The notes under the pieces are model-generated. The model ran no database searches. It was not told the DNA's origin and saw only the letters and a program-made list of their open reading frames with translations. A program made the translations under genes and the position numbers. Source: Prevotella sp. (GTDB lineage: Bacteria > Bacteroidota > Bacteroidia > Bacteroidales > Bacteroidaceae). Taken from it: 53,370 nucleotides of DNA. The stretch spans positions 1-53,370 of the forward strand of contig JAFSNR010000011.1 of assembly GCA_017443345.1 (NCBI GenBank), written 5' to 3'. This document shows, piece by piece, positions 1 through 53,370 of the stretch (position 1 is the first letter of the stretch; every line of letters begins with the position of its first letter).

Positions 1-40
1 CTATATATAATATATATATTATATATAGTATAATATTATA
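1..40. repeat. AT-only palindromes at the left edge
   Basis: Positions 1-28 form a perfect 28-bp palindrome that is AT-only apart from its terminal C and G. Positions 29-40 form a second, 12-bp palindrome. They lie just outside the left copy of the terminal repeat. Such self-complementary DNA can form a cruciform and is a common place for an assembly to stop. No gene is visible here. Confidence 0.8.
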
Positions 41-110
41 TATAACATTATTCTCTTTTTATGCCTTCATCGCTCTCTAATAAACTGTGCTCTGTGCTCT
101 GTGCGCTTTG
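36..110 (-). repeat. Terminal repeat, left copy (inverted relative to 53295-53370)
   Basis: This 75-bp segment matches the reverse complement of 53295-53370 with one substitution and one single-base indel. It contains tandem heptads of the CTGTGCT type. It lies about 10 nt beyond the proS terminator, in the same orientation relative to proS as the right copy has to its neighbouring gene. A dispersed intergenic repeat is the simplest reading; more copies elsewhere in the genome are expected but cannot be seen here. Confidence 0.9.
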
Positions 111-120
111 TGTAAAACAA

Positions 121-155
121 AAAAAACGGGAGGCTTTCGCGAGTGTCCCGTTTTT
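121..155 (-). terminator. proS Rho-independent terminator
   Basis: A 10-bp inverted repeat (122-131 with 146-155) encloses a 14-nt loop. On the minus strand it is followed by a long U tract with one interruption. It lies 25 nt past the proS stop codon. Confidence 0.85.
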
Positions 156-179
156 ATTGAGAGTATTTACCAAATTGAA

Positions 180-1655
180 TCAATAACTTCTTGCTATAAT
201 GACGCGGGCCTTTGAGGGCTTGCCGCTGACCATGTCGACACCTGGGGTCTGCTCGACGCCGAAGGGGACGCAGCGGATGGTGGCCTGAGTCTCTTCCTTG
301 ATCTGTGCCTCGGTCTCGGCTGTGCCGTCCCAGTGGCAGAGGAAGAAACCGCCATCCTTCACCTTCTCCTTGAACTCCTCGTAGTTGTCGCACTCGAAAA
401 TGTGGGCATCGCGATAGTCCTTGGCCTTCTTGAAGATGTTCTGCTGGATATCCTCGAGCAGCTGCTCAACGTACTCGGTGATGCCCTCGATGGAGCGTGT
501 CTCCTTCTCGAGCGTGTCGCGACGCATCACTTCGATGGTGCCGTTCTCCAGGTCGCGGGCTCCAAGTACGAGACGTACGGGAACGCCCTTCAGCTCGTAG
601 TCGGCAAACTTGAAGCCGGGACGTTTGTTGTCGGCATCGTCGAACTTCACGGTGATGCCCTTCTGGCGCAGGGCCTCGATGATGGGCTGCACCTCCTTGT
701 TGACCTGCTCCATCTGCTCGGGCTTGGTAGCGATGGGAATGATGACCACCTGGATGGGGGCGAGACGTGGAGGCAGGACGAGTCCGTTATCGTCGGAGTG
801 GGTCATGATGAGCGCACCGATGAGTCGGGTGGATACACCCCAAGAGGTGGCCCATACGTACTCGGGCTTGTTCTCCTTATTAAGATAGGTGACCTCGAAG
901 GCTTTGGCGAAGTTCTGACCGAGGAAGTGGGAGGTGCCGCTCTGCAGGGCCTTACCGTCCTGCATCATGGCCTCGATGGTGTAGGTGTCGAGGGCGCCAG
1001 CGAAACGCTCGGTCTCGCTCTTTACACCCTGAACGACGGGAACAGCCATCCACTCTTCAGCGAACTTGGCATAGACCTTCAGCATCTTCTGTGCTTCCTC
1101 CTCGGCCTCCTCACGGGTGGCGTGGGCTGTGTGGCCTTCCTGCCACAGGAACTCACTGGTGCGGAGGAACGGACGGGTGCGCATCTCCCAGCGCATGACG
1201 TTACACCACTGGTTGCACATCAGGGGCAGGTCGCGCCATGAGTGAATCCAGTTCTTATAAGTGTTCCAGATGATGGTCTCTGAGGTGGGACGGACAATCA
1301 GCTCTTCCTCGAGCTTGGCTGCGGGGTCGACAACCACACCGCCATCGGCTGCCTTCAGACGATAGTGGGTCACAACGGCGCACTCCTTGGCGAATCCTTC
1401 TACGTGCTCGGCCTCTCTCGACAGGAAAGACTTGGGGATCAGCAGGGGGAAATAGGCGTTCTGAGCACCCGTCTCCTTGAACATCTTGTCGAGTTGCTGC
1501 TGCATCTTCTCCCAGATGGCATAGCCGTAAGGCTTGATGACCATACATCCACGTACGGCACTCTGTTCTGCGAGGTCGGCCTTTACCACGAGGTCGTTGA
1601 ACCACTGGCTGTAATTATCAGCCCTTTTCGTTAATTCTTTTAATTCTTTAGCCAT
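180..1655 (-). CDS. proS: Prolyl-tRNA synthetase
   Basis: Cytoplasmic class II aminoacyl-tRNA synthetase that charges tRNA-Pro with proline. The 491-residue protein has the short architecture without the editing insertion of E. coli-type ProRS, so it is the eukaryote/archaeon-like form. VRPTSE (121-126) and the motif 2 stretch [20 protein letters not shown] (159-178) are class II signatures. The anticodon-binding domain follows at about 290-400 and the extra C-terminal domain ends in ARSY, a tail typical of this subclass. The ATG is preceded by AAGGAG, one of the few clear Shine-Dalgarno-like sites in the window, and by a -7 box at 1685-1693. The gene stands alone and diverges from the OmpA-family lipoprotein gene. 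Confidence 0.97.
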
Positions 1656-1684
1656 TTTATTTTCTCCTTAAATCAATTTTGCGT

Positions 1685-1693
1685 GCAAAATTA
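1685..1693 (-). promoter_or_regulatory. proS -7 promoter box
   Basis: The minus strand reads TAATTTTGC, matching the Bacteroidota TAnnTTTGC -7 consensus. It leaves a leader of about 25 nt before the proS ATG. Confidence 0.7.
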
Positions 1694-1737
1694 CATAAAA
1701 AATATGAATTAGGTGTGTTTTATTATAAATAAATTGC

Positions 1738-1746
1738 TATCTTTGC
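1738..1746 (+). promoter_or_regulatory. -7 promoter box of the OmpA lipoprotein operon
   Basis: TATCTTTGC, with TGTG 20 nt upstream as a weak -33 element. The next genes to 6416 run on the same strand with gaps under 30 nt, so this is probably the operon promoter. Confidence 0.7.
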
Positions 1747-1786
1747 ATTCAAATTGAACGTTTAACTTATAAAAGAAGGAATAATT

Positions 1787-2488
1787 ATGAAAAGTTTGAA
1801 GACAAATTGCGTAGCATTGTGCGCTGCATTGGTGCTGGTTGGATGTAACATGAGCAATACGGCCAAGGGTACTGCCATCGGTGCTGGTGGTGGTGCTGCC
1901 CTGGGTGCTATCGTGGGTGCTTTGGCTGGTAACACCGTGATCGGTGCAGCCGTAGGAACAGCCGTCGGTGCTGGTGCCGGTGCCATCATCGGTAACAAGA
2001 TGGACAAGGCCAAGAAGGAGGCAGAGGCTATCCAGAACGCCCAGGTGGAGGAGGTGAAGGATGCCAACGGTCTCGACGCCGTGAAGGTGACCTTCGCTTC
2101 GGGTATCCTCTTTGACACTGGTAAGGATCATCTCTCGACCCAGGCCAAGACTTCGCTCCAGGAGTTGGCTGGTGTGCTGAAGAACAATAGCGACTGCGAT
2201 GTTGCCATCCAGGGCTATACCGACAATCAGGGTTGGAAGAACTCTACCGCTGAGCAGAGTGCCCAGAAGAACCAGGCGCTGTCGCTCGACCGTGCTACAG
2301 CCGTTTCTTCATATCTGCAGGCGCTGAGCGTTCCCGCTACTCAGATCAAGAGTGTTGAGGGCTTCGGTGAGTCTAATCCCGTTGCTTCGAACGCAACCAA
2401 GGAGGGACAGGCTCAGAATCGTCGTGTAGAGGTTTACATGTATGCTTCTCAGAAGATGATTCAGGAGGCTGAGCAGCAGGCGCAGTGA
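1787..2488 (+). CDS. OmpA-family outer membrane lipoprotein with glycine zipper
   Basis: Probable cell-envelope lipoprotein anchoring the outer membrane to peptidoglycan. A lipoprotein signal ends in LVGC, with Cys20 as the lipidated residue. Residues 27-70 are a glycine/alanine-rich zipper with repeated GAxxG pairs, likely to insert in or lie on a membrane. Residues 105-230 form an OmpA/MotB-type peptidoglycan-binding domain (GYTDNQG, ending NRRVEVYM). The architecture resembles YiaD-type proteins. At 233 residues it is full length. Its TGA stop overlaps the GTG start of the following transglycosylase gene, so the two are probably translationally coupled. Confidence 0.92.
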   Translation: MKSLKTNCVALCAALVLVGCNMSNTAKGTAIGAGGGAALGAIVGALAGNTVIGAAVGTAVGAGAGAIIGNKMDKAKKEAEAIQNAQVEEVKDANGLDAVKVTFASGILFDTGKDHLSTQAKTSLQELAGVLKNNSDCDVAIQGYTDNQGWKNSTAEQSAQKNQALSLDRATAVSSYLQALSVPATQIKSVEGFGESNPVASNATKEGQAQNRRVEVYMYASQKMIQEAEQQAQ

Positions 2489-3171
2489 TCAGGTTCATCA
2501 AGAAAACCCTGAAATGGATAGTGGTGGCTTTTTTTGCTTCCACTATTCTTTCGGTGGTGGCGCTGAGGTTTGTGCCGGTGTTCTTTACACCGCTGATGTT
2601 TATTCGCTGTTATCAGCAAGTCAGTGAGGGCAAAGAGCTGAAGCTGGAGCACCACTGGGTGGCATTCAATGAGATATCGCCGCACATGCCTGTGGCCGTG
2701 ATGGCCAGTGAGGATGCCAAATTCCTGAAGCACCACGGGTTTGACTACGAGGCCATCGAACATGCTGCCAAACGTAATATGGAGCATCCTGAGAAACGCA
2801 AGTTGGGGGCCTCAACCATCTCCCAGCAAACGGCTAAGAACGTGTTCCTGTGGCCTGGACGTTCGTGGGTGAGAAAGGGCTTTGAGGTCTATTTCACGTC
2901 GTTGATTGAGCTGCTGTGGCCCAAGGAGCGCATCATGGAGGTCTATCTGAACTCCATCGAGACGGGTGATGGTATCTACGGTGTCGACGCTGTGGCCGAA
3001 GCTCATTTCGGAACGGATGCCCTCCATCTCACCAAGGCGCAGTGTGCCCTTATTGCCGCCACACTGCCCAATCCGCGCAAGTTCTCGAGCAAGCACCCTT
3101 CGACCTATATGCTGAAGCGTCAGGCACGTATCCTGCGCGAGATGAAGTTCGTTCAGACATTTCCCAAATAA
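2485..3171 (+). CDS. mtgA: Monofunctional peptidoglycan glycosyltransferase (GT51)
   Basis: Polymerises lipid II into glycan strands at the outer face of the inner membrane. The 228-residue protein has one N-terminal membrane anchor (about 10-35) and then a GT51 domain. Visible motifs are SEDAKFLKHHGFD with the catalytic Glu at 76, GASTISQQTAKNVFLWPGR (108-126) and KERIMEVYLN (147-156). There is no transpeptidase domain, as expected for MtgA. The start is a GTG within GTGA, overlapping the stop of the OmpA-type gene. Its position after an OmpA-type peptidoglycan-binding lipoprotein suggests a shared role in envelope building. Confidence 0.93.
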   Translation: MIRFIKKTLKWIVVAFFASTILSVVALRFVPVFFTPLMFIRCYQQVSEGKELKLEHHWVAFNEISPHMPVAVMASEDAKFLKHHGFDYEAIEHAAKRNMEHPEKRKLGASTISQQTAKNVFLWPGRSWVRKGFEVYFTSLIELLWPKERIMEVYLNSIETGDGIYGVDAVAEAHFGTDALHLTKAQCALIAATLPNPRKFSSKHPSTYMLKRQARILREMKFVQTFPK

Positions 3172-3186
3172 AAACATAAAACAAAG

Positions 3187-4722
3187 ATGAAGAAGTACTA
3201 TTTTATACTGTTGGCTTTGATGATGGGCTGTCACGTGGCGATGGCTCAGAAGAGTATCGTCATTCTCTATGAGAACGATGCACACTGTGGTATCGACGGG
3301 TATACGAAGATGGCTGGACTGCGCGACGCCATTAGTCGTGCGGATACGGCCTATGTGGGGGCTGTCTGCGTGGGTGACTTCCTGCAGGGTAACACGACGG
3401 GGGCCATCTCGAAGGGACAATATATCGTTGACATCATGCGCTACATGGACTATCACGCCATCACGCTGGGTAACCACGAGTTTGACTATGGTGTGCCCCG
3501 GATGGTGCAGTTGCTCGAACAAGTCGATGCACCAGTGGTCTGCGCCAACCTCTATGAGGCAGGTGAGCCACAGCCGATGTTTGCGCCTTACGTCATCCAT
3601 CAGTATGGCGACAAGAAGGTGGCCTTTGTAGGAGCCTGTACACCTGAGACGATGATTCTCGAGGGCTACTCATTCTACGACACCAACGGCATCCTGCTCT
3701 ACGACCTGAAGCAGAAAACATTCTACCAGCTGATTCAGCAGGCAGTGGACGATGCGCGTAAGGCTGGGGCCGACTATGTGGTGCTGATCTCGCATGTGGG
3801 AGAGACGACGCAGTCGATGGGATTCAATTCGCACCTGTTGGTGAATCATACCAGAGGCATCGACGTGGTGCTCGACGGACACTCGCACAACATCTTTGAG
3901 AACGCCAAGGCGACTAACCTCGATGGTCAGGAGATCACCGTCACACAGACTGGTACTCAGTTCGCCAACGTGGGCAAGCTGGTGATTACGCCAGAGGGAC
4001 GTTTCATCACCCAACTTATGAAGGGTAAGGACATCCCCTACGAGAACGCGAAGGTCACAGCCATTACAGACAGCATTCGTCAGATGGTGAAGGCCGTTAC
4101 CTCGAAAGTGGTGGCCAAGAGCGACTACACCCTCGTAGTGAGCGACGAGAACGACCAGTGGATTGTGCGTGCAGAGGAAACGAATGCTGGCGATCTGGTG
4201 GCTGATGCCTATCGCTATGCCATGAAGGCTGATATCGGTTTCGAGAATGGTGGCGGTATCCGTAACGACATCGAGGCAGGCGACATTACCTATGGGGACA
4301 TCATCGGTATGCTGCCCTACGACAACACCCTGAGACGAATCTCGGTGACTGCCACCCAACTGAAAGAGATGCTGACACGTTGCACCTCGCTCGTACCTGT
4401 GCTCGATGGCAATTTCCCACAGTGCTCAGGACTGAGATTCACGGTCCATAGCAAGAGTCACACCGTGAGCGATATCGAGATACTGCAGGAAGACGGCAGT
4501 TATGCGCCTATCGATATGCAGCGAACCTATAGTGTCGCCCTGACGAACTACAACCATGAGGGAGGCGGTTTCTTCGACAGCTTCAAGAAGTGCCCGGTGC
4601 TGCAGGAGAGTACGCTGCGCTATTACGAGGCGTTGTCGGACTATCTGACCAAGGTGCTTGGAGGTAACACTGGAGAGGCTTATGCCCAGCCTCAGGGACG
4701 TATCAAGATCGTAGCCGACTGA
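3187..4722 (+). CDS. Secreted 5'-nucleotidase / 2',3'-cyclic phosphodiesterase (UshA-like)
   Basis: Periplasmic two-domain metallophosphoesterase releasing nucleosides from nucleotides. It has an N-terminal signal peptide with probable cleavage after AMA (18-20). The metallophosphatase domain shows DAH (31-33), GDFLQG (63-68), GNHEFDYG (95-102) and DGHSHN. The C-terminal nucleotide-binding domain (about 310-505) contains [23 protein letters not shown] and MLPYDN. At 511 residues it has normal length. It lies 15 nt after the transglycosylase gene and 7 nt before truA. The LMMGC stretch in the signal peptide is a poor lipobox, so I favour a soluble periplasmic protein. Confidence 0.92.
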
Positions 4723-4729
4723 TCAGCGC

Positions 4730-5470
4730 ATGAGGTATTTCGTCTGGTTCGGTTATGACGGGGCTGCGTATCATGGTTGGCAGATACAGCCCAACGGGAA
4801 CTCTGTGCAAGAGGAACTGCAGCGTGGGCTGTCTACGCTGTTGCGCGAGGACATCAGTGTGACAGGTGCAGGCAGAACGGATGCTGGGGTGCATGCCAGA
4901 GTGATGGTGGCGCATTTCGATACAGAGAAGGCGCTCGACTGTCGGCAGTTGGCCTATAAGCTGAATCGGCTGTTACCACAGGATATCGCGGTGGATAGGG
5001 TAGAGCCTGTCAGTGATGACCTGCATGCACGTTTCTCAGCCACCTCGCGTACCTATCATTATTATATACACACGAGGAAGAATCCGTTCAGAAGGGCTTA
5101 TTCGTGTGAGATGCACTACGACCTGGACTTCGCTAAGATGAACGAGGCAGGACGCATCCTGACCACCTATGAGGACTTCGGGGCCTTCTGTAAAGCCCAC
5201 TCAGACGTCAAGACGACACTCTGCCAAGTGACGAAGGCAGAATGGATACAGACATCGGACACCAGCTGGTATTTCGAGATCACAGCGAACCGTTTTCTGA
5301 GAAACATGGTGAGGGCCGTCGTGGGGACACTCGTCGATGTGGGAAGAGGCAAACTCACGCTTGACGACTTCAGGAAGGTGATAGAGGGCAAACAACGTTC
5401 GGATGCAGGCGAGAGCATGCCCGCGAATGCCCTTTTCCTCGAAAATATCACCTATCCTCTAAATACTTGA
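4730..5470 (+). CDS. truA: tRNA pseudouridine(38-40) synthase TruA
   Basis: Isomerises uridine to pseudouridine at positions 38-40 of tRNA anticodon arms. The 246-residue protein contains the catalytic motif [11 protein letters not shown] with Asp51 as nucleophile, and the family's [14 protein letters not shown] and NRFLRNMVR segments. It follows the nucleotidase gene by 7 nt. The spacer after it contains a duplicated ATTCTTCATT. Confidence 0.95.
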
Positions 5471-5497
5471 TTCTTCATTCAAAATTCTTCATTACCA
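5470..5497 (+). repeat. Heptad repeat spacer between truA and the DMT gene
   Basis: ATTCTTCATT occurs twice with a 14-bp period (5470 and 5484), readable as four 7-bp units beginning ATTC/ATTA. It fills the spacer up to the ATG of the transporter gene. Confidence 0.6.
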
Positions 5498-5498
5498 C

Positions 5499-6416
5499 AT
5501 GTGGCTGATATTGGCTTTTATGTCGGCAGCGCTGTTAGGCTGCTATGACTCATTAAAGAAACAGGCGTTGAAAGGGAATGCGGTGATTCCCGTGCTATTT
5601 CTGAATACATTATTCTCCAGTCTGATTTTCCTGCCTTGTATCGTACTGAGTGGTACGACGACAATGCTCGACGGTACGATGTTACATACTGCGAGCGGTG
5701 GTTGGGAGATGCATAAGTATATCGTTCTCAAGGCCGTGATTGTGCTTTCAAGTTGGATTCTGGGCTACTTCGGTATGAAGCATCTGCCACTGACCATCGT
5801 GGGACCAATCAACGCGACAAGACCTGTGATGGTGCTCGTAGGAGCTCTGCTGTTCTTTGGCGAACGGTTGAACGTGTGGCAATGGATTGGTGTACTGCTG
5901 GCTGTAGCCTCGTTCCTGTTGTTGAGTCGTAGTGGCAAGAAAGAGGGTATCGACTTCAAGCACGACCACTGGATCTATATGATTGTGGGCGCTGCTATGC
6001 TTGGAGCTGTCAGCGGTCTTTACGACAAGTATCTGATGGCTCCTGTAGAGAGTGGGGGCGTGGGACTGGATCGTATGATGGTGCAGTCGTGGTACAACAT
6101 CTATCAGTGTGCGATGATGGGTATCATGCTCTGGCTGCTCTGGTGGCCGAAACATGAGCAGACGACACCCTTCCACTGGTCGTGGTCGATACTGGGCGTA
6201 AGCCTCTTCCTCTCGACAGCTGACTTCATGTATTTCTATTCGCTGAGTCTGCCCGATGCGATGATTTCGATCGTATCGATGATCAGAAGGGGTAGTGTGA
6301 TTGTGAGCTTTATGTTCGGAGCGATGTTCTTCCATGAGAAGAATCTCAAGGCTAAGGCTTTTGACTTGGCGCTTGTACTGCTCGGAATGTTCTTCCTTTA
6401 CGTCGGCTCGAAGTAA
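5499..6416 (+). CDS. DMT/EamA-family inner membrane transporter
   Basis: Predicted ten-helix drug/metabolite transporter made of two EamA-like halves (about 1-140 and 155-305). Hydrophobic segments alternate with short polar loops; the first half ends with the typical FGERLNVWQWIGVLL helix junction and the second with FFHEKNLKAKAFDLALVLLG. The substrate cannot be told from sequence. It appears to end the operon that begins with the OmpA-type lipoprotein. Its last 65 nt overlap the 3' end of tamB on the other strand, so there is no room for an ordinary terminator between them. Confidence 0.88.
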   Translation: MWLILAFMSAALLGCYDSLKKQALKGNAVIPVLFLNTLFSSLIFLPCIVLSGTTTMLDGTMLHTASGGWEMHKYIVLKAVIVLSSWILGYFGMKHLPLTIVGPINATRPVMVLVGALLFFGERLNVWQWIGVLLAVASFLLLSRSGKKEGIDFKHDHWIYMIVGAAMLGAVSGLYDKYLMAPVESGGVGLDRMMVQSWYNIYQCAMMGIMLWLLWWPKHEQTTPFHWSWSILGVSLFLSTADFMYFYSLSLPDAMISIVSMIRRGSVIVSFMFGAMFFHEKNLKAKAFDLALVLLGMFFLYVGSK

Positions 6417-9400
6417 AGAGCTCGCGCAGACGTCCAAAGTCCTTTTTCATGATGATACCGATGCCCTGCGTGTTCAGACTCGATTTCGTGAAGTAGCGAT
6501 CGTTGGTCTGGTTGTAGACCTTCAGCGCGAGGTTGCCATTGGGGAACAGCAGGTACTGCACGTCGAAGTCGCCAATGAATGAGGGGTTGGCGCGAGTGGC
6601 ATTATCACGATAGCCGAACTGTCCGTTGAAGAGCAGACGGTTGTTGAGCATGCGGCCATTGATGATACCCTCGTACTCTGCATTGTGCCAGCCTTCATTA
6701 CCTGTCGAGATGTTGGCACCAAAGTTCCAGTTGTCGTTCTTGATAATCTGATTGAGCAAGGTGTTGATCTGCGTGGAGAGCGTACCTGAGAGGAAGCTCT
6801 GCATGGCGAGCGTTGTCTGATCGGTCTGCTGTCCTGTGGCACTGTTGTTGGCTCCCTGATTGTAGAATCGTCCGATTCCTAACAGATAGACTACCTGCTG
6901 GTTCATCTCCTGCTGTCCATTGATGATAGAGCGCACCATCTGCTGCTCATCGGCATTGACAGTAGGCATCTCGAGGTCGAAGTCCACCTGTGGGGCATTG
7001 GGTTGTCCTCCGATGTTCATCAGACAGTTCACGCGGATAGTATTGTTGGTGAACGAGTTACCGATGTTGAGGTCTGAGAGACTGACACCATTGACAGTAT
7101 AGACGGCCTGAAGCTTAAGGGCAGCGTTATAGGGATCGCCTCCGAAGACAATCGTACCGCCTCGATTGAAGGTGAAGTTCTTCTTGATGATGTTCTGGAT
7201 GGTGATGCCATAGGTGCCTCGCTCGACGGTGTAGGTACCAAACATGTTGAAGGGACCTTTATTGTGGAAGGTGGCTCTGATAGCACCTTCACCGTTCAGG
7301 GTGATATAGTCTTTGGTGTTGGCATCCATCAGGAGTTTGACTGTGGCTGCTGGTGTGGTGTTGATCAGGAAGTTGATGTAGATATCGGTATCCGTGATAC
7401 GGGTGTTGACAACAGACTTATCATCTGTCAACCGTAAACTGTTTCCTGTCAACCGTAAACTGTCAACCGTAAACTGATCTTCCTCCCATTCGATGAACTC
7501 CTGTCGAGAGACGGAAACCGGGTTAGCGGCATTATAGACGAAGACGGTATTGGACTCAGGTGTGACGTCGCAGTTGATGGTCACTTCGCCTGGGCGTCCG
7601 TGAATATCAACTTTACCAGTGGCATAGACAGTGCCATAGAACGATGAATCGCCAAAGTCGTTGAAATCAAAGGCCAGCAGGTCTTCAGCATCAACAGAGA
7701 GGTCGAAGGTGAGATTGGTCAGATGCTGATGGTGAATCCCTCCTGAGAGATAGGCCATGTGGTCATTGCGGTCGTAGATGGGCACTCGGTGGAGTTCGAT
7801 CTCATCAGGGATCATTACAACGGTATCGCGTCGCAACTGGTAGGTCGTGTTGAGCGATGTGACAGTAGCCTCACCATCGACTACGACTTTTCCTGTCAGA
7901 TTAATATTGTCGAGGGTGCCTGAGAGACGCGTATGGCCTTCAGCATGACCAGTCACATGACTCAGGAAGGAACTGGTGAAGTTGTGCATGAAGTCGATGT
8001 AAGTCCCATGGGCATCGATGGCGAGGTCGATGGTGTTATGTACAGGCGATACATAGCCATTGACGTCCGTATAGGCATCAGGACCGTCATCAGCAACAGC
8101 CTGGATATCGATCTGCTCCAGTTCCTGATTCCACTTGGCGTGAGCATGAAGCACACCCATGCGCCCCCGTTCGAACTTGAAGTCGCTGACATCGAGATCG
8201 GCAGAGGCTGCGAACTTGTCGAAGAGTGACGAGGCATGGGCACGACCTGTGGCTTTGCCTGAGAACTCGACGCTGTGGAAGTTGACGAGATCGAGGATAT
8301 AAGCCACCTCGACATCGTTGAGGTCGACGGTGATAGAATCTTCAGCGCGTTTGGAAGCGATGCCGTCGATGATGATATGCTGGTCGCCATGATGGATGGC
8401 AAAGCGGTCGACGAGAAGACGGTTCTCACTGTAAAGAATATCCGAGGGCTCCACGCTCCACTTACTATTGTTCAGCAGTACATGAGAGGGCATGATGCGC
8501 ACGTGGGCCTCCGACTTATCAGCGACGTTGCGATAGAGGCGGATGATGGTGTTGAGTTCACCGTTCATGCGTTCAACGGGGTGATGGTTATCCCATTTGA
8601 GAGCAGTCGTGAGATTGTTGTCGCTGGCATCGGCCTGAAGGTTGATCTTCAGATGGTGACCATTATCCATAAGCTTGGTCAGCTGCAGGTCGCACTTGAT
8701 GGCCTCTGCTGGAGAGGTCATGTGGATGGCTCCATCTGAGTACCAGGAACCATTATAGGCAAACGAGGGGAAGTCGCCCTCAAGATTGATAATCCGTGAG
8801 AGGTCGTTGACCTGTGCCTGGAGTGAGAGTGGTTGTCGGAGTTGGATATCGACACCCAGGAAGCGTTGCAACCAGTCGGTCTTACTGACGATCAATCGGA
8901 GGTTGAAGTTGTTATCAGTATGACGGACAGGTGGCAGACCAGGTAGGGTGGGGAGTTTCGAGGCAATGAGGTTGGTAAAACTCTGTTTGAGTGAGCCGTA
9001 ATCAAAATGTCCTTTGATCTCTGCATCGGCAAAATCGCTTTTGAGTGTCAGGAAATGAATATCCTTATCGTAGCCTGACGTGAGCATGAGATTGTCGAGA
9101 CGATAGGCAGGCTGCTGTTCAGTAGCACTGATTGTGAAGTTGCTGACATGCAGGCTGCCTTGTGCATCGTTGAGCGTGCGAGCAGTGAAATCAGCATCGA
9201 TATTACCAGAAAGGACAGCACTACCGAACTGTTCCGTCAGATGGAGGGCAGCTGGAGCCAAGTGGATGACTTCTCCAACGAGACGTACTTTATTGGCCTT
9301 CTGACTGGAATCCTCAAAGACGCCCTCAGTGATTTCGCCCTGCATCTGTGCTGCCAGATGGGGATCGTCGATGCCAAAGTAACCAGAGACGGCTCCCTGA

Positions 9401-10818
9401 CGATAACTGCCATTCAGCGTGATATCATGATAGGTATAGCCATTGTAGTCGAACTGGCTGACGGTTCCATCGACAGTGATATCGTGCTTCTTTTGTTCGC
9501 GAAGTTGTCCTGTCAGGGTGATATTGGTCGACAGTTGTCCGAAGTGCTCATTGGCGAGAATCTGATGCAGGCTGATGCCATCAGTACTCAGCTTACCTTT
9601 GAAGATCTTATCGGAGGTGATATCGAATTGCGTATCGACAGATCCTGCACCAGAACGAATGAGGGTCTTGAGCGATGTGTTGCCCTGAAGCGTACGGTCA
9701 AAGGTTCCTGTGAGTTGGAGGTTTCCGATACGCCTCAGTTCCTGAGGTATCTGAGGGATGATTTTCGAAAGGAAATCGAGACTGTTCTCAGAGAGGTTTA
9801 CATGATTCATCTGCAAGTGCCAGGCAGGCTGTGAGAAGCGTTCTACCCATCCGCTGACAGCGAGGTCGATATCACGTTCCTGAGTGGCGATACGCAACGC
9901 TTGGATGGTGGCCTGTTGATCAGTACCATTGAAGTCTGACTCGATGCTAATCGCTCTTTGAAAGTTCTTGAGCGAAGGCACGAAACATCTTAAATCAGAA
10001 GGTGTTATGTTTGTCTGAGTAATGCTTCCTTTGTATTGGACAGAGCCTGGTGTAAAACCTTTCTCATCCATCCGATAGGTCGCTTGGATGGTGTCAATCT
10101 GCAGTTGGGAACTTGGCATCTGGACGAGCAGTTTGGACAACAGAGCCTCTTTGCGACCTGCTTCGAATCTGAAGCTGATGCGATTGACGAAAAGACCTGA
10201 CTGTTCGACACATCCGAAGCGCTTGACATTCACATTGATGGAGTCGTCAGTCAAGGCGCGTAAGGTGATGTTGGCACTGAGTCCTGCGAACATCATGTGG
10301 GCAGGATTGAATTTGTCTGGTGTCTTGGGTTGGTCGTAGACATCATAGGCCACACTGGAACGACGTATGATCAAGGAATTGATACGCAGGTCGAGTGGGG
10401 TATGAGTGGTGGTATCCTTAGGAGCCAAAGAGTCGAGCACGAACTGGAAATTGTGAGGCGCATCAGCTTTCTGTCGATAGAGTGTCAGACGGGCTCCGAA
10501 GAGTTGGGCTGAGGAGATGGAAATACGTCCATCGATAAGTGTACCAATATCGACTTTTGCAGAGAGGCGTGAGACATTGGCCATTGGCTTCTTGCGCTGA
10601 TCAAGGATCCTGAGGTCATCGATGATGATACGGTTGAAGAAGCCCATATCGACACGTCCAATGGATACCTCTGTACCAAGTTGACGCCCCACTGCATCGG
10701 CCACTTTACTGCCGATGAAGCGCTGCGCTGCAGGAATATGGGAGACACCCATGAGCATCAGATTGATCAGAATGATGCCCCAAATTGTCCAACTGACGAA
10801 ACGTTTGAATAGCTTCAC
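6352..10818 (-). CDS. tamB: TamB-like translocation/assembly protein (AsmA superfamily)
   Basis: Very large (1488 residues) envelope protein expected to bridge inner and outer membranes, in outer membrane assembly or lipid transport. It has one N-terminal signal anchor (about 10-28) and then long stretches of amphipathic beta strands. The conserved DUF490/TamB domain lies near the C-terminus, with FNRGGTIVFGGDPYNAALKL and a tail like other family members (GIGIIMKKDFGRLRELF). The start is GTG, only three nt after a -7 box. The last ~20 residues are read from DNA that also encodes the DMT transporter on the other strand. A 7-bp tandem repeat tract lies in the coding sequence at 7426-7476. Neither tamA nor tsaD is next to it. 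Confidence 0.9.
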   Translation of the reverse strand: MKLFKRFVSWTIWGIILINLMLMGVSHIPAAQRFIGSKVADAVGRQLGTEVSIGRVDMGFFNRIIIDDLRILDQRKKPMANVSRLSAKVDIGTLIDGRISISSAQLFGARLTLYRQKADAPHNFQFVLDSLAPKDTTTHTPLDLRINSLIIRRSSVAYDVYDQPKTPDKFNPAHMMFAGLSANITLRALTDDSINVNVKRFGCVEQSGLFVNRISFRFEAGRKEALLSKLLVQMPSSQLQIDTIQATYRMDEKGFTPGSVQYKGSITQTNITPSDLRCFVPSLKNFQRAISIESDFNGTDQQATIQALRIATQERDIDLAVSGWVERFSQPAWHLQMNHVNLSENSLDFLSKIIPQIPQELRRIGNLQLTGTFDRTLQGNTSLKTLIRSGAGSVDTQFDITSDKIFKGKLSTDGISLHQILANEHFGQLSTNITLTGQLREQKKHDITVDGTVSQFDYNGYTYHDITLNGSYRQGAVSGYFGIDDPHLAAQMQGEITEGVFEDSSQKANKVRLVGEVIHLAPAALHLTEQFGSAVLSGNIDADFTARTLNDAQGSLHVSNFTISATEQQPAYRLDNLMLTSGYDKDIHFLTLKSDFADAEIKGHFDYGSLKQSFTNLIASKLPTLPGLPPVRHTDNNFNLRLIVSKTDWLQRFLGVDIQLRQPLSLQAQVNDLSRIINLEGDFPSFAYNGSWYSDGAIHMTSPAEAIKCDLQLTKLMDNGHHLKINLQADASDNNLTTALKWDNHHPVERMNGELNTIIRLYRNVADKSEAHVRIMPSHVLLNNSKWSVEPSDILYSENRLLVDRFAIHHGDQHIIIDGIASKRAEDSITVDLNDVEVAYILDLVNFHSVEFSGKATGRAHASSLFDKFAASADLDVSDFKFERGRMGVLHAHAKWNQELEQIDIQAVADDGPDAYTDVNGYVSPVHNTIDLAIDAHGTYIDFMHNFTSSFLSHVTGHAEGHTRLSGTLDNINLTGKVVVDGEATVTSLNTTYQLRRDTVVMIPDEIELHRVPIYDRNDHMAYLSGGIHHQHLTNLTFDLSVDAEDLLAFDFNDFGDSSFYGTVYATGKVDIHGRPGEVTINCDVTPESNTVFVYNAANPVSVSRQEFIEWEEDQFTVDSLRLTGNSLRLTDDKSVVNTRITDTDIYINFLINTTPAATVKLLMDANTKDYITLNGEGAIRATFHNKGPFNMFGTYTVERGTYGITIQNIIKKNFTFNRGGTIVFGGDPYNAALKLQAVYTVNGVSLSDLNIGNSFTNNTIRVNCLMNIGGQPNAPQVDFDLEMPTVNADEQQMVRSIINGQQEMNQQVVYLLGIGRFYNQGANNSATGQQTDQTTLAMQSFLSGTLSTQINTLLNQIIKNDNWNFGANISTGNEGWHNAEYEGIINGRMLNNRLLFNGQFGYRDNATRANPSFIGDFDVQYLLFPNGNLALKVYNQTNDRYFTKSSLNTQGIGIIMKKDFGRLRELFTSSRRKGRTFRAVQAPSQKP
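7426..7476. repeat. Heptad tandem repeats inside tamB
   Basis: Seven 7-bp units alternate TGTCAAC and CGTAAAC, with one TGTTTCC variant, followed by TG. The 14- and 21-bp spacings put copies in different reading frames, so one copy encodes FTVD and the others SLRLT. The surrounding frame stays open. This resembles a non-coding repeat that entered or expanded within a gene. Confidence 0.85.
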
Positions 10819-10821
10819 GAG

Positions 10822-10830
10822 GCAAAAATA
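10822..10830 (-). promoter_or_regulatory. tamB -7 promoter box abutting the start codon
   Basis: The minus strand reads TATTTTTGC, then ctc, then the GTG start. With the usual spacing the transcript would begin at the GTG itself. I see no convincing -33 TTG, so the box could be chance in AT-rich DNA. Confidence 0.45.
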
Positions 10831-10869
10831 CTACATTTTATCGTGATTTCGACATTTTTTTTCCTTTTT

Positions 10870-10903
10870 TTTGCTTTGTCTACCAAATTTTTAGTAATTT
10901 TGC
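10870..10903 (+). promoter_or_regulatory. nqr operon promoter
   Basis: TTTG at 10870-10873, a 21-nt spacer, then TAATTTTGC at 10895-10903: a complete Bacteroidota -33/-7 promoter. The nqrA ATG is about 40 nt downstream. Confidence 0.8.
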
Positions 10904-10942
10904 CATCGCTGTGTGCAACTATTCTATCAAACATTTATATAA

Positions 10943-12286
10943 ATGGCAAATGTAATTAAGTTACGCAAAGGCTTGGACATTAACCTTCAAGGCAAGGCTG
11001 AGGAGAAGAAGATCCAGTTGAAGTCGAACGGCAAGTATGCTCTTGTGCCAGATGATTTCGAGGGTGTCACTCCAAAAGTTGTTGTCAAAGAGGGTGATAA
11101 GGTCAAGGCCGGGGATGCTTTGTTTGTCAACAAACAGTATCCTGAAGTGAAGTTTGCCTCGCCAGTGAGCGGTACTGTCCGTGAGGTGGTGCGTGGTGAA
11201 CGGAGAAAAGTGCTCTGCATCAAGGTGGATGCCGATGCCCGGCAGGAGTCTTTGGACTTTGGCAAGAAGGACGTCAGCAGCCTCAATGGCGAGCAAGTGA
11301 TTAATGCTTTGTTGGAAGCGGGAATCTTTGGTTACATCAACCAGTTGCCTTATGCTGTGTCCACTAATCCAAGTGTTCAGCCTAAGGCAATTTTCGTATC
11401 TGCCCTGCGCGACAAACCTCTGGCTGCTGACTTCGAGTACGAGGTACAGGGTCAGGAGGCAGACTTCCAGACAGGTCTTACAGCTCTCTCAAAGATTGCG
11501 AAGACCTATCTCGGCGTAGGCGTTGGCTCTAAGCTGGAGGGTATGAAGGATGCCGAGGTTACTGTTTTCGACGGCAAGTGCCCTGCAGGTAACGTTGGTG
11601 TTCAGGTGAACAACATCGACCCGGTGAACAAGGGTGAGGTTGTATGGACCATCGGCGATCCTACCGTAGTGCTCTTCATCGGACGTCTGTTCAACACAGG
11701 TAAGGTGAACCTCACTCGTACCATCGCTCTCTGTGGTAGTGAGATCAAGAGTCCTGCTTATGTGGATATGCTCGTTGGCGAGGAACTCTCAACACTCCTG
11801 AGTAACAGCTACGATGCATCAAACTCTGTTCGTATCATCAATGGCAACGTGCTCACAGGCAAGCCAACGACGAAGGACGGTTTCCTTGGTGCCCACACTT
11901 CTGAGATCACCGTTATCCCTGAGGGTGACAAGGCCGACGAGATGCTGGGATGGATTCTGCCTCGTTTCAAGCAGTTCTCTGTCAGCCGTAGCTATTTCTC
12001 TTGGCTCTGTGGTAAGAAGCAGTATGCTCTCGATGCCCGTATCAAGGGTGGTGAGCGTCACATGATTATGAGTGGTGAGTACGATAAGGTACTGCCAATG
12101 GATATCTATGGTGAGTATCTCATCAAGGCCATCATCGCTGGCGACATCGATCGTCAGGAGGCTCTGGGTATCTATGAGGTTTCTCCTGAGGACTTTGCTC
12201 TTGCAGAGTTCGTCGACAGCTCTAAGCTCGAACTGCAACGTATTGTTCGTGAAGGTCTTGACATTCTCAGAAAGGAAAATGCGTAA
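10943..12286 (+). CDS. nqrA: Na+-translocating NADH:quinone reductase subunit A
   Basis: First gene of the operon for the six-subunit Na+-NQR, which couples NADH oxidation and quinone reduction to Na+ export at the inner membrane. NqrA is the peripheral subunit on the cytoplasmic side. The 447-residue protein has the N-terminal biotinyl-like region (KEGDKVKAGDALFVNK, about 50-65) and the central domain with GRLFNTG. Length is normal. A full promoter precedes it. The 32-nt spacer to nqrB is built of 8-bp repeats. Confidence 0.96.
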   Translation: MANVIKLRKGLDINLQGKAEEKKIQLKSNGKYALVPDDFEGVTPKVVVKEGDKVKAGDALFVNKQYPEVKFASPVSGTVREVVRGERRKVLCIKVDADARQESLDFGKKDVSSLNGEQVINALLEAGIFGYINQLPYAVSTNPSVQPKAIFVSALRDKPLAADFEYEVQGQEADFQTGLTALSKIAKTYLGVGVGSKLEGMKDAEVTVFDGKCPAGNVGVQVNNIDPVNKGEVVWTIGDPTVVLFIGRLFNTGKVNLTRTIALCGSEIKSPAYVDMLVGEELSTLLSNSYDASNSVRIINGNVLTGKPTTKDGFLGAHTSEITVIPEGDKADEMLGWILPRFKQFSVSRSYFSWLCGKKQYALDARIKGGERHMIMSGEYDKVLPMDIYGEYLIKAIIAGDIDRQEALGIYEVSPEDFALAEFVDSSKLELQRIVREGLDILRKENA

Positions 12287-12292
12287 ATTGTG

Positions 12293-12316
12293 AAATAGTC
12301 AAATAGTCAAATAAAA
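12293..12316 (+). repeat. 8-bp tandem repeat spacer, nqrA-nqrB
   Basis: Three consecutive octamers, AAATAGTC, AAATAGTC and AAATAAAA, end 2 nt before the nqrB ATG. Confidence 0.8.
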
Positions 12317-12318
12317 CA

Positions 12319-13476
12319 ATGAAAGCATTACGAAATTATCTCAATAAGGTAAAGCCGAACTTCGAGGAGGGTGGCAAGCTGCATGCTTTCCGTTCGATAT
12401 TCGACGGCTTCGAGACCTTCCTTTATGTGCCTAACGACACAGCAAAGGCTGGTGGCGTGAACATTCACGACGCCATCGACTCGAAGCGTATTATGAGTAT
12501 GGTGGTCATCGCACTGATGCCCGCTATGCTGTTTGGTATGTACAACATCGGTTACCAGAACTATCTCGCTGCTGGCACACTCGCAACAGCCAGCTTCTGC
12601 GAGATCTTCATGTTTGGTTTCCTTGCTGTGCTGCCAAAGATTCTGGTTAGTTACATCGTAGGTCTGGGCATCGAGTTTGCCTGGGCTCAGTGGAAGGGTG
12701 AGGAGATCCAGGAGGGTTACCTCGTCTCAGGTATCATCATCCCGCTGATCATTCCTATCGGCTGTCCTCTGTGGATGCTGGCTCTGGCTTGTGCCTTCTC
12801 AGTGATCTTCTGTAAGGAGATCTTCGGCGGTACAGGTATGAACATCTTCAACCCCGCTATCGCAGCCCGTATGTTCCTGTTCTTCGCCTATCCTTCAAAG
12901 ATGACTGGTGATACAGTCTGGGTGGCTCAGGACTCTATCTTCGGACTGGGTAACACACTGCCTGACGGCTTCACTGCTGCTACACCACTTGGACAGATGG
13001 CTCAGGGTATCGACCCCAGCGCTTCTATCTGCGATATGATCTGCGGATTCATCCCAGGTTCTATCGGTGAGACATCGCTCATCGCCATTGCTATTGGCGC
13101 AGTCATCCTGTTGTGGGCAGGTATCGCTTCTTGGCGTACGATGCTCAGCGTGTTCGTTGGTGGCGCTATCATGGCTTGCATCTTCGAACAGACTGGTCAG
13201 TCGATGACTTGGTGGCATCACTTCATCCTTGGTGGCTTCGCCTTCGGTGCTGTGTTTATGGCAACAGACCCTGTTACCTCTTGCCGCACCTCTTGTGGCC
13301 AGTATATCTACGGCTTCCTCATTGGTGCTATGGCCATCATCATCCGTGTGATGAATGCTGGTTATCCTGAGGGTATGATGCTCGCCATCTTCTTTGGTAA
13401 TATGTTTGCTCCGACGATCGACCATTTCATCGTTGAGCGCAATATCTCGAAACGCCAGAAAAGATTGAAGAATTGA
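12319..13476 (+). CDS. nqrB: Na+-translocating NADH:quinone reductase subunit B
   Basis: Integral membrane subunit carrying a covalently bound FMN on a threonine and contributing to the Na+ path. The 385-residue protein is strongly hydrophobic. It has a cytoplasmic N-terminus (to about 55) and roughly ten membrane helices. The FMN site lies at ATPLG, about 221-225, where Thr222 is the likely flavin attachment residue in the family's S/A-T-P-L motif. The extreme C-terminal codons are part of an 8-bp repeat array running on into the spacer. Confidence 0.96.
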   Translation: MKALRNYLNKVKPNFEEGGKLHAFRSIFDGFETFLYVPNDTAKAGGVNIHDAIDSKRIMSMVVIALMPAMLFGMYNIGYQNYLAAGTLATASFCEIFMFGFLAVLPKILVSYIVGLGIEFAWAQWKGEEIQEGYLVSGIIIPLIIPIGCPLWMLALACAFSVIFCKEIFGGTGMNIFNPAIAARMFLFFAYPSKMTGDTVWVAQDSIFGLGNTLPDGFTAATPLGQMAQGIDPSASICDMICGFIPGSIGETSLIAIAIGAVILLWAGIASWRTMLSVFVGGAIMACIFEQTGQSMTWWHHFILGGFAFGAVFMATDPVTSCRTSCGQYIYGFLIGAMAIIIRVMNAGYPEGMMLAIFFGNMFAPTIDHFIVERNISKRQKRLKN

Positions 13477-13495
13477 AAAATTGAAGAATTGAAAT
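13464..13495 (+). repeat. 8-bp tandem repeat spacer, nqrB-nqrC
   Basis: Four octamers of the form ATTGAAnn run back to back from the last codons of nqrB to 1 nt before the nqrC ATG. The repeat therefore supplies both the stop codon of nqrB and the leader of nqrC. Confidence 0.85.
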
Positions 13496-13496
13496 T

Positions 13497-14111
13497 ATGG
13501 CTAAGTTAAATACGAATTCTAACGCGTACATTATTATATATAGCGCGGTACTCGTGGTCATCGTTGCCTTCCTGCTGGCATTTGTCTATCAAGCTCTGAA
13601 GCCTATGCAGGATGCTAACGTTGCCCTCGACGTGAAGAAGCAGATTCTCTATTCGCTCAACATTCGCGGCTTAGACGGCTCTGAAGCTGAAGCTAAGTAT
13701 GCTGAGGTTGTGAAAGAAGAGAAAGAACTTGATGGCCAGAAGGTCTATGAGTGCCAGATTGATGGCAAGGACATCCGTGTTGCCAGTCTGAAAGGTATGG
13801 GTCTCTGGGGTGGCATCAGCGGTTATGTGGCTATCGACCCAGAGGGTAAGGTGTTTGGTGCTTACTTCAACCATGAGAGTGAGACAGCTGGTCTCGGTGC
13901 TGAGATCAAGGACTCGCAGGAGTGGCAGGAGAAGTTCATCGGCAAACAGATCTGGGACGAGCAGGGTAACGTTGTTCTCTCAATTGTGAAGAAGGTGGAA
14001 GATCCAGCTACTCAGGTTGATGTGGTGACAGGTGCTACCTTGACTTCTAACGGTGTTGATGCTATGCTGAAAGACGGTTTGAAGAATGTTAAACCTAAAG
14101 CAGAGGAATAA
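13497..14111 (+). CDS. nqrC: Na+-translocating NADH:quinone reductase subunit C
   Basis: Membrane-anchored subunit with a large periplasmic FMN domain. One N-terminal helix (about 12-32) is followed by the FMN-binding domain. The flavinylation motif is VTGATLTS with Thr181 as the expected attachment site; this needs the ApbE flavin transferase, which is not encoded here. At 204 residues it is somewhat shorter than proteobacterial NqrC, as usual in Bacteroidota. Confidence 0.95.
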   Translation: MAKLNTNSNAYIIIYSAVLVVIVAFLLAFVYQALKPMQDANVALDVKKQILYSLNIRGLDGSEAEAKYAEVVKEEKELDGQKVYECQIDGKDIRVASLKGMGLWGGISGYVAIDPEGKVFGAYFNHESETAGLGAEIKDSQEWQEKFIGKQIWDEQGNVVLSIVKKVEDPATQVDVVTGATLTSNGVDAMLKDGLKNVKPKAEE

Positions 14112-14123
14112 TATTTTAATTTT

Positions 14124-14147
14124 TAAATTCTTAAATTTTTAAATTTT
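14124..14147 (+). repeat. 8-bp tandem repeat spacer, nqrC-nqrD
   Basis: Three octamers, TAAATTCT, TAAATTTT and TAAATTTT, end 3 nt before the nqrD ATG. The base sequence is unrelated to the other nqr spacers but the period is the same. Confidence 0.8.
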
Positions 14148-14150
14148 AAT

Positions 14151-14777
14151 ATGGCTTTATTCAGTAAACAAAATAAAGAGGTTTTCACTAACCCGTTGAA
14201 CCTCGATCACCCGATTCTCGGACAGGTATTGGGTATCTGCTCGGCCTTGGCTGTGACTTCACAGTTGAAGCCTGCCATCGTGATGGGTCTTGCTGTAACG
14301 GTGATTACCGCTTTCTCTAACGTAATCATCTCTATCATCCGCAACACCATTCCTAACCGCATCCGTATCGTGGTGCAGCTGGTGGTTGTGGCTGCTCTCG
14401 TAACTATCGTGTCTCAGATTCTGAAGGCTTTCGCCTACGACGTCAGCGTTCAGCTCTCTGTGTATGTAGGTCTGATCATAACCAACTGTATCCTGATGGG
14501 TCGCCTCGAGGCGTTCGCCATGCAGAACAAGCCTTGGCCTTCGTTCCTTGATGGTGTGGGCAACGGTCTTGGCTACGCTATGATTCTGGTCATCGTGGGT
14601 GCTGTTCGTGAGTTGCTCGGACGTGGTACTCTGCTGGGCTTCCAGGTTATTCCTGATGCCTGCTACGACTTCGGCTATGTCAACAATGGTATGATGACGA
14701 TGCCAGCAATGGCGCTCATCCTCGTTGGCTGTGTGATTTGGGTACATCGTGCTTACTTCTACAAGGAAAAGAAATGA
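14151..14777 (+). CDS. nqrD: Na+-translocating NADH:quinone reductase subunit D
   Basis: Integral membrane subunit with six predicted helices, paired with NqrE as an inverted-topology homologue. At 208 residues it has normal length. NCILMGRLEAFAMQNKPWPS and GAVRELLGRG are typical NqrD/RnfE segments. Together with NqrE it holds the membrane-embedded iron centre. It is separated from nqrE by an unusually long, foldable 131-nt spacer. Confidence 0.96.
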   Translation: MALFSKQNKEVFTNPLNLDHPILGQVLGICSALAVTSQLKPAIVMGLAVTVITAFSNVIISIIRNTIPNRIRIVVQLVVVAALVTIVSQILKAFAYDVSVQLSVYVGLIITNCILMGRLEAFAMQNKPWPSFLDGVGNGLGYAMILVIVGAVRELLGRGTLLGFQVIPDACYDFGYVNNGMMTMPAMALILVGCVIWVHRAYFYKEKK

Positions 14778-14786
14778 AGAATTATA

Positions 14787-14899
14787 TTATGAAAGAAATT
14801 AGAATAATGTGAATAATTTAATTCAGAAATAAGAATAATAATTTAATTTCTTAATATTTCTGGGAAAATTTCTGCGTATTATTCATATTTCTTTCATAA
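14787..14899 (+). repeat. Long imperfect hairpin in the nqrD-nqrE spacer
   Basis: Nested inverted repeats: 14787-14799 pairs with 14887-14899 (13 bp), 14810-14817 with 14878-14885 (8 bp), and 14824-14831 with 14855-14862 (8 bp). The spacer is AT-rich, has no ORF and no promoter box, and is the only long gap in the nqr operon. It could be an RNA processing or stability element, or an old insertion. Confidence 0.7.
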
Positions 14900-14908
14900 A
14901 AAAATGAA

Positions 14909-15541
14909 TTGAGTATGGAACATATAATTAGTTTGCTATTTCGTTCGATCTTCGTCGACAATATGATCTTTGCTTTCTTCCTCGGCATGTGCTCATATCT
15001 GGCAGTGTCGAAGACAGTGAAGACCTCTATGGGACTCGGACTCGCTGTGACCTTCGTGTTGACAGTTACCGTTCCCGTGAACTATCTGTTACAGACCAAG
15101 GTGCTGGGTCCTAACTGTCTCGCTGAGGGAGTAGACCTGAGCTACCTGTCGTTTATCCTCTTTATCGCTGTCATCGCAGGTATGGTGCAGCTGGTGGAGA
15201 TGACTGTCGAGAAATACTCGCCATCGCTCTACGCAGCACTGGGTATCTTCCTGCCCCTGATTGCTGTAAACTGTGCCATCATGGGTGCTTCGCTCTTCAT
15301 GCAGCAGCGCATCCTCATGGACCCATCTAACTCTCAGGCCATCACCTCTATCCTCGATGCTGTTGTCTATGGCTTCGGCTCTGGTATCGGTTGGACGCTG
15401 GCCATCGTGGCAATGGGTGCCATTCGTGAGAAGATGCAGTACAGCGACGTTCCCAAGCCCCTTCAGGGCCTCGGCATCGTGTTTATCACTGTAGGTCTCA
15501 TGGCTATGGCGATGATGTGTTTCTCTGGACTAAATATTTGA
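14909..15541 (+). CDS. nqrE: Na+-translocating NADH:quinone reductase subunit E
   Basis: Integral membrane subunit, 210 residues and six helices, homologous to RnfA and partner of Nqr[16 protein letters not shown] is the conserved cysteine-bearing segment that helps hold the iron centre with NqrD. The ATG at 14915 (second Met, MEHIIS) could also serve as start. Only 6 nt separate it from nqrF. Confidence 0.95.
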
Positions 15542-15547
15542 TAAGGT

Positions 15548-16816
15548 ATGGCACAGTTTATAGCATATAGTATTGGAGTTTTCCTTCTGGTAATCATCCT
15601 GCTGGTGATTATCCTGCTGGTAGCAAAGAAGTATCTGAGTCCCAGCGGCAATGTGAATATCGAGATCAATGGCGACCGTACCATCTCTGTAGCCCAGGGC
15701 AACAACCTGATGGCGACACTCAACCAGAACGGCATCTTCCTGCCTTCTGCCTGCGGTGGTAAGGCCTCTTGCGGACAGTGTAAGGTACAGGTTCTTGAGG
15801 GTGGGGGCGAGATCCTCGACTCTGAGAAGCCTCACTTCACACGTAAGCAGATCAAGGACCACTGGCGCTTAGGTTGTCAGTGTAAGGTGAAGGGCGACCT
15901 GAAGATCCACGTAGACGAGAGTATTCTCGGCGTTAAGGAGTACGAGTGTACCGTTATCTCCAACAAGAACGTGGCTACCTTCATCAAGGAGTTCAAGGTA
16001 CAGCTGCCTCCGGGCGAACACATGGACTTCCTGCCTGGCTCTTACGCTCAGATTAAGATTCCTAAGTTCGACTGCATCGACTACGATAAGGACATCGACA
16101 AGAGCCTCATTGGCGACGAGTATCTGCCATCATGGGAGAAGTTCGGTCTGTTCCCACTGAAGTGTAAGAACCCCGAGGATACCATCCGTGCCTACTCAAT
16201 GGCCAACTATCCTGCCGAGGGTGATGTCTTCATGCTGACAGTACGTATCGCTACACCTCCGTTCAAGCCCGACCGCAGCGGCTTCATGGATGTGAACCCA
16301 GGTATCGCCTCATCTTATATCTTCTCGCTGAAACCCGGCGACAAGGTGATCATGAGCGGACCTTTCGGCGATTTCCACCCACACTTCGACTCGAAGAAGG
16401 AGATGATCTGGGTTGGTGGTGGTGCCGGTATGGCTCCTCTGCGCGCTCAGATCATGCACATGACCAAGACTCTGCACACCACAGATCGCGAGATGCACTA
16501 CTTCTACGGAGCACGCGCCCTCAACGAGGTGTTCTATCTCGACGACTTCCTCGGCCTGGAGAAGGAGTATCCGAACTTCCACTTCCATCTGGCTCTCGAC
16601 CGTCCGGATCCGGCAGCCGATGCTGCAGGCGTGAAGTATACCGCAGGTTTCGTTCATCAGGTGATGCTCAACACCTACCTGAAGGACCACGAGGCTCCAG
16701 AGGATGTAGAGTACTACATGTGTGGTCCTGGTCCGATGTCAGCAGCTGTAGTATCCATGCTCGATTCCCTCGGCGTCGATCCCGAATCTATCATGTACGA
16801 TAACTTCGGAGGATAG
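15548..16816 (+). CDS. nqrF: Na+-translocating NADH:quinone reductase subunit F
   Basis: Electron-input subunit that oxidises NADH through FAD and a 2Fe-2S cluster. An N-terminal membrane helix (about 4-26) precedes a ferredoxin domain with cluster cysteines 69, 75, 78 and 110. The FAD/NAD reductase module follows with RAYSMANYP for FAD and GGGAGMAPLRAQ for NADH. At 422 residues it has normal length. It completes nqrA-F in canonical order. Confidence 0.97.
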   Translation: MAQFIAYSIGVFLLVIILLVIILLVAKKYLSPSGNVNIEINGDRTISVAQGNNLMATLNQNGIFLPSACGGKASCGQCKVQVLEGGGEILDSEKPHFTRKQIKDHWRLGCQCKVKGDLKIHVDESILGVKEYECTVISNKNVATFIKEFKVQLPPGEHMDFLPGSYAQIKIPKFDCIDYDKDIDKSLIGDEYLPSWEKFGLFPLKCKNPEDTIRAYSMANYPAEGDVFMLTVRIATPPFKPDRSGFMDVNPGIASSYIFSLKPGDKVIMSGPFGDFHPHFDSKKEMIWVGGGAGMAPLRAQIMHMTKTLHTTDREMHYFYGARALNEVFYLDDFLGLEKEYPNFHFHLALDRPDPAADAAGVKYTAGFVHQVMLNTYLKDHEAPEDVEYYMCGPGPMSAAVVSMLDSLGVDPESIMYDNFGG

Positions 16817-16821
16817 TTCTC

Positions 16822-17286
16822 ATGACTCAATTGACGGAAGAACAACATAAGGCGCAGATGGACGATATGAAGTCGTTCGATGAGCAGATGCCCTGCGTCG
16901 GGATATTTTGGTATGACCCAGAGGATAAGGCATTCTTTGGCGTCAGGAAGCAGGAATTGACTCCCAAACAGGTGGAGGAAGCTGCTGATAAGGGTATTCC
17001 TTTTATCAATTATCCCCATTTGCACCGTCAAGTCTGGGCGAAAGAATACTTTCGTGCTCAGGCCAAGCATGAGGATACGAAATTTAAAGGCGATTATACG
17101 CAGATTCCCCGTGGGCGTGTTTCTTGGAGCATCGATAAGTTTATTGTACTTGTCGGACATTGGGCTGAGCCTATTCTTGACGAGTTGACGGAGTTGATCG
17201 AAAAGGAGTTTTCTCTCCCGTATTTTGAATATGTCTATGACGAGCATTGGGATTTAGGCCACGGCTGGTCAGGTGACATGCCTTAA
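16822..17286 (+). CDS. Conserved small protein of unknown function after nqrF
   Basis: I do not recognise the family. The 154-residue protein is soluble, acidic and rich in aromatic residues (GIFWYDPED, INYPHLHRQVW, RGRVSWSIDKFIVLVGHW), with no signal peptide or membrane segment. It starts 6 nt after nqrF and precedes the operon terminator, so it is probably co-transcribed with the Na+-NQR genes. That linkage alone does not establish a role in the complex. Confidence 0.8.
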   Translation: MTQLTEEQHKAQMDDMKSFDEQMPCVGIFWYDPEDKAFFGVRKQELTPKQVEEAADKGIPFINYPHLHRQVWAKEYFRAQAKHEDTKFKGDYTQIPRGRVSWSIDKFIVLVGHWAEPILDELTELIEKEFSLPYFEYVYDEHWDLGHGWSGDMP

Positions 17287-17291
17287 TGATT

Positions 17292-17328
17292 ATAAAGAGC
17301 GAAAACAATAAACGTTTTCGCTCTTTAT
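17292..17328 (+). terminator. nqr operon terminator
   Basis: A perfect 15-bp stem (17292-17306 with 17314-17328) has a 7-nt loop and starts 5 nt after the preceding stop codon. Its 3' side is AT-rich rather than a pure T run. Confidence 0.8.
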
Positions 17329-17338
17329 ATATAAAATA

Positions 17339-17371
17339 TTTGGAGAATTCCAATAAAATCCTTATCTTTGC
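17339..17371 (+). promoter_or_regulatory. Promoter of the MNT/HEPN pair
   Basis: TTTG at 17339-17342, a 20-nt spacer, and TATCTTTGC at 17363-17371. The pair therefore has its own promoter directly after the nqr terminator. Confidence 0.8.
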
Positions 17372-17392
17372 CCCAAAAATAAACAAAGATTC

Positions 17393-17686
17393 ATGCTGAT
17401 ACTGACAGATTGTATAAAAAAACTCGAAGAATTCAAAGCCGATTTCGGTCAGAAATACGGTATCATTAAACTCGGTATTTTCGGTTCTGTAGCAAGAAAA
17501 GAAAATCACGAGGGAAGTGATATTGATATTGTTGTCGAAGTCAAGAAACCAATTTTGAGTTTGATGTATGAGCTTAAAGAAGCATTGAAGGCTTTATTGG
17601 GATGCGATGTTGACCTAGTTCGTTTCCGGGAAACGCTTCGTCCATTGTTTAAGTCAAACATACAACGCGACGTCATTTATGTCTGA
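17393..17686 (+). CDS. mntA: MNT-type nucleotidyltransferase (antitoxin of a HEPN/MNT pair)
   Basis: Small nucleotidyltransferase of 97 residues. In type VII toxin-antitoxin systems MntA adds AMP units to the HEPN toxin and neutralises it. The active-site motif is intact: GSVAR at 31-35, then SDIDIVV with Asp43 and Asp45, and a third acidic site in CDVDLV. It overlaps the following HEPN-like gene by 8 nt. Because the partner seems to lack its catalytic segment, this gene may now be an orphan antitoxin. Confidence 0.88.
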   Translation: MLILTDCIKKLEEFKADFGQKYGIIKLGIFGSVARKENHEGSDIDIVVEVKKPILSLMYELKEALKALLGCDVDLVRFRETLRPLFKSNIQRDVIYV

Positions 17687-17957
17687 TAATCAAGCAACGA
17701 CTCATGATAGGCTCGAAGTAATTCTTGAGTCAATCAATCTCATTCAGGAATGGAGTGAGGGTAGGACAAGCGTGAACGACTTTATGTCATCGCCAACTGG
17801 TGTTATGGCATTTAATGCTTGTGTCATGCGGCTTCAGGTAATAGGAGAGCATGTTGGTAAGTTGTTATCTGATAGCCAAAAACCGTTAGATGATTATCCT
17901 CAAATTCCATGGAATGCAATCAAGCCTGTTATTGAAGCTCTTTTGAAGAAATATTAG
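17679..17957 (+). pseudogene. hepT: HepT-like HEPN toxin with probable internal deletion of the active site
   Basis: Short protein of 92 residues; family members are usually about 110-120. The N-terminal part is ordinary for the family (helical, with RLQVIGEHVGKLL and DYPQIPWNAI). In relatives PWxAI is followed by GxRNxxxH, the HEPN RNase motif R-x4-H, and then about 25 more residues before a final helix. Here PWNAI (77-81) runs straight into KPVIEALLKKY (82-92), which resembles that final helix. The catalytic Arg and His are therefore absent and the frame stays open, as after an in-frame loss of roughly 30 codons near 17921. I infer an inactive toxin; a separate small family is the alternative. 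Confidence 0.7.
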
Positions 17958-18173
17958 CCCGCTCTCTATCGTTCGCTTCCGCCCGCCCTCTATCGTCGGG
18001 ATTTTCCATCCCTTGCCGAGCAGCGCTCTCTGGAGTGTTTTAGCATGGCTTTAGATTATTATGGTTAAGTGCAATTCAAGGTATAATACATTATTATCAG
18101 AATCGGTATTATGATAAATAGGGAACAAAGACAGAAGAACATGATATAGACAGAGTAACAGAAGAACAAAATT
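17958..18173. other. Gene-free stretch after the toxin-antitoxin pair
   Basis: 216 nt without a convincing ORF. It holds an imperfect direct repeat around CTCTATCGT (two copies within 17960-17998), a short hairpin ATAATAC/GTATTAT (18083-18089 with 18106-18112), and two copies of ACAGAAGAACA near 18130 and 18160. I see no clear terminator or promoter box. It looks like decayed sequence between two gene blocks. Confidence 0.5.
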
Positions 18174-18941
18174 TTAGAACTGGTCCCTATCCTCCAAAAC
18201 TTTGAATTTTGCACGTTTGGTGCGAAGTGATTTCAAATCGAGCAAAAATGAAGCTGTTGAAGGTTCGTTGGCAGGACATGCGGCTAAAGTCTTGCCTATA
18301 GGACTAATGATGGCACTCATGCCACGATAATGAGAATACGGATCGTTACCAACACGATTACAAGCTATGAAATAAGCCTGGTTCTCGATGGCTCTGGATC
18401 GCGTGAGAATATGCCAGGCGTTCTGTCGGCTCTCTGGCCAGTTGGCAACGGCAATAATCGCATCGTATTGAAGATGGCCGGCATAACGACTCCAAACCGG
18501 GAAACGCAGATCGTAGCACGTCAGGAGCAACAAACGGAAGCCCATATATTCTACAATGGTATGCTCCTCACCCGGTTCGTAGAAACGATCTTCACCACCA
18601 TATCGGAATAGATGGTGTTTATCATAATACGAAACAGTATCTTTCCTACCATCGACAAAATAATGACGGTTTTTGTAAATTCCGTTGGCTGTACGTATGG
18701 CGAGACTTCCACTGATGGCACACTGATGGTGGCGAGCTGTCGTTTTCATCCATTCCAACGAAATACTCGTGGATTCATCTTCAGCAATATCGGTGGGCTC
18801 TGTGGCGAATCCTGTGCTCCACATCTCAGGCAATACATAGAGATCACTACCGGTTTGTTGGGACATGAGTTGTTCTGCACGACGGATATTCTCTGCAGGG
18901 TCGCCCCAGGCGATGTCTAACTGTAGGATGGTTGCCTTCAT
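18174..18941 (-). CDS. Omega-amidase-like carbon-nitrogen hydrolase
   Basis: Nitrilase-superfamily amidase, probably acting on alpha-ketoglutaramate or similar omega-amides in the cytoplasm (YafV/Nit2 type). The Glu-Lys-Cys triad is visible: Glu in LPEMWSTGF, Lys in YYDKHHLFRYGGE and Cys in LLTCYDLRFPVW. I chose the ATG at 18941 (255 residues, MKATILQLDIAWGD), which overlaps the upstream methyltransferase stop as ATGA. A longer frame starting at 18977 adds 12 residues that do not resemble the family. It is transcribed with the methyltransferase gene. Confidence 0.9.
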   Translation of the reverse strand: MKATILQLDIAWGDPAENIRRAEQLMSQQTGSDLYVLPEMWSTGFATEPTDIAEDESTSISLEWMKTTARHHQCAISGSLAIRTANGIYKNRHYFVDGRKDTVSYYDKHHLFRYGGEDRFYEPGEEHTIVEYMGFRLLLLTCYDLRFPVWSRYAGHLQYDAIIAVANWPESRQNAWHILTRSRAIENQAYFIACNRVGNDPYSHYRGMSAIISPIGKTLAACPANEPSTASFLLDLKSLRTKRAKFKVLEDRDQF

Positions 18942-19648
18942 TTGATATAAAATTCTTTTGTTAATTGTTGATACCAAGCGCTTCGAACGTTGGGAGAATC
19001 TTCAATGATTCCTTCTTCTATAACGAGTTCTTTTGCAGCATGTTTCCGAAATTCAATCAACTGACGCTTTGGTTGTTTTCGAGGTGTCGTCTTGATCAGA
19101 CAGACACGCGACAGGAAGAAGCCCTCAAGACTAGCAGCAGACTCGATGAGTGAACGGCTTTCTGAGGGAATGACCAGCGACAGACAGCCATCATCCTTTA
19201 ACAGTCGGTAGGCTTGTCGGATGAGTCCTTCGTAAGTCAAACTGACCGTATGTCGGGCCATTGTCCGTTGGTCATCGGGACATTCGAGCGAATCGACAAA
19301 ATAAGGCGGATTGCTGACAATGGCATCGAAGCCATCAGTGTCAACGAATTTCATTAAATCCTTTTGGAGAATGTTGATTCGTTCGGAAAACGGAGAAAGC
19401 TGAACATTCTCAGTAGCCTGAGCCACTGCCTCGGGATCGATATCAATGCCGAGAACAGAAGATTCAGGGAACCGCTGGGCCATCATCAGGGCTATCAGAC
19501 CAGTGCCAGTCCCGATGTCGAGGATGCGACATCTCCCCGATGGAGCCCAGGCCCAGGCGCCCAGGAGCGTTCCATCGGTTCCTACCTTCATGGCGCACCG
19601 CTGCTGGTGGACGATGAATTGACGGAACTGGAAGTAATCGTTCGACAT
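18938..19648 (-). CDS. trmN6: tRNA1(Val) (adenine(37)-N6)-methyltransferase
   Basis: Class I SAM-dependent methyltransferase of 236 residues, matching the YfiC/TrmN6 type that methylates A37 of tRNA-Val. The SAM motif is ILDIGTGTGLIALMMAQ and the catalytic N6-adenine motif is SNPPYFVDS. N-terminal FRQFIVHQQRCAMKVGTDG is typical of the family. I start it at the ATG at 19648. A TTG at 19660 would extend it by four residues but falls inside the -7 box (19658-19665). The implied mRNA leader is only about 5 nt. It is divergent from lon. Confidence 0.9.
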   Translation of the reverse strand: MSNDYFQFRQFIVHQQRCAMKVGTDGTLLGAWAWAPSGRCRILDIGTGTGLIALMMAQRFPESSVLGIDIDPEAVAQATENVQLSPFSERINILQKDLMKFVDTDGFDAIVSNPPYFVDSLECPDDQRTMARHTVSLTYEGLIRQAYRLLKDDGCLSLVIPSESRSLIESAASLEGFFLSRVCLIKTTPRKQPKRQLIEFRKHAAKELVIEEGIIEDSPNVRSAWYQQLTKEFYIK

Positions 19649-19657
19649 TTCGGGCCA

Positions 19658-19689
19658 CAAAGTTAGCTATATTCCGACAAAAAGCCAAA
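19658..19689 (-). promoter_or_regulatory. trmN6 promoter
   Basis: Minus-strand TTTG (19686-19689), 20-nt spacer, TAACTTTG (19658-19665). The predicted transcript would begin only about 5 nt before the ATG. Confidence 0.75.
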
Positions 19690-19749
19690 GAAATTTTAAT
19701 TATTTGTTAATTCTTTGCCATATCTTATCGTATTCTTACTTATTTTTAG

Positions 19750-19758
19750 TAACTTTGC
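19750..19758 (+). promoter_or_regulatory. lon operon -7 promoter box
   Basis: TAACTTTGC, 31 nt before the lon ATG. No clear -33 TTG at the expected spacing. No other box is seen until the end of ispE, so this may drive five genes. Confidence 0.65.
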
Positions 19759-19789
19759 AGCCAATTTGCAAAATAACAATTAGAAATAT

Positions 19790-22249
19790 ATGAGTCAGAA
19801 CAAGAACACAGCATTCCAGATGATTGCTGATATTGAAGGGGATTTCAAGGACCTGATCGGTGATAACACACCAGAGGTAGCCCCTATCCTACCCGTCCGG
19901 AATATCGTCCTTTTCCCGGGTGTGGTAACGCCCATCCTGATAGGTCGCGAATCGAGTAAAACCCTCGTACAGAAAGCTGAGAAGCGCGGTACAATCATCT
20001 GTATCATCCCCCAGCGCGATCCCGACGTGGACTATCCGCAGCAGGAAGACCTCTATGAATTTGGTGTCTATGCCAAGGTGATGAAACAACTGACACTGCC
20101 CAATGGTAACATTACCACCATCGTACAGGGTCTCGGTCGTATGCACCTGAAAAGTATCCTCACCACCTCTCCATATCTCGAAGGCGAAGTCTATCCTTTC
20201 AACGATATCGAGCCTGAGAAGCGCGACAAGGAGTTCAAGACCGCGATGGAAGACTTGAGGAACATGGTCAACGAGTACATTAACGTATCGGACGATATTC
20301 CCGACGAGGCCTCGTTTGCCATCAAGAATATCAGTAATGATATCATGGCCCTCAATTTCGTCTGTTCGAACATGCCTTTCTCGACCAGTGAGAAGATGCA
20401 GCTGTTGCTGAAGGAGACAGTGAAAGAGCGTCTGTTCGGTGTGATGAAGATGATCAACCGCGAGATTAACCTTCAGAACCTGAAGGCTGATATCCGTAAC
20501 AAGACACGTGAGGACATCGACGAGCAGCAGCGCAACTACTTCCTCCAGCAGCAGATCAAGAATATGCAGGCTGAGATGGGACATGGTGAGTCGTCGCCCG
20601 AGAAATATGAACTGCTGAAGAAGGCAGCCAAGAAGAAATGGTCGGCCGATGTGGACAAGACTTTTCATAAGGAAGCCGACAAACTCGACAACCTGAATCC
20701 ACAGAGTCCGGAGTTCAATGTGCAGCTCTCCTATCTGCAGACACTCGTCGCACTGCCCTGGGGTGAATTTACCGAAGACGACCTGAACCTGAAGCGTGCC
20801 CAAAAGATCCTCGACCATGATCACTATGGTATGGAGAAGGTGAAGGAGCGCATTCTCGAATATATGGCTGTACTCGCCTTGCGTGGTGACCTGAAAAGTC
20901 CAATCATCTGTCTCTACGGTCCTCCGGGTGTCGGAAAGACCTCACTGGGCAAGTCGATTGCTGCCGCGATGAAACGTAAGTATGTACGTATGTCACTGGG
21001 TGGTCTGCACGACGAGGCCGAGATCCGTGGACACCGTCGTACCTATGTTGGTGCGATGCCTGGACGTATTATCAAGTCCATTCAGCGTGCAGGTTCGAGC
21101 AACCCCGTCTTTATCCTCGATGAAATCGACAAGGTGACACAGAACACCCACAACGGAGACCCTGCCTCTGCCCTGCTCGAAGTGCTCGATCCGGAGCAGA
21201 ACAATGCCTTCCATGACAACTATCTCGATCTGGATTACGACCTGTCGAAAGTGCTCTTTATCGCAACAGCCAATAACCTCAGTACGATTCCGAAGCCCCT
21301 ACTCGACCGTATGGAAATTATCGAGGTAAGTGGCTATATCACAGAGGAAAAGATTGAAATCGCAAAGCGTCACTTGATACCTCGTGAGCTCGACAATACG
21401 GGACTGATTGTACCCGGATTAAAACCTACTTTCAATAAGGCTGCCATCGAAATGATTATCGAACGCTATACCCGTGAGAGTGGTGTACGACAGTTGGAGA
21501 AACAGGTGAACAAAGCCCTCCGCAAGATTGCCTTCAAGCGTCAGGTGGAAGATAGCACGAACTATAAGAAGATTACGCCTGCTGAGATTGAAGACCTGTT
21601 GGGAAAACCGCCATTCTATCGAGATATCTATCAAGGAAACGACTATGCAGGTGTCGTAACAGGTCTGGCCTGGACCAGTGTAGGTGGTGAGATTCTCTTC
21701 ATAGAGACTTCACTCTCGAAGGGTAAAGGTTCGAAGCTGACACTGACAGGAAATCTGGGTGACGTGATGAAGGAGAGTGCCATCCTGGCCCTCGAATATG
21801 TGAAGGCCCATGCAGAGACCCTGAACATCGACTATCGTATCTTCGACAACTGGAACATCCATATCCATGTACCCGAAGGTGCCACTCCGAAGGATGGTCC
21901 CTCAGCAGGTATCACCATCGCGACCTCGATCGCCTCTGCCCTCACCCAGCGTAAGGTACGTAAGAATACGGCGATGACTGGTGAGATCACCCTACGTGGA
22001 AAGGTGCTCCCCGTGGGTGGTATCAAGGAGAAGATCCTCGCAGCCAAGCGTGCCGGTATCACAGACATCGTGATGTGTCAGGAGAACGAGAAGGATATCC
22101 TCGAGATTCCCGACATGTATCTGAAGGGTGTAACCTTCCACTATGTGGAGAATGTGCAGGACGTATGGGATTTCGCACTGACCAAGGAGATTGTCAAGAA
22201 TCCGCTGGACTTTACCATTCCAAAGGAAGAAGAGAAAAGTGAGAAGTAA
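19790..22249 (+). CDS. lon: ATP-dependent protease Lon
   Basis: Cytoplasmic AAA+ serine protease degrading misfolded and regulatory proteins. The 819-residue protein has an N-terminal substrate-binding domain (about 30-230), a coiled region, and an ATPase domain with Walker [14 protein letters not shown] (near 376) and FILDEIDK (near 441). The peptidase domain has catalytic Ser705 in PKDGPSAG and Lys748 in [14 protein letters not shown], 43 residues apart as in E. coli Lon. Its TAA stop shares one base with the tgt ATG. Confidence 0.98.
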
Positions 22250-23391
22250 TGACGTTTGAATTACAACATACTGACGCAGCGAGTGATGCCCGTGCTGGTG
22301 TAATCACCACTGATCACGGACAGATATTGACGCCTATCTTCATGCCTGTGGGTACGGTGGGTAGTGTCAAGGGCGTGCACTTTGCCGAACTGCGCGAGCA
22401 GATCAAGGCGCAGATCATCCTTGGCAACACCTATCACCTCTACCTGCGTCCGGGTCTCGACATCCTGCGTAAGGCTGGTGGACTCCACAAGTTCAATACC
22501 TGGGACCGTCCGATCCTGACCGACTCAGGTGGCTTTCAGGTCTTCTCGCTGACGGGTATCAGGAAACTCACCGAGGAAGGCTGTCAGTTCAGCAGTCATA
22601 TTGATGGATCCAAACATATCTTCACCCCTGAGAACGTGATGGACACAGAGCGCGTTATCGGAGCTGATATCATGATGGCGCTCGATGAGTGTCCCCCGGG
22701 ACAGAGTGACTACCAGTATGCGAAGAAATCGCTCGGACTGACCCAGCGCTGGCTCGAACGTTGCGTGAAACGCTTCAACGAGACTGAACCTCTCTACGGC
22801 TATAACCAAACCCTCTTCCCCATCGTTCAGGGTTGTACCTATAAGGATCTGAGGCAGGACGCCGCCAAACATGTGTGTGACGTGCTGAGTCGTCTGAACG
22901 ATGGCGGTGGTGCCTCTATCGGTGGACTGGCTGTAGGTGAGCCGACAGAGGTGATGTACGATATGATTGAGGTGGTTAATGAGATCCTGCCCAAGGACCG
23001 TCCACGTTACCTGATGGGTGTCGGTACGCCACAGAATATCCTCGAAGCCATTGAGAGAGGTGTCGATATGTTCGACTGTGTGATGCCCACCCGAAATGGT
23101 CGAAACGCGATGCTCTTTACCTACGAAGGTACGATGAACATGCGCAATAAGAAGTGGGAGGATGATTTCTCACCCATCGACCCTGACGGGTGCGACATCG
23201 ACCGCATCCACTCGAAGGCCTATCTGCACCATCTCTTCAAGGCGCAGGAGCTGCTCGCCATGCAGATTGCCAGCATCCATAACCTCGCCTTCTATCTGCG
23301 ACTCGTCACAGATGCCCGCCAGCATATCCTGGCAGGTGACTTCGTGCAGTGGAAACGCAGTGTGATAGACCAATTAGGACAACGCAGATGA
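22249..23391 (+). CDS. tgt: Queuine tRNA-guanine transglycosylase
   Basis: Exchanges guanine 34 for preQ1 in tRNAs with GUN anticodons, a late step of queuosine synthesis. The 380-residue protein contains TDSGGFQVFSLTG with Asp92, GGLAVGEP, and MFDCVMPTRNGRNA with Asp276, the expected nucleophile. The zinc site is unusual: where bacterial enzymes have C-x-C-x2-C, this one has only the first Cys (PDGCDIDRI), although the later His in SIHNLAFY remains. The start overlaps lon by 1 nt and the stop overlaps the next gene by 4 nt. Confidence 0.95.
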   Translation: MTFELQHTDAASDARAGVITTDHGQILTPIFMPVGTVGSVKGVHFAELREQIKAQIILGNTYHLYLRPGLDILRKAGGLHKFNTWDRPILTDSGGFQVFSLTGIRKLTEEGCQFSSHIDGSKHIFTPENVMDTERVIGADIMMALDECPPGQSDYQYAKKSLGLTQRWLERCVKRFNETEPLYGYNQTLFPIVQGCTYKDLRQDAAKHVCDVLSRLNDGGGASIGGLAVGEPTEVMYDMIEVVNEILPKDRPRYLMGVGTPQNILEAIERGVDMFDCVMPTRNGRNAMLFTYEGTMNMRNKKWEDDFSPIDPDGCDIDRIHSKAYLHHLFKAQELLAMQIASIHNLAFYLRLVTDARQHILAGDFVQWKRSVIDQLGQRR

Positions 23392-24577
23392 AAGAGAAGA
23401 TACAGCAAATCAGGTCCCGACTGCCCAAATGCACGCTTTTGCGTCGATGGCTTGCGAAGATTCCGCGTCCAAAGCTGAAACTCTTCGGCATTCTTTCGCG
23501 TCTGGATCGCTATCTGATGAAAAAGTTCATCGGTACGTATATCTTCTCCATCATCCTGATCATCTCCGTCGCCATTGTCTTCGATTTCAACGAGAACCTG
23601 GCGAAGTTCTCTACATACGGTGCACCCTGGAAGGCGATTATCTTCGATTATTACGCCAATTTCGTGCCTTATTTCGCCAACCTCTTCTCGCCCTTGTTTG
23701 TCTTTATCTCCGTCATCTTCTTCACGTCGAAGTTGGCAGGCAATTCCGAGATTATCGCCATGTTGGCGGCTGGTGTCAGCTTCAAGCAGCTGATGAAACC
23801 GTACATTATTTCAGCAGCCCTCATCGCTATCGTCAACTTCTACCTTGGTTCCTACGTCATCCCACATGGCACCGTGGTGCGTCAGAACTTCGAGGCGAAG
23901 TACAAGAACAACAAGCGCGTCACCTCAGCCTCGAATGTGCAGCTGATGGTGGGACCTGGTGTCATCGCCTATATCCAACAGTATGACAACAACTCGAAGA
24001 CAGGCTATGGTTTCTCGCTCGACAAGTTCGAGAACAAGAAGCTCGTCAGTCACATGACAGCTTCTACCATCCGATATGACTCCATCAGTGAGGCCCGTTA
24101 TCACTGGAAGGCGATGAACTACAAGATCCGTTCGCTGAAAGGTCTGCGCGAGGAAATCCAATCGGGTGATGTGATCGACACCCTGATCCAGATGGAGCCG
24201 ATGGACCTTGTCTTCTCCAGTGGTCAGCAAGAGACGCTCACCTCTTCCGAACTGCGCCAGTACATCACGAAGCAGACGGAACGTGGATCGAGCAATGTCG
24301 TGCAATACGAAGTGGAGTACCACAAGCGTATAGCGACCTCCTTTGCCTCGTTTATCCTGACGATTATCGGTGTCAGTCTGTCCAGTCGTAAGCGTAAGGG
24401 TGGTATGGGCCTCTACCTTGGTATCGGACTGGCCTTGTCTTTCTCGTATATCCTGTTGCAGACTATCAGTTCCACGTTTGCAATCAATGCAGACACACCA
24501 CCGATCATCGCTGCCTGGATACCGAATGTTTTATATCTGATCATTGCGTACTATTGTTATAGACAGGCACCGAATTA

Positions 24578-24578
<1 letters not shown>
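23388..24578 (+). CDS. LptF/LptG-family permease (lipopolysaccharide export)
   Basis: Inner membrane component of the LPS export ABC transporter. The 396-residue protein has two N-terminal helix groups (starting near YLMKKFIGTYIFSIILI), a periplasmic beta-jellyroll-type middle (about 140-300) and C-terminal helices beginning RIATSFASFILTIIGVSLS. I start at the ATG at 23388, within the ATGA overlap with tgt; an earlier in-frame ATG at 23349 lies well inside tgt. F and G cannot be told apart from this gene alone, and the partner permease and LptB are not in the window. Confidence 0.9.
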
Positions 24579-25818
<1,240 letters not shown>

Positions 25819-25822
<4 letters not shown>

Positions 25823-26652
25823 TAAATCCTATTGCAAAGATCAATTTGGGGCTGAATGTTGTTGAGCGTCGGCCTGACGGTTACCACAATCTTGAAACCG
25901 TTTTCTATCCTGTGCCCATTTGTGATGCCCTTGAGGTATTCCCTATGGACCAGCAGTTTCCCTCAGCATTTGATTGTGACCTGAAGGTGACCAACATCCA
26001 TATTGATGGAGATGAGCAGCACAACCTCGTGGTACGTGCCTACAACCTGTTGAAACAGGACTTTCCCGCCCTGCCTCGCATACACGCGCATTTATATAAA
26101 GGTATACCCACACAAGCCGGTATGGGAGGAGGTTCGAGCGATTGTGGTTTTATGATCACCCTTCTCAATCGTCAGTTCGGACTCGGACTCTCCGATGAGC
26201 AGATGATCACATATGCAGCCCGTTTGGGAGCCGACTGTGCTTTCTTTATTCTGAATAGGCCTTGCTATGCTGAGGGTATCGGTGAGAAACTCCAACCCAT
26301 CGACCTCCATCTGAAAGGCTGGTATCTGGCAGTGGTGCGTCCCGATATCCCCGTACCCACCAAGGAAGCCTTCTCACTCATCACCCCGCAACACCCACAG
26401 AAGAACTGTCGGGATATCGTGATGCAGCCTGTAGAGACCTGGCGCGACGAACTTACCAACGACTTCGAGAAGAGTGTATTCGCCCTTCATCCCGAGATAG
26501 GTGCCATCAAACAGCAGCTCTACGATCTGGGAGCTACGTATGCCGCGATGTCGGGATCAGGGTCTTCACTCTTCGGACTCTTCCGTGAGCCGATTAGTCT
26601 CGATGGCTTTGATGCCCCTGGGACATTTAAACAAATCATCCCACTCGATTGA
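25819..26652 (+). CDS. ispE: 4-diphosphocytidyl-2-C-methyl-D-erythritol kinase
   Basis: GHMP kinase of the MEP isoprenoid pathway, phosphorylating CDP-ME. The 277-residue protein shows AKINLGLNVVERRPDGYHNLET at the N-terminus with the conserved Lys and His, the ATP loop PTQAGMGGGSSD and ADCAFFI with the catalytic Asp. It is the last gene of the overlapping lon-tgt-lpt-helicase-ispE series. The left arm of the shared terminator lies in its final codons, and the stop codon is in the loop. Confidence 0.96.
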
Positions 26653-26669
26653 GCGGGATGATTTTGTTT
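26629..26669. terminator. Bidirectional terminator shared by ispE and galE
   Basis: Inverted repeat 26629-26642 with 26655-26669 (14 bp, one bulged T). The left arm is in ispE coding sequence, the stop codon lies in the loop, and the last base touches the galE stop codon. T-rich on the plus side and usable in both directions. Confidence 0.75.
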
Positions 26670-27709
26670 TACTGAATGCCGTCCTTCCGGAGTTTCTCCT
26701 GCCATTTCCAGGCGCTCTTCAGAACCTCTTCTGTAGGTGTGTCAGCCTTCCAGCCTAATACCTTATTAGCTTTATCGACGTTGCCCCATACCTGTTCGAT
26801 ATCACCCTCGCGACGTGGTGCAAACTCCCAGTTCACCTTTACACCAGTAGCCTTTTCGAAGCCCTCAACTACCTCGAGGGTTGAAAGGCCCTTACCTGTT
26901 CCAATGTTGAATACCTCAACGGCTTCAGTCTCAGGCTTGTCGAGCACGCGCTCCATCGCCTTCACATGAGCCTTAGCCAGATCCACTACATAGATGTAGT
27001 CACGGATACAGGTCTTGTCAGGTGTATTGTAATCGTGGCCGAAGATCTTCAGCTGCTTGCGGATACCCATAGCTGTCTGCGTCACAAACGGGATCAGGTT
27101 CATGGGCACACCATTAGGCAACTCACCGATCAATGCTGTGGGGTGAGCACCGATGGGATTGAAGTATCTCAGGATAATGCTCTTGATGGGCGCACCAGAG
27201 TGGATATAGTCCTGAATGATCTCCTCGTTGATCTGTTTCGTATTGCCATAGGGGCTCAGCGCCTTTTGGATAGGTGCATTCTCCGTTACAGGCAGATTCT
27301 CCTCAGAAGGCTGACCATAAACCGTACAGCTCGAAGAGAAGATAATGCCCTTCACATCATACTTAGGCATCAGCTCCAGAAGGTTGATGAGTGAAGTCAG
27401 GTTGTTACGATAGTAAAGCAATGGTTTCTCCACACTCTCACCTACAGCCTTTGAGGCAGCAAAGTGGATGATACCCTCAATCTTCGGATACTTCTTGAAA
27501 ACACCCTCGAGTGCCTCCATATCACAGCAATCCACCTTCTCGAAGGCAGGGCGTTTACCTGTAATCTTCTCGATGCCGTCTACGACGTTTGCGTTAGAGT
27601 TCGACAAATTGTCGATGATCACTACCTCATAGCCTGCTTCCTGCAGCTCAACGGTTGTATGGCTTCCAATAAAACCAGTACCACCAGTCACCAAAATTGT
27701 CTGTTTCAT
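26669..27709 (-). CDS. galE: UDP-glucose 4-epimerase
   Basis: NAD-dependent short-chain dehydrogenase family enzyme interconverting UDP-glucose and UDP-galactose (or the N-acetyl forms). The 346-residue protein begins MKQTILVTGGTGFIGSHT, with the GxxGxxG nucleotide motif. It has SSSCTVYG and the catalytic SPYGNTKQ segment with Tyr and Lys. I reject an upstream in-frame ATG at 27778 because the sequence between contains the promoter -7 box. It converges with ispE and shares its terminator. Confidence 0.95.
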   Translation of the reverse strand: MKQTILVTGGTGFIGSHTTVELQEAGYEVVIIDNLSNSNANVVDGIEKITGKRPAFEKVDCCDMEALEGVFKKYPKIEGIIHFAASKAVGESVEKPLLYYRNNLTSLINLLELMPKYDVKGIIFSSSCTVYGQPSEENLPVTENAPIQKALSPYGNTKQINEEIIQDYIHSGAPIKSIILRYFNPIGAHPTALIGELPNGVPMNLIPFVTQTAMGIRKQLKIFGHDYNTPDKTCIRDYIYVVDLAKAHVKAMERVLDKPETEAVEVFNIGTGKGLSTLEVVEGFEKATGVKVNWEFAPRREGDIEQVWGNVDKANKVLGWKADTPTEEVLKSAWKWQEKLRKDGIQ

Positions 27710-27746
27710 ATTTGTAGTTCTTGAAATAAAAATCCTTTCTGAGATT

Positions 27747-27778
27747 GCAAAGATAGACATTTTACGCGACATGCACAA
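27747..27778 (-). promoter_or_regulatory. galE promoter
   Basis: Minus strand TTG (27776-27778), 20-nt spacer, TATCTTTGC (27747-27755). This fixes the galE start downstream at 27709. Confidence 0.8.
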
Positions 27779-27811
27779 GAAAAAAGCGAAAAATATATAT
27801 AAAAAAGAGGA

Positions 27812-27838
27812 AAGGGGAAACCAGAACAGTTTCCCCTT
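27812..27838 (-). terminator. Terminator of the candidate small RNA
   Basis: A perfect 10-bp stem (27812-27821 with 27829-27838) with a 7-nt loop, followed on the minus strand by an interrupted U tract to about 27800. No protein gene ends close by on this strand, which supports a separate small transcript. Confidence 0.8.
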
Positions 27839-27844
27839 ACCCTT

Positions 27845-27946
27845 TTAGCGAGATTCATGATACTCATAGTCCGACTCGCTACTGAAAAAAGGCCTCTGCC
27901 TATTACAGACTATGAAAGTGCCGGTGGTAAGTTCAAATGACGACAT
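27845..27946 (-). CDS. Possible 33-residue peptide nested in the small RNA
   Basis: An ATG-started frame of 33 codons begins MSSFELTTGTF and ends YHESR, with TAA 7 nt before the terminator stem. The frame is open upstream of the ATG for about 20 more codons. There is no Shine-Dalgarno site and no signal peptide or membrane segment. The pseudoknot helices lie within it. It may be a real small protein, a leader peptide or chance in a structured RNA; the sequence alone cannot decide. Confidence 0.3.
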   Translation of the reverse strand: MSSFELTTGTFIVCNRQRPFFSSESDYEYHESR

Positions 27947-28064
27947 TTCGGACGCCCAGCAAATCCGGCTGCTTCGCTCCAGCCTCCCTATATAAGCTAT
28001 TTTCTGTTCTCTTCAATTACAACGCTATTCAGTTGTTAGAATTTTTGCAAAAGGGTTATCGAGT

Positions 28065-28073
28065 GCAAATATA
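28065..28073 (-). promoter_or_regulatory. -7 box of the candidate small RNA
   Basis: Minus strand TATATTTGC matches TAnnTTTGC exactly. It lies in the gap after tilS, with no protein gene starting within 350 nt downstream. Confidence 0.6.
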
Positions 28074-28096
28074 AGTAAAAAAATGATAAGTGGTAC

Positions 28097-28120
28097 ACTC
28101 TTTAACATTTATTAAAGAGT
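28097..28120 (-). terminator. Hairpin over the tilS stop codon
   Basis: A 9-bp perfect stem (28097-28105 with 28112-28120) includes the tilS TAA. The T run lies about 20 nt further, so it may be a weak terminator or an mRNA-end stabiliser. Confidence 0.5.
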
Positions 28121-29443
28121 CTTTGCAACCGTTATGCGTAAAATCGAGGATGTCGTATTTGTGACCCTATAGCGATGATCGATTCTGAGGCCTACAAGCC
28201 ACAAAATTTCACCATGGGCATCGGTCACAACCAATTGGCGTCGCTTCTCCAACAAGGAAAGCTTCTGATCTGTCAGGAAATCACTGATAAGTCGATGTCC
28301 CTTCATACCTAAAGGACAGAACTTATCACCTGTCTGTACCGGTCGGATGGTTAAAGGGAATTGAATGTCTGCTATATCAAGTGTAGCACAAAACACTGAG
28401 TTTGAAATAGATATGGCATTAGAAATATCGAATGAAAAGCGTATGTTATCTGTGTATCGATAATGTCCAGTCTCCGGAATTTTCATCGCTTTCATCGGTG
28501 TTTGGAGAGGTTCAAGAATGAGTTGGTTGCGATCAATCAATAGGGTATGTGAAGCGGTGGAAAACTCCCTACCCGACTCTCCGTTGAGATGGGCAAAAAT
28601 CTGTTCCGTCTGACAAGAATTGAACCCAAAGGGAGTCAGCCATTCATGGAGAAAAGCCTCGGGTGAAGGTAACTGTTGCAGGCTGGGAATAGCTACTTTC
28701 TGAGACTCAGAACCTTCTTCACGTTCTATCAGAGAATTGATCTGTAATGACAATGTATTGTTAAATATTTTCTCAGCCTGCTGCAGATAATGAGCGGTTT
28801 TATCGATATTTTCAGCTACATTGGGGTTGATTTCGCATAATAAAGGTAGTACGCGCAGGCGAATCTTATTACGCACCACATCATCAACGAGGTTGGTGGA
28901 GTCAACTACATAGTCCTGATGGATACGATGAAGATAATCTTCAATCTCCTGACGACTAAGGCAGAGCAACGGACGAACAATCTGGCCATTCTTGGGACGA
29001 ATACCAGTCAGACCATGTATGCCAGCCCCACGAATGAGGTTCATTAAAAGTGTCTCTACAGCATCATCACGATGGTGTGCTACACAAATAGTGGATGCTC
29101 CAATATCTTGACAAAGCTGATGGAAATAGCCATAACGGAGATCTCGGGCAGCCATTTCAATGCTTACTTGATGTAAAGTAGCGTATTCTTTTGTGTCAAA
29201 ATGAATTAAGTGAAGAGGAATATCATGTGCTTGACAGAGTGATTTAACAAAATCCTCATCGCGAAGGCTCTCCTCACCACGTAAATGAAAATTACAATGT
29301 GCAGCCTCTATACGATAGCCCAACTGCTTCAGCATGAGCAGTAAGGCCACACTATCGGCTCCACCACTCAGTGCCACAACGTGTAGGTCGTCATGAGACA
29401 GAAGCTGGTGCTTCGCGATGAAATCGGCTACTTTGTTATTCAC
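28112..29443 (-). CDS. tilS: tRNA(Ile)-lysidine synthase
   Basis: Converts C34 of the CAU-anticodon tRNA-Ile to lysidine, so that it reads AUA. The PP-loop motif is ALSGGADSVALLLML near the N-terminus (about 25-39), with HCNFHLRGEES and AHHRDDAVETLLMNLIRGAG following. The C-terminal domain reaches residue 443, a normal length. The start is GTG at 29441-29443 and is itself part of a 7-bp repeat array that fills the 17-nt spacer after the upstream gene. It is the third gene of an exonuclease-rlmI-tilS operon. Confidence 0.95.
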   Translation of the reverse strand: MNNKVADFIAKHQLLSHDDLHVVALSGGADSVALLLMLKQLGYRIEAAHCNFHLRGEESLRDEDFVKSLCQAHDIPLHLIHFDTKEYATLHQVSIEMAARDLRYGYFHQLCQDIGASTICVAHHRDDAVETLLMNLIRGAGIHGLTGIRPKNGQIVRPLLCLSRQEIEDYLHRIHQDYVVDSTNLVDDVVRNKIRLRVLPLLCEINPNVAENIDKTAHYLQQAEKIFNNTLSLQINSLIEREEGSESQKVAIPSLQQLPSPEAFLHEWLTPFGFNSCQTEQIFAHLNGESGREFSTASHTLLIDRNQLILEPLQTPMKAMKIPETGHYRYTDNIRFSFDISNAISISNSVFCATLDIADIQFPLTIRPVQTGDKFCPLGMKGHRLISDFLTDQKLSLLEKRRQLVVTDAHGEILWLVGLRIDHRYRVTNTTSSILRITVAKTL

Positions 29444-29463
29444 TTATTACTTATTACTTTTCA
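29443..29463 (-). repeat. Heptad repeat spacer between rlmI-like gene and tilS
   Basis: Three 7-bp units (plus strand CTTATTA, CTTATTA, CTTTTCA) span from the rlmI stop codon to the tilS GTG start. Confidence 0.65.
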
Positions 29464-30633
29464 CTCCACATAGAGTACCAGTCCTTTCAGGTACTCACCT
29501 TCAGGATGATAGATATTGATGGGATGGTCGGCTGGCTGATGCAGTTGATGAAGAATACGCACCTTACGACCTGCCTGAGCGGCTGCTGTAAAGACTGCAT
29601 TGCGGAAATGATCCTTCGTTACTACTTGCGAACAGCTGAAGGTGAAGAGAATACCACCTGGCTGAATCTTCTGGAAAGCCTTGTTGTTCAGACGAGTATA
29701 ACCTTTGAGTGCATTGTGAAGAGCCCCACGATGCTTGGCAAAAGCGGGTGGATCGAGAATAATCAGGTCGTATTGATCGCCTGCCTGTTCAAGAAACTTA
29801 AAGGCATCCTCGCAGAACGCCTGATGGCGCGCGTCACCAGGGAAATTGAGTTCTACATTACGGTTCGTAAGTTCGATGGCCTTAGCACTACTGTCGACAG
29901 AATGCACCAACTCCGCCCCACCCCGCATGGCATAAAACGAGAAGCCACCGGTATAGCAGAACATATTGAGTACACGCTTACCACGAGCAAATCGCTCGAG
30001 CAGTGAACGGTTCTCGCGTTGGTCTACGAAGAAACCCGTCTTCTGACCACGCAGCCAATCCACATAGAACTTCAGCCCATTCTCAAGGGCAATGTTATCA
30101 TCACTCCCCCCATAGAGGAAACAATTCTCCATATGATCCATAAAGGGCAAGGTAGTCTCACTCTTATAGTAGACATTCTCCAGGCGTTCGCCCATCACAC
30201 GGACGAGTTGTGCAGCGATCTCCTTACGACTAAGATGCATACCTATACTATGAGCCTGCATAACGGCTGTCTTACCATAAACGTCGATAATGAGACCTGG
30301 CAACAAGTCGCCCTCACCATGAACCAGTCGGTAGGTATTGTTATCGGGATTATCGGCAATACCAATGGCTTGTCGCATTTTTAGGGCAGACGAGAGACGC
30401 GAAGCCCAGAAATCGGCATCAACGGGTACATCTCGGAAGGAGAGCACACGTACAGCGATAGAACCTGCCTGATAATGTCCCACTGCGATGAAATCGCCTT
30501 GGCTGGTGACCACGCGAACGAGTTCGCCCTCCTCTAAGTCGCTGTCTTGCTGTTGGATAGCCCCTGAGAATACCCATGGATGGAATCGCAGCAAGCTCTC
30601 TTCTTTACCTCTTTTAAGATATATTGTTTTCAT
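29461..30633 (-). CDS. rlmI: 23S rRNA (cytosine-C5)-methyltransferase, RlmI-like
   Basis: SAM-dependent RNA m5C methyltransferase of 390 residues with an N-terminal PUA domain (MKTIYLKRGKEESLLRFHPW), a SAM-binding core (VLNMFCYTGGFSFYAM, then DLIILDPPAFAK) and the catalytic FSCSQ cysteine. I place the start at 30633. An upstream in-frame start at 30738 would add 35 residues that lie inside the exonuclease gene and do not resemble the PUA domain. It overlaps the upstream exonuclease gene by 20 nt. The specific site (C1962) is inferred from the family. Confidence 0.9.
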   Translation of the reverse strand: MKTIYLKRGKEESLLRFHPWVFSGAIQQQDSDLEEGELVRVVTSQGDFIAVGHYQAGSIAVRVLSFRDVPVDADFWASRLSSALKMRQAIGIADNPDNNTYRLVHGEGDLLPGLIIDVYGKTAVMQAHSIGMHLSRKEIAAQLVRVMGERLENVYYKSETTLPFMDHMENCFLYGGSDDNIALENGLKFYVDWLRGQKTGFFVDQRENRSLLERFARGKRVLNMFCYTGGFSFYAMRGGAELVHSVDSSAKAIELTNRNVELNFPGDARHQAFCEDAFKFLEQAGDQYDLIILDPPAFAKHRGALHNALKGYTRLNNKAFQKIQPGGILFTFSCSQVVTKDHFRNAVFTAAAQAGRKVRILHQLHQPADHPINIYHPEGEYLKGLVLYVE

Positions 30634-31261
30634 ATGGTTTTGGTTCTTCAACAATCTCAAGTCGATAATCGCTAGTCTCGTTGAGTCTGACAAGTTCGCG
30701 GTAAATGAGCACACAAGCCCAAGCGTCGATAGCCGCATAGTTCTTCTGACTATCCTTCAGGACATCACGTTCCCAATTGGAGAGTCGTTCACTCTTGCTG
30801 ATGCGCTGTTGGAACAAGTTGGCAAAGATCTTGACCAGACTCTGATCCTCGATGCCGATGGCCTTCACCATATCCTGAAGGTCGATGAAGCCTGCAGCCT
30901 CGAAATCGCCCAACTCCTTCAGCGCTAGGATATCATTGCGCCAAGCCAGTCCAACCTTTTTGATAGATGTGGCTTCCAGCAGACGGATGATGTCCGGAGT
31001 GAGACCTGTGTAGTTCAGACGGAACAGGAAACAGCAGTCTTGCGAGGCCACCTGGAGCAAAGAACACTTGTAGTGAGTACCTTTAGCAAAGGCAGGACGA
31101 GTCTCGGTGTCGAATCCCAAAACGTCCTGTTGGAGAAGATAATCGACGCAACGTTCAGCCTCCTCACGGGAAACGACCACCACGATTTTACCAGGGAAAG
31201 TTACCTTGGGTAAGTCGGCCAAAGAGTCCTTATTTACCTTATTAAATATTAACTTTTTCAT
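30614..31261 (-). CDS. 3'-5' exonuclease domain protein (DEDD/RNase D-like)
   Basis: Stand-alone 3'-5' exonuclease domain of 215 residues. Exo I is FDTETRP, Exo II centres on NDILALKEL, and Exo III is KNYAAIDAW with the Tyr-x3-Asp of DEDDy enzymes. It lacks the HRDC domains of full RNase D, so the substrate (RNA or DNA) is uncertain. I start it at 31261: an ATG at 31273 would overlap the -7 box (31270-31278). The predicted leader is only about 5 nt. First gene of the exonuclease-rlmI-tilS operon and divergent from ftsK. Confidence 0.88.
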   Translation of the reverse strand: MKKLIFNKVNKDSLADLPKVTFPGKIVVVVSREEAERCVDYLLQQDVLGFDTETRPAFAKGTHYKCSLLQVASQDCCFLFRLNYTGLTPDIIRLLEATSIKKVGLAWRNDILALKELGDFEAAGFIDLQDMVKAIGIEDQSLVKIFANLFQQRISKSERLSNWERDVLKDSQKNYAAIDAWACVLIYRELVRLNETSDYRLEIVEEPKPYENNIS

Positions 31262-31269
31262 TTCTGAGT

Positions 31270-31278
31270 GCAAAATTA
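31270..31278 (-). promoter_or_regulatory. -7 promoter box of the exonuclease-rlmI-tilS operon
   Basis: Minus strand TAATTTTGC, 8 nt before the ATG at 31261. Predicted leader about 5 nt. Confidence 0.65.
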
Positions 31279-31322
31279 CAAAAAAAACTGTGTTTTTATG
31301 ATGAAATCTGACTTTTTTAAAC

Positions 31323-31331
31323 TACTTTTGC
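31323..31331 (+). promoter_or_regulatory. ftsK operon -7 promoter box
   Basis: TACTTTTGC, 26 nt before the ATG at 31358. It argues against the earlier in-frame ATG at 31268. Confidence 0.65.
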
Positions 31332-31357
31332 ATCAAATTATTGCAAACAACATCAAT

Positions 31358-33826
31358 ATGGTCAAGAAAAAGAAAACAAAAAGCGAAAAAACCGCTTCAA
31401 ATTTCACATCTGTACAGAGTGTGAAGAATATCATCCAAAATGAGAAACTGAGCTTTATAATCGGTATTATACTGGTCATCGTGGCACTCTATTTCATTCT
31501 GGCATTCGTGTCGTATTTCTCGACAGGAGCAGCAGATCAGAGTCTGATTGAAGACCCTCGGGAGGGAGAGATGCTGAACGAACACCACGAATTCAGCAAC
31601 ACCTGCGGCAGTGTTGGTGCCTACATCTCGTGGTACTTCATCAAGCGCTGTTTCGGACTGCCAGCCTTCTTGATTCCCATGTTCATCGTACTATTAGGTA
31701 TCCACATGGTAAAAGCCTATCGTGTGAATCTACTGAAATGGTTCATGTCCCTGATGATCCTGATGATTTGGGCATCGATCACACTGGCGAAGTTCCTTTC
31801 GCCTTTCTTTGAGGATGCCTGCTTCTGCCCAGGTGGTGATCATGGTCTCTATATCTGTCAATATATCGAGAATCTTGTGGGTTCTCCTGGTCTGACGTCC
31901 ATTTTGGCCATCACGGCTATCGCCTTCCTGACCTATCTGAGTGCCGAAACTATCATTATCATCCGTAAATTGCTGAATCCTACGAGGTTCATCGATAAGG
32001 TGAAGTTCGTGGTAGCCAACAACAACCCCAACGAATCCATCGACTCCTACGAGGACCAAATGAAAATGGATGTGGATGAGGAGGAAGAACTGAAGTTCGA
32101 TGATCCTGCCTCACAGGTTGTTGAGTTTAAGGAAGACGGTAAAGCTGTCGTGATAGACGATGGCTATCAGGACGAGGACACTCCTAAGCCACAAAAAGCT
32201 CCCAAACCTCAGAATGACGATGTTGATCTGGAGGTAGAAGTAGCTAAGAACGAGGAGGCAGCTGACACCAAGACTGTCGCCCCGTCACTTGAGGATCTGG
32301 AACCCTATGACCCGAAGCGCGATCTGGAGAATTACCACTATCCGACACTCGACTTGCTGAAGAAATACGATAATGATGGCAAGCCGTATATCGACATGAC
32401 GGAGCAGACGGCCAATAAGAACCGAATCGTTGAAGTGCTCCGTACGTTTGGTGTGGAGATCTCGAGTATCAAGGCCACAGTGGGCCCAACCATCACACTC
32501 TACGAAATCACGTTGGCCCCGGGCGTTCGTATCTCTAAGATCCGTTCACTGGAAGATGATATCGCCCTGAGTCTCTCTGCATTGGGTATCCGTATTATTG
32601 CACCAATTCCAGGTAAGGGTACTATAGGTATTGAAGTACCTAACGCCAAGCCTTCAATCGTATCGATGGAATCGATCCTGAACTCGAAGAAGTTCCAGGA
32701 ATCAACTATGGAACTGCCCTGTGCGCTTGGTAAGACCATCACCAACGAGGTATATATGTTCGACTTGGCAAAGGCTCCTCACTTGCTTGTGGCAGGTGCT
32801 ACAGGACAAGGTAAGTCTGTAGGTCTGAATGCGATAGTCACCTCGTTGCTCTACAAGAAGCATCCGTCTGAGATGAAGATTGTACTCGTAGACCCGAAGA
32901 AAGTAGAGTTCTCTATCTATAATCCACTGATCAACCACTTCCTCGCCAAGGTGCCCGATGAGGATGCTGATCCCATTATCACTGATGTCACGAAGGTGGT
33001 CCGTACACTGAACTCGCTCTGTAAACTGATGGATACCCGTTACGATCTGTTGAAGGAAGTGGGAGCCCGTAATATCAAGGAGTATAATAAGAAGTTCATT
33101 GAACGCAGGATTCCACCACGTGGTGGACATGGCTTTATGCCATATATCGTGGTGATTATCGATGAGTTCGGCGATCTGATCATGACAGCAGGAAAGGAGA
33201 TAGAACTGCCTATTGCCCGTATCGCTCAGTTGGCTCGTGCCGTAGGTATCCATATGGTCATTGCCACTCAGCGTCCTACCACGACGATTATTACTGGTAA
33301 TATCAAGGCCAACTTCCCTGCAAGAATCGCCTTCAAGGTTTCTGCAGGTATCGACTCTAAGACCATTCTAGACCGTACAGGTGCCCAGCAATTGATAGGA
33401 CGAGGCGACTTACTGGCATTAGTGGGAGGAGCAGAACCCGTTCGTGTGCAATGTGCCTTTGTTGATACGCCTGAGGTGGAGAGAATCAACGAATTCATCG
33501 CTGACCAGCAGAGTTATGGTGCACCCTTCGAACTGCCTGAACCTGATACACCTGATGCAGATCTGGGAGAAAGTGGTGCTGCTGATGTGGACATGCAGCA
33601 TCTTGACCCGCTCTTTGAAGATGCAGCCCGACTGATTGTCATCAACCAGAGTGGTTCTACCTCACTGATTCAACGTAAGTTCGCCATTGGCTACAATCGT
33701 GCGGGTCGTCTGATGGATCAGTTGGAGAAAGCAGGTGTCGTAGGACCTGCGATGGGTTCGAAACCGCGTGAGGTCATGATTCAGGACGAAGTAAGTTTGA
33801 ATAACCTTTTAAATAGTTTAAGATGA
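31358..33826 (+). CDS. ftsK: DNA translocase FtsK
   Basis: Septal DNA pump that clears the chromosome terminus and activates XerCD dimer resolution. The 822-residue protein has an N-terminal membrane domain of about four helices (30-200), an acidic linker (about 240-320), the RecA-like motor with Walker A GATGQGKSVGLN and Walker B YIVVIIDEFGDLI, and a C-terminal gamma winged-helix domain (about 750-822; SGSTSLIQRKFAIGYNRAGR) that reads polar chromosomal motifs. The start is set by the -7 box. Its TGA overlaps the next ATG by 4 nt. Confidence 0.96.
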   Translation: MVKKKKTKSEKTASNFTSVQSVKNIIQNEKLSFIIGIILVIVALYFILAFVSYFSTGAADQSLIEDPREGEMLNEHHEFSNTCGSVGAYISWYFIKRCFGLPAFLIPMFIVLLGIHMVKAYRVNLLKWFMSLMILMIWASITLAKFLSPFFEDACFCPGGDHGLYICQYIENLVGSPGLTSILAITAIAFLTYLSAETIIIIRKLLNPTRFIDKVKFVVANNNPNESIDSYEDQMKMDVDEEEELKFDDPASQVVEFKEDGKAVVIDDGYQDEDTPKPQKAPKPQNDDVDLEVEVAKNEEAADTKTVAPSLEDLEPYDPKRDLENYHYPTLDLLKKYDNDGKPYIDMTEQTANKNRIVEVLRTFGVEISSIKATVGPTITLYEITLAPGVRISKIRSLEDDIALSLSALGIRIIAPIPGKGTIGIEVPNAKPSIVSMESILNSKKFQESTMELPCALGKTITNEVYMFDLAKAPHLLVAGATGQGKSVGLNAIVTSLLYKKHPSEMKIVLVDPKKVEFSIYNPLINHFLAKVPDEDADPIITDVTKVVRTLNSLCKLMDTRYDLLKEVGARNIKEYNKKFIERRIPPRGGHGFMPYIVVIIDEFGDLIMTAGKEIELPIARIAQLARAVGIHMVIATQRPTTTIITGNIKANFPARIAFKVSAGIDSKTILDRTGAQQLIGRGDLLALVGGAEPVRVQCAFVDTPEVERINEFIADQQSYGAPFELPEPDTPDADLGESGAADVDMQHLDPLFEDAARLIVINQSGSTSLIQRKFAIGYNRAGRLMDQLEKAGVVGPAMGSKPREVMIQDEVSLNNLLNSLR

Positions 33827-34419
33827 AAAAGATTTGTTTTCTGATAGCTGCAGCACTGATGAGTGTTGCAACATATGCGCAGACTGCCAAGAGCGTACTC
33901 GACAAGGCGGCTTCGACGATTACCGTGAAAGATGGCGTGAAAGCAAACTTCAAGATGACAGGTAGTCAAGGGAACACCAGCGGAACTATCTATGTCAAAG
34001 GCAAGAAGTTCCATGCCACCACTCCTGTAGCAACCATCTGGTTTGACGGTAAGACTCAATGGACTTATATGAAGAATAATGACGAGGTGAATATCAGTAC
34101 GCCAACGGAGGCGCAATTGCAGGCTATCAATCCCTATAACTTCATCAACCTCTATAAGAACGGCTATACCTCGACCCTCAATAAGAGTGGTAAGGATTAC
34201 ATCGTACATCTGACAGCCAATTCGAAAGACAAGAAGATCAAGGAACTGTTTATTACCGTCGACAAGACATCGTATCATCCTACACAGGTAAAACTGTTGC
34301 AGGGTAACAAATGGATTATCTTCGACATCACAAATCTGAAGAAGGAAAATATTGCTGACAGCCAGTTCCGCTTTAATTCCAAGGATTTCCCCAATGCAGA
34401 AGTCATCGATTTGAGGTAG
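33823..34419 (+). CDS. lolA: LolA-like outer membrane lipoprotein carrier
   Basis: Periplasmic chaperone-like protein expected to carry lipoproteins from inner to outer membrane. The 198-residue protein has a signal peptide (cleavage after TYA, about residue 19), then a LolA-type beta-barrel fold: GKKFHATTPVATIWFDGKTQW is the characteristic strand pair. Translationally coupled to ftsK through ATGA, an arrangement commonly seen in this phylum as far as I recall. A 5-unit heptad repeat spacer separates it from the next gene. Confidence 0.88.
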   Translation: MKKICFLIAAALMSVATYAQTAKSVLDKAASTITVKDGVKANFKMTGSQGNTSGTIYVKGKKFHATTPVATIWFDGKTQWTYMKNNDEVNISTPTEAQLQAINPYNFINLYKNGYTSTLNKSGKDYIVHLTANSKDKKIKELFITVDKTSYHPTQVKLLQGNKWIIFDITNLKKENIADSQFRFNSKDFPNAEVIDLR

Positions 34420-34423
34420 TTTT

Positions 34424-34460
34424 AGTTTAGAGTTTATAGTTTAAAGTTTATAGTTTAGAG
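34424..34460 (+). repeat. Heptad tandem repeat spacer, lolA to DUF5687 gene
   Basis: Five back-to-back 7-bp units of AGTTTAn fill the spacer and end with AG directly before the ATG at 34461. Confidence 0.85.
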
Positions 34461-35942
34461 ATGAATCAATTTAAGCTATATAAGCTTCTTCGTAAGAACA
34501 CAAATCTGAGTTATAAGCGCAGTCCGGCCTTTGAACAAAACAAATGGGCGAAGGTGTTGATCTACATGGGTGGCGCCATGTTTGTCATGTACCTTATATT
34601 ATATGGAGGTATCATAGCCACGACAGCTGATGGTGAGGCAGGCAGGATGATCTCCATGATGCCCGTCATCCTGTTGATTGATTTTGTGCTACGCTTTATT
34701 TTCCAGACTACACCTGGCATGATGGTGAAGCCCTATATCCTACAGCCTATTTCACGCTATACGGCTATCGAGTGCTTCTTGCTGTCAGAACATATCAGTG
34801 GCTATAACCTGTTATGGTTGGCGATGTTCCTCCCCTACTCGATGATTATCCTGATAGCAGGTGCAGGCTTCTGGGCTGTACTGCTGGAATTAATTGCCTC
34901 TGAGTTGATGATCATTCTCAACAGTCAGATTTACCTGTTCTTCCGTACGTTGATCAACCGTAAGATACTTTGGCTCATTCCTGCATTTGCCTTCTACGCT
35001 CTTCCCTACTCGCCGCTGCTGTTCAACCACAAGAAAAGCGCCATCGAAAAGTTGATTGACACTTACGCTGCCATAGGTTCTGGTTGGTATTTCGTGCCTG
35101 TACTGATACTGATCCTCGTAGCCTTGTTCTACGTGAACCGTGCATTCCAGTTCAAGTATGTCTATGAGGAGATCTCGAAGAGCAAGGAACGCCAACTGAA
35201 ACATGTTTCACAGTTCAGGTTCCTTGAGAAGTTCGGAATTGTGGGAGAATACATCAAGATTGAACTCAAGTCGAACCTGAGAAACAAGACCATGCGCTCG
35301 CGCTGTATCATGAGTCTTACGTTGATTGTCGTTTTCTCTTTGCTTGTAGCCTATACCCCGATGTATGACAACGAACTGATGCAGAACTTCTGGTGCGTCT
35401 ACTGCTTTGCCATCTACGGCGTAACGGCTTTGATTAAGATTATGGGACAGGAAGGCAACTATATTGACTTGTTGATGACGCATCATGAGAACATTATCGC
35501 CCTGCTGAAGGCTAAGTTCTGGTTCTACAGTCTGATACTGGTCATTCCTTTCCTCATCATGTTACCAGCTGTCTTCACGGGGAAATTTACTCTATTGATG
35601 CTGTTTGCCTATATGCTGATAACAGCCGGATTCCTTCATTTCATCATCTTCCAGTTGGCTGTTTACAACAAACAGACGCTGCCTTTGCAGCAAAAGATGA
35701 CTGCTAAGGGAAATTTTGAGAATGGCATGCAGATTGTCATTGAGATGGTAGCCTTATTCGGACCCATACTCATGACGGGGCTCGGGTATCTGCTCATTGG
35801 TCTGACCAATACTTATATTGTGATGTGCATCATCGGATTGGGATTCATTGCGACTCATACAATATGGATCAGAAACATCTATAACCGCATGATGGAACGC
35901 AAATACGAGAATCTGGAAGGCTTCCACTCTACTAGACAATAA
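34461..35942 (+). CDS. DUF5687-like multi-pass membrane protein
   Basis: Integral membrane protein of 493 residues with roughly 10-12 hydrophobic segments and a cytoplasmic N-terminus beginning KLYKLLRKNTNLSYKRSPAF. It resembles the DUF5687 family, which usually serves as the permease of an ABC exporter with an adjacent ATPase gene. No ATPase gene is next to it here: tRNA genes follow. The function and substrate are unknown. Last protein gene of the ftsK operon, and its leader is the heptad repeat. Confidence 0.75.
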   Translation: MNQFKLYKLLRKNTNLSYKRSPAFEQNKWAKVLIYMGGAMFVMYLILYGGIIATTADGEAGRMISMMPVILLIDFVLRFIFQTTPGMMVKPYILQPISRYTAIECFLLSEHISGYNLLWLAMFLPYSMIILIAGAGFWAVLLELIASELMIILNSQIYLFFRTLINRKILWLIPAFAFYALPYSPLLFNHKKSAIEKLIDTYAAIGSGWYFVPVLILILVALFYVNRAFQFKYVYEEISKSKERQLKHVSQFRFLEKFGIVGEYIKIELKSNLRNKTMRSRCIMSLTLIVVFSLLVAYTPMYDNELMQNFWCVYCFAIYGVTALIKIMGQEGNYIDLLMTHHENIIALLKAKFWFYSLILVIPFLIMLPAVFTGKFTLLMLFAYMLITAGFLHFIIFQLAVYNKQTLPLQQKMTAKGNFENGMQIVIEMVALFGPILMTGLGYLLIGLTNTYIVMCIIGLGFIATHTIWIRNIYNRMMERKYENLEGFHSTRQ

Positions 35943-35968
35943 CTTTTTTGAAGAAATTCAGGAAAAAG

Positions 35969-36001
35969 TTTGGTAGTTTCAAAAAAAGTGCGTACCTTTG
36001 C
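35969..36001 (+). promoter_or_regulatory. Promoter of the tRNA cluster
   Basis: TTTG at 35969-35972, 20-nt spacer, TACCTTTGC at 35993-36001, about 20 nt before the first tRNA. Confidence 0.85.
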
Positions 36002-36021
36002 ACCCGCAAAAGAAAAATGAT

Positions 36022-36094
36022 GCACCCGTAGCTCAGTTGGTAGAGCACCTGACTCTTAATCAGGGTGTCCAGGGTTCGAGCCCCTGCGGGTGTA
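36022..36094 (+). tRNA. tRNA-Lys (anticodon CTT), copy 1
   Basis: 73-nt cloverleaf: acceptor GCACCCG pairs with CGGGTGT (terminal G-U), anticodon CTT at 36055-36057, TTCGAGC T loop. No encoded CCA. Followed by its own terminator-like hairpin. Confidence 0.97.
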
Positions 36095-36096
36095 CA

Positions 36097-36125
36097 AAAG
36101 GAGGAAAGAGACCTCCTTTCTTTTT
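36097..36125 (+). terminator. Hairpin between the two tRNA-Lys genes
   Basis: Perfect 8-bp stem (36097-36104 with 36112-36119), 7-nt loop, then CTTTTT. It could end transcription after the first tRNA-Lys or separate the two during processing. Confidence 0.7.
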
Positions 36126-36133
36126 GAAATGAT

Positions 36134-36206
36134 GCACCCGTAGCTCAGTTGGTAGAGCACCTGACTCTTAATCAGGGTGTCCAGGGTTCGAGCCCCTGCG
36201 GGTGTA
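36134..36206 (+). tRNA. tRNA-Lys (anticodon CTT), copy 2
   Basis: Identical over all 73 nt to the copy at 36022-36094. The identity extends a few bases on both sides, indicating a recent tandem duplication. Anticodon at 36167-36169. Confidence 0.97.
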
Positions 36207-36234
36207 CGGATTTTAAAGGTTAATACGAAGGGTT

Positions 36235-36307
<73 letters not shown>

Positions 36308-36341
36308 CACATAAAAATCAGGATTTTTTTTGGTTGTTTAA

Positions 36342-36412
36342 GCGGAATTAGCACATCGGTAGTGCACGGGCTTCCCAAGCCTGGGAGGCGGGTTCGATTC
36401 CCGTATTCCGCT
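36342..36412 (+). tRNA. tRNA-Gly (anticodon CCC)
   Basis: 71-nt cloverleaf with acceptor GCGGAAT/ATTCCGC and anticodon CCC at 36374-36376. No encoded CCA. Last RNA of the cluster. Confidence 0.95.
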
Positions 36413-36421
36413 CAGAAAGAG

Positions 36422-36454
36422 AAAGAATGCAGGTCGTCTGAACCTGCATTCTTT
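36422..36454. terminator. Terminator after the tRNA cluster
   Basis: Perfect 13-bp stem (36422-36434 with 36442-36454) and 7-nt loop, T-rich on the plus side. It ends the tRNA transcript and can also serve the convergent glucosaminidase gene. Confidence 0.85.
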
Positions 36455-36458
36455 TATT

Positions 36459-37367
36459 TTATCTCAGTCTGAGGCCTTCACCTACCTTGATCTGATGATC
36501 GGGAGTGAAATGATTCATCTTGTAGAGATTCTTCAGACGAATGCCGTATTTCTGGGCAATGTTATACATCGACTCTCCGTTACGCACATAATGCAGGCGT
36601 CCCTTATAATCCTTAGGTGCCTTTGTACGTTTCTTCTTCAACCAGATAATCTCACCTTCCTCAAGTTGGTCGCGTTTGTCGCGCTCATTATACTTGGCCA
36701 ACTTTTTATAACTGATTCCCACTTCATCGGCCAGAGACTTAAACGAATCACCACGACGGGTAATCAGATAGTAGTTCTTATTGAAGCTCTTGATGATATG
36801 AAGCGATTCACCAGCAACGGCATGATCCTTAGTATGCTCAACCATAAACTTATCATAGCCTTTGGCAGTGTCATACTGATAGAGCTTGTAAAGCTGGATA
36901 ATCTCAATCAGCTTGTCTGCATACTTTGGATTCGTGGCATAGCCAGCAGCCTTCAGTCCTCGGGCCCAACCTTTATAATCTGTAACTTTCAGGTTGAACA
37001 ACGAACTATAGCGCTGACTTCCTGTGAGAAATCTGGAATGGTCTTCATAAGATTCGAAGGCAGAATCGTAAGCACGGAAACACTCATTGCGTTCGTCGTC
37101 ATCATGATAGGTTCTGCGACCAGACCAACCGTTACATTTAATACCAAAGTGGTTATTACCCTTGACTGCCAGTTCACTACGACCAGCACCACTCTCAAAC
37201 AAACCCTGAGCCAGCGTGATGGAAGCAGGGATATGGTGACGCTGCATCTGTTCGATGGCAATGTCCTTATATTGGTCTATATACTGCTGATAAACTTGAT
37301 TCCATCGGGCCTGTGCATGAACTCCCAATGACAGGACAATGGCTATACTGATGAAAATTTTCCTCAT
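36459..37367 (-). CDS. Secreted N-acetylglucosaminidase (GH73) with two LysM domains
   Basis: Peptidoglycan hydrolase of 302 residues. A signal peptide (MRKIFISIAIVLSLGVHAQA) is followed by a GH73/FlgJ-type domain (about 25-170) with the likely catalytic Glu in LAQGLFESGAGRSELAVKG and NNHFGIKC. Two C-terminal LysM domains (YYLITRRGDSFKSLA and LHYVRNGESMYNIAQKYG) bind glycan. An in-frame start at 37514 would add 49 residues that overlap the promoter, so I use 37367. Divergent from cdd. Confidence 0.92.
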   Translation of the reverse strand: MRKIFISIAIVLSLGVHAQARWNQVYQQYIDQYKDIAIEQMQRHHIPASITLAQGLFESGAGRSELAVKGNNHFGIKCNGWSGRRTYHDDDERNECFRAYDSAFESYEDHSRFLTGSQRYSSLFNLKVTDYKGWARGLKAAGYATNPKYADKLIEIIQLYKLYQYDTAKGYDKFMVEHTKDHAVAGESLHIIKSFNKNYYLITRRGDSFKSLADEVGISYKKLAKYNERDKRDQLEEGEIIWLKKKRTKAPKDYKGRLHYVRNGESMYNIAQKYGIRLKNLYKMNHFTPDHQIKVGEGLRLR

Positions 37368-37384
37368 ATTCTTGAATTTATTGT

Positions 37385-37393
37385 GCAAAATTA
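37385..37393 (-). promoter_or_regulatory. -7 promoter box of the glucosaminidase gene
   Basis: Minus strand TAATTTTGC, 17 nt before the ATG at 37367. Confidence 0.65.
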
Positions 37394-37415
37394 GTGTTTT
37401 CTCTCGAATTATTTG

Positions 37416-37424
37416 TATATTTGC
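37416..37424 (+). promoter_or_regulatory. cdd -7 promoter box
   Basis: TATATTTGC, 18 nt before the ATG at 37443. This excludes the upstream in-frame start at 37413. Confidence 0.65.
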
Positions 37425-37442
37425 CGAAAAATATCGCAATTT

Positions 37443-37916
37443 ATGGAAGAACTTGAACTGAAATCCACCATTCAGGCTTGTCAGATGGAAGAGTTGGGCG
37501 ATGCTGAGCGCCATCTGGTAGAGCTTGCCATTGAATCCACGAGTCGTAGCTATGCCCCATATTCACATTTCCATGTAGGTGCAGCTGTGTTGCTGGAAAA
37601 CGGTGAAGAGATTATTGGCTGTAATCAGGAAAACGCAGCCTATCCATCAGGCCTATGTGCAGAAAGGACTGCACTGTTCTCTGCTGGAGCTCAGTATCCT
37701 GATGTACCAGTCAAGATGTTGGCTATTGCAGCGAGAGGTACAGATGGCGAAATGCAATATGAGCCTGTGGGACCCTGTGGTTCTTGTCGCCAGGTTATCA
37801 TCGAGTCAGAGACACGTGCGGGAGGACCTATCCGAATCCTACTCTATGGACGCAAATGTGTCTATGTGATCGATGGAATCAGGAAACTGATGCCTCTGAC
37901 CTTCTCTGAATTCTAA
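37443..37916 (+). CDS. cdd: Cytidine deaminase
   Basis: Zinc hydrolase deaminating cytidine and deoxycytidine in pyrimidine salvage. The 157-residue protein is of the small homotetrameric type: SRSYAPYSHFHVGAAV, the zinc/catalytic motif GLCAERTALF with Cys-Ala-Glu, and the second zinc pair PCGSC. Its stop overlaps the stop of the convergent lipoprotein gene by 4 bp (CTAA). Confidence 0.95.
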   Translation: MEELELKSTIQACQMEELGDAERHLVELAIESTSRSYAPYSHFHVGAAVLLENGEEIIGCNQENAAYPSGLCAERTALFSAGAQYPDVPVKMLAIAARGTDGEMQYEPVGPCGSCRQVIIESETRAGGPIRILLYGRKCVYVIDGIRKLMPLTFSEF

Positions 37917-39244
37917 CGATAACAGCCCAGTCCCTTTGCTGTTGACAAAGAATCCAGGTGGAAATCATATTCCAGATTGTCCTCGTCAATCTTCACGAAA
38001 TGATCTTTGCCCTGAATGGAATCTTCAGACGTTTCCCAGATAATCTGTTGGAAACGGGTAGAGTCTGCATCCTCTGCAAATGTGCGTAACAGACAATTCT
38101 TGAAATGATAGTCGAACGAGAGCTTCTCATTTGAGACATGCCCTTTTACCACATCTTTGTCATATCCTGTGACGATGGTTCCTTCACAGATCATATCTAT
38201 CAAGGATGTTGGCTCATTAGTGAAATATAGTGCGAAGCCTCTATCGGCAGAAAACGGGAAGAACTGTCCCAGTGTGCAATAACTCACCTCTGCCTTTCCT
38301 CCAAGTATATAAAGGCTGTTTCCCAATGTATTCGTCAACTGACAATCCTCCAAACGGATATAGGAATTGGTGCTCTGCACGCCAACGCCCTGACAGTTAT
38401 GAACAATACACCCCTGCATCAGGAGTCGGTATTGAGTTGTATCTATAGCTGCGGAGTCACAGATAATACCGTCTTGCGGATTACGGATTTCAGTCCTGGT
38501 CATCGTATTACCTGTAGAAGATTCTAAAAAACGGATACCTTTCCATTGTCCACAGACCCTGTCATAAGGCAGATAAGGGAACATACGATCCAAACGATCT
38601 CCCCGCATGAGACAATTCTCTGTCACTAGTTGTCCTGCAACCTCGATACCAGAACCATCATGGAAGTAAAGTGTCGTGTTACGTAAAGTCAATGTGGCAT
38701 CCTTACCCACTTTCAGGTCACCATAGATCACGATGGGGATATCCGTCTCAATCACAGAATCTTTCGTAATCTCTGGATCGTATAATTTCATAGCATCCCA
38801 GGACCAAGCTCTCAGACAAACTTTCTGCTCTGATCCACTTTCCAACGTAAAGACAAGATCGTCTTCCACTAAAGTTGGTGTGGGTTGTCTGGTCTCGTTG
38901 GCTGTCAGTTCAACAAACACCAGAATACTGTCATTCTTTCGGATTTCCACATCATTGGTCTGCGAACCATTGGCGTTATCAAGATAGATACCATCGACAT
39001 TTACCCGATAGCCCGTCTGATTGCCCCGACGCAGTCTGACACTCTGCATTTTCAGACCATCTTGATTGCGATTGTGAACCCAGAAGGAATAGGTAGATGA
39101 GGGTGTACGGCTGAAGACTGTATCAAGACAGAGTGTATCAACCGAAAAGTCGAGTCTCAACCCAGAGTTTGTCGAGAATGAATCATCATCCTGACAGGCT
39201 GCGCACAAAGCGAGTATGGTCAAAAAATAAAAAATCCGTTTCAT
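37913..39244 (-). CDS. Lipoprotein with right-handed beta-helix repeats
   Basis: Surface or periplasmic lipoprotein of 443 residues. The signal ends LCAAC, with Cys17 lipidated. A beta-sandwich-like N-terminal part (about 30-150) is followed by stretches typical of a right-handed parallel beta-helix (GQLVTENCLMRGD, GVGVQSTNSYIRLEDCQLTN, GKAEVSYCTLG). No catalytic residues can be assigned. No promoter box separates it from rubrerythrin. Its ATG lies in the loop of the rubrerythrin terminator, and codons 2-8 form the terminator's 3' arm and T run, so its expression likely depends on read-through. Confidence 0.8.
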   Translation of the reverse strand: MKRIFYFLTILALCAACQDDDSFSTNSGLRLDFSVDTLCLDTVFSRTPSSTYSFWVHNRNQDGLKMQSVRLRRGNQTGYRVNVDGIYLDNANGSQTNDVEIRKNDSILVFVELTANETRQPTPTLVEDDLVFTLESGSEQKVCLRAWSWDAMKLYDPEITKDSVIETDIPIVIYGDLKVGKDATLTLRNTTLYFHDGSGIEVAGQLVTENCLMRGDRLDRMFPYLPYDRVCGQWKGIRFLESSTGNTMTRTEIRNPQDGIICDSAAIDTTQYRLLMQGCIVHNCQGVGVQSTNSYIRLEDCQLTNTLGNSLYILGGKAEVSYCTLGQFFPFSADRGFALYFTNEPTSLIDMICEGTIVTGYDKDVVKGHVSNEKLSFDYHFKNCLLRTFAEDADSTRFQQIIWETSEDSIQGKDHFVKIDEDNLEYDFHLDSLSTAKGLGCYR

Positions 39245-39263
39245 CGTATAGATAAAACGGATT
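39233..39263 (-). terminator. Rubrerythrin terminator containing the start of the next gene
   Basis: A perfect 9-bp stem (39255-39263 with 39233-39241) with a 13-nt loop, followed on the minus strand by TTTTTATTTTTT. The loop holds the ATG of the downstream lipoprotein gene (39242-39244). The 3' arm AAACGGATT is codons 2-4 and the T run is codons 5-8. Confidence 0.8.
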
Positions 39264-39282
39264 CTCTGTCAGTTTATTGCAT

Positions 39283-39840
39283 TTACTTGCCAAAATAACG
39301 CTTCAGCAGACCAGCGAAGCCAGCACCATGACGTGCCTCGTCCTTAGCCATCTCATGAACGGTATCGTGGATAGCGTCGAAACCAGCAGCCTTGGCATTC
39401 TTAGCAATACGGAACTTATCCTCACAAGCACCAGCCTCTGCAGCAGCACGCTTCTCCAGATTGGTCTTGGTGTCCCAAACAACCTCACCCAGCAGCTCAG
39501 CGAAACGGCTGGCATGGTCAGCCTCCTCGAAAGCGTAACGCTTGAAAGCTTCGGCAATCTCGGGATAACCCTCACGATCGGCCTGACGGGCCATAGCCAG
39601 ATACTGACCAACCTCACTACACTCACCATTGAAATGAGCACGCAGGTCATTAATCATCTCCTCGCTGACACCCTCGGGCTTACCGTCACCAATCTTATGA
39701 ACAGTAGCATAAGTCATGTCTGCGTCATCCTTCAGTTCAGTGAACTTTGAGGCAGGAGCCTTACAGATGGGGCACTTCTCGGGAGCTGCATCGCCTTCAT
39801 AGATATATCCACAAACGGCGCAAATAAATTTTTTCGTCAT
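39283..39840 (-). CDS. Rubrerythrin (rubredoxin domain first)
   Basis: Non-haem iron protein that reduces peroxide in anaerobes. The domain order is reversed from classical rubrerythrin: a rubredoxin-like iron site comes first ([10 protein letters not shown] and CPICKAPAS, residues 7-30), followed by a four-helix ferritin-like domain with diiron Glu/His ligands ([35 protein letters not shown]). 185 residues. It has a strong own promoter whose -33 element lies in the hisS terminator. Confidence 0.95.
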
Positions 39841-39890
39841 AATCGTATTTGTTTTTTAGTTATAAATAAATGAATTTCATATATGCGTTT

Positions 39891-39923
39891 GCAAATATAA
39901 GAATAAAAAACAAATCCCGCAAA
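39891..39923 (-). promoter_or_regulatory. Rubrerythrin promoter
   Basis: Minus strand TTTG (39920-39923), 20-nt spacer, TATATTTGC (39891-39899). The -33 element is inside the stem of the hisS terminator. Confidence 0.8.
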
Positions 39924-39938
39924 TAATTTGCAGGATTT
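39912..39938 (-). terminator. hisS operon terminator
   Basis: A 12-bp inverted repeat with one mismatch (39912-39923 with 39927-39938) and a 3-nt loop, followed on the minus strand by GTTTTTTATT. Confidence 0.75.
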
Positions 39939-39985
39939 ATTCTCAATTTATACAATGTCTAAACTTAGAACCGATTGTTAAATTG

Positions 39986-41347
39986 CTATTTTACAATGGA
40001 TATAAGTTCTTCAACATTAACAAGTTGTTGTTCTCCGCTCAACATATTCTTGAGCGTCAGTTTCCCTTCAGTCATCTCGTTCTCGCCTGCCAACACGACA
40101 AACGGAATCTGTTTGGCATTGGCATACGACATCTGCTTCTTCATCTTTGAGGCGTCAGGGAAGATCTCTGTACGGATACCAGCCTCACGAGCCTTAGCTA
40201 CTGCAGGCAGACAATAGGCCGTTTCTTTCTCACCGAAGTTAATGAACAAGAGTTGGGTTCCGTTGACAGCATCCTTTGGATAGCAGTCGAGAGCATTGAG
40301 CACATCGAAGATACGGTCGACACCAAACGAGATACCTACTCCTGAGATACCAGGCATTCCAAAGATCCCAGTCAGGTTGTCGTAGCGCCCACCACCTGTG
40401 ATCGAACCAATCTGTACATCGAGCGCCTTCACCTCAAAGATGGCACCTGTGTAGTAATTAAGACCACGAGCCAACGTCAGATCAAGCTGTATCTCATTCT
40501 TCAGACCCAGAGTCTTCAATGTATCGAGAATATAACGGGTCTCCTCCACACCCTTCAGGCCAGTCTCACTCTCTTTCAGGACCCCAGCTATCGTGTCGAG
40601 TTTCTCGTCATTAGTACCTTCAAGCGAGATAATGGGCTGAAGTTTCTCTATCTGCTCCTCTGAGAGACCATCCTCACGAAGTTCTGCATTCACATTCTCA
40701 AGGCCGATTTTATCGAGCTTGTCGATGGCGACAGTGATATCCACAATCTTCTCAGCTGCCCCGATGACTTCAGCGATTCCTGTGAGAATCTTACGATTAT
40801 TGATCTTAATCTGTACGCGAACACCAAAGCGACTGAATACGGCATCGACAATCTGCATCAACTCCACCTCATTCAGCAGAGAATCCGATCCCACGATGTC
40901 GCCATCAAACTGCCAGAACTCACGATAGCGCCCCTTCTGTGGACGGTCTGCACGCCATACTGGCTGCATCTGATAACGTTTAAAAGGCAACTGAAGTTCC
41001 TCTCGATGCATCACCACATAACGGGCAAAGGGAACGGTGAGATCATAGCGAAGGCCTTTCTCACAGAGTTTGGCAGCTAAGTGTAGGGCGTTACGCTCTT
41101 GTAATTCCTCATCGCTCACTTTATTCAGGAAATCACCTGAGTTAAGCACTTTGAAGAGTAGCTTATCACCTTCTTCGCCATACTTGCCCATCAGGGTTCC
41201 GAGTGTTTCCATCGCAGGCGTCTCTATCTGCTGGAAGCCATAGAGCTGATATACTTGTTTGATGGTATCGAAGATATAGTTGCGCTTGGCCATCTCCAAT
41301 GGAGAAAAGTCGCGCGTTCCTTTTGGAATTGAAGGCTTTTGTGCCAT
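39986..41347 (-). CDS. hisS: Histidyl-tRNA synthetase
   Basis: Class II aminoacyl-tRNA synthetase for tRNA-His. The 453-residue protein starts [16 protein letters not shown], has the class II core with [19 protein letters not shown] (motif 2) and the histidine-specific [15 protein letters not shown], and a C-terminal anticodon-binding domain (about 355-450). Last gene of a fur-purA-hisS run. Its leader is a remarkable array of 8-bp purine-rich repeats. Confidence 0.97.
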
Positions 41348-41350
41348 TTT

Positions 41351-41415
41351 TACCTTTTACCTTTTTACTATTTTACCTTTTTACCTTTTTACTTTATTAC
41401 CTTTCACCCTTTTAC
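41351..41415 (-). repeat. 8-bp tandem repeat spacer, purA-hisS
   Basis: TAC-centred units recur at 41351, 41358, 41366, 41374, 41382, 41390, 41398 and 41413, mostly 8 bp apart, with a CAC variant at 41405. On the mRNA strand the units read as GGTAAAAA-like purine-rich octamers, running from the purA stop codon to just before the hisS ATG. Confidence 0.85.
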
Positions 41416-42683
41416 TTTCTAACGATGGTCTGGTCACGATCCGGACCAATAGAGATAATTCTGATAGGTGTCTCGAGCTGAGCCTCCAGGAAATGAATGT
41501 AATCGCTGAACTCCTTGGGGAACTGATCTTCGGAAGTAAATTTCGTCATATCCGTCTTCCAACCAGGCAGTTCCTTGTAGACAGGCTCAATACCTTCTTC
41601 AATATTATAGGGGAAATAGTCGATTTCAACGCCATTCTGCTTGTAGGCCACACAGGCCTTGATGGTATCGAAGCCATCGAGCACGTCACTCTTCATCATG
41701 ATCAGCTGTGTCACACCATTCACCATGATGGAATAACGCAGAGCCACCAGGTCAATCCAGCCACAACGACGCTCACGACCTGTCACTGCACCATACTCAT
41801 GTCCCAGGTCACGGATTTTCTTTCCCGTTTCATCGAACAACTCTGTGGGGAATGGGCCTGCACCTACACGTGTGCAATATGCCTTCATGATGCCATAGAC
41901 ATCTCCGATCTTGTTGGGACCAATGCCAAGACCGGTACATGCACCTGCACAGATAGTGTTTGATGAGGTCACAAAGGGGTAGCTGCCAAAGTCGACATCG
42001 AGCATCGTACCCTGAGCGCCTTCACATAGGATGCTCTTACCACTCTTCAGGACATTGTTGATCTCGTGTTCAGAATCCACAATGGGGAACTGACGCAGAT
42101 ACTCAACGCCCTCCAGCCACTTCTTCTCAACCTCTGTAATGTCATACTCGAAGTCAAGTGACTTCAGGATGGCCTCATGACGAGCCTTGGCTCTGGCATA
42201 TTTCGCTTCAAAGTTTTCGAGTATATCACCTACCCTCAGACCGTTACGGCTTACTTTGTCAGTGTATGTAGGACCGATTCCCTTACCTGTCGTTCCCACT
42301 TTGTCCTTACCTTTCTGAGCCTCATAGGCAGCATCGAGAACACGATGCGTAGGCATAATCAGATGGGCCTTCTTGGAGATATGCAGGCGAGAATGCAGAT
42401 CGTGTCCACTGGCTTCAAGTGCCTTGGCTTCCTCCATGAAGAGATCGGGAGCCAGAACTACACCATTACCGATAATGTTAATCTTTCCACCTTGGAAGAT
42501 TCCCGATGGAATCGAACGGAGCACATACTTCTGTCCTTCAAATTCCAATGTATGGCCAGCATTCGGACCACCCTGGAAACGGGCAACAACATCGTACTTG
42601 GGAGTCAACACATCGACTACCTTACCTTTTCCTTCGTCGCCCCACTGCAAACCGAGCAGGACATCTACTTTACCTTTGTTCAT
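41412..42683 (-). CDS. purA: Adenylosuccinate synthetase
   Basis: GTP-dependent ligase joining IMP and aspartate, the first committed step to AMP. The 423-residue protein begins with the nucleotide motif GLQWGDEGKGKVVD (about 11-24), followed by GGPNAGHTLE and TTGKGIGPTYTDKVSR. It lies 9 nt after the Fur-family regulator gene. Grouping with hisS and a Fur-type regulator is notable but may be incidental. Confidence 0.97.
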   Translation of the reverse strand: MNKGKVDVLLGLQWGDEGKGKVVDVLTPKYDVVARFQGGPNAGHTLEFEGQKYVLRSIPSGIFQGGKINIIGNGVVLAPDLFMEEAKALEASGHDLHSRLHISKKAHLIMPTHRVLDAAYEAQKGKDKVGTTGKGIGPTYTDKVSRNGLRVGDILENFEAKYARAKARHEAILKSLDFEYDITEVEKKWLEGVEYLRQFPIVDSEHEINNVLKSGKSILCEGAQGTMLDVDFGSYPFVTSSNTICAGACTGLGIGPNKIGDVYGIMKAYCTRVGAGPFPTELFDETGKKIRDLGHEYGAVTGRERRCGWIDLVALRYSIMVNGVTQLIMMKSDVLDGFDTIKACVAYKQNGVEIDYFPYNIEEGIEPVYKELPGWKTDMTKFTSEDQFPKEFSDYIHFLEAQLETPIRIISIGPDRDQTIVRK

Positions 42684-42692
42684 AATTGCTAT

Positions 42693-43190
42693 TTATTCAG
42701 TTTTTACTTTCTTGCTCTTTTCTCTCTCCTGCTTCTTCCTTTTGGTAATCATCGTCTGACAGGTACTGCAGACACCATATACATATAAGGTGAAGCCGTC
42801 TTTGCGGAAACGCTTCAGGTGCATGTTCTCAACAGCCTCTTTGATTTCGACAGACTTGACCTCTGTCACCTTACCACACATCGTACAGATCTGATGACAG
42901 TGGCTGTCGTTGTCATAACATGCTTCATATTTCGTTGCACCATGAAAGCGATGCCGGGTAACCAGTCGCAACTCAAGAAACAGGTTGATCGTGTTGTACA
43001 GTGTCGCTCTGGCAACAGGAAAGCCCAGTTCTGTCGTGAGTTTATCATTCAACTCTTCCAGTGTGAAATGACCGTTGATGCTATAGATAGCTTTCAATAT
43101 GGTATAGCGCTCAGGTGTCTTGCGATGATTATTCATCTCAAGGTAGTTATCCAGGATACGCTCAACGGCTTCTAATCTGCTTGCTTTCAT
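42693..43190 (-). CDS. Fur-family metalloregulator
   Basis: Metal- or peroxide-responsive transcription repressor of 165 residues. The N-terminal winged helix (about 20-95; HFTLEELNDKLTTELGFPVARATLYNTI) is followed by the dimerisation domain with HCHQICTMCGKVTEV and GVCSTC, two Cys-x2-Cys pairs forming the structural zinc site. It ends in a basic tail. Fur, PerR and Zur cannot be separated by eye. An in-frame start at 43337 would run into the promoter and the next gene, so I use 43190. Confidence 0.92.
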   Translation of the reverse strand: MKASRLEAVERILDNYLEMNNHRKTPERYTILKAIYSINGHFTLEELNDKLTTELGFPVARATLYNTINLFLELRLVTRHRFHGATKYEACYDNDSHCHQICTMCGKVTEVKSVEIKEAVENMHLKRFRKDGFTLYVYGVCSTCQTMITKRKKQEREKSKKVKTE

Positions 43191-43209
43191 CTGATTTCCA
43201 CAAAACCGT

Positions 43210-43218
43210 ACAAAGGTA
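43210..43218 (-). promoter_or_regulatory. -7 promoter box of the fur-purA-hisS operon
   Basis: Minus strand TACCTTTGT, 19 nt before the ATG at 43190. No convincing TTG -33. Confidence 0.6.
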
Positions 43219-43249
43219 CATATTTTCAGGGAAACGAAAGAAATATTAT

Positions 43250-43864
43250 TTATAAAAAATCTAAATTGATGGTTTTTAATGCGCTTTTGGCCAATCGCTC
43301 GTACACTAATCCCAGTTCTGCAAAGCGCTGGACACACGACATCGCAGCCTTTCTGACGGGTAGACTGTCACCTTGCAAAGCTGCCATAGCCTGATCGATG
43401 AATTCGTTGATTCCTCGTTCATTGGGCTCCTGCTTGTTCATAAACAGACGCGACAAGACGTGGAAACCACAAAGCTGATAGAGTTCTTTTTCTGAAGCCA
43501 TCCAGCTATAGGCCTTTTCTGGCGCATAAGGCAGATACTGATACAGGTTGAAAGCAGCCTGTTCTGCTATTTCCTGTGTATCAGTCTGTTCCATCCAGAT
43601 GTCGATGACTTCGGGCAAAACCTCATCTGCAGGCATGATCATAGTTGCCAAAAGCTTACACTCACGGACATTCTCTTTCCAAAGAGCAATTGCCAAATCG
43701 TAGTTCTTGCCCAGTTCTGTAGCTTTTTCCTTCAGTCTGGGTAAGGTAGCTCCCCAATTCAGTTTATAATCGACGCCTTTATCACGCATCGATTTCGCTA
43801 TGGCGCCATCCATCATCTGACGGAAAGATTGCTTGATGTCCTTGACCTGACTATTGATGTCCAT
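43250..43864 (-). CDS. DNA alkylation repair (AlkD-like HEAT-repeat) protein
   Basis: All-helical protein of 204 residues resembling the AlkD/AlkC alkylpurine DNA glycosylase superfamily, which uses HEAT-like repeats to wrap damaged DNA. Visible segments include YKLNWGATLPRLKEKATEL, SMARECKLLA-like NVRECKLLATMIMP and FNLYQYLPYAPEKAYSWM. The family catalytic Trp/Asp cannot be assigned with confidence, so enzymatic activity is uncertain. It starts 8 nt after the peptidase gene and is probably co-transcribed with it. Confidence 0.75.
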   Translation of the reverse strand: MDINSQVKDIKQSFRQMMDGAIAKSMRDKGVDYKLNWGATLPRLKEKATELGKNYDLAIALWKENVRECKLLATMIMPADEVLPEVIDIWMEQTDTQEIAEQAAFNLYQYLPYAPEKAYSWMASEKELYQLCGFHVLSRLFMNKQEPNERGINEFIDQAMAALQGDSLPVRKAAMSCVQRFAELGLVYERLAKSALKTINLDFL

Positions 43865-43872
43865 ATTCTTAT

Positions 43873-45822
43873 TTATATTAAGGTGGCGTACTCCGAACTG
43901 TAGCGAAGCATCTGGTGAGCATAACCCTCGCTGTAGTTCACTTGAATATCACAGATCTCGCCATTGGCATCGAAGACTGGCAACAGCTGTGGATTGATGA
44001 ATCCTTTATAAGGTGCCAGATTCAGTCGCTGATAACGTTCCAGAACCTCTTGATGGAGTTGAGGATCCACCTTCACAGCATACTGCTCCACCAGCTGTCG
44101 GGCTGCTTCGAAGTCTCCCTCGCTCTTGATGCGTTGTACTTCTGCCAGAAGCGTGGCTATCAGTCGTCGAAGTTCTTTATAATCAGTGATTTCAACGTAG
44201 GTTTTGCCTTCACGTTCGATCATCTTGATGGCATTTCCCATCTCATAGCACCAATGGGCTATCAACGCACGGTTGCGCATATGGGCTTCCTCAATCTGAC
44301 GACCTGGTGTGATACGTATCAGCTGAGTCATCAGACCGTTCATCATATAAGTATAATACTGCGACTGATAGGCCTCTTCATCAGGAGTCAGACCTAATTC
44401 CACGAGTTTCTTGTCTGCGATATAATACAGTCCGAAGAGGTCTGCCCTCGCCTCTTCTATCGTGTTACCGTATGCTTTCAACGCATCCGGATCCACTCCT
44501 GGCAGCAATTGTCCGCTACCATGTCCCAGACATTCGTGCAGGTCCGTATGCAGGTCATCACAGATATCGCCGTATCTGTCGATGATTTCAAGGGTCTTCT
44601 GATCTATGACGAACTCCTCCTTGAATCCGTTCCCATGAGCTGCTTTATTATAGGCATCCGTAATATTACTGATCGTGATACTCTTACTGCCATACTGAGC
44701 CCTGATCCAGTCTGCATTGGGCAGATTGATGCCTATGGCTGTCGATGGGTATTCATCACCACCCAGCATCGCAGCACAAATCACATTGGCCGAAACACCT
44801 TTGACAACGGGTTTACGGAATCGTGGATCCACAGGCGAATGGTCTTCAAACCATTGGGCATTCCTACTGATGGTCTGCGTGCGATGAGTAGCCTCTTCAT
44901 CGATATACTCGACAAGTCCCTCCCAAGAGCCTTTCAATCCCAGAGGATCACCATAGACTTCGATGAAACCGTTGATAAAATCGATGGAAGAATCATGGTC
45001 CTTCAACCATTCAATACAATATTCATTGAAAGTCTGTAAATCACCTGACTGATAATAACTTATGAGTGTTCGGATAATCTTTTCTTGCTGATCGTTTTCT
45101 GCAACCTCAGCTGCTTTCCCAAGCCAATAGATAATATGGCTGATTGCAGGAGCGTATTTCCCATTGGCAGACCATACCTCTTCCTTGATCTGTCCATCCT
45201 CCTTCACCAATGTGGAGTTCAGACCAAACGAGGGAGGTGTATCCGGATGCTCATCATGCTGCTTCTGTTGCTCATAGAATGCTTCTGCCTCCGCTTGTGT
45301 CACGCCGTCATAGAAGTGACATGCCGATGTCAACAGCAGATCCTCACCATCTGCCTTATTCACACGCTTGGGCAAAACGTTCTCGTCAAAGATCACAGGG
45401 AAGAGCTCATCACACATCTGCTGGATGGTCTCGCCCTCGTTTAATGGCAACTTCCTGGCATCTACCGTTCTCAGTGCCTTTTCGAGATAGGCTGGTGAGA
45501 AACCTGGTTGGAACTTCTCACATCCATAATGATGATAGATGCCGCTTGAGAACCATATCCGCTTCAGATACGTCTCCAAAGCCTTGAATTCATCGGTGTC
45601 ATGAGCGATGGTCATATCGGTATAGACCACCTCCAGCATTTTCCGGATGCGGAGATTGTACTTGCCGAATTGATCGAAGGTGATATCCCGACCAAAAAGC
45701 GTAGCTTGTGAAAGATAATATACGAGGGTTTTCTGCTTTAAAGACAGTTTTTCAAAACCATTCAACCTGTATCTGAGCAATTGTAAGTCTGCGAATCGCT
45801 CGTCCTGATAAATAAATTCCAT
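43873..45822 (-). CDS. Dipeptidyl peptidase III (M49)
   Basis: Zinc exopeptidase removing dipeptides from oligopeptide N-termini. The 649-residue protein carries the M49 signature HECLGHGSGQLLPG with two zinc His and the catalytic Glu, and EEARADLFGLYY with the third zinc ligand. There is no signal peptide, so it is probably cytoplasmic. The ATG at 45822 is needed by the family N-terminus (FADLQLLRYRLNGFEKLSLKQ) and lies only 3 nt after a good promoter box, implying a leaderless transcript. First gene of a unit with the AlkD-like gene. Confidence 0.94.
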   Translation of the reverse strand: MEFIYQDERFADLQLLRYRLNGFEKLSLKQKTLVYYLSQATLFGRDITFDQFGKYNLRIRKMLEVVYTDMTIAHDTDEFKALETYLKRIWFSSGIYHHYGCEKFQPGFSPAYLEKALRTVDARKLPLNEGETIQQMCDELFPVIFDENVLPKRVNKADGEDLLLTSACHFYDGVTQAEAEAFYEQQKQHDEHPDTPPSFGLNSTLVKEDGQIKEEVWSANGKYAPAISHIIYWLGKAAEVAENDQQEKIIRTLISYYQSGDLQTFNEYCIEWLKDHDSSIDFINGFIEVYGDPLGLKGSWEGLVEYIDEEATHRTQTISRNAQWFEDHSPVDPRFRKPVVKGVSANVICAAMLGGDEYPSTAIGINLPNADWIRAQYGSKSITISNITDAYNKAAHGNGFKEEFVIDQKTLEIIDRYGDICDDLHTDLHECLGHGSGQLLPGVDPDALKAYGNTIEEARADLFGLYYIADKKLVELGLTPDEEAYQSQYYTYMMNGLMTQLIRITPGRQIEEAHMRNRALIAHWCYEMGNAIKMIEREGKTYVEITDYKELRRLIATLLAEVQRIKSEGDFEAARQLVEQYAVKVDPQLHQEVLERYQRLNLAPYKGFINPQLLPVFDANGEICDIQVNYSEGYAHQMLRYSSEYATLI

Positions 45823-45825
45823 GAT

Positions 45826-45857
45826 GCAAAATTACATAAAATAATCCAAACTCGCAA
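45826..45857 (-). promoter_or_regulatory. DPP III promoter abutting the start codon
   Basis: Minus strand TTG (45855-45857), 20-nt spacer, TAATTTTGC (45826-45834), then atc and the ATG. The expected transcription start coincides with the A of ATG. Confidence 0.75.
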
Positions 45858-45877
45858 TGAATTCCGAAAAAAATCCG

Positions 45878-45886
45878 TATCTTTGT
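45878..45886 (+). promoter_or_regulatory. recQ -7 promoter box
   Basis: TATCTTTGT, 16 nt before the ATG at 45903. It is divergent from the DPP III promoter within 50 bp. Confidence 0.65.
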
Positions 45887-45902
45887 ACAAAATTTGCAAG
45901 AT

Positions 45903-47723
45903 ATGGACATTTTCGAAGCTTTAAGAACATATTACGGCTATAACTCTTTCAGGCAAAATCAGCGTGAGATCATCGAACACGTCATGCAAGGCCAGGACGC
46001 TTTGGTGCTGATGCCGACTGGCGGTGGAAAGAGTATCTGCTATCAGATTCCTGCCCTGACCATGCCTGGTACCGCCATTGTCATCTCCCCACTCATCAGT
46101 CTGATGAAAGACCAGGTGGAGACCCTTCGCGCCAATGGTATCGAAGCTGATGCACTCAATAGCGGCAATGATCCTGCCGTCGATACCGTCATCCGTCGTA
46201 AATGCTTCTCTGGCAACATGAAACTCCTCTACATCTCACCTGAGAAACTGATGGCTGAGATCGACTATCTGCTGAGTCACATCCAGATCTCGCTCTTCGC
46301 CATCGACGAGGCTCACTGCATCAGTCAGTGGGGACACGACTTCCGTCCTGAATATACACAATTAGGTATCCTGCGCGAGAAGTTCCCTGATGTGCCCATC
46401 ATGGCCTTGACAGCAACAGCCGACAAAATCACGCGTGAGGATATTATCAAACAATTGAACATTTCAAAGGCCAAGGAATTCATCTCCAGCTTCGATCGTC
46501 CCAACTTGAGTCTGTCAGTGAAACGTGGGTATAGGGCTGCTGAGAAGATGCACTTCATCACAAACTTCATCAAGGCACGTCCGATGGAGGCAGGCATCAT
46601 CTATTGTCTCAGTAGGAAGAACACGGAGAAAGTTGCTTCTGACCTTCAGAAGAAAGGCATCAATGCGGCACCATATCATGCTGGTATGTCAACATTTGAG
46701 CGCAATCAGACGCAGGAAAGGTTTAAGAACGACCAGATCTCTGTGGTCTGTGCCACGATTGCCTTTGGAATGGGTATCGACAAGAGTAATGTGCGTTGGG
46801 TTATCCACTATAACATGCCCAAGAGCATCGAGAGCTTCTATCAGGAGATTGGGCGTGCCGGACGTGATGGAGCACCTGCGGATACAGTCCTCTTCTATTC
46901 GTTGGCTGACATCGTACAACTTACTGAATTTGCACGACAAAGTGGACAACAGGTTGTCAACATGGACAAGCTCCGTCGTATGCAGGAATATGCCGAGTCG
47001 AGTGTCTGTCGCAGACGCATCCTGCTCAACTATTTCAGTGAGCAGACCGATCACGATTGTGGCAATTGCGATGTCTGTGAGAATCCCCCTAAGCGCTTCG
47101 ACGGCACACGTTATGTGCAGATGGCTCTCAGTGCAGCCATGCGCACGGACGAAACGATCCGTATATCCACTATTATCGAGATTGTCAAAGGCATCCGTTC
47201 GCCCTTCGTCACGCGTCACGGCTATGACCAGCTGAAGACCTTCGGCGTTGGCAAGGACCTCACGACGAACGACTGGCAGGACTACCTGCTTCAGATGCTC
47301 CAGATGGGCTTCATCGAGATAGCCTATAATGATGGGAATAAGGTGAAGGTGACCGATATTGGCAAGGATGTGCTCTACGGCAGGAAGAGTGCCCAACTCT
47401 GTGTCGTCGACCACAGCGTGAAGGAAGAGCGCAAGAAACCGAAGCTCAAACTGGAGATCCCCACAATCACCATCCCAGGTCTGCCCCCAACCACAGGCAT
47501 CGAGGATCCGAAGCTTTTCGAAGCCCTCAGAGCCCTCAGGTCGACCTGTGCCAGTGAGGAAGGATTCCCACCCTATATCGTCTTCAGCGACAAGGTCCTG
47601 CACGCTCTTGCCAGCATCAAACCGACGACTATAGAGCAGTTTGGCAACATCTCAGGCATTGGTGATCATAAGAAGCAAAAATACGGAAATCGCTTTGTAG
47701 CATTGATTCAAAAGTACGTATAA
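45903..47723 (+). CDS. recQ: ATP-dependent DNA helicase RecQ
   Basis: 3'-5' DNA helicase acting in recombination and fork repair. The 606-residue protein has Walker A LMPTGGGKSICYQIPAL, AIDEAHCISQWGHDFRPEY, motifs IV-VI (IGRAGRDG), the RQC zinc cysteines (CRRRILLNYF ... CGNCDVC), a winged helix and a C-terminal HRDC domain (about 525-606). I use the ATG at 45903; a TTG three codons earlier is in frame. No clear terminator follows. Confidence 0.96.
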   Translation: MDIFEALRTYYGYNSFRQNQREIIEHVMQGQDALVLMPTGGGKSICYQIPALTMPGTAIVISPLISLMKDQVETLRANGIEADALNSGNDPAVDTVIRRKCFSGNMKLLYISPEKLMAEIDYLLSHIQISLFAIDEAHCISQWGHDFRPEYTQLGILREKFPDVPIMALTATADKITREDIIKQLNISKAKEFISSFDRPNLSLSVKRGYRAAEKMHFITNFIKARPMEAGIIYCLSRKNTEKVASDLQKKGINAAPYHAGMSTFERNQTQERFKNDQISVVCATIAFGMGIDKSNVRWVIHYNMPKSIESFYQEIGRAGRDGAPADTVLFYSLADIVQLTEFARQSGQQVVNMDKLRRMQEYAESSVCRRRILLNYFSEQTDHDCGNCDVCENPPKRFDGTRYVQMALSAAMRTDETIRISTIIEIVKGIRSPFVTRHGYDQLKTFGVGKDLTTNDWQDYLLQMLQMGFIEIAYNDGNKVKVTDIGKDVLYGRKSAQLCVVDHSVKEERKKPKLKLEIPTITIPGLPPTTGIEDPKLFEALRALRSTCASEEGFPPYIVFSDKVLHALASIKPTTIEQFGNISGIGDHKKQKYGNRFVALIQKYV

Positions 47724-47779
47724 ACCCTTTTTTTTGTTAAATTCTTGCATCTAAATTCAGATTTGTGAGATATTATTTG

Positions 47780-47788
47780 TATCTTTGC
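47780..47788 (+). promoter_or_regulatory. -7 promoter box of the glycogen synthase-like gene
   Basis: TATCTTTGC, 18 nt before the ATG at 47807, which excludes the earlier in-frame ATG at 47765. Confidence 0.65.
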
Positions 47789-47806
47789 GGTGCAAAAACT
47801 TCAAAG

Positions 47807-48619
47807 ATGGCAAAAAAGAAGATACTATTCATCAATCAGGAGATATCTCCTTATGTCCCAGACAACACTTTGTCGCTCATGGGAAAAAACCTTCCGCAAG
47901 CTATGCAGGAACGTAGTCATGAAATCCGTACATTCATGCCTAAATGGGGAACCATTAACGAGCGTCGTGGTCAGCTGCATGAAGTGATCCGACTCTCGGG
48001 TATGAACCTTATCATCAATGATACGGACCATCCCCTGATCATCAAGGTGGCTTCCATCCAGTCTGCCCGCATACAAGTTTACTTCATCGACAACGATGAT
48101 TACTTCAGTAAGCGACAGATGGATAAGGACGAGAATGGTGTAGACTATGCCGACAATGGCGAACGAGCCATCTTCTTCGCACGTGGTGTGCTGGAGACTG
48201 TCAAGAAGCTCCGCTGGGTGCCCGACATTATCCACTGTCAGGGCTGGATGAGTGCCGTTGTGCCTCTCTATGTCAAGACTGCCTACCACGACGAGCCGTC
48301 TTTTGCTGATGCGAAGGTCGTTACTTCTCTGTTTACGAAGAGTATTGAGAAGGATCTTGGCGAGAATTTCAAGAAATGCCTCGAATTCCGTGATGTCAAC
48401 GCAGATCTGCTGAAAGGCTACAGCGATCATATCGATTTCGATGAACTTGGCAAACTGGCCATCGACTACAGCGATGGAATCGTTCAGGCAGCACCCGAAG
48501 TAAATGTTGAACTGCTCGATTATGCCAAGGGAAAGAACATTCCGGTACTTGGCTATCAGGAGGACTTTGCTGATGCCTACGAGGCATTCTATGAAACGCT
48601 CTTTCCTGACGAGGCTTAA
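47807..48619 (+). CDS. Glycogen/starch synthase-like protein (N-terminal GT5 half only)
   Basis: The 270-residue protein matches the N-terminal Rossmann half of GT5 glycogen synthases (KKKILFINQEISPYVPDNTL at the start; VPDIIHCQGWMSAVVPLYVK in the middle) but ends before the C-terminal half with the ADP-glucose site. As far as I recall, proteins of this size are common in Bacteroidales, so it is probably a lineage form rather than a broken gene. The half domain alone is unlikely to be an active transferase; a binding or regulatory role is possible. It is followed 21 nt later by the DUF4270 gene. Confidence 0.85.
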   Translation: MAKKKILFINQEISPYVPDNTLSLMGKNLPQAMQERSHEIRTFMPKWGTINERRGQLHEVIRLSGMNLIINDTDHPLIIKVASIQSARIQVYFIDNDDYFSKRQMDKDENGVDYADNGERAIFFARGVLETVKKLRWVPDIIHCQGWMSAVVPLYVKTAYHDEPSFADAKVVTSLFTKSIEKDLGENFKKCLEFRDVNADLLKGYSDHIDFDELGKLAIDYSDGIVQAAPEVNVELLDYAKGKNIPVLGYQEDFADAYEAFYETLFPDEA

Positions 48620-48640
48620 GATTTAAATACACTTATACAC

Positions 48641-50113
48641 ATGAAACTCAAATTGATGACAGCGATTGCATTCTGCGCAATGGCAATCATGTCTTGCAAT
48701 GAAGAAACGCTCGAAGTTGGATCAACCCTCACCAGCGAGAACGACAAAATGGATATCTCCACTGGTGTTTTCACAGCAACTTCCAAATCTCTCCTGGCCG
48801 ACTCTGTATACGCCCGTAACTTCGACTGCTATTTCGGCAATGTCAGAGATCCGGAAACTGGTGCCTATATCAAAAGCGAATTCATGGCACAGTTTAATAT
48901 GCTCGAGAATCCGAAGCTGCCTGCCAAAGACAGGATCGTCGGCTCTAAGGACGGTGCCATTGCAGCCGACTCTTGTGAGATCTGGCTCTTCTTCAACAGG
49001 TCGAAATGTTATGGCGACTCACTGACACCTGTCAAGATTGATATGCTCGAACTGAAGGAGCCCATGAACGATCAGACGACCTACTACAGCAACTTTGATC
49101 CTAAGGGTGCAGGATATGTCAGGACCGACGGCCTCAAGCAGAACATGGCTTTCACCCTGTCAAACCTGACTTATTCCGATAGCATTAGGAATCTCTCTGG
49201 CTATAAAGATCTGGCACGTATCGTTCTGAGTGGTTCCTATACCGACAAGAACGGCAAGAAGTATGCCGATTATGGTACTTACATCCTGCAGAACTATTAC
49301 GAGCATCCTGAGTATTTCAAGAACTCATATAATTTCATCCACAGCCTTTGCCCTGGATTCTATTTCGAGGTGAACGATGGTCTTGGTGTGATGGCTAACC
49401 TGTCTGAGATCGACATGCGTGTCTTCTACAGTTATAAGAACGACAAAGACTCTATCCTTAACGCCTATATCGGCATGTCGTCGACTCCTGAGGTACTTCA
49501 GACCACACGTATCATCAACGACAAGGAAGCATTGCAGTCATTGGTCAACAAGAACGACTATACTTACCTGAAGACCCCCGCAGGCATCTTCACGGAAGTG
49601 ACCTTCCCCGTTGATGAGATCACCGCTACTCATGCCAAGGACTCCCTACTCTCTGTGAGTGTGACATTCCAGCGCATCAATAGTGGCATCGAGAACTCGC
49701 CCTATGTGTTCGAAGCTCCCGAATATCTCCTGATGATCCCCAAGGACAGTCTCTACACCTTCTTTGAGAAGGGACAGACTATCAACTCCACCAGCTCGTT
49801 CTATACGATCCTTGACGCTGAGAACCAATACGAGTTCAGCAACATTGGCAACATGATTACCTACCTGTCAGGCAACAAAAGCAAAGGTCTTGCAACTGAT
49901 CCTGATTGGGTCGCCAAGCACCCCAATTGGAATAAAATCGTTCTGGTACCCGTCACCCTGACAACAGCCACCTCTACGACGACGTCAGCGGCTGGTATTG
50001 CCTCAGTGGCTAATCAGATGTCACTGACGAGTACGCGACTACAAGGTGGACCCAATGGAGAAAAGATCGAGCTACAGGTAATCTACGCCAAGTTCCATGA
50101 TAATTCACAGTAA
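48641..50113 (+). CDS. DUF4270-like lipoprotein
   Basis: Secreted lipoprotein of 490 residues with a signal ending AIMSC (Cys19 lipidated), followed by a long beta-rich region characteristic of DUF4270 proteins of Bacteroidota (SLLADSVYARNFDCYFGNVRD near the start; DKEALQSLVNKNDYTYLKTP in the middle). Function unknown. It is cotranscribed with the glycogen synthase-like gene and followed after 2 nt by a 43-residue ORF. Confidence 0.82.
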   Translation: MKLKLMTAIAFCAMAIMSCNEETLEVGSTLTSENDKMDISTGVFTATSKSLLADSVYARNFDCYFGNVRDPETGAYIKSEFMAQFNMLENPKLPAKDRIVGSKDGAIAADSCEIWLFFNRSKCYGDSLTPVKIDMLELKEPMNDQTTYYSNFDPKGAGYVRTDGLKQNMAFTLSNLTYSDSIRNLSGYKDLARIVLSGSYTDKNGKKYADYGTYILQNYYEHPEYFKNSYNFIHSLCPGFYFEVNDGLGVMANLSEIDMRVFYSYKNDKDSILNAYIGMSSTPEVLQTTRIINDKEALQSLVNKNDYTYLKTPAGIFTEVTFPVDEITATHAKDSLLSVSVTFQRINSGIENSPYVFEAPEYLLMIPKDSLYTFFEKGQTINSTSSFYTILDAENQYEFSNIGNMITYLSGNKSKGLATDPDWVAKHPNWNKIVLVPVTLTTATSTTTSAAGIASVANQMSLTSTRLQGGPNGEKIELQVIYAKFHDNSQ

Positions 50114-50115
50114 CG

Positions 50116-50247
50116 ATGGCCGACGGATTCCTGGAAAAGCATTACGAAGACTATGAAGCCCGCAAAGCTGCATGGCTGCGCAAGAAGAAGCATCTTCCCA
50201 AAATCAATAAGAAACAGTTAGAGCGACCAGTTGATGAGTCGCTCTAA
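50116..50247 (+). CDS. Small basic protein (43 residues) of unknown function
   Basis: A 43-codon ORF begins MADGFLEKHYEDYEARKAAW, is rich in Lys and Arg (WLRKKKH) and ends DESL. Its ATG is 2 nt after the DUF4270 stop, which suggests a real, co-translated gene; I recall similar tiny basic proteins after DUF4270 genes in this phylum but cannot verify this here. The last ten codons form a terminator hairpin with the stop codon at the end of the 3' arm. Confidence 0.65.
   Translation: MADGFLEKHYEDYEARKAAWLRKKKHLPKINKKQLERPVDESL
50218..50247. terminator. Terminator hairpin inside the end of the small ORF
   Basis: Perfect 10-bp inverted repeat (50218-50227 with 50238-50247) with a 10-nt loop. It lies wholly within the 3' codons of the 43-residue ORF and 3 nt from the uvrD stop on the other strand, so it can serve both convergent transcripts. 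Confidence 0.75.
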
Positions 50248-50250
50248 TTG

Positions 50251-52620
50251 TTAATCTATGATCTTGAACTTCGCAAATTTCAGGAGCAGCTGTTTGGTGC
50301 CAGCATTCCTGAATTCCACCGTCGCCTTCGTATTCTCTCCCGTTCCCTCAATCTTCAGTACGGTACCGATCCCAAAGCGCTGATGCTCAATCCTGCACCC
50401 CTCGCGCAGTTCACCTGCTGCACTGGGAGCCGAAGCCATCGGACGAGGCGCCACAGCGTTATATACACGCTTGAAATTGGGCCCGAAGGGGTCTACGGGC
50501 TTCTCCGGCTGTCTGGGAGCAACGGCTCTGGGCTTGGGATCAGCCTTGAACTGCGTCGCCACAGGCCTCGGGTTCTGCATCCACTCAGGACTCCGGCTAC
50601 CGCCATACGAGCCTCTGTGTGAGCGCGATTCTCCCCCACCCGTTTCGCTCTGCACGTCCAGCAGCTCAGGGTCGATATCACGGATAAACCTCGAGGGCGT
50701 GTCATACTCCATCCGTCCATAACGGAAACGGTTCTGCGCACACGTCAGGATACAATGCTTCTCGGCACGCGTGATGGCCACATACAGCAGTCTTCGCTCC
50801 TCTTCGAGCTCACGCATCGAGTTGGTACACATCGGACTGGGAAAGATGTTCTCCTCCAGTCCCACGACGAACACCGTGGGAAACTCCAGTCCCTTGGCTG
50901 AGTGGATGGTCATCAGGGTAACCTTGTCGTTCTCGTCGCCCTCCTCACTGTCCAGATCCGTCAACAGCGCCACTTCCTGCAGGAAATCCGTCAGATACAC
51001 CTCTTCGCCCCTGTCCTCCTCGCGGCGACTGTCCACGAAGTCCTTCATACCACCCAGAAACTCCTCAAGGTTCTCCTGTCGCGAGATGTCCTCGGGGTTA
51101 CGGCCTGAGTAGATGTCCTTGCTGATGCCCGAGTTCATGATGATGTCGTGCCCCAGCGTGTAGGCATCCTCCGTCGCCACGCGTCCTATCCAGCCCTCAA
51201 TCAGCTCTCTGAACGCCTGTATCTTCGTCATCGTAGCCTTGCTCACCTGCATGGGGAACAAGACGGGCTCCTTGATCACTTGCCACAGACTGACGCCATA
51301 GGTCTGCGCCGTCTGTATGATCTTGCCCACCGTCGTGTCGCCGATGCCTCTGGCCGGATAGTTGATGATACGCTTGAAGGCCTCCTCGTCGTTGGGATTG
51401 GCTATCAGTCGGAAGTAGGCTATCACGTCCTTGATCTCCTTACGCTGATAGAAACTCAGTCCGCCGTAGATCCTGTATGGGATATTGTCCTTCAGCATCT
51501 CCTCCTCGAACGAACGGCTCTGCGAGTTGGTGCGATAGAGGATGGCAAAGTCGCTCCAGTTGCAACGATCCTCCCTGCGCAACCGTTTCATGTCCTGACA
51601 GACGATGAGCGCCTCCTCCTTGTCGCTGTAGGCAGGTTTCAGCTGTAGCTTCTCACCGTGCTCGTTCTTCGAGAACACGTTCTTCGGAATCTGTCGCTCG
51701 TTCCGTCTGATCAGCGAATTGGCCGCCTGTACGATCAGCTGCGTCGAACGGTAGTTCTGCTCCAGTTTGAAGAGCTGCACGTTCTTATAAAGGTTCTGGA
51801 AGTTCAGGATGTTATCGATGTTGGCCCCTCTGAACGAATAGATACTCTGTGCATCGTCACCAACCACGCAGACCTTCTGGCGCTCCTTTGTCAGCTGATA
51901 CACAATGGCCTGCTGCGCGAAGTTCGTATCCTGATACTCATCCACGAGCACGAAGTGGAACTTCTCGACATATTTCTGACGGACCTCCTCGTGCTGTTTG
52001 AAGAGGATCCACGTCTGCACCAGCAGATCGTCGAAGTCCATCGCGTTGGCCTGTCTGCACCGTTCAGCATACCTTATATATATATTCGCCACCTGTGGTC
52101 GTTTCTGCGTGGCGTCGTCCTTGGCCCAGGCACTCTCCGCATAGGCCTGAGGCAGCATCAGGTGGTTCTTCGCCATCGAGATACGGTCGGCCACCGATGC
52201 AGGCTTATACACCTTGTCGTCGAGCTCCATCTCCTTGATGATCGTCCTCACCAGCGAGCGAGCGTCCGTCTGGTCATAGATGGTGAAGTTCGACTGATAG
52301 CCGATATGCTGCGCCTCCGCCCTCAGGATACGCGCAAAGACGCTGTGGAACGTACCCATCTGGAGGTATCTCGCACGCTCATGACCCACCAGCTGGCCTA
52401 TACGTTCCTTCATCTCTCGCGCAGCCTTGTTGGTAAAGGTCAGTGCCAGAATCTCCCAGGGAGCCATCCCCAGTTCCATCAGCCAGGCAATCTTGTAGGT
52501 CAGCACGCGCGTCTTACCCGATCCTGCGCCTGCAATCACCAGACTGGCCCCGTCGCAGTACTCTACGGCCCTGCGCTGACTCTCGTTCAACTGCTGTAAT
52601 ATCTCTGTGTTCATCGTCAT
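50251..52620 (-). CDS. uvrD: ATP-dependent DNA helicase UvrD/PcrA
   Basis: Superfamily 1A 3'-5' helicase for nucleotide excision and mismatch repair. The 789-residue protein shows Walker A GAGSGKTRVLTYKIAWL, Walker B LVDEYQDTN, GDDAQSIYSFRGA, QNYRST, TIHSAKGLEFPTVF and VAITRAEKHCIL. The C-terminal ~130 residues form a disordered linker and a PcrA-type Tudor-like end (CRIEHQRFGIGTVLKIEG) that contacts RNA polymerase in relatives. ATG at 52620 or 52614 are both possible starts. It converges with the DUF4270 operon. Confidence 0.97.
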   Translation of the reverse strand: MTMNTEILQQLNESQRRAVEYCDGASLVIAGAGSGKTRVLTYKIAWLMELGMAPWEILALTFTNKAAREMKERIGQLVGHERARYLQMGTFHSVFARILRAEAQHIGYQSNFTIYDQTDARSLVRTIIKEMELDDKVYKPASVADRISMAKNHLMLPQAYAESAWAKDDATQKRPQVANIYIRYAERCRQANAMDFDDLLVQTWILFKQHEEVRQKYVEKFHFVLVDEYQDTNFAQQAIVYQLTKERQKVCVVGDDAQSIYSFRGANIDNILNFQNLYKNVQLFKLEQNYRSTQLIVQAANSLIRRNERQIPKNVFSKNEHGEKLQLKPAYSDKEEALIVCQDMKRLRREDRCNWSDFAILYRTNSQSRSFEEEMLKDNIPYRIYGGLSFYQRKEIKDVIAYFRLIANPNDEEAFKRIINYPARGIGDTTVGKIIQTAQTYGVSLWQVIKEPVLFPMQVSKATMTKIQAFRELIEGWIGRVATEDAYTLGHDIIMNSGISKDIYSGRNPEDISRQENLEEFLGGMKDFVDSRREEDRGEEVYLTDFLQEVALLTDLDSEEGDENDKVTLMTIHSAKGLEFPTVFVVGLEENIFPSPMCTNSMRELEEERRLLYVAITRAEKHCILTCAQNRFRYGRMEYDTPSRFIRDIDPELLDVQSETGGGESRSHRGSYGGSRSPEWMQNPRPVATQFKADPKPRAVAPRQPEKPVDPFGPNFKRVYNAVAPRPMASAPSAAGELREGCRIEHQRFGIGTVLKIEGTGENTKATVEFRNAGTKQLLLKFAKFKIID

Positions 52621-52636
52621 CTTTCATTATGCATCT

Positions 52637-52645
52637 GCAAAGGTA
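52637..52645 (-). promoter_or_regulatory. uvrD -7 promoter box
   Basis: Minus strand TACCTTTGC, 16 nt before the ATG at 52620. Confidence 0.65.
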
Positions 52646-52666
52646 CAAATAATTTTTCGAAAAAAC

Positions 52667-52698
52667 TTTGTTGTTTCAGAAAGAATCACTAACTTTGC
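52667..52698 (+). promoter_or_regulatory. Promoter of the YD-repeat-like gene
   Basis: TTTG at 52667-52670, a 19-nt spacer and TAACTTTGC at 52690-52698, 40 nt before the ATG at 52739. Confidence 0.8.
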
Positions 52699-52738
52699 CC
52701 CGAAATTGTTCATTACAAACCAAAAACCGGATTACAAG

Positions 52739-53251
52739 ATGAAAAAAATCATGATGATGATGGCCATGCTGGCACTTCCGTTCGCTATGCAGGCACAGAC
52801 AAAGTTCCACGACGTTGAGGCCAACGAGGCCAAGGGTCCAGTAAAGACAATGACAATCGACATGAATGGCATGAGCCAGACCATCGAATTCTCTCAGGAT
52901 GGCAAGATGACGAAGTCAAATATCATGTCAGATGCCGTTTACGATGAGAACGGCTATCTCACATCCGTCAAGATGAGCTTCCAGGGTCAGGGTTCCACCG
53001 TCAAGAACGAATGGGAGAACGGACGCCTGAAGAGCCGTACACTCAACGTGATGGGAAACGACGTGAAGACAAGCTTCAATTACGATGAGAATGGCGTGAT
53101 CAAATCCGAGAGCATCGACATGGGAGGTCAGGCCATGGAGATTCCCTACTCCGACTATAAGTTCGACGATCGCGGCAACTGGATCAGCCGCAAGGTCAGC
53201 ATGATGGGTCAGGAAATGATCACCACCCGCACCTTCACCTACTACGAATAA
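52739..53251 (+). CDS. Secreted protein with YD/RHS-like repeats
   Basis: Protein of 170 residues with a signal peptide (MKKIMMMMAMLALPFAMQAQ) and a series of about 25-residue beta-hairpin repeats with tyrosine-aspartate cores (VYDENGYLTSVKM, NYDENGVIKSESI, KFDDRGNWISRKV), similar to YD/RHS repeats. Too short for a toxin-carrying Rhs protein. Function unknown; probably periplasmic or outer membrane-associated. I start at 52739 because the promoter lies between it and an earlier in-frame start at 52607. Confidence 0.82.
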   Translation: MKKIMMMMAMLALPFAMQAQTKFHDVEANEAKGPVKTMTIDMNGMSQTIEFSQDGKMTKSNIMSDAVYDENGYLTSVKMSFQGQGSTVKNEWENGRLKSRTLNVMGNDVKTSFNYDENGVIKSESIDMGGQAMEIPYSDYKFDDRGNWISRKVSMMGQEMITTRTFTYYE

Positions 53252-53253
53252 AC

Positions 53254-53282
53254 AAAGAGAGGCCGTTGAGCCTCTCTTTTTC
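53254..53282 (+). terminator. Terminator after the YD-repeat-like gene
   Basis: Perfect 10-bp stem (53254-53263 with 53270-53279), 6-nt loop and a T tract. The right terminal repeat begins 12 nt further on. Confidence 0.9.
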
Positions 53283-53294
53283 TTATCCCTTCAG

Positions 53295-53370
53295 CAAAGC
53301 GCACAGAGCACAGAGCACAGTTTTTTAGAGAGCGATGAAGGCATAATAAAGAGAATAATGTTATATATAA
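53295..53370 (+). repeat. Terminal repeat, right copy
   Basis: 76 bp, the inverted counterpart of 36-110, reaching the last base of the window. It starts CAAAGCGCACAGAGCACAG and ends in the AT-rich TTATATATAA. Its continuation beyond the window is unknown, but on the left side the same edge runs into AT palindromes. Confidence 0.9.

Follow-up and report, generated by a model that had tools for sequence, protein, structure and literature searches.

A candidate lineage-restricted noncoding RNA gene with a near-invariant core and a predicted H-type pseudoknot downstream of tilS in Prevotella

Known RNAs of the Bacteroidales and the tilS-galE intergenic region

The intergenic small RNAs of Bacteroides have their own terminator and belong to a size class similar to that of the RNA gene proposed here. 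They resemble it as well in intergenic position and in a promoter of the sigma-ABfr type, as exemplified by B. thetaiotaomicron (PMC7366714), and differ from it in that the present RNA has a near-invariant structured core and a predicted pseudoknot. Bacteroidales-1 (RF01693) is likewise a Bacteroidales noncoding RNA candidate, tabulated in PMC2864571, although its covariance model, run up to E 10, matched none of the three sequences compared here: the window, which is the whole 53,370-nt stretch of Prevotella DNA that was analyzed, and the corresponding loci of two relatives, G353 and RUG383. The 6S-Flavo (RF01685) and 6S (RF00013) RNAs are alike in size class and in being free-standing, but neither model matched any of these three sequences up to E 10, the fold modeled for the present RNA is a different one, and its distribution is narrow. 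A literature search, whose scope ended short of supplementary lists such as the candidates of PMC8040213, brought no published description of this RNA to our notice.

The window is contig C26 of a draft genome (G000; 4.16 Mb in 204 contigs, 92% complete), and the putative RNA lies on its minus strand at 27801-28073. A sequence-only reading of this DNA had described a structured RNA unit here, for which it suggested 6S-Flavo, Bacteroidales-1, a new family or a dispersed repeat. An Infernal-type check against Rfam gave no real match to either of the named families or to any other. No family reached its gathering score at the RNA, the four matches in the window being tRNAs, and relaxed scans of the window, G353 and RUG383 with E up to 10 returned chance-level matches only. 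The sole family common to these scans was mir-641, a microRNA family whose model responded to the terminator hairpin in two copies. GibS (RF04182), the one Bacteroides small RNA that we recognized among the relaxed matches to the RNA, was on the opposite strand and scored 18.7 bits against a gathering score of 115, which is chance level. Nor is the element a dispersed repeat, since BLASTN of its own genome recovered a single full-length copy; the other nine matches in this 92% complete assembly are 15-43 nt long with E of 0.28 or worse. DNA signals, conservation and the silence of Rfam thus support the proposal of a structured RNA outside the known families.

The intergenic region is larger than had been supposed. 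The earlier figure of 333 nt was wrong because it assumed a galE start at TTG 27778; the start common to relatives is ATG 27709, a -7 box for galE lies between the two candidate starts at 27755-27747, and the distance from the end of tilS at 28112 gives a gap of 402 nt (27710-28111). The genes before the RNA encode an RNase D-like 3'-5' exonuclease domain, an RlmI-like methyltransferase and tilS, and the six neighbors scanned with family models are all housekeeping genes.

Extent, conservation and folding of the predicted RNA

The TAnnTTTG consensus is the main promoter type of the phylum (PMC7366714), and a -7 box of this type precedes the RNA (Table 1); by eye, no clear -33 TTTG was seen upstream of it. 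Matches to TAnnTTTGC (TANNTTTGC) are common throughout the window, with 21 occurrences against 5.0 expected in shuffles, and the box therefore probably marks many promoters there. For that reason the weight of the argument rests on conservation of the RNA's own -7 box and its flank: TATATTTGCACnCGATAACCC was found in 12 of 122 loci scanned, and all 12 are copies of the window, G353/L069 and RUG383 loci. As sequence signals, both the promoter box and the terminator are kept at all three loci. The terminator is identical at 32/36 positions to G353 and 36/36 to RUG383, and includes one compensatory G-C / A-U pair as well as one pair that is broken in G353. The 5' end of the RNA would lie near 28061-28059. 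Of the complete minus-strand transcription unit described in the sequence-only reading, the box TATATTTGC and the terminator hairpin are borne out at the DNA level. The body measures ~220 nt, and a predicted RNA length of about 250 nt is supported.

Table 1. Features of the predicted RNA and its immediate context (window coordinates; identities are those to G353 and RUG383, pair counts those over all three sequences).
Feature	Position	Strand	Remarks
tilS	28112..29443	minus	constant upstream neighbor of the RNA; same in G353 and RUG383
-7 box of the RNA, TATATTTGC	28073-28065	minus	Bacteroidota TAnnTTTG type
Conserved 5' leader, GATAACCCTTTTGCAAAAATTCTAACAAC	28032..28060	minus	26/28 identical to G353, 26/28 to RUG383, 1 gap
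Variable linker	27994..28031	minus	16/36 (2 gaps) and 14/37 (1 gap) identical, G353 / RUG383
Near-invariant 65-nt 5' core	27929..27993	minus	64/65 and 63/65 identical, G353 / RUG383
Core hairpin H1	27984-27980 with 27971-27967	minus	pairs kept 3/3, none varies
Helix H2	27961-27956 with 27924-27919	minus	5' strand in core, partner just past core; kept 3/3, none varies
Core hairpin H3	27947-27944 with 27939-27936	minus	kept 3/3, none varies
Pseudoknot stem 1 (predicted)	27914-27906 with 27873-27865	minus	9 bp; encloses hairpin H5; one U-G / U-A change
Hairpin H5	27904-27887	minus	one A-U / G-C compensatory change
Pseudoknot stem 2 (predicted)	27880-27875 with 27852-27847	minus	6 bp; invariant 3/3
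Intrinsic terminator	27801..27838	minus	10-bp stem 27838-27829 with 27821-27812, then T-rich tail
Separate -7 box of galE, TATCTTTGC	27755-27747	minus	context, outside the RNA; 3' of the RNA terminator

Judged from the aligned sequences, the core is very strongly constrained and the 3' part moderately so, and the constraint tracks the segments of the RNA rather than the region as a whole. The adjacent tilS gene provides the scale. At its fourfold-degenerate sites the window is 59% and 53% identical to G353 and RUG383 (165 and 166 sites), and over whole codons the identity to the relatives is 80%. Set against 53-59% at the fourfold sites, identity at 63-64 of 65 core positions indicates strong purifying selection on the core. 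The 3' part containing the pseudoknot (67/86 identical positions in the comparison with G353 and 66/85 with RUG383, with 6 gap positions each) is conserved about as well as whole tilS codons.

The H-type pseudoknot described in the sequence-only reading largely holds as a prediction. Both interleaved helices are present, with one unpaired base (27874) between them, but the tenth pair of the first helix (27915-27864) is a mismatch in both relatives, and this helix is conserved over 9 pairs. When the RNA was searched for its strongest pair of interleaved helices, exactly this pseudoknot was returned, and by a simple score 3 of 400 dinucleotide shuffles equaled or exceeded it. The homologues preserve the proposed pairs, as that reading had expected of them: counted over window, G353 and RUG383, every one of the 45 cells in the 9-bp and 6-bp helices is paired. 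The test is weak because just 1 of the 15 pseudoknot pairs varies (U-A or U-G). Over the whole three-sequence alignment of window, G353 and RUG383 (A3; nine helices including the pseudoknot, 58 pairs), 95.9% of cells are paired, compared with 30-53% when partners are slid by 1-3 columns, although such counts are biased upward because the structure was drawn from the same sequences. Pairs that change on both sides number 2 of 58, one in H5 within the body and one in the terminator, which 64 of 500 column shuffles matched; covariation support across the three sequences is minimal. A helix joining the ends of the RNA (28056-28049 with 27846-27839) is sound in the window sequence only. In nested folding the window RNA forms stem 2, whereas G353 and RUG383 form stem 1, a difference that is expected if both stems form together. 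The energy of the nested fold is not out of the ordinary, with z-scores of -0.97 and -0.57 for two window cuts and +0.18 for G353.

The two mutually exclusive pairings sharing 27967-27969, which had led to the suggestion of a switch, can both be drawn, but in the window RNA the alternative (27965-27969 with 27920-27924) competes poorly. There, the structure containing it is ~10 kcal/mol weaker (-6.7 vs -16.7), and its mean pairing probability is 0.01, as against 0.38 in G353 and 0.04 in RUG383. With the alternative weak in two of three sequences and a downstream gene that differs between lineages, a two-state switch is not supported by the modeled folds. A cis-regulatory riboswitch or attenuator would be expected to have the same gene or pathway downstream of it on the same strand in relatives, and this is not the arrangement found.

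Distribution and genomic context

Full-length copies of the RNA are rare. With BLASTN, 24 of 398 same-genus genomes had matches at E 0.05 or less; these are full-length in the window itself and in G353 (where identity is 80% across the 241-nt query and E is 4e-48) and limited to stretches of 20-36 nt in the remaining 22. Two of the short matches (L009, L010) are inside ORFs. Scored with R1, a covariance model of the RNA, four of the short-match loci gave nothing under default filters, and five loci reached at most 13.1 bits at full sensitivity. The highest of these matches (13.1 bits, E 0.02, L104), which was regarded as chance, covers the start of the lipoprotein ORF that also carries the 22-nt match described below. 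A genome collection (84,980 species by its own description, with records close to that of the window possibly missing) was scanned with a DNA pattern, which returned 10 loci and would miss diverged copies because it demanded 18 exact bases. R1 accepted two of the 10, both public records of uncultured Prevotella: L069 (193.7 bits) and L062, which is Prevotella RUG383 (176.3 bits). The other eight were rejected, three at 10.2-16.0 bits and five with no match up to E 5. Because L069 and G353 are identical over 1823/1823 nt they are counted once, and the full-length RNA is found in three Prevotella lineages, those of the window, G353 and RUG383.

Further searches added no copy. R1 with strict filters found only the window at E 0.1 or less in 299 same-genus genomes, a draw that evidently did not take in G353. 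Applied to 11 chosen genomes it returned G353 and one 19.3-bit match in another genome (G088), which was rejected as lying within a long ORF, and a scan of 60 relatives of G353 yielded G353 alone. Family-wide BLASTN of 399 genomes gave the RNA's own copy and a 22-nt match in G617, a genome of another genus, and nothing more; the genome draws overlap and their counts are not additive. BLASTN of 72,556 plasmid records produced no match, three exact patterns found nothing in viral contigs, and phage BLASTN gave stretches of 23-42 nt in 18 records (17 of them Lactococcus phages), which were taken as chance.

In all three lineages tilS directly precedes the RNA, while the downstream side differs. 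In the window, galE comes next, on the strand of the RNA. A 110-aa ORF converges on the RNA in G353, with a 260-aa ORF behind it, and we take these two to be AzlD and AzlC. In RUG383 the converging ORF has 124 aa and is presumably phosphatase-like, with what look like an AzlC-like and an HU-like ORF farther on. G353 and RUG383 share part of this downstream region and the window differs from both. Since the downstream gene converges on the RNA in G353 and RUG383, the RNA is not a leader of the next gene. In G353, galE is on another contig behind another gene, and in RUG383 it is absent from the 8 kb read. R1 detected the RNA in none of 28 other tilS loci, taken as the nearest to that of the window, and in seven of the 28 galE follows tilS directly across a gap of 32-102 nt. 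Viewed from the galE side, tilS is upstream in 5 of 29 other loci. The short tilS-galE junction elsewhere and the context in G353 and RUG383 together indicate that the RNA goes with tilS rather than with galE.

Proposed mode of action and competing readings

We consider it probable that the locus is a free-standing, lineage-restricted, trans-acting noncoding RNA gene whose core binds a protein or RNA partner. Transcription would start a few nucleotides past the -7 box at 28065-28073, cross the variable linker, the near-invariant 65-nt core (H1, H2 and H3) and the H-type pseudoknot, and stop at the RNA's own terminator to release an RNA of about 250 nt. The promoter box, the terminator and the non-conserved downstream gene argue that this RNA acts in trans. 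The loops and joints of the core are as fixed as its stems, which points to tertiary contact or protein binding and fits a surface for binding better than a seed of 7-15 nt. The compact fold and the conserved loops and joints, namely GAGCGAAG in H1, GGATT, the TCGT loop and the TTTGAACTT strand, could jointly form such a surface, which the pseudoknot would protect or present. As partner, a protein or a complex of proteins would be more likely than one short antisense target. Transcription, trans action and the type of partner are what we infer from these features. By sequence evidence, the RNA gene itself appears real, selected and of a known general kind, the lineage-restricted small RNA; what is unusual is how its constraint compares with its distribution.

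A conventional small RNA in which a conserved unpaired strand pairs with several mRNAs would also account for the invariant stretch AATGTCGTCATTTGAACTT, and the 22-nt match in G617 is a perfect antisense match to the start of a lipoprotein (L104 720-741, where the RNA core is antisense to the CSNDDISE lipobox codons). However, a 17-mer target with up to 3 mismatches has 11 non-self matches in G000 and 5 in G353, compared with 13 and 5 for the reversed control, and none of the 16 matches was seen at a lipobox, 2 of them lacking a covering ORF of 100 aa. Neither genome yielded a match resembling the 22-nt one. Because the matches in G000 and G353 do not exceed the reversed control, the idea of antisense pairing to the lipobox of lipoprotein mRNAs was dropped, and base pairing as the general mode of action seems to us unlikely. 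It is much less likely still that the RNA is a cis-acting leader or attenuator of galE or simply the 3' untranslated region of tilS. Its position between the two genes on their strand, with a terminator ahead of galE, is what such an element would show, as is its place after tilS in all three genomes; yet it has its own conserved -7 box, that of galE sits past the RNA terminator, the RNA stays with tilS where galE is on another contig (G353) or missing from 8 kb (RUG383), and the seven short tilS-galE junctions do without it. We assign a similarly low probability to a guide or accessory RNA left behind by a mobile or defense element (TnpB/IscB, Cas9, retron or DRT). Pseudoknots are common in such RNAs, and the patchy presence of this one, with none detected by the model in the 28 other close tilS loci, would fit; against this stand its housekeeping neighbors, its constant position after tilS in all three lineages, and the outcome of the plasmid, phage and viral searches.

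That the RNA is a strongly diverged 6S RNA of this lineage we regard as scarcely probable. Length and the possession of a promoter and terminator agree with 6S, and RF00013 and RF01685 find no 6S over cut-off elsewhere in G000 or G353. The silence of these models counts for little because they are weak for the Bacteroidales: among 14 control genomes, RF01685 exceeded its cut-off in none and RF00013 in 4. However, 6S RNA is expected nearly everywhere, whereas among 397 other same-genus genomes a full-length copy of the present RNA occurs in one. The 6S fold is one long interrupted hairpin with a central bubble, whereas the fold modeled here is an H1/H2/H3 domain followed by a pseudoknot, the helix that would close the ends is not preserved in the relatives, and as noted neither 6S model matches any of the three sequences. 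Most improbable of all is a small protein gene, either the 33-aa ORF at 27845-27946 on the minus strand or the opposite-strand 45-aa ORF at 27937-28074. On the RNA strand MSSFEL can be read in all three sequences, but a product is unlikely because indels break the frame right after these six shared residues, leaving 33, 60 and 11 codons, and no conserved open frame is found on this strand across the three. On the plus strand MTT-F/L-RTPSKSGCFAPASLY is shared and a 22-aa ORF occurs in both relatives (the L042 and L062 counterparts); the frame has 45 codons in the window against these 22, and the likeness follows from the near-identity of the core DNA.

Beyond the trans-acting RNA gene that we favor, a more speculative and rather improbable extension is that it represents a recently born class of structured RNA, restricted to a single small lineage of Prevotella and built from a hairpin domain plus an H-type pseudoknot. 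An RNA of this class would bind a protein machine of RNA metabolism and regulate it, perhaps in connection with tilS and the preceding exonuclease and methyltransferase genes. A structured RNA with a near-invariant core is usually ancient and widely distributed; a core held so tightly yet found here in only three lineages would be a case for studying the birth of a complex RNA gene. The host genus is abundant in the rumen and gut. The locus also offers a concrete, testable RNA gene for a group in which small RNAs have, to our knowledge, received little study.

Elsewhere in the window, the Rfam scan placed the four tRNA genes in a cluster at 36022-36412, and those at 36022 and 36134 have identical sequences in their printed alignments. 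At the end of tilS, an inverted repeat (ACTCTTTAA-TAAATG-TTAAAGAGT) at 28097-28120 on the minus strand overlaps the stop codon; it is possibly a terminator stem of tilS or an operator ahead of the RNA promoter. Its G353 version reads GTCTTTAA-TAAATG-TTAAAGAC, a compensatory change.
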